NCBI GenBank assembly: GCA_934667465.1
Contig: CAKUMG010000043.1
Coordinates: forward strand, 1 to 15,233
Length of the DNA: 15,233 bases
Origin: an uncultured Actinoplanes sp.
Lineage (GTDB): Bacteria > Actinomycetota > Actinomycetes > Mycobacteriales > Micromonosporaceae
Direction: 5' to 3'
The notes below the pieces were generated by a model, which was not told the DNA's origin, ran no database searches, and saw only the letters and a list, made by a program, of their open reading frames with translations. Below are positions 1 through 15,233 of this stretch, piece by piece. The position numbers were made by a program, and so were the translations under genes. Positions within the stretch are counted from its first letter, which is position 1, and every line of letters begins with the position of its first letter.

Positions 1-4
1 GGTC

Positions 5-751
5 TTATGTCGTGCAGCCGGCCAGGGCGAGGGTGGCGCCCAGCCCGTTGGGGCGGCCCGGCTCGGCGGCGGGCAGGACCAGCGCCGCGCACCCGGCCGC
101 GACGGCCCCCGCGTCGGCGGGCGAGTCGCCGACCATGAGCGTGCGCTCCGGATCGGCCCGCAGCATGCCGCAGGCGCGCAGGAAGATCGCCGGATCGGGC
201 TTGGTGCGCCCCACCTCGTAGGAGAGGCAGAACTCGTCGACCAGGCCGTCCAGGCCCCACGCGGCGAAGTGCGGGCGGATGTCGAAGCCGATGTTGCTCA
301 CCACCCCCACCTTGATCCCGGCCTCGTGCAGGGTGCGCAGGGTCGCGGCGGTGTCGGGATAGGGCAGCCAGCCGGCCGGGCCCAGCAGCCGGTCGTAGAG
401 CGCGTCCGCGAGCCCCTCCACGTCGGTGGCGACCGTCGCGGCCAGCCCGGTGTAGGCGGCGCGGTGACTGTGCTCGTACAGGTCGCGGGTGGTCCAGTGC
501 TCGGCGAGGTGGATCGGCACGCGGTGCGGCAGAGGCCCGCCGGCGCGCCCGGCCATGACCAGCCGATCGGCGAGGATCGTCGCCTTGCCGCGGTCGAGCT
601 CGGTGCCGCAGGCCGCTGCGGCGGCGGTCACCCAGGCGACCGGCTCCTCCACCTGAGCGAGCGTGCCGTGGAAGTCGAAGAGCACGGCGTCGATCTCCCG
701 GCGCGGGGGCTTGGTGGTCGATTCGGCGGCATCCGGCACGTGGTGCACCAT
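5..751 (-). CDS. HAD-superfamily hydrolase, DFHGT variant
   Basis: Likely a cytosolic phosphoesterase or dehalogenase-like enzyme of the HAD superfamily, substrate unknown. From the ATG at 751 it is 248 aa. HAD motif I is DFHGT (D26 nucleophile, with H28 where the second Asp usually sits). Motif II is VVSN (S152), motif III has K184 in GRTKPDP, and motif IV is GDSPAD (D209, D213). Residues between motifs I and II (about 35-135) form a helical cap of subfamily I type. The frame stays open to a GTG at 856, but the extra 35 residues are Arg-rich and low-complexity, so I chose the ATG at 751; no strong Shine-Dalgarno marks it. Divergent from the helicase gene. The missing second Asp suggests altered acid-base chemistry, but FFGT/FHGT variants occur naturally in this superfamily, so it need not be inactive. 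Family sure, function not. Confidence 0.85.
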   Translation of the reverse strand: MVHHVPDAAESTTKPPRREIDAVLFDFHGTLAQVEEPVAWVTAAAAACGTELDRGKATILADRLVMAGRAGGPLPHRVPIHLAEHWTTRDLYEHSHRAAYTGLAATVATDVEGLADALYDRLLGPAGWLPYPDTAATLRTLHEAGIKVGVVSNIGFDIRPHFAAWGLDGLVDEFCLSYEVGRTKPDPAIFLRACGMLRADPERTLMVGDSPADAGAVAAGCAALVLPAAEPGRPNGLGATLALAGCTT

Positions 752-860
752 ACCCAGCGGCCGGGGGAGCGTCGTCGGCAACCGCCCGCCGAGCACGGTT
801 CGCCGCTGTGGCAGGCTCCGCCCCCGCCGATAAGATCTTCGTTCTGTCACACCCACGCAC

Positions 861-866
861 TAGCCT
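861..866 (+). promoter_or_regulatory. -10 box for leaderless helicase transcript
   Basis: TAGCCT fits the actinobacterial TANNNT -10 element and lies 7 nt before the ATG at 874. No Shine-Dalgarno is visible before that ATG, so transcription starting at or next to the A of ATG is plausible. No convincing -35 is present: TTCGTT at 838-843 is at the right spacing but is a poor match. Confidence 0.45.
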
Positions 867-873
867 GGTGTTC

Positions 874-3651
874 ATGACATCCCCCGCCGAACGGTATGCG
901 GAAGCGAAGAGGCGGGCGGCCCGCGTGGCCGAGTTCCCGGCGCTCGACGACTTCATGCTCGACGTCGGCTTCGACCTGGACGACTTCCAGCGGCAGTCCT
1001 GCGAGGCCCTGGAGCGCGGCAGCGGCGTGCTGGTCTGCGCTCCGACCGGGGCAGGCAAGACGGTGGTCGGCGAGTTCGCCGTGCACCTGGCGCTGCGGTC
1101 GGACGGGTCGGGCACGCGCCGCAAGTGCTTCTACACCACGCCGATCAAGGCCCTTTCCAACCAGAAGTACCACGACCTGGTGCAGCGCTACGGCGCCGAC
1201 AAGGTCGGCCTGCTGACCGGCGACAACGTCATCAACGGCGACGCGCCCGTGGTGGTGATGACCACCGAGGTCCTGCGCAACATGCTCTACTCCGGCTCGG
1301 CCAGCCTGCAGGGCCTGGCCTTCGTGGTCATGGACGAGGTGCACTACCTCGCCGACCGGTTCCGGGGCGCGGTCTGGGAGGAGGTGATCATCCACCTGCC
1401 CGCGTCGGTCACCCTGGTCTCGCTGTCGGCCACCGTCAGCAACTACGAGGAGTTCGCCGACTGGCTGGTCACCGTGCGCGGCGAGACCGAGGTCGTGGTC
1501 AGCGAGCACCGGCCGGTGCCGCTGTGGCAGCACATGCTGGTCGGCAAGCGCATGTTCGACCTGTTCCACGACGCCGACGCGGCCCGCAAGCACGACGTGC
1601 ACCCCGAGCTGCTGCGCTACACCCGCGAGATGCTGCGCCGGCTGGAGCTCACCGACCGCACCGCCGGCCCCGGCTGGAACCGCGGCGGGCGCACCCGGCG
1701 CTGGCAGCCGCCGCCGCGCGCCGAGGTGGTGGAGCGCCTCGATCGGATGAATCTGCTGCCCGCGATCCTGTTCGTGTTCAGCCGGGCCGGTTGTGACGCC
1801 GCCGTGCAGCAGTGCCTCGCCGCCGGGCTGCGCCTGACCGACGCCGACGAGCGCGCCGAGATCCGCCGCATCGCCCAGGAGAAGGTCGCGAGCATCCCCG
1901 CCGAGGACCTGTCGGTCCTGGGCTACTGGGAGTGGCTCGACGGCCTCGAGCGCGGCGTCGCCTCGCACCACGCCGGCATGCTGCCCGCCTTCAAGGAGGC
2001 GGTCGAGGAGTGCTTCGTGCGCGGCCTGGTCAAGGCGGTGTTCGCCACCGAGACCCTCGCGCTCGGCATCAACATGCCGGCCCGGTGCGTGGTGCTCGAG
2101 CGGCTGGTCAAGTTCAACGGCGAGGCGCACGTCGACCTCACCCCGGGCGAATACACCCAGCTCACCGGTCGGGCCGGGCGCCGCGGCATCGACGTCGAGG
2201 GTCACGCGGTCGTGCTGTGGAGCCCCGAGGTCGACCCGCGGCACGTGGCCGGGCTCGCGTCCACCCGCACCTATCCGCTGCGGTCGAGCTTCCGCCCGTC
2301 CTACAACATGGCCGTCAACCTCGTCGGCACGGTCGGTGCCGAGAAGTCGCGCGACCTGCTCGAGTCGTCGTTCGCCCAGTTCCAGGCGGACCGGTCGGTG
2401 GTCGGCCTGGCCCGCCAGGTGCAGCGCAACGCCGAGACCATCCAGACCTACGCCGACGACGCCGCCTGCCACCTCGGCGACTTCGACGAGTACTTCGGGC
2501 TGCGGGTCGCCATCGCCGACCGGGAGCGCGCCATCGCCCGGCAGGGCTCCCAGCAGCGCCGCGCGGCCGCGGTGTCGTCGCTGGAGAAGCTGCGGGTCGG
2601 CGACGTCATCCGGGTGCAGCAGGGCCGCCGGGCCGGGCTCGCGGTGGTGCTCGAGCCCCCGGCCGGCGGCTTCGGCGAGCCCCGCCCGCTCGTGCTCACC
2701 CAGGACCGCTGGGCCGGGCGCGTCGGCCCGGGCGACTTCCCGGCGGGCGCCGAGGTGCTCGACCGGGTGCGGGTGCCCAAGCACTTCAACCCCCGCTCGC
2801 CCGCGGCCCGTCGTGACCTGGCCGCCGCCGTCAGCGCCACCGGCCACGACCGGCACGAGCGCCCCGGCGGCAAGCGCGGGCGCAGCCGCGGCGTGCCCGG
2901 CGAGGACCCGGAGATCGCGCTGCTCAAGGTGCAGATGCGCCAGCACCCGTGCCACCAGTGCCCGGACCGCGAGGAGCACGCGCGGATGGCCGAGCGCAAG
3001 CACCGCCTCGAGCGCGACACCGACGCCCTGCGCGACAAGGTGGCCGGGCGCACCGGCTCGCTGGCCCGCACGTTCGACCAGGTCTGCGCGGTGCTGGCCC
3101 GGCGCGGCTACCTCACCGCCGACGGCGGCGTCACCGACGCGGGCCGGATGCTCGGCCGGATCTGGACCGAGGCCGACCTGCTGGTGGCCGAGTGCCTGCG
3201 TCAGGGGCTCTGGGAGGGGCTCGCCCCCGAGGAACTGGCCGCGGCCGTCTCCATGGTGCTCTACGAGTCGCGGCGCGAGGGCGACGAGCGCGCCTCGGTG
3301 CCCAAGGGCGGCACGTCCACCGCGGTCGAGGCCACCCAGAAGCTGTGGGCCGAGATCGAGGCGGAGGAGGCCGAGCACGGTCTGTCGCTGACCCGCGAGC
3401 CCGACGCGGGCTTCGTCTGGCCGATGTACCGCTGGGCCCGGGGCGAGCCGCTCGCCAAGGTGCTGGCCAGCGGGCACAACTACGACGCGGACATGCCGGC
3501 GGGCGACTTCGTGCGCTGGGCGCGGCAGGTGCTCGACCTGCTGGCGCAGCTCAAGGACGCGTCGGCGGCGACGCCGGGGGTGCGCGAGGCCGCGCGCAAG
3601 GCGATCGGCGCGGTCAACCGGGGGGTGCTGGCGTACCAGACGGCCCTCTGA
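874..3651 (+). CDS. helY: HelY-type Ski2/Mtr4-like DEVH-box helicase
   Basis: ATP-dependent SF2 RNA helicase of the Ski2/Mtr4 group, 925 aa, the usual length for actinobacterial HelY; it is expected to unwind structured RNA in the cytosol. Visible motifs: Walker A APTGAGKT (56-63), motif Ia TTPIKALSNQK (88-98), DEVH (154-157), SAT (185-187), ATETLALGINMPAR (from 391) and motif VI QLTGRAGRRG (429-438). A middle Arch/beta-barrel-like region follows, then a C-terminal DSHCT-type helical domain (about 730-925). A short Cys/His cluster, HPCHQC (H691, C693, H694, C696), precedes the DSHCT domain and may bind metal. The frame extends back to 808, but the ATG at 874 starts the conserved N-terminus and has a TANNNT box 7 nt upstream. 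No tat or paf genes, frequent helY neighbours, are next to it. Intact. Confidence 0.93.
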   Translation: MTSPAERYAEAKRRAARVAEFPALDDFMLDVGFDLDDFQRQSCEALERGSGVLVCAPTGAGKTVVGEFAVHLALRSDGSGTRRKCFYTTPIKALSNQKYHDLVQRYGADKVGLLTGDNVINGDAPVVVMTTEVLRNMLYSGSASLQGLAFVVMDEVHYLADRFRGAVWEEVIIHLPASVTLVSLSATVSNYEEFADWLVTVRGETEVVVSEHRPVPLWQHMLVGKRMFDLFHDADAARKHDVHPELLRYTREMLRRLELTDRTAGPGWNRGGRTRRWQPPPRAEVVERLDRMNLLPAILFVFSRAGCDAAVQQCLAAGLRLTDADERAEIRRIAQEKVASIPAEDLSVLGYWEWLDGLERGVASHHAGMLPAFKEAVEECFVRGLVKAVFATETLALGINMPARCVVLERLVKFNGEAHVDLTPGEYTQLTGRAGRRGIDVEGHAVVLWSPEVDPRHVAGLASTRTYPLRSSFRPSYNMAVNLVGTVGAEKSRDLLESSFAQFQADRSVVGLARQVQRNAETIQTYADDAACHLGDFDEYFGLRVAIADRERAIARQGSQQRRAAAVSSLEKLRVGDVIRVQQGRRAGLAVVLEPPAGGFGEPRPLVLTQDRWAGRVGPGDFPAGAEVLDRVRVPKHFNPRSPAARRDLAAAVSATGHDRHERPGGKRGRSRGVPGEDPEIALLKVQMRQHPCHQCPDREEHARMAERKHRLERDTDALRDKVAGRTGSLARTFDQVCAVLARRGYLTADGGVTDAGRMLGRIWTEADLLVAECLRQGLWEGLAPEELAAAVSMVLYESRREGDERASVPKGGTSTAVEATQKLWAEIEAEEAEHGLSLTREPDAGFVWPMYRWARGEPLAKVLASGHNYDADMPAGDFVRWARQVLDLLAQLKDASAATPGVREAARKAIGAVNRGVLAYQTAL

Positions 3652-3665
3652 GGCGGCCCGGTTGT

Positions 3666-3694
3666 TTGCCGCAGAGCAAGGATTCGGGATACTT
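3666..3694 (+). promoter_or_regulatory. SigA-type promoter for phosphatase-regulator pair
   Basis: TTGCCG (3666-3671), a 17-nt spacer, then GATACT (3689-3694): four of six matches to each half of the sigma-70 consensus at ideal spacing, in the 92-bp gap after helY. Transcription would start near 3701, giving a leader of about 40 nt before the ATG at 3744. An imperfect hairpin (3646-3676, arms CTCTG/CAGAG plus an inner GGC/GCC) overlaps the helY stop and the -35 and could weakly end helY transcription. Predicted by eye only. Confidence 0.45.
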
Positions 3695-3743
3695 GACCGG
3701 GCTCACCCCTGGGTAGGGAGAGTGGCGGGATGGGGTGGTGGCG

Positions 3744-5402
3744 ATGGCGGAGGTCGAACGGGGCTGGGCGGCGTCGCTGCACCGCCTCTGGGGTGCCGTC
3801 GCCACCATCACGTCCCGCGAGCAGCTGGCCGAGATCGTGCTGCCGCCGCTGCGCACGCTGCCCGGGGTCGTCGCGGTGTGGGGGCTGCGGCACGGCCCGC
3901 GCGGCGAGACGTTCCTGGCCTACCGCTGGTCGGGCCTGACCCTCGACCAGGCCGCGGCGGTGCCGTTCGCGATCGGTGCGGACGGCCCGGCGCAGGTGTT
4001 CCCGGCGCCGGAGTCGCTCCGGGCGCGGGGCGTGGAGCAGGTCGTCGCGGCCGGGTTCGCCGTGCCGGGCGAGGCGCCCGGCACGTTCCTGGTGCTGGCC
4101 GGCCCCGGCACCGACGTGCCGCTGGTCGCCGAGTGCCTGGTGCAGGTCGTCGACGCGACCCGCCAGGCCGTGCGGCTGCTCGCGTCGCGCCGGGCCGAGG
4201 AGGACCAGCAGGTCCGTGACGCGCTGCTGGCCGAGGCGTCGCTGCAGATGGACGCCGTCCTGGACATGACGCAGACCATGCAGCGGGTGGCCCGGATGGC
4301 GGTGCCCGCGATCGCCGAGGGCTGCCTGGTCTACGTGTGCGACGAGGACAAGCCGGTCCTGCGCAGCGCCGTGCACGTGGACATGCGGCGGCTCGAGGCG
4401 TTCCGCAGCGACCCGGGCGCGGAACAGTTGCTGGGGGAGTTGGCCCAGGCGGGCGTGGCGGGGCACTCGCGGCGGGTCCGGGCCGACGGGACCGCGCTGA
4501 CCGGCACCCGGACCGTCGACGCGCAGGCGCTGCGGGCGCGCGGGCGGGTCGTCGGCGTCCTGATCTTCCTCTTCGACCGCGCCGACGACCTGGTCCCGCC
4601 GCCGTCGTTCCTGCGCGACCTGGCCTACCGGGCGGCGCTGGCCATCGACAACGGCGAGCTCTACGAGCAGCGCCGCCGCGACGTCGTCGCGCTGCAGGGC
4701 CACCTGCTGCCCAAACGGCTGCCCACCGCGGAGGGCCTGGACGTGGCTGCCTCCTACCGGGTCGGCGACCAGGTGCTCGAGGTCGGCGGCGACTTCTACG
4801 ACGTGGTCACCCGCCGGGACGGCGTGGTGGCCGCGCTGATCGGCGACGTGTGCGGGCGCGGGGTCGCGGCGGCCGCGCTGACCGGCATGGCCCGGCACAC
4901 CCTGGGCACGCTGCTGCACGAGGGCGTTTCGCCGGCGCGGGCGCTCGGGCGGCTCAACACCGGCCTGCTGCGCGACGGCTCCTGGCGGTTCGTCACCGCC
5001 GGGGTGGCCCTGCTGCGGCCGGCCGCAGGCAGCCTCGGCGTGCAGTGGAGCTCCTGCGGGCACCCGGCGCCGATCGTGCTGCGCGCCGACGGGACCGTGG
5101 AGGCCGGCCGCGGTGGCGGGGTGCCGCTCGGCATCGTCGCCAAGCCCTCCGTCGGCCGGTCCCGGTTGCGGCTGGCGCCCGGCGACACGCTGCTCATGTT
5201 CACCGACGGGCTGGCCGAGAGCAGGAACGCCGCCGGAACGATGTTCGAGGAGGCGGGTCTGCGGGAAACCATCCACGGGCTCCGCCACCTTGCGCCGCAA
5301 GATCTGGTGCACGAGCTGGGCCGCGCCGCCGCGGAGTTCGGAGTGACCGGCTCCGACGACATCGCGGTGCTGGCCATCCGGGCGAAGGAGCAGGACCGGT
5401 GA
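3744..5402 (+). CDS. SpoIIE/RsbU-type PP2C phosphatase with GAF-like domains
   Basis: Serine/threonine phosphatase of the SpoIIE (PPM) family, 552 aa from the ATG at 3744. Such enzymes dephosphorylate anti-anti-sigma (STAS) proteins in partner-switching pathways. Residues 10-150 and 165-305 look like two divergent GAF-type sensor domains joined by a charged helix (148-170). The catalytic domain (about 310-550) has GGDFYD (348-353), GDVCGRG (367-373), CGHP (438-441), TDGLAE (487-492) and DDIAVL (538-543), so the Mn/Mg-binding aspartates are intact. No transmembrane segment. GTG codons at 3735 and 3738 are alternative starts; the ATG is preferred because GGGG at 3732-3735 sits 8 nt before it. 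The stop overlaps the next start as GTGA, so the response regulator is made with it. No STAS or RsbW-like kinase gene is in the window, so the substrate is unknown. Confidence 0.9.
   Translation: MAEVERGWAASLHRLWGAVATITSREQLAEIVLPPLRTLPGVVAVWGLRHGPRGETFLAYRWSGLTLDQAAAVPFAIGADGPAQVFPAPESLRARGVEQVVAAGFAVPGEAPGTFLVLAGPGTDVPLVAECLVQVVDATRQAVRLLASRRAEEDQQVRDALLAEASLQMDAVLDMTQTMQRVARMAVPAIAEGCLVYVCDEDKPVLRSAVHVDMRRLEAFRSDPGAEQLLGELAQAGVAGHSRRVRADGTALTGTRTVDAQALRARGRVVGVLIFLFDRADDLVPPPSFLRDLAYRAALAIDNGELYEQRRRDVVALQGHLLPKRLPTAEGLDVAASYRVGDQVLEVGGDFYDVVTRRDGVVAALIGDVCGRGVAAAALTGMARHTLGTLLHEGVSPARALGRLNTGLLRDGSWRFVTAGVALLRPAAGSLGVQWSSCGHPAPIVLRADGTVEAGRGGGVPLGIVAKPSVGRSRLRLAPGDTLLMFTDGLAESRNAAGTMFEEAGLRETIHGLRHLAPQDLVHELGRAAAEFGVTGSDDIAVLAIRAKEQDR
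5384..5390 (+). promoter_or_regulatory. Shine-Dalgarno for response regulator
   Basis: GAAGGAG ends 8 nt before the GTG at 5399. It lies inside the last codons of the phosphatase gene and fixes the response-regulator start at the GTGA overlap. Confidence 0.7.
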
Positions 5403-5857
5403 GCGAGCTCGTTCTCGTCGTCGAGGACACCGAGGAGGACGTGGAGGCCATCGCCCGCGCCATCGGCCGGTCCCACCCCACCGTGCGGCTGGAGTTCCTG
5501 CGGGCCGGCAGCGACGTGCTGCCGTGGCTGACCGCCCCCGGGGCACCGCGGCCCGACCTGGTCCTGCTCGACCTCAACATGCCCGGCGAGGGCGGCCTCG
5601 ACGTGATCCGCCGGGTCCGCGCCGACCCCGGGCTCGCCGGGCTGACGCTGATCGTCTTCACGTCGTCGGAGGACCAGGCCGACGCCGACGCCTGCTACGC
5701 GGCCGGAGCGGACAGCTACATCTACAAGCCCATCAACTTCGCGCTGTTCCAGACCGTGCTGCGCCAGACCCTCGACTACTGGAGGTCGCGGCCGTCCTCC
5801 GGGAAGGTCGCCAGCAGCGTGGTCCCGCCGCCGGGGGAGTCCTCGGCCCACACCTGA
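5399..5857 (+). CDS. Rcp1-like single-domain response regulator
   Basis: Receiver-only response regulator, 152 aa, of the kind that pairs with phytochrome kinases such as cyanobacterial Rcp1. Visible: acidic pair E9/D10, phospho-acceptor D58 in LLDLNMPG, T88 in FTSS, and K110 before P111 (YKP). The receiver fold ends near W128 with helix 5 (FQTVLRQTLDYW); there is no DNA-binding output domain. Residues 129-152 are a Ser/Pro-rich tail. The GTG start overlaps the stop of the phosphatase gene (GTGA) and has a strong Shine-Dalgarno. The last 82 bp (5776-5857) are antisense to the end of the phytochrome gene. Being stand-alone, it must act by protein contact; the coupled phosphatase is the obvious candidate partner, and the convergent phytochrome the obvious kinase. 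Both links are inferred. Confidence 0.92.
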   Translation: MSELVLVVEDTEEDVEAIARAIGRSHPTVRLEFLRAGSDVLPWLTAPGAPRPDLVLLDLNMPGEGGLDVIRRVRADPGLAGLTLIVFTSSEDQADADACYAAGADSYIYKPINFALFQTVLRQTLDYWRSRPSSGKVASSVVPPPGESSAHT

Positions 5858-8001
5858 CCGCCGTGCCGCTCCACGATCCGGCGCACGATCGCCAGCCCGG
5901 CGCCCGAGCCCTCCGGCCCCGGCCTGCCGTGCAGCCGCCGGAACAGCTGGAACGCCTGCTCGCGCAGGTGCGGCGGCATGCCGATGCCGTTGTCCCGGAC
6001 CATCAGCGCCGCACCGGGCGCCGCGCCGACCTCGACCCGGCGGTCCCCATCCGGCGCGCTGTACTTGGCGGCGTTGACCAGCAAGTGGACCAGCACCTCG
6101 TCGAAGAGCACCGGGTCGGCGAGCACGGTCACCCCCGGCTCCGGCAGCACGACCTCGACCCCGGTCTCCTCCAGCCGCGGACCGGCCACCTCGAGGGCCC
6201 GCAGGGTCGCCTCGCGCAGGCCCAGCCGCTCCCGGCGCAGGTCGGTGCGGCCCAGCCGCGAATAGTAGAGCAGCGCGCTGAGCAGCTCGTCCATCCGCGT
6301 GGCGAGCCGCTGGATGGACTCCAGGCGCCGGGTCGTCGCCGGGTCCATCGCGTCGCCGGCGTCCTCCACGATGAACGTCGCCTGGTTCGCAATCCCGCGC
6401 AGCGGCTCCTTGAGGTCGTGCGCCGCGGCGTGCGCGAACGAGTCCAGGTCGACGTTGCTGCGGCTCAGCTCCACGCTCAGCGTCGCCAGCTCGCGGACGT
6501 GCGCGAGGGCCACCTCCATGATCGACCGGCCCAGCTCGACGGCCATCACCAGGTCGCCCGCGGACCAGGCCCGGCTGCGCCCCCGCACGGAGGCCAGGAA
6601 GACGGCCGTGGAACCGCGCGGGGTGAGCCGCTCCCCGTGCGGGCCGAGGACGACGGGCGCGTCCGGGTCGGTGGCCCAGCGCCGGGAGGCCGTACGCTCA
6701 TGGCGCAGCCACACCACGCAGTCGCCGGACCCGCTCAACGGCAGCACCAGCGCACCGCCCGGCGTGTCCGCTGCCGCGGCCAGCTCCGGCAGGTCCTCGG
6801 CCAGCCGGTCGCTGTGCCACAGCTCGCCCGCCGGCAGCGGGGGCAGCGCGGCCAGCAGCGCCTCGACCGTCGCGGGCGCCGGGTGCGTGCCGTGCACCAC
6901 GAGCCGGCCGTTCATGCGGACGCCCACCGCGTCGCAGTCGAGCACCTGCTCGAGGCCCGCGGGCCCGTGCGCCCAGCCGGTCGGCAGGTCCTCCGAGATG
7001 TGCTCCAGCAGCCGGGCGATGACCTCGCGCGAGCGTTCCCGGGCCGCCGACTCGTCGCGCTCCCGCAGCGCCGCCAGGTGCAGCGACAGCGCCACGCCGA
7101 AGAACTCGCACGCCGCCCGGATCTGCGGGCTCAGCGGCTTCGGCGCCCGGCCGTGACACGCGATCAGCCCCCACAGCCGCCCGCCGGACAGCAGCGACAC
7201 CGACATCGACGAGACGACCCCGATGTTGCGCAGATATTCCAGATGGAACGGCGAGACCGTGCGCAGCACCGACAGCGACAGGTCGACGTCCGCCTCGGGC
7301 ACCAGCCGCGCGGTCGTGTCGTCGACGTCGGCGATGACCCGGATCCAGTTGCGCTCGTAGAGCCGCCGGGCCTGCGGCGGGATGTCCGTGGCCGGGAACC
7401 ACAGCCCGAGCCACGGCTCCCACCCGTCGGCCACCTCCTCGGCGATCACCTCGCCGGGCCCGTCGGCCGTCTCGAACCGGTAGGCCACGACCCGGTCGTA
7501 GCCGGTGATCATCCGGACCTCCCGCACCGCGGCCTCGCACGCCTCCTCGACGGTGGCCGCCCGCTGCAGCCGCAGCAGCGCCTTGCGGACCGGGGCGTAG
7601 AACGCGCCGAACCCGGCGCCGGCGCTGTGCCCCGGCTCGAACTCGAGCACCAGCAGATCACCCGACTCGTGCACCGTGACGTCGAACAGGCCGCCGCCGG
7701 CCAGCGTCACCGGCATCATCGCGGTCTGCCCGGTCTCCGCCTCCACGAGGAGCCGCAGTGCGTCGACCTGCTCCGCGCTCAGCAGCTCCCCGATCGGCCG
7801 GCCGACCTCGGCACCCACCATCGCGGCGGCGTTGTCGCTGGTCACCGCGATCCGCCCGGCGCGGACCGCGACCAGCGCGCCGTGCGACTGGATCCCGCCG
7901 AGGCGGTGGATCGGCTCGCGCACACAGGCCGACAGGTCGAACGTCGTGCCGGTCTCGAGCTCGGCGGCGGCGGCGCGCCCGGTCAGCCAGTCATCTCCCA
8001 C
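5776..8001 (-). CDS. bphP: Bacteriophytochrome histidine kinase
   Basis: Red/far-red light sensor kinase, 741 aa, domains PAS-GAF-PHY-HisKA-HATPase, soluble. C26 in LSACVREPIH lies where bacteriophytochromes attach biliverdin, followed by the PAS motif GGIQSHGAL. GAF has PATDIP (D206), PFHLEYLRN (H253) and the ACH motif (H283, with Gly in place of the usual second His). The PHY tongue is unusual: PRGST (461-465) instead of PRxSF, and WAT (442-444) instead of W(G/A)G. The kinase part has the H-box FAHAAAHDLKEPLR (H528), N-box N643, G1 DNGIG (670-674) and G2 GSGAGL (698-703), all intact. GTG start; AAGG overlapping the upstream stop serves as Shine-Dalgarno. It follows the VOC gene by 9 bp and overlaps the convergent response regulator by 82 bp. 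No heme oxygenase gene for biliverdin supply is visible. Confidence 0.95.
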   Translation of the reverse strand: MGDDWLTGRAAAAELETGTTFDLSACVREPIHRLGGIQSHGALVAVRAGRIAVTSDNAAAMVGAEVGRPIGELLSAEQVDALRLLVEAETGQTAMMPVTLAGGGLFDVTVHESGDLLVLEFEPGHSAGAGFGAFYAPVRKALLRLQRAATVEEACEAAVREVRMITGYDRVVAYRFETADGPGEVIAEEVADGWEPWLGLWFPATDIPPQARRLYERNWIRVIADVDDTTARLVPEADVDLSLSVLRTVSPFHLEYLRNIGVVSSMSVSLLSGGRLWGLIACHGRAPKPLSPQIRAACEFFGVALSLHLAALRERDESAARERSREVIARLLEHISEDLPTGWAHGPAGLEQVLDCDAVGVRMNGRLVVHGTHPAPATVEALLAALPPLPAGELWHSDRLAEDLPELAAAADTPGGALVLPLSGSGDCVVWLRHERTASRRWATDPDAPVVLGPHGERLTPRGSTAVFLASVRGRSRAWSAGDLVMAVELGRSIMEVALAHVRELATLSVELSRSNVDLDSFAHAAAHDLKEPLRGIANQATFIVEDAGDAMDPATTRRLESIQRLATRMDELLSALLYYSRLGRTDLRRERLGLREATLRALEVAGPRLEETGVEVVLPEPGVTVLADPVLFDEVLVHLLVNAAKYSAPDGDRRVEVGAAPGAALMVRDNGIGMPPHLREQAFQLFRRLHGRPGPEGSGAGLAIVRRIVERHGGQVWAEDSPGGGTTLLATFPEDGRDLQ

Positions 8002-8008
8002 CCGATGA

Positions 8009-8012
8009 CCTT
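8009..8012 (-). promoter_or_regulatory. Shine-Dalgarno for bphP overlapping VOC stop
   Basis: On the minus strand the upstream TAA stop runs into GG, giving TAAGG, 7 nt before the GTG start at 8001. The stop codon of the VOC gene is therefore part of the ribosome binding site, which suggests coupled translation. Confidence 0.5.
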
Positions 8013-8397
8013 ATTCCCAGGTACGGGCCTCCGCGTCGAACAGGGCCGGGTCGCTGTGCACCGGCACCACGCAGAGGACATGACCGCCCGGGGCGCGCAG
8101 GATGCGGCAGCCCAGCCATCGGTTGATCTCGGTGGCGCCGAGCGCGAGCAGCCGGGCCGTCTCCGCGTCGACGTCGTCGGTCTCGAGGTCCACGTGGTAG
8201 CGCGGCCCCTCCCCGCCGCCGATGCGCTGCACGTCCACCGTCAGGCCGGGCACGGCGCCGGGCAGCGTGATGAACTGCGGCTCCTCCCGCTCCGGGACGG
8301 CGGTCACGCCGAAGACCCCGGACCAGAAGGCGGCTGCCTCGTCCGCGTCGGCATCCGGGGTGTCGATGAAGATTCCGTACAGTCGGCTCCGATGCAT
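8011..8397 (-). CDS. VOC/glyoxalase-fold protein
   Basis: Small protein of the vicinal oxygen chelate (glyoxalase/bleomycin-resistance/dioxygenase) superfamily, 128 aa. Two beta-alpha-beta-beta-beta repeats are recognisable: residues about 6-56 (with AAAFWSGVFG, the typical FW..vFG helix) and 66-113 (YHVDLETDDVDAE, then APGGHVLCVVP). H68 and E72 could be metal ligands; the substrate cannot be told, and many such proteins are uncharacterised. The ATG at 8397 has no Shine-Dalgarno but has a TACGAT box 6 nt upstream, so a leaderless message is likely. It is the first gene of an apparent two-gene unit with the phytochrome (9-bp gap). Whether this has a role in chromophore or light signalling is unknown. 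Confidence 0.85.
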   Translation of the reverse strand: MHRSRLYGIFIDTPDADADEAAAFWSGVFGVTAVPEREEPQFITLPGAVPGLTVDVQRIGGGEGPRYHVDLETDDVDAETARLLALGATEINRWLGCRILRAPGGHVLCVVPVHSDPALFDAEARTWE

Positions 8398-8403
8398 GCG
8401 CCG

Positions 8404-8409
8404 ATCGTA
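8404..8409 (-). promoter_or_regulatory. -10 box for VOC-bphP unit
   Basis: TACGAT on the minus strand (TANNNT) ends 6 nt before the ATG at 8397, the arrangement of a leaderless actinobacterial promoter. No recognisable -35 lies at 17-18 nt. It also overlaps the region just upstream of the divergent phosphatase gene. Confidence 0.45.
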
Positions 8410-8418
8410 GGGGGCAGG
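8410..8418 (+). promoter_or_regulatory. Ribosome binding site for IMPase-like gene
   Basis: GGGGGCAGG lies directly before two in-frame ATGs at 8419 and 8428. The GGGGG part is 4 nt from the first ATG, and the AGG part is 9 nt from the second. The purine run fits the 8428 start slightly better, so the true start may be three codons shorter. Confidence 0.45.
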
Positions 8419-9213
8419 ATGGTCGTCATGCCTTCCGCGAGCGATCTCGATGTTGCCCTGGCCGCGGCGCGAGCGGGCGGTGACGTCGCGCTGCGCCACT
8501 ACGCGACCCTCGCCGACCTGCCGCGCGAGCTGAAGGCCGACGGCAGCGTGGTCACCGCCGCCGACCGCGAGTCCGAGGAGGCGATCCGCGCGGTCCTGGC
8601 CCGCGAACGCCCGGGCGACGCGATCCTGGGCGAGGAGGGCGGCGCGACCGGCGCGGGCAGCCGCCGCTGGATCCTCGACCCGATCGACGGCACCGCGAGC
8701 TTCGTCTCCGGCGACGACCGCTGGCTCGTGCTGGTCGCCATCGAGGACGGCGGCGAGATGGTCGCGGGCGTCGCCGCGATCCCCGCGATGGACCAGGTCT
8801 GGTGGGCGACGCGCGGCGGCGGGGCCTACTGCGCAAGACTCGACGGTACGCAGCAGCGCCGCGTCACGGTCGGCGCGGACCGCCCCGCCGCGCTTGCGGG
8901 CAGCACCGTGGGCGTGATCCCGGCACTCCCGAACTATCTGGAGTCCGACCGGCTCGCCGCCGCGCCGCTGGTGGCCCGCGCCACCGAGACCGCCTGGGAG
9001 CTGCACGCGGGCCTGCTCGTGGCCGACGGGCGGCTCGACCTGGCGGTGCAGACGCGGGGGCAGCTGTGGGACTTCGCGGCCACCTCGCTGATCGTCACCG
9101 AGGCCGGGGGAGTCTACGGCGGGAGCGACGGCATCCGCGGGCCGCGGCCGGGGGCGTCGCTGTTCGCCCGCGACGAGACGCTGTGGAAGGCCGCCCACGA
9201 CGTCCTGTTCTAA
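8419..9213 (+). CDS. Inositol monophosphatase family, HisN-like phosphatase
   Basis: Mg-dependent sugar or histidinol phosphate phosphatase of the IMPase fold, 264 aa (261 from the second ATG at 8428), cytosolic. Signature residues: GEEGG with E72/E73, WILDPIDGTASF (D87, D90) and WDFAATSLIVTEAGG (D218). The length and the RPGDAILGEE and QVWWATRGGGA blocks resemble actinobacterial HisN/ImpA-type enzymes, so histidinol-phosphatase is a reasonable guess, but no other his gene is here to support it; inositol-1-phosphatase or PAP phosphatase remain possible. Divergent from the VOC gene with 21 bp between starts. Its stop TAA (9211-9213) overlaps by 4 bp the stop of the convergent membrane-protein gene. 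Confidence 0.9.
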   Translation: MVVMPSASDLDVALAAARAGGDVALRHYATLADLPRELKADGSVVTAADRESEEAIRAVLARERPGDAILGEEGGATGAGSRRWILDPIDGTASFVSGDDRWLVLVAIEDGGEMVAGVAAIPAMDQVWWATRGGGAYCARLDGTQQRRVTVGADRPAALAGSTVGVIPALPNYLESDRLAAAPLVARATETAWELHAGLLVADGRLDLAVQTRGQLWDFAATSLIVTEAGGVYGGSDGIRGPRPGASLFARDETLWKAAHDVLF

Positions 9214-9662
9214 GGAGCCGTGGGGCTCTGCAGGGTGATCACCAGGGCGATCGTCGCGCCGACCGACAGGACGGTGCCGATGATGCCCATGACCCGCCCG
9301 ATCAGCGCCGGCGCGACGCCGTGCGCGCCGTTGGTCCGGAAGCTGAACACCACGGCCACGATCCCGAACACGATCCCGATCAGGCAGACCGACGTCGGCA
9401 CGGACAGGAGCCCGCACACCAGGGCCACCCGGCCGGCGTTCTTGCTGGGCGGCGTCGGCCGGGCGGCGTTGCGCGGGTCCCACTGCAGCCGGGGCGGCAG
9501 ATCCTGCACCTGCTCGAGCAGGTCCGACGCGTAGGTGGCGGTGCTGACCGCCGCGATCCGGGAGTCGTAGGAGGGCTCGGTGAGCTCACCCTCGGTGAGC
9601 GCCTGGTTGAGCAGGCCGATCACCTGGGTGCGGTGCACGGTGCCGATCCGCTCGTCCCTCAT
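9210..9662 (-). CDS. DUF1707-type membrane protein with two TM helices
   Basis: Small inner-membrane protein of unknown function, 150 aa. Residues 1-57 resemble the DUF1707 (SHOCT-like) module common in actinobacteria: R12..VIGLLNQALTEGELTEPSYDSRI, ending in LLEQVQDLPP. A Pro/Lys linker (about 58-77) leads to two hydrophobic segments (about 78-106 and 120-144), like DUF4190. Both termini are predicted cytoplasmic. The ATG at 9662 has a TACGGT box 9 nt upstream on the same strand and no Shine-Dalgarno, suggesting a near-leaderless transcript. It overlaps the convergent phosphatase gene by 4 bp. Internal CTCACCGAG repeats simply encode two Leu-Thr-Glu stretches. No functional prediction beyond membrane anchoring. 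Confidence 0.85.
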   Translation of the reverse strand: MRDERIGTVHRTQVIGLLNQALTEGELTEPSYDSRIAAVSTATYASDLLEQVQDLPPRLQWDPRNAARPTPPSKNAGRVALVCGLLSVPTSVCLIGIVFGIVAVVFSFRTNGAHGVAPALIGRVMGIIGTVLSVGATIALVITLQSPTAP

Positions 9663-9671
9663 GACGCGCCG

Positions 9672-9677
9672 ACCGTA
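9672..9677 (-). promoter_or_regulatory. -10 box for DUF1707 gene
   Basis: TACGGT (TANNNT) on the minus strand, 9 nt before the ATG at 9662; no clear -35. This gives the membrane-protein gene its own promoter downstream of the terminator of the kinase operon. Confidence 0.4.
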
Positions 9678-9817
9678 ACCCGCCGCCCGCCCGCACCGCG
9701 CCGGAACCGTGGATCATCACCCCGCCGGTGCCGGGAGGAGGCCTCCGATCGGCCCGCGGCCTTTCCACCTGTTCGAGAATGATTCGCGTCAAGGTGACAA
9801 CATGAGAGCTCGACTGC

Positions 9818-9850
9818 CGGGAATGCGGCGGGTTGCGCGCCGCATTCCCG
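9818..9850 (-). terminator. Hairpin terminator of the pknG-FHA operon
   Basis: Perfect 13-bp inverted repeat: CGGGAATGCGGCG (9818-9830), a 7-nt loop (9831-9837), and its exact complement (9838-9850). It lies 8 bp beyond the FHA gene stop. No U-run follows on the minus strand; actinobacterial terminators often lack one. The symmetry means it could also stop transcription from the other side. Confidence 0.75.
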
Positions 9851-9858
9851 TGAACGGC

Positions 9859-10743
9859 TCAGGACTGGGCCGGAGCGTGCAGGGTGATGGTGGTCCAGGC
9901 GCCGACGTGGATGCGGTCGCCGGCTTTGAGGGCCCGGCTGTGGCCCGCGGTCACCGGTTTCTGCTCGTCGTTGAGATAGGTGCCGTTGGTGGAGCCCAGG
10001 TCGGAGAGGAGCCAGACCCCGTCGATGCTCAGGGTCAGCAGGGCCTGGTTGTGGGAGACGCCCGGGTCGTCGTCGCGAAGGTCGATGTCGGGGTCGGTGC
10101 CCTGGGTGACGCTGCGGCGGCCGATGCGGACCTGCGGCGGGGGAAGGTCGAGGGTACGGGTGGTGGTGTGGTCCGGGAAGTCGACGCCCTCGATGCCGTT
10201 GGCCTCGAAGTAGGCGCGGTCCGCGGCGATCGTCGCCGTCCACGGGGCCGCGGCGGTGGCGGGCGCGGCGACCGGGGTCAGGGCGGGGACCTTGCCGGTG
10301 TGGTGGTCGTAGCCGCAGTCCTCGCAGAAGCGGCCCGTGCCGGCCCGCGGCATGCCGCAGTTCGGGCACGGCGCGCCGCCGTTCGGGCTCCCCGAGGTGC
10401 CCGCGAGGACGCTCGCCGCGCCGCCGTCCGCGGGACCTCCGGCCGGCCCGGTCGCGGATCCGGGGCGAGCTCCGCCTGCCACCCCGTTGCCGACGCCGGC
10501 TGCCACGTTGCCGACGCCGCCCGCGGGACCGTAGCCGCCACCCGCCGGGCCACTGGCATCTGCCGGGCCACCTCCGTTGCCGGTGCCGTGAGCCGTCCCG
10601 CCTGCATGCCCTCCGTGTGCCGATCCGCCGGACGGGGCGACGCGCGACGGCAGCGGGGTCGCGGCACCGATCTTGGCGCCGCACGTGTCGCAGAAGTCGT
10701 CGGTCTCGGAGGCGTGGCCCTTCGGGCAGGCGTAGGTGGTCAC
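9859..10743 (-). CDS. Zinc-ribbon FHA-domain protein
   Basis: Phosphothreonine reader, 294 aa, last gene of the operon and a likely substrate or docking partner of the PknG-like kinase, as GarA is in mycobacteria. Zinc ribbon 1 has C6, H10, C18, C21. Residues 38-123 form a Gly/Ala/Pro-rich linker. Zinc ribbon 2 has C126, C129, C140, C143. The FHA domain (about 205-290) shows GR (208-209), VSHNQA (S230, H231) and DLGSTNGTYLN (248-258), the phosphopeptide-binding residues. The ETT phosphorylation motif of GarA is absent, but several Thr (169, 171, 193-195) precede the FHA domain. GTG start overlaps the vWA gene stop (GTGA) and the ribosome site is weak (GGTGGGA), so translation probably depends on coupling. 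Domain call sure, partner inferred. Confidence 0.92.
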   Translation of the reverse strand: MTTYACPKGHASETDDFCDTCGAKIGAATPLPSRVAPSGGSAHGGHAGGTAHGTGNGGGPADASGPAGGGYGPAGGVGNVAAGVGNGVAGGARPGSATGPAGGPADGGAASVLAGTSGSPNGGAPCPNCGMPRAGTGRFCEDCGYDHHTGKVPALTPVAAPATAAAPWTATIAADRAYFEANGIEGVDFPDHTTTRTLDLPPPQVRIGRRSVTQGTDPDIDLRDDDPGVSHNQALLTLSIDGVWLLSDLGSTNGTYLNDEQKPVTAGHSRALKAGDRIHVGAWTTITLHAPAQS

Positions 10744-12005
10744 TGGGTCCGTCCCACCCGGACGGTCTTCGTGGAGCGGGTGTCCAGCGCCATCTCGTCC
10801 GCGGCCTCGATCTTGCGGCGCAGCCGGACCGTGCCCGTCGCGGCGTCGTCGATCTCGACCACCGTGGCCAGCAGCTGCTCCGTGGCCGTGTTGCCGCTCT
10901 CGTGGGCCAGCTGCGCGGCGCGGCCGAACTTGATCGTGGCCGTGTGGTCGTCGCCGTGCTTGCGGGCCTCGATGCCGGCCTGGATCGCGTCGGCGAGCTC
11001 GGCCTGGCCGGTGTAGTGGGCGACCTGGCGGTTGATCCGGGTGGACAGCGCCACGTCGTCGGTCCACACCGCCCGGACCAGGGCCTGGGCGTGCACCTCG
11101 TCGCCCTCGACGACGGACACGCGGGCCGCGAGCATCTCGTCGCCGGACGCGCCCTCCGGGATCTGGACGCAGAGGTGGTAGTCGCGGCTCTCCGCACCCC
11201 ACGCGCCGATCGGGTAGCGGCCGGCGCGCGGCCCGTCCTCGACCCGCTTGCCGGTGAGATCGGTGACCTGCGGCTCGACCTGCTTGACGAACTTGATCGC
11301 GGTGTTGACCGGCGTCCAGACCTTGAGCTGCACGTCGCCGCTGGTCTTGCCCATCGCGGTGGTCATCATCTGTTCGAACGCGACGGTCAGGTCGGCCGGG
11401 CGGGCCACGATGTCGACAGTGCCGAGCATCGCGTTGGCGATCTTGCGCAGCTCGGAGACGGTCCAGTTCGTGCCGACGCCGCGGCAGTCGCAGGTGAACG
11501 TGCCGCCGATCTCCTTGAGGACGCTCTCCAGGTAGCCGCCGTACTCGCCGTTCTCGCCGTCGGTCAGCAGGATCGCGTGCGCGATGTCGCCGGGGCGCAG
11601 CCCGAACAGCCGGTGCGCCAGCTTGAGCCAGGCGCCCATGGCCGTGCCGCCGTTGGCCTGGAGCCGGTCGATCGCGCGGACCGCCTCGGCCCGGGTCTGC
11701 GGGGACGCGACGGCGAGCTCGCCGGGGGCGGGGAAGAGCTGCTGCGCGGTGCTGACGCCGGCGATGATCGCGAAGTGCACGCCGTCCTCGATGCAGTCGA
11801 CGGCCGCCTTCGCCGCCTGCCGGGCCGCGGGCATGCGCCCCTCCGCCTGCATCGACCCCGAGCAGTCCACGATGATGATCTCCGTGGCGCCGCTGGTCCG
11901 CCGCCCGCCCGCGGCACCCGTGGACGTGACGGTGACGATCGCGTTGACCTCGGTGGCGCCCAGCGCGAGGAACTCGTTCTGGAACGCCTCGGCGGTGTAG
12001 GTCAC
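10740..12005 (-). CDS. vWA-domain (MIDAS) protein
   Basis: Von Willebrand factor A protein, 421 aa, cytosolic (no signal peptide or TM). The MIDAS metal site is complete: DCSGS (47-51), T121 in GGTAMG and D149 in LLTDGE. After the vWA domain (about 40-225) comes a beta-rich region (230-345) and a helical C-terminus (350-421) ending in Arg/Lys-rich strands. In kinase/PP2C/vWA triads (TerY-P type) this component is thought to be a scaffold. The frame extends to 12353, but the GTG at 12005 is chosen: it has GGAGG 7 nt upstream, overlaps the phosphatase stop as GTGA, and starts the sensible sequence. Unlike its three operon partners it lacks CxxC zinc ribbons (only an isolated CDC). Confidence 0.92.
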   Translation of the reverse strand: MTYTAEAFQNEFLALGATEVNAIVTVTSTGAAGGRRTSGATEIIIVDCSGSMQAEGRMPAARQAAKAAVDCIEDGVHFAIIAGVSTAQQLFPAPGELAVASPQTRAEAVRAIDRLQANGGTAMGAWLKLAHRLFGLRPGDIAHAILLTDGENGEYGGYLESVLKEIGGTFTCDCRGVGTNWTVSELRKIANAMLGTVDIVARPADLTVAFEQMMTTAMGKTSGDVQLKVWTPVNTAIKFVKQVEPQVTDLTGKRVEDGPRAGRYPIGAWGAESRDYHLCVQIPEGASGDEMLAARVSVVEGDEVHAQALVRAVWTDDVALSTRINRQVAHYTGQAELADAIQAGIEARKHGDDHTATIKFGRAAQLAHESGNTATEQLLATVVEIDDAATGTVRLRRKIEAADEMALDTRSTKTVRVGRTQ

Positions 12006-12985
12006 GGGGCATCCTCCATGGGGGTCGGGGCCGGGATCAGGGCGACGGTGATGTTGTCGGAGCCGCCGGCGTCGACGGCGAAGGAGACGAGCGCCCGGGC
12101 GGCTGCCAGGGGAGAAGAATTGCCCCGTACGGCGATCCGCACCACATCGGCGAAGGATGCCGTCTCGGGCAGATAGTTCCACAGGCCGTCGGTGCACAGC
12201 ACCACCACACCGGGCCCGTCCGGGACGAGCGTGCCGGTGTGCGGGCGGACGACGCCGGCGTCCGCGCCCAGCCACGCGGTGATGGCGTGCGCGTCGGGGG
12301 CGGCCCAGGCGACCTGCGGATCCGTCCCGAGCTCGATCGCGTGCCGGGCCCACGAGTCGTCCTCGGTCAGCTGGCGCGCATCACCCTCGTCCGGGACCCA
12401 GTAGGCGCGGCTGTCGCCCACCCACGCGTACCCGATCGTGTCACCGCGCCGGCAGGCGGTCACGATCGTGCAGGCCGGGTTGGACAGCGCCCGGCGCGGA
12501 TCGCCCGAGTCCGCCAGCGCGGCGACGGCGTCCGCGGCGGCGATCACCGCGGCGGACACGTGCGCGGCGGGGTCGTCGGCCGGCCCGGCGAGCACCTTGC
12601 CGGCGGTCTCGGCGGCCGCCTGCGACGCGATGTCGGGGTCGAACGAGGCGGACACGCCGTCGCAGACCACCACGTCCACGTCGGAGCCGCGCACGGCCAG
12701 CCACATGGCGTCCTCGTTGCGCCGGTGCCGCAGCCCCCGGTCGCTGACCGCCGCGGCCACGGCGAGCCCGTCCGCTTCGACGTGGTCGCGGGGGCGCCCG
12801 GCGAGCATGCCGCAGTTGCCGCAGTACCCGTCGTCGCCGACGGTGCCGGTCGCACCGCACGCCGCGCAGTCCGTACCCGTCGCCTTGTCCGCACCTGTCG
12901 CCAGGGTCCGGCCGCAGCTCTCGCAGAAAGCCGCACCCGCCCCGCGCTCGTCGGCACAGGATGCGCAGTCAGTAAGCGTGCTCAT
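12002..12985 (-). CDS. Zinc-ribbon PP2C Ser/Thr phosphatase
   Basis: PPM-family protein phosphatase, 327 aa, the expected eraser for the co-encoded kinase. Two N-terminal zinc ribbons: C7/C10 with C21/C24, and C40/C43 with C55/C58. The catalytic domain (about 75-318) shows SDRGLRHRRNED (81-92), VVCDGVSAS (D109, G110), GDSRAY (190-195), TDGLW (265-269) and GGSDNIT (D310, N311), so the metal-binding aspartates are all present. VCDG replaces the commoner VADGMGG. Soluble; no TM helix, unlike mycobacterial PstP. ATG start overlaps the kinase stop (ATGA), with GAGG 8 nt upstream. Stop overlaps the vWA start (GTGA). Confidence 0.94.
   Translation of the reverse strand: MSTLTDCASCADERGAGAAFCESCGRTLATGADKATGTDCAACGATGTVGDDGYCGNCGMLAGRPRDHVEADGLAVAAAVSDRGLRHRRNEDAMWLAVRGSDVDVVVCDGVSASFDPDIASQAAAETAGKVLAGPADDPAAHVSAAVIAAADAVAALADSGDPRRALSNPACTIVTACRRGDTIGYAWVGDSRAYWVPDEGDARQLTEDDSWARHAIELGTDPQVAWAAPDAHAITAWLGADAGVVRPHTGTLVPDGPGVVVLCTDGLWNYLPETASFADVVRIAVRGNSSPLAAARALVSFAVDAGGSDNITVALIPAPTPMEDAP
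12013..12017 (-). promoter_or_regulatory. Shine-Dalgarno for vWA gene
   Basis: GGAGG on the minus strand, 7 nt before the GTG at 12005, within the last codons of the phosphatase gene. It fixes the vWA start at the GTGA overlap rather than at upstream in-frame codons. Confidence 0.7.
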
Positions 12986-15093
12986 GTCCGGGTCCTCGGT
13001 CTCGCCGCATTCGCCTGGTCCACCAGGCGGATCTTCTCCGGGCCGTTCGCGGCCCGCGCCATCTCCCGGTACGCCGCCTCGAGCGCGAACCGTACATCCC
13101 GCTCGCCGGCCTGCTCGCTCGCCGCCGGGCGGCGGCCGCGTACGGGATCCGGGGTCTTCTCCGAGCCGTCCGCAGCACCCAGCACCGCCCGCGGGACCGG
13201 CGTGCCCGCGGCCAGCGCAGTGAGCGCCTGCTCCAGCAGCTCCGCCCGCAGCGCCGCGACCTGGGCCGCCTCGATCTCGAGCCGCTCGATCAGCGCCGCC
13301 GCCGTCGCGAGCGCGGCCATGTCGCCGGGGCCGCCCTGCCGGGTGCGCACCAGCGCCCGTACGGCGCCCACCTGCGAGTTCCGGTAGGCCGCCGAGTGGC
13401 CGGGCACCCGGTTGTACGCCTCCACCGCCCCGTCGCGGTCCCCGGCGGTGACCCGGCAGCGGGCCAGCCCCGCCGACGCCGTGGTGTACGCGGGATCGGT
13501 GCGGCTCACCACGTCGTAGTACGCGGCCGCCTCCGGGTGCCGCCCGGCCAGTTCCAGGCTGAGCCCGAGCGCCAGCTTCGGCGCCGGCTCGCCGGGCAGC
13601 GCCGAGTACACCGCGTCGAAGCGCTGCCGGGCCCGCCCGGTGTCACCCGACGCGAGCGCGAGCAGCCCCTCGTACCAGGCGACCCGCCAGTCCTGCCCGT
13701 ACTCGGCGGCGATCCCGTTGAGCAGCCGCGACGCCTCGGGATGGGCGTCGCGTCCGATGTCGATGTAGGCCCGCAGCGCCCGCAGCCGCACCTCGACGGT
13801 GTGCTCGGGCGCCTTGCCGAGCAGCACGAGCACCTCCCGCGGATCGGTCACCGTGACCGAGGCCAGGAACGCGGCGGCCGGGTCGGCGAGGTCGATCAGC
13901 GGGACGGGCAGGAACCGCCACTGCGGCGCCTCGTCGTGCGCCCCCGACCCGTCGGCCTTGACGTCCGTGCGCAGCTCCGCCGTGAACAGCCGCGACGTCG
14001 CCGGGCGCGGGTCGCCGTCGGTGGCGGCGAGCACCTCGCGCAGCACCCCGAGCATCTGCTCGCTCATCTCGGCCGTGTCGACGAACCGCTCGGCCGGGTC
14101 GGTGCGGGTGGCGCGGTCCAGCAGCCGGTAGAAAGACTCGTGGTCCCGGTACGCCGCGTGGTCGTCGCGCGGCGGCAGCCGGTCCCGGTAGGTCGTCTGG
14201 TAACCGCGGAAGTCCGTGGTCAGCACGGCCAGGGTGCGGCCGATGGTGTGGATGTCGCTCTGCGCCGACGGTCCCGCCTCGGCGATCTCCGGTGCCTGGT
14301 AGCCGACGGTCCCGTACAGCGCCGCGTCGTGGTCGTCGACGTGCACCACGCCGCCGAGGTCGATGAGTTTGACCTGGTCGCCGGTCTGGATCACGTTGTC
14401 GGGCTTGAAGTCGCAGTAGATCAGGCCCCGGTCGTGCAGGTACCCGAACGCCGGCATGATCTCCAGCACGTATGCGAGCGCCTGCTCGACGGGCAGCGGG
14501 TCCGGGCTCCCGGCCGCCCGCAGCCGCCGCTTCAGGATGTCCTTGAGCGAGTCGCCGCCGACGTACTCCATCACGATGTAGCCGGCGCCGTCGTGCTCGA
14601 CGAAGTTGTAGATCTTCACGATGCCGGGGTGCTCGACCTCGGCCAGGAACCGCCGCTCGGCCACGGCGGCGGCGAGCGCGTCCGCGTTGCCCGCGTTGAG
14701 CAGCCCCTTCAGCACCACCCACCGGTCCGACACATTGCGGTCGGTGGCCAGGTGGATCCAGCCGAGCCCGCCGTGCGCCAGCGCGCCGACCACCTCGTAC
14801 TGCCCGCCGACCAGGTCGCCGCGGGTCAGCTTGGGCGTGAAGTCGAACGCCTCGCCGCACGAGGGACAGAAACCCGACGTGCGCCCCTGCCGGTCGCCGC
14901 GGGCCCGGCCCACGGCGTTGCCGCACGACCCGCAGTAGCGCTTGTCCTCCGGCACCTCGGCCACGGCCATGACCGCGGCGGCGGGGTCGCGCGGGGTCAG
15001 CGGCGCCACGTCGACCAGCCCGCCCCCGAACCGCCGCCGGCTCGCGGTCCGGCTGCTGCCCGTGCGCGCCGACCCGCCGGTGCGCGAGTACAC
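12982..15093 (-). CDS. pknG: PknG-like Ser/Thr kinase, rubredoxin plus TPR
   Basis: Soluble Ser/Thr kinase of the PknG type, 703 aa from the GTG at 15093. It has a rubredoxin-like metal site (C54, C57, C76, C79) and a kinase domain from about 99: AHGGLGW loop, catalytic K129 in VVLKG, YCDFKPDN in place of HRD (D228, K230, N233), and DLG for DFG (D245). Then comes a long TPR region (about 390-620) with the FPGEPAPKLAL-like block written LPGEPAPKLAL. Mycobacterial PknG senses amino-acid supply and phosphorylates GarA. First gene of the operon. The start is uncertain: conserved RRRFGGGLVDV (codons just below 15040) proves the gene extends past the ATG at 14970, but upstream of 15093 the frame is only antisense to a TetR fragment. 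The natural N-terminus may therefore be missing. No glnH or glnX neighbour is seen. Confidence 0.9.
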   Translation of the reverse strand: MYSRTGGSARTGSSRTASRRRFGGGLVDVAPLTPRDPAAAVMAVAEVPEDKRYCGSCGNAVGRARGDRQGRTSGFCPSCGEAFDFTPKLTRGDLVGGQYEVVGALAHGGLGWIHLATDRNVSDRWVVLKGLLNAGNADALAAAVAERRFLAEVEHPGIVKIYNFVEHDGAGYIVMEYVGGDSLKDILKRRLRAAGSPDPLPVEQALAYVLEIMPAFGYLHDRGLIYCDFKPDNVIQTGDQVKLIDLGGVVHVDDHDAALYGTVGYQAPEIAEAGPSAQSDIHTIGRTLAVLTTDFRGYQTTYRDRLPPRDDHAAYRDHESFYRLLDRATRTDPAERFVDTAEMSEQMLGVLREVLAATDGDPRPATSRLFTAELRTDVKADGSGAHDEAPQWRFLPVPLIDLADPAAAFLASVTVTDPREVLVLLGKAPEHTVEVRLRALRAYIDIGRDAHPEASRLLNGIAAEYGQDWRVAWYEGLLALASGDTGRARQRFDAVYSALPGEPAPKLALGLSLELAGRHPEAAAYYDVVSRTDPAYTTASAGLARCRVTAGDRDGAVEAYNRVPGHSAAYRNSQVGAVRALVRTRQGGPGDMAALATAAALIERLEIEAAQVAALRAELLEQALTALAAGTPVPRAVLGAADGSEKTPDPVRGRRPAASEQAGERDVRFALEAAYREMARAANGPEKIRLVDQANAARPRTRT
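12994..12997 (-). promoter_or_regulatory. Shine-Dalgarno for PP2C gene
   Basis: GAGG on the minus strand, 8 nt before the ATG at 12985, within the last codons of the kinase gene. Supports the ATGA overlap start. Confidence 0.55.
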
Positions 15094-15233
15094 CGCCGAG
15101 CGGGCCGGCTGGCTCGCCGGCCTCGTCCGCGACGGCCAGGCGCGCGGGGAGCTGGACCCCGCGCTGTCGCCCCAGGCGGTCGCGCACTTCTGCCTCGCCC
15201 TGGCGGCCGGCACCACGCTGCTCGGCCCCGACC
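15041..15233 (+). pseudogene. TetR-family regulator, C-terminal fragment
   Basis: Open to the window edge. It reads LAVRLLPVRADPPVREY, then ERAGWLAGLVRDGQARGELD and PALSPQAVAHFCLALAAGTT, which is typical of the ligand-binding C-terminal domain of TetR regulators. The frame is open only back to a TAG at 14936-14938, and the sequence between is antisense to the pknG zinc-ribbon region. There is no helix-turn-helix, so about the first half of the gene is missing. It could be a broken gene remnant or the edge of an assembly misjoin. The ATG at 14969 is in frame but would start a meaningless leader. The 3' end lies outside the window. Confidence 0.6.

Follow-up and report, generated by a model that had tools for sequence, protein, structure and literature searches.

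The four-gene row studied here probably forms the downstream portion, with four of the seven genes, of an extended glnX-glnH-X-pknG-PP2C-vWA-FHA operon belonging to the aspartate/glutamate (Asp/Glu) pathway in an Actinoplanes-like actinomycete. The window, i.e. the whole stretch of DNA that was analysed, is a complete contig of 15,233 bases that ends at the kinase gene, and its features are collected in Table 1. As the original prediction had stated, the sequence contains four frames, three 4-base overlaps and a 13-bp hairpin, and encodes a kinase, a phosphatase, a MIDAS vWA protein and an FHA reader. These genes form one row with close spacing and a conserved order. A single transcript would cover the operon. 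The hairpin has a folding energy of -30.2 kcal/mol (z -3.8); it has no T-run, and a scan of 9600-9900 detected no terminator-like site. The vWA/FHA overlap of 4 bases is kept in all 27 close relatives and in 8 of 32 class regions, the kinase/PP2C overlap in 10 of 26 close relatives, and the PP2C/vWA overlap in none of 27. This last result, together with the loss of vWA or PP2C from some PknG operons, speaks against the fixed stoichiometry that had been proposed for the four products.

Table 1. Features of the operon and of the adjoining contig end in the window.
Feature	Positions	Strand	Remarks
PknG orthologue (rubredoxin + Ser/Thr kinase + TPR)	12982-15093	minus	703 aa frame; Pfam and PDB relatives
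PP2C phosphatase with N-terminal zinc-ribbon-like segment (below Pfam cut-off)	12002-12985	minus	327 aa; Pfam and PDB relatives
vWA protein with complete MIDAS (DxSxS, T, D) and VWA_3_C domain	10740-12005	minus	421 aa; Pfam, PDB
FHA protein: zinc-ribbon-like segments (below Pfam cut-off), low-complexity linker, FHA domain	9859-10743	minus	294 aa; Pfam and PDB relatives
vWA C-terminal tail, residues 410-421, candidate phospho/docking motif	10743-10778	minus	conservation and pLDDT
ATGA overlap, kinase/PP2C	12982-12985	minus	frame listing
GTGA overlap, PP2C/vWA	12002-12005	minus	frame listing
GTGA overlap, vWA/FHA	10740-10743	minus	frame listing
13-bp perfect inverted repeat with 7-base loop, 3' of FHA gene	9818-9850	minus	
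Foreign contig-end segment: TetR-type regulator, C-terminal part	15085-15233 (start approximate)	plus	outside operon

The kinase is a PknG orthologue, with rubredoxin, kinase and TPR domains together in one protein. It is matched by PF16919 at 100.4 bits (cut-off 28.5), PF00069 at 96.4 bits (31.7) and PF16918 at 215.7 bits (27), with E-values of 5.7e-29 for PknG_rubred and 9.5e-64 for PknG_TPR, and PDB 2pzi is a solved relative (E 1.6e-134). These domains and solved relatives bear out the PknG class to which the kinase had been assigned. In a 59-sequence alignment that includes the window, the catalytic Lys, the Asp, Lys and Asn of the catalytic loop, and the metal Asp are invariant among the rows with letters at those positions.

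Position 15093 is not the native start of the kinase. In the three relatives in which the N-terminus was worked out (L001, L002, and L010), the protein extends approximately 58-68 residues further upstream and includes a zinc ribbon. Of 26 loci in relatives, 22 cease to match the window at 15057-15107, three at 15039-15043, and one at 15130, and a plus-strand frame for the C-terminal part of a TetR protein occupies the last ~150 bases of the contig. The N-terminal zinc ribbon and linker of the kinase are cut off by this contig junction, and it is because the contig stops at pknG that the window is without glnX and glnH; X is missing from it as well. If the junction were instead a true rearrangement that fused the kinase to a TetR gene, then the kinase would be broken and the operon would be without its sensor and start. 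The junction does fall within both the kinase and the TetR genes, in keeping with such a fusion, but it lies only ~150 bases from the contig end, and glnH and X frames are found upstream of pknG in all 26 close relatives; a genuine rearrangement is considered quite improbable. Assembly chimeras are frequent near contig ends.

The input of the system had been regarded as unknown, whereas relatives carry glnX and glnH adjoining the PknG gene. In addition to the glnH frames described above, glnX is present in all three close relatives inspected for it, and the GlnX of L010 meets NCBIfam NF058618 (375.8 bits; cut-off 250). According to PMC6069109 and PMC9769921, glnX and glnH are the Asp/Glu sensor genes of PknG, and the link from Asp/Glu through GlnH and GlnX to PknG in mycobacteria and corynebacteria was drawn from genetics and ligand binding, not from direct contacts. 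The X gene in the operon of the relatives encodes a long-helix protein, and a fold search with its model returned nothing at E <= 0.001 (best E 1.0). In the proposed scheme, the lipoprotein GlnH would bind extracellular Asp/Glu, GlnX would relay the signal across the membrane, and X probably connects GlnX to PknG as a bridge.

The four-gene order was found in 26 of 27 related loci, a conservation that exceeds chance; the lack of a conserved order in relatives, which would have counted against the original prediction, was not observed. At the class level, 296 genomes were surveyed for PknG_rubred and vWA matches. PknG_rubred was matched in 102 genomes and vWA in 66, all of which also match PknG_rubred; vWA was found in 0 of the 194 genomes without PknG_rubred and is missing from 36 of the 102 PknG genomes. 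Most of the vWA places (67 of 84, in 58 genomes) are on the same strand as a PknG_rubred place and at most 8 kb away on its downstream side. In a hand-picked set of 35 class-level regions that have both kinase and vWA, PP2C and FHA are present in 30, glnX in 31, and glnH in 29. The set occurs in two gene orders, with glnX-glnH either first or last, and this speaks for a functional link. For vWA, PP2C, FHA and X, pairwise distances track those of the kinase (r 0.88-0.94), a correlation that shared ancestry by itself could produce. On the kinase tree (50 rows; midpoint rooting, with a long-branch warning), the full set requires nine changes and is thus not one clean clade. The vWA gene between PP2C and FHA is absent in L090 and a fragment in L088, and L098 and L099 are without most of the set. 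A search for further recurrent neighbours returned merely genes common to 5-11 loci, in variable positions.

In some genomes, the linkage itself is relaxed. In Nostocoides (L027 and L091), PP2C-vWA-FHA lies ~55 kb away from glnX-glnH-pknG, and L081 has a copy of PP2C-vWA-FHA in a 14-kb region without a PknG-like kinase; the trio may therefore work alone. Such loci would be expected if PP2C-vWA-FHA were a separate complex-building module, comparable to the kinase-PP2C-vWA sets known next to GTPase systems in actinobacteria and merely co-transcribed with pknG, for which PknG is one of several kinases used. Considering that vWA was matched exclusively in genomes with PknG_rubred and that most copies are just downstream of it, this separation of the trio from the PknG pathway is unlikely.

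The three partner proteins retain the residues on which their predicted roles depend. The metal-ligand Asp positions of PP2C are invariant in a 34-sequence alignment (window included), and its metal-binding residues appear intact, with phosphatase activity predicted. The DxSxS, Thr and Asp of the vWA MIDAS are present in the window and invariant in a 63-sequence alignment, among the rows with letters there. A solved relative, PDB 4fx5 ('von Willebrand factor type A'), aligns near-full-length (residues 5-419, E 3e-116), tail motif included. A GarA-like phosphomotif at the vWA N-terminus was considered and rejected; the stretch varies, and its threonine is not kept across class loci. Within the C-terminal tail, which is predicted to be disordered (pLDDT below 50), T414 is kept in 38 of 38 aligned loci (class-level and genus) and S411 in 37 of 38. 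The tail may be a docking point for the operon FHA protein, in which the R, S and N-G positions of the FHA domain core are kept. This FHA protein had been described as GarA-like. That description was not upheld, as the protein scores 29.4 bits against the OdhI/GarA model (cut-off 200) and a separate gene in L101, the nearest compared genome, does reach that cut-off (207 bits). Additionally, an ETTS-type N-terminal motif is absent from the operon FHA translation.

Active PknG would phosphorylate FHA-type targets (GarA, encoded elsewhere) as well as partners from its own operon, and the dedicated PP2C would reverse these marks. The vWA protein would be a scaffold through its metal site and conserved tail threonine, with the FHA protein binding the phosphorylated tail. 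We infer these roles of X, PP2C, vWA and FHA, along with the partner interactions and substrates, from the sequences. A wider proposal is possible, if rather doubtful: in most sampled PknG genomes (66 of 102 with vWA), PknG would signal via a phospho-assembled complex of own-operon proteins and not via GarA alone. PknG and PP2C would set the state of the vWA tail Thr, the operon FHA protein would bind it, and the vWA metal site would recruit a client, such that the mycobacterial and corynebacterial three-gene operon would be a reduced form.

The extended PknG operon is probably a fuller version of that three-gene system and not a stand-alone switch. The gene for the phosphatase Ppp is located elsewhere, outside the published GlnX-GlnH-PknG operon. 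Ppp dephosphorylates OdhI (PMC9769921). The GlnX-GlnH-PknG operon of Mycobacterium and Corynebacterium (PMC6069109, PMC9769921, PMC8546545) has a PknG orthologue in common with the window, and relatives share the linked glnX/glnH and a separately located GarA/OdhI-type gene, whereas the extended set adds X, PP2C, a vWA protein with a MIDAS and a second FHA protein. No account of the extended operon turned up in literature searches.

Similar combinations of parts occur in other systems. TerY-P type triads consist of a kinase, a PP2C and a vWA protein, which are shared with the row described here, but here the kinase is of the PknG family, an FHA protein is present, and relatives have glnX/glnH. 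The row had been compared to this type; no TerY or Ter domain was detected in Pfam, NCBIfam and PADLOC scans of the four proteins or in a Pfam scan of five other frames of the window, assuming that these libraries include a TerY model. PADLOC kinase matches were set aside, as they look like generic kinase similarity. If the row were a self-contained, TerY-P-like phospho-switch of four proteins with its own input and target, as originally envisaged, then the presence of kinase, PP2C, vWA and FHA in overlapping genes would be accounted for. However, glnX, glnH and X are part of the set in most regions examined, GarA is encoded separately, and a TerY-type domain was not detected in these scans; this view is considered very unlikely.

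The PpkA-PppA-Fha pathway of type VI secretion also has kinase, vWA, PP2C and FHA parts. PpkA combines kinase and vWA (PMC1262709), whereas the vWA here is a separate protein and the FHA protein is below the TagH cut-off (36.8 bits; cut-off 120.25). Kinase-PP2C-vWA sets are likewise found near actinobacterial GAP1-N2 GTPases (PMC7159879), and these share an actinobacterial kinase often with a zinc ribbon, a PP2C and a standalone vWA. Their neighbourhood differs, and the word PknG occurs 0 times in that paper.

Knowledge of PknG signalling comes mainly from two groups of organisms with a three-gene operon. If the fuller set is the usual form in other actinobacteria, the phosphatase, adaptor and reader of this nutrient switch have gone unnoticed, and control of central metabolism there could be probed by simple gene deletions. 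The invariant vWA tail threonine allows a one-residue test. Actinobacteria are a phylum rich in antibiotic producers.

The GarA of L101 has Val at the position that aligns with the PknG site from the literature, and therefore GarA may not be a PknG target there. The idea that genomes with the extended operon have lost the PknG-type Thr in GarA was rejected, as the counts give no clean rule. In extended-operon genomes, this Thr is lost in 12 of 23 (in one case to Ser) and kept in 11. It is kept by all 13 members of one group of PknG genomes that have no vWA, by 0 of 5 additional PknG genomes whose gene sets are reduced or split, and by 7 of 20 PknG-less genomes.

The original prediction of four genes joined by ATGA or GTGA overlaps and closed by a 13-bp hairpin is borne out in the sequence, with four minus-strand frames, overlaps ATGA, GTGA and GTGA, and a 13-bp repeat. 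By sequence, the closest solved structures are PknG 2pzi (E 1.6e-134) for the kinase, vWA entry 4fx5 (E 3e-116) for the vWA protein and bacterial PP2Cs for the phosphatase; the FHA protein weakly matches solved GarA/OdhI FHA domains (E about 3e-5). Counting only rows with letters at each position, the kinase Lys, catalytic Asp, Lys, Asn and DFG-position Asp (alignment of 59 sequences), the PP2C metal Asp positions (34) and the vWA MIDAS residues (63) are invariant. Among 41 aligned FHA sequences, some empty at the core columns, the conserved positions include Gly-Arg (with Arg at 95%), Ser (95%) and Asn-Gly-Thr (100%); the window protein has Gln at a position that is His in 90%. The terminal hairpin folds stably (z -3.8), and a T-run sought there is absent.

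Features of the window and their supporting matches
Feature	Position	Strand	Content
SpoIIE-type phosphatase gene	3735-5402	+	Pfam
Response-regulator-like frame	about 5400-5857	+	by eye
Phytochrome-type histidine kinase	5776-8001	-	PAS_2-GAF-PHY-HisKA-HATPase (Pfam)
Hairpin	9818-9850		13-bp repeat
FHA gene	9859-10743	-	FHA; zinc ribbons sub-threshold (Pfam)
vWA gene	10740-12005	-	VWA_3, VWA_3_C (Pfam)
PP2C gene	12002-12985	-	PP2C; double zinc ribbon sub-threshold (Pfam)
pknG	12982-15093	-	PknG_rubred, Pkinase, PknG_TPR (Pfam)
TetR-type C-terminal part	15085-15233	+	Pfam matches sub-threshold only

A single scan of genome contigs with the window vWA yielded 27 loci, 26 from Actinoplanes and genera near it (vWA identity 81-89%) and one from Nostocoides (50%). 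The kinase-PP2C-vWA-FHA order was found in all 26 of the former; Nostocoides has PP2C-vWA-FHA with no adjoining kinase, about 55 kb from its glnX-glnH-pknG genes. Upstream of pknG, the relatives encode a membrane protein and an SBP_bac_3 lipoprotein (three loci inspected), together with a protein X of ~380-400 residues; the lipoprotein and X are present in 26/26. In L010, one of these relatives, the membrane protein is GlnX (375.8 vs 250 bits, NCBIfam), while X has no above-cut-off match in Pfam or NCBIfam, is predicted to be mostly helical (pLDDT 90, pTM 0.59) and matched nothing in a PDB fold search at E <= 0.001.

Published work describes glnX-glnH-pknG as a three-gene operon and reports an Asp/Glu signal (PMC6069109, PMC9769921, PMC8546545); the operon is called widely conserved, with Streptomyces named among bacteria having the proteins (PMC6069109); GlnH-GlnX and GlnX-PknG contacts are described as not yet demonstrated (PMC9769921). 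In contrast to this three-gene set, the relatives add X, PP2C, vWA and FHA. The main texts of PMC6069109 and PMC8546545 never use the word "phosphatase", and PMC9769921 has no "von Willebrand". A study of GarA in Saccharopolyspora (PMC12321487) contains neither "operon" nor "vWA", and kinase-PP2C-vWA sets are reported in a different context (PMC7159879). The four-gene row is real and conserved and extends a signalling operon already known; no earlier description of this extended form was found in the literature searched, where subscription journals were thinly covered.

The window is a complete contig: in the record of its vWA protein, the longest contig is given as 15,233 b. Its alignment to the 26 close relatives stops at 15039-15130 (at 15057-15107 in 22/26), and the last ~150 bases, meeting the 5' end of pknG, encode a TetR-type fragment 92% identical to a metagenome protein carrying TetR_C_11. 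Therefore, 15093 was rejected as the native kinase start; the kinases of relatives L001, L002 and L010 are longer, with about 58-68 extra N-terminal residues including a zinc ribbon. The junction is likely an assembly chimera at the contig end, and a real rearrangement is the less likely reading. In another locus, L003, an N run lies inside the pknG N-terminal region (about 6750) with its flank duplicated, so that this N-terminus is unreliable.

In an even sample of 296 genomes across the class Actinomycetes, PknG_rubred had matches in 102 (99 above the family cut-off) and the vWA in 66 (E <= 1e-20), all 66 inside the PknG_rubred genomes; 36 PknG_rubred genomes lack the vWA. Of 84 vWA places, 67 (in 58 genomes) follow a PknG_rubred place downstream on the same strand, at a distance of at most 8 kb. 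Among the unlinked 17, two of those fetched lie at contig ends (genomes G384 and G470; a partial kinase adjoins the vWA in region L093), and one, in region L081, is a vWA copy whose region has no PknG-like kinase. Fifty regions were then hand-picked and fetched, and L027 was added for class-level counts; at a 100-bit threshold, 38 class-level regions have the vWA, 35 of these the kinase too, and 30 of the 35 also PP2C and FHA. Two orders occur, glnX-glnH-X-pknG-PP2C-vWA-FHA and X-pknG-PP2C-vWA-FHA-glnX-glnH. The vWA is missing from 13 PknG regions, of which ten contain only glnX, glnH and pknG and three retain PP2C. A citrate-synthase-like gene (by eye) lies on the same strand 3.9-6.6 kb upstream of pknG in L064, L065, L088, L090 and L097. 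Regions L079, L080 and L095 lack PP2C and FHA and pair a divergent PknG-like kinase with a vWA whose end is a zinc ribbon; this appears to be a paralogous system in its own right. Immediately upstream in L079 is a trypsin-like frame (by eye).

Four-base overlaps in the close loci join vWA/FHA in 27/27, X/kinase in 25/26, kinase/PP2C in 10/26 and PP2C/vWA in 0/27; in class regions they are possible in 8/32, 21/25, 19/31 and 3/31, respectively. Coupling is common, yet with PP2C/vWA so rarely overlapping it does not show the fixed stoichiometry originally proposed.

The vWA protein was compared over 38 loci that have both the vWA and the FHA gene (34 at class level, 4 at genus level; window excluded), in which 59/419 columns reach 97% identity. 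Of nine near-invariant Ser/Thr columns, MIDAS motifs account for four and other parts of the fold for three; the remaining two, S411 (37/38) and T414 (38/38; window numbering), fall within the final 11 residues, in an STKTVR motif that is loose in L077 and L097. On average, the tail is not more conserved than the folded part, and its pLDDT is below 50 in AlphaFold2 (18 sequences, first residue omitted; mean pLDDT of five models 49.0-80.5). In loci without an FHA gene, 3/4 vWA copies end in a zinc ribbon and have no such tail. We propose the tail as a candidate motif that would be phosphorylated and then read by the operon FHA protein.

That FHA protein had been called GarA-like, a label that does not hold: it resembles GarA/OdhI only weakly, and GarA is a separate gene, on a different contig (207 bits) in L101, the nearest related genome examined. 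The OdhI/GarA model matches 296/296 genomes at E <= 0.001, where weak matches will take in other FHA proteins, and exceeds its cut-off in 32. The first Thr of ETTS in GarA, which we take to be the PknG site, aligns with Thr in one set of vWA-less PknG genomes (13/13), in 11/23 vWA genomes, in 0/5 PknG genomes whose sets are reduced or split, and in 7/20 PknG-less genomes; L101 has Val. GarA Thr21 corresponds to OdhI Thr14, according to PMC8546545. GarA-type proteins outside the ETTSV set (L103-L122, L136-L138, L140-L144, L147-L162) mostly have an N-terminal zinc-ribbon-like segment, with an xxTST-type motif replacing ETTSV.

Elsewhere in the window, the SpoIIE-type phosphatase gene and the response-regulator-like frame are convergent with the phytochrome-type histidine kinase gene, and the three possibly form a light-sensing set.
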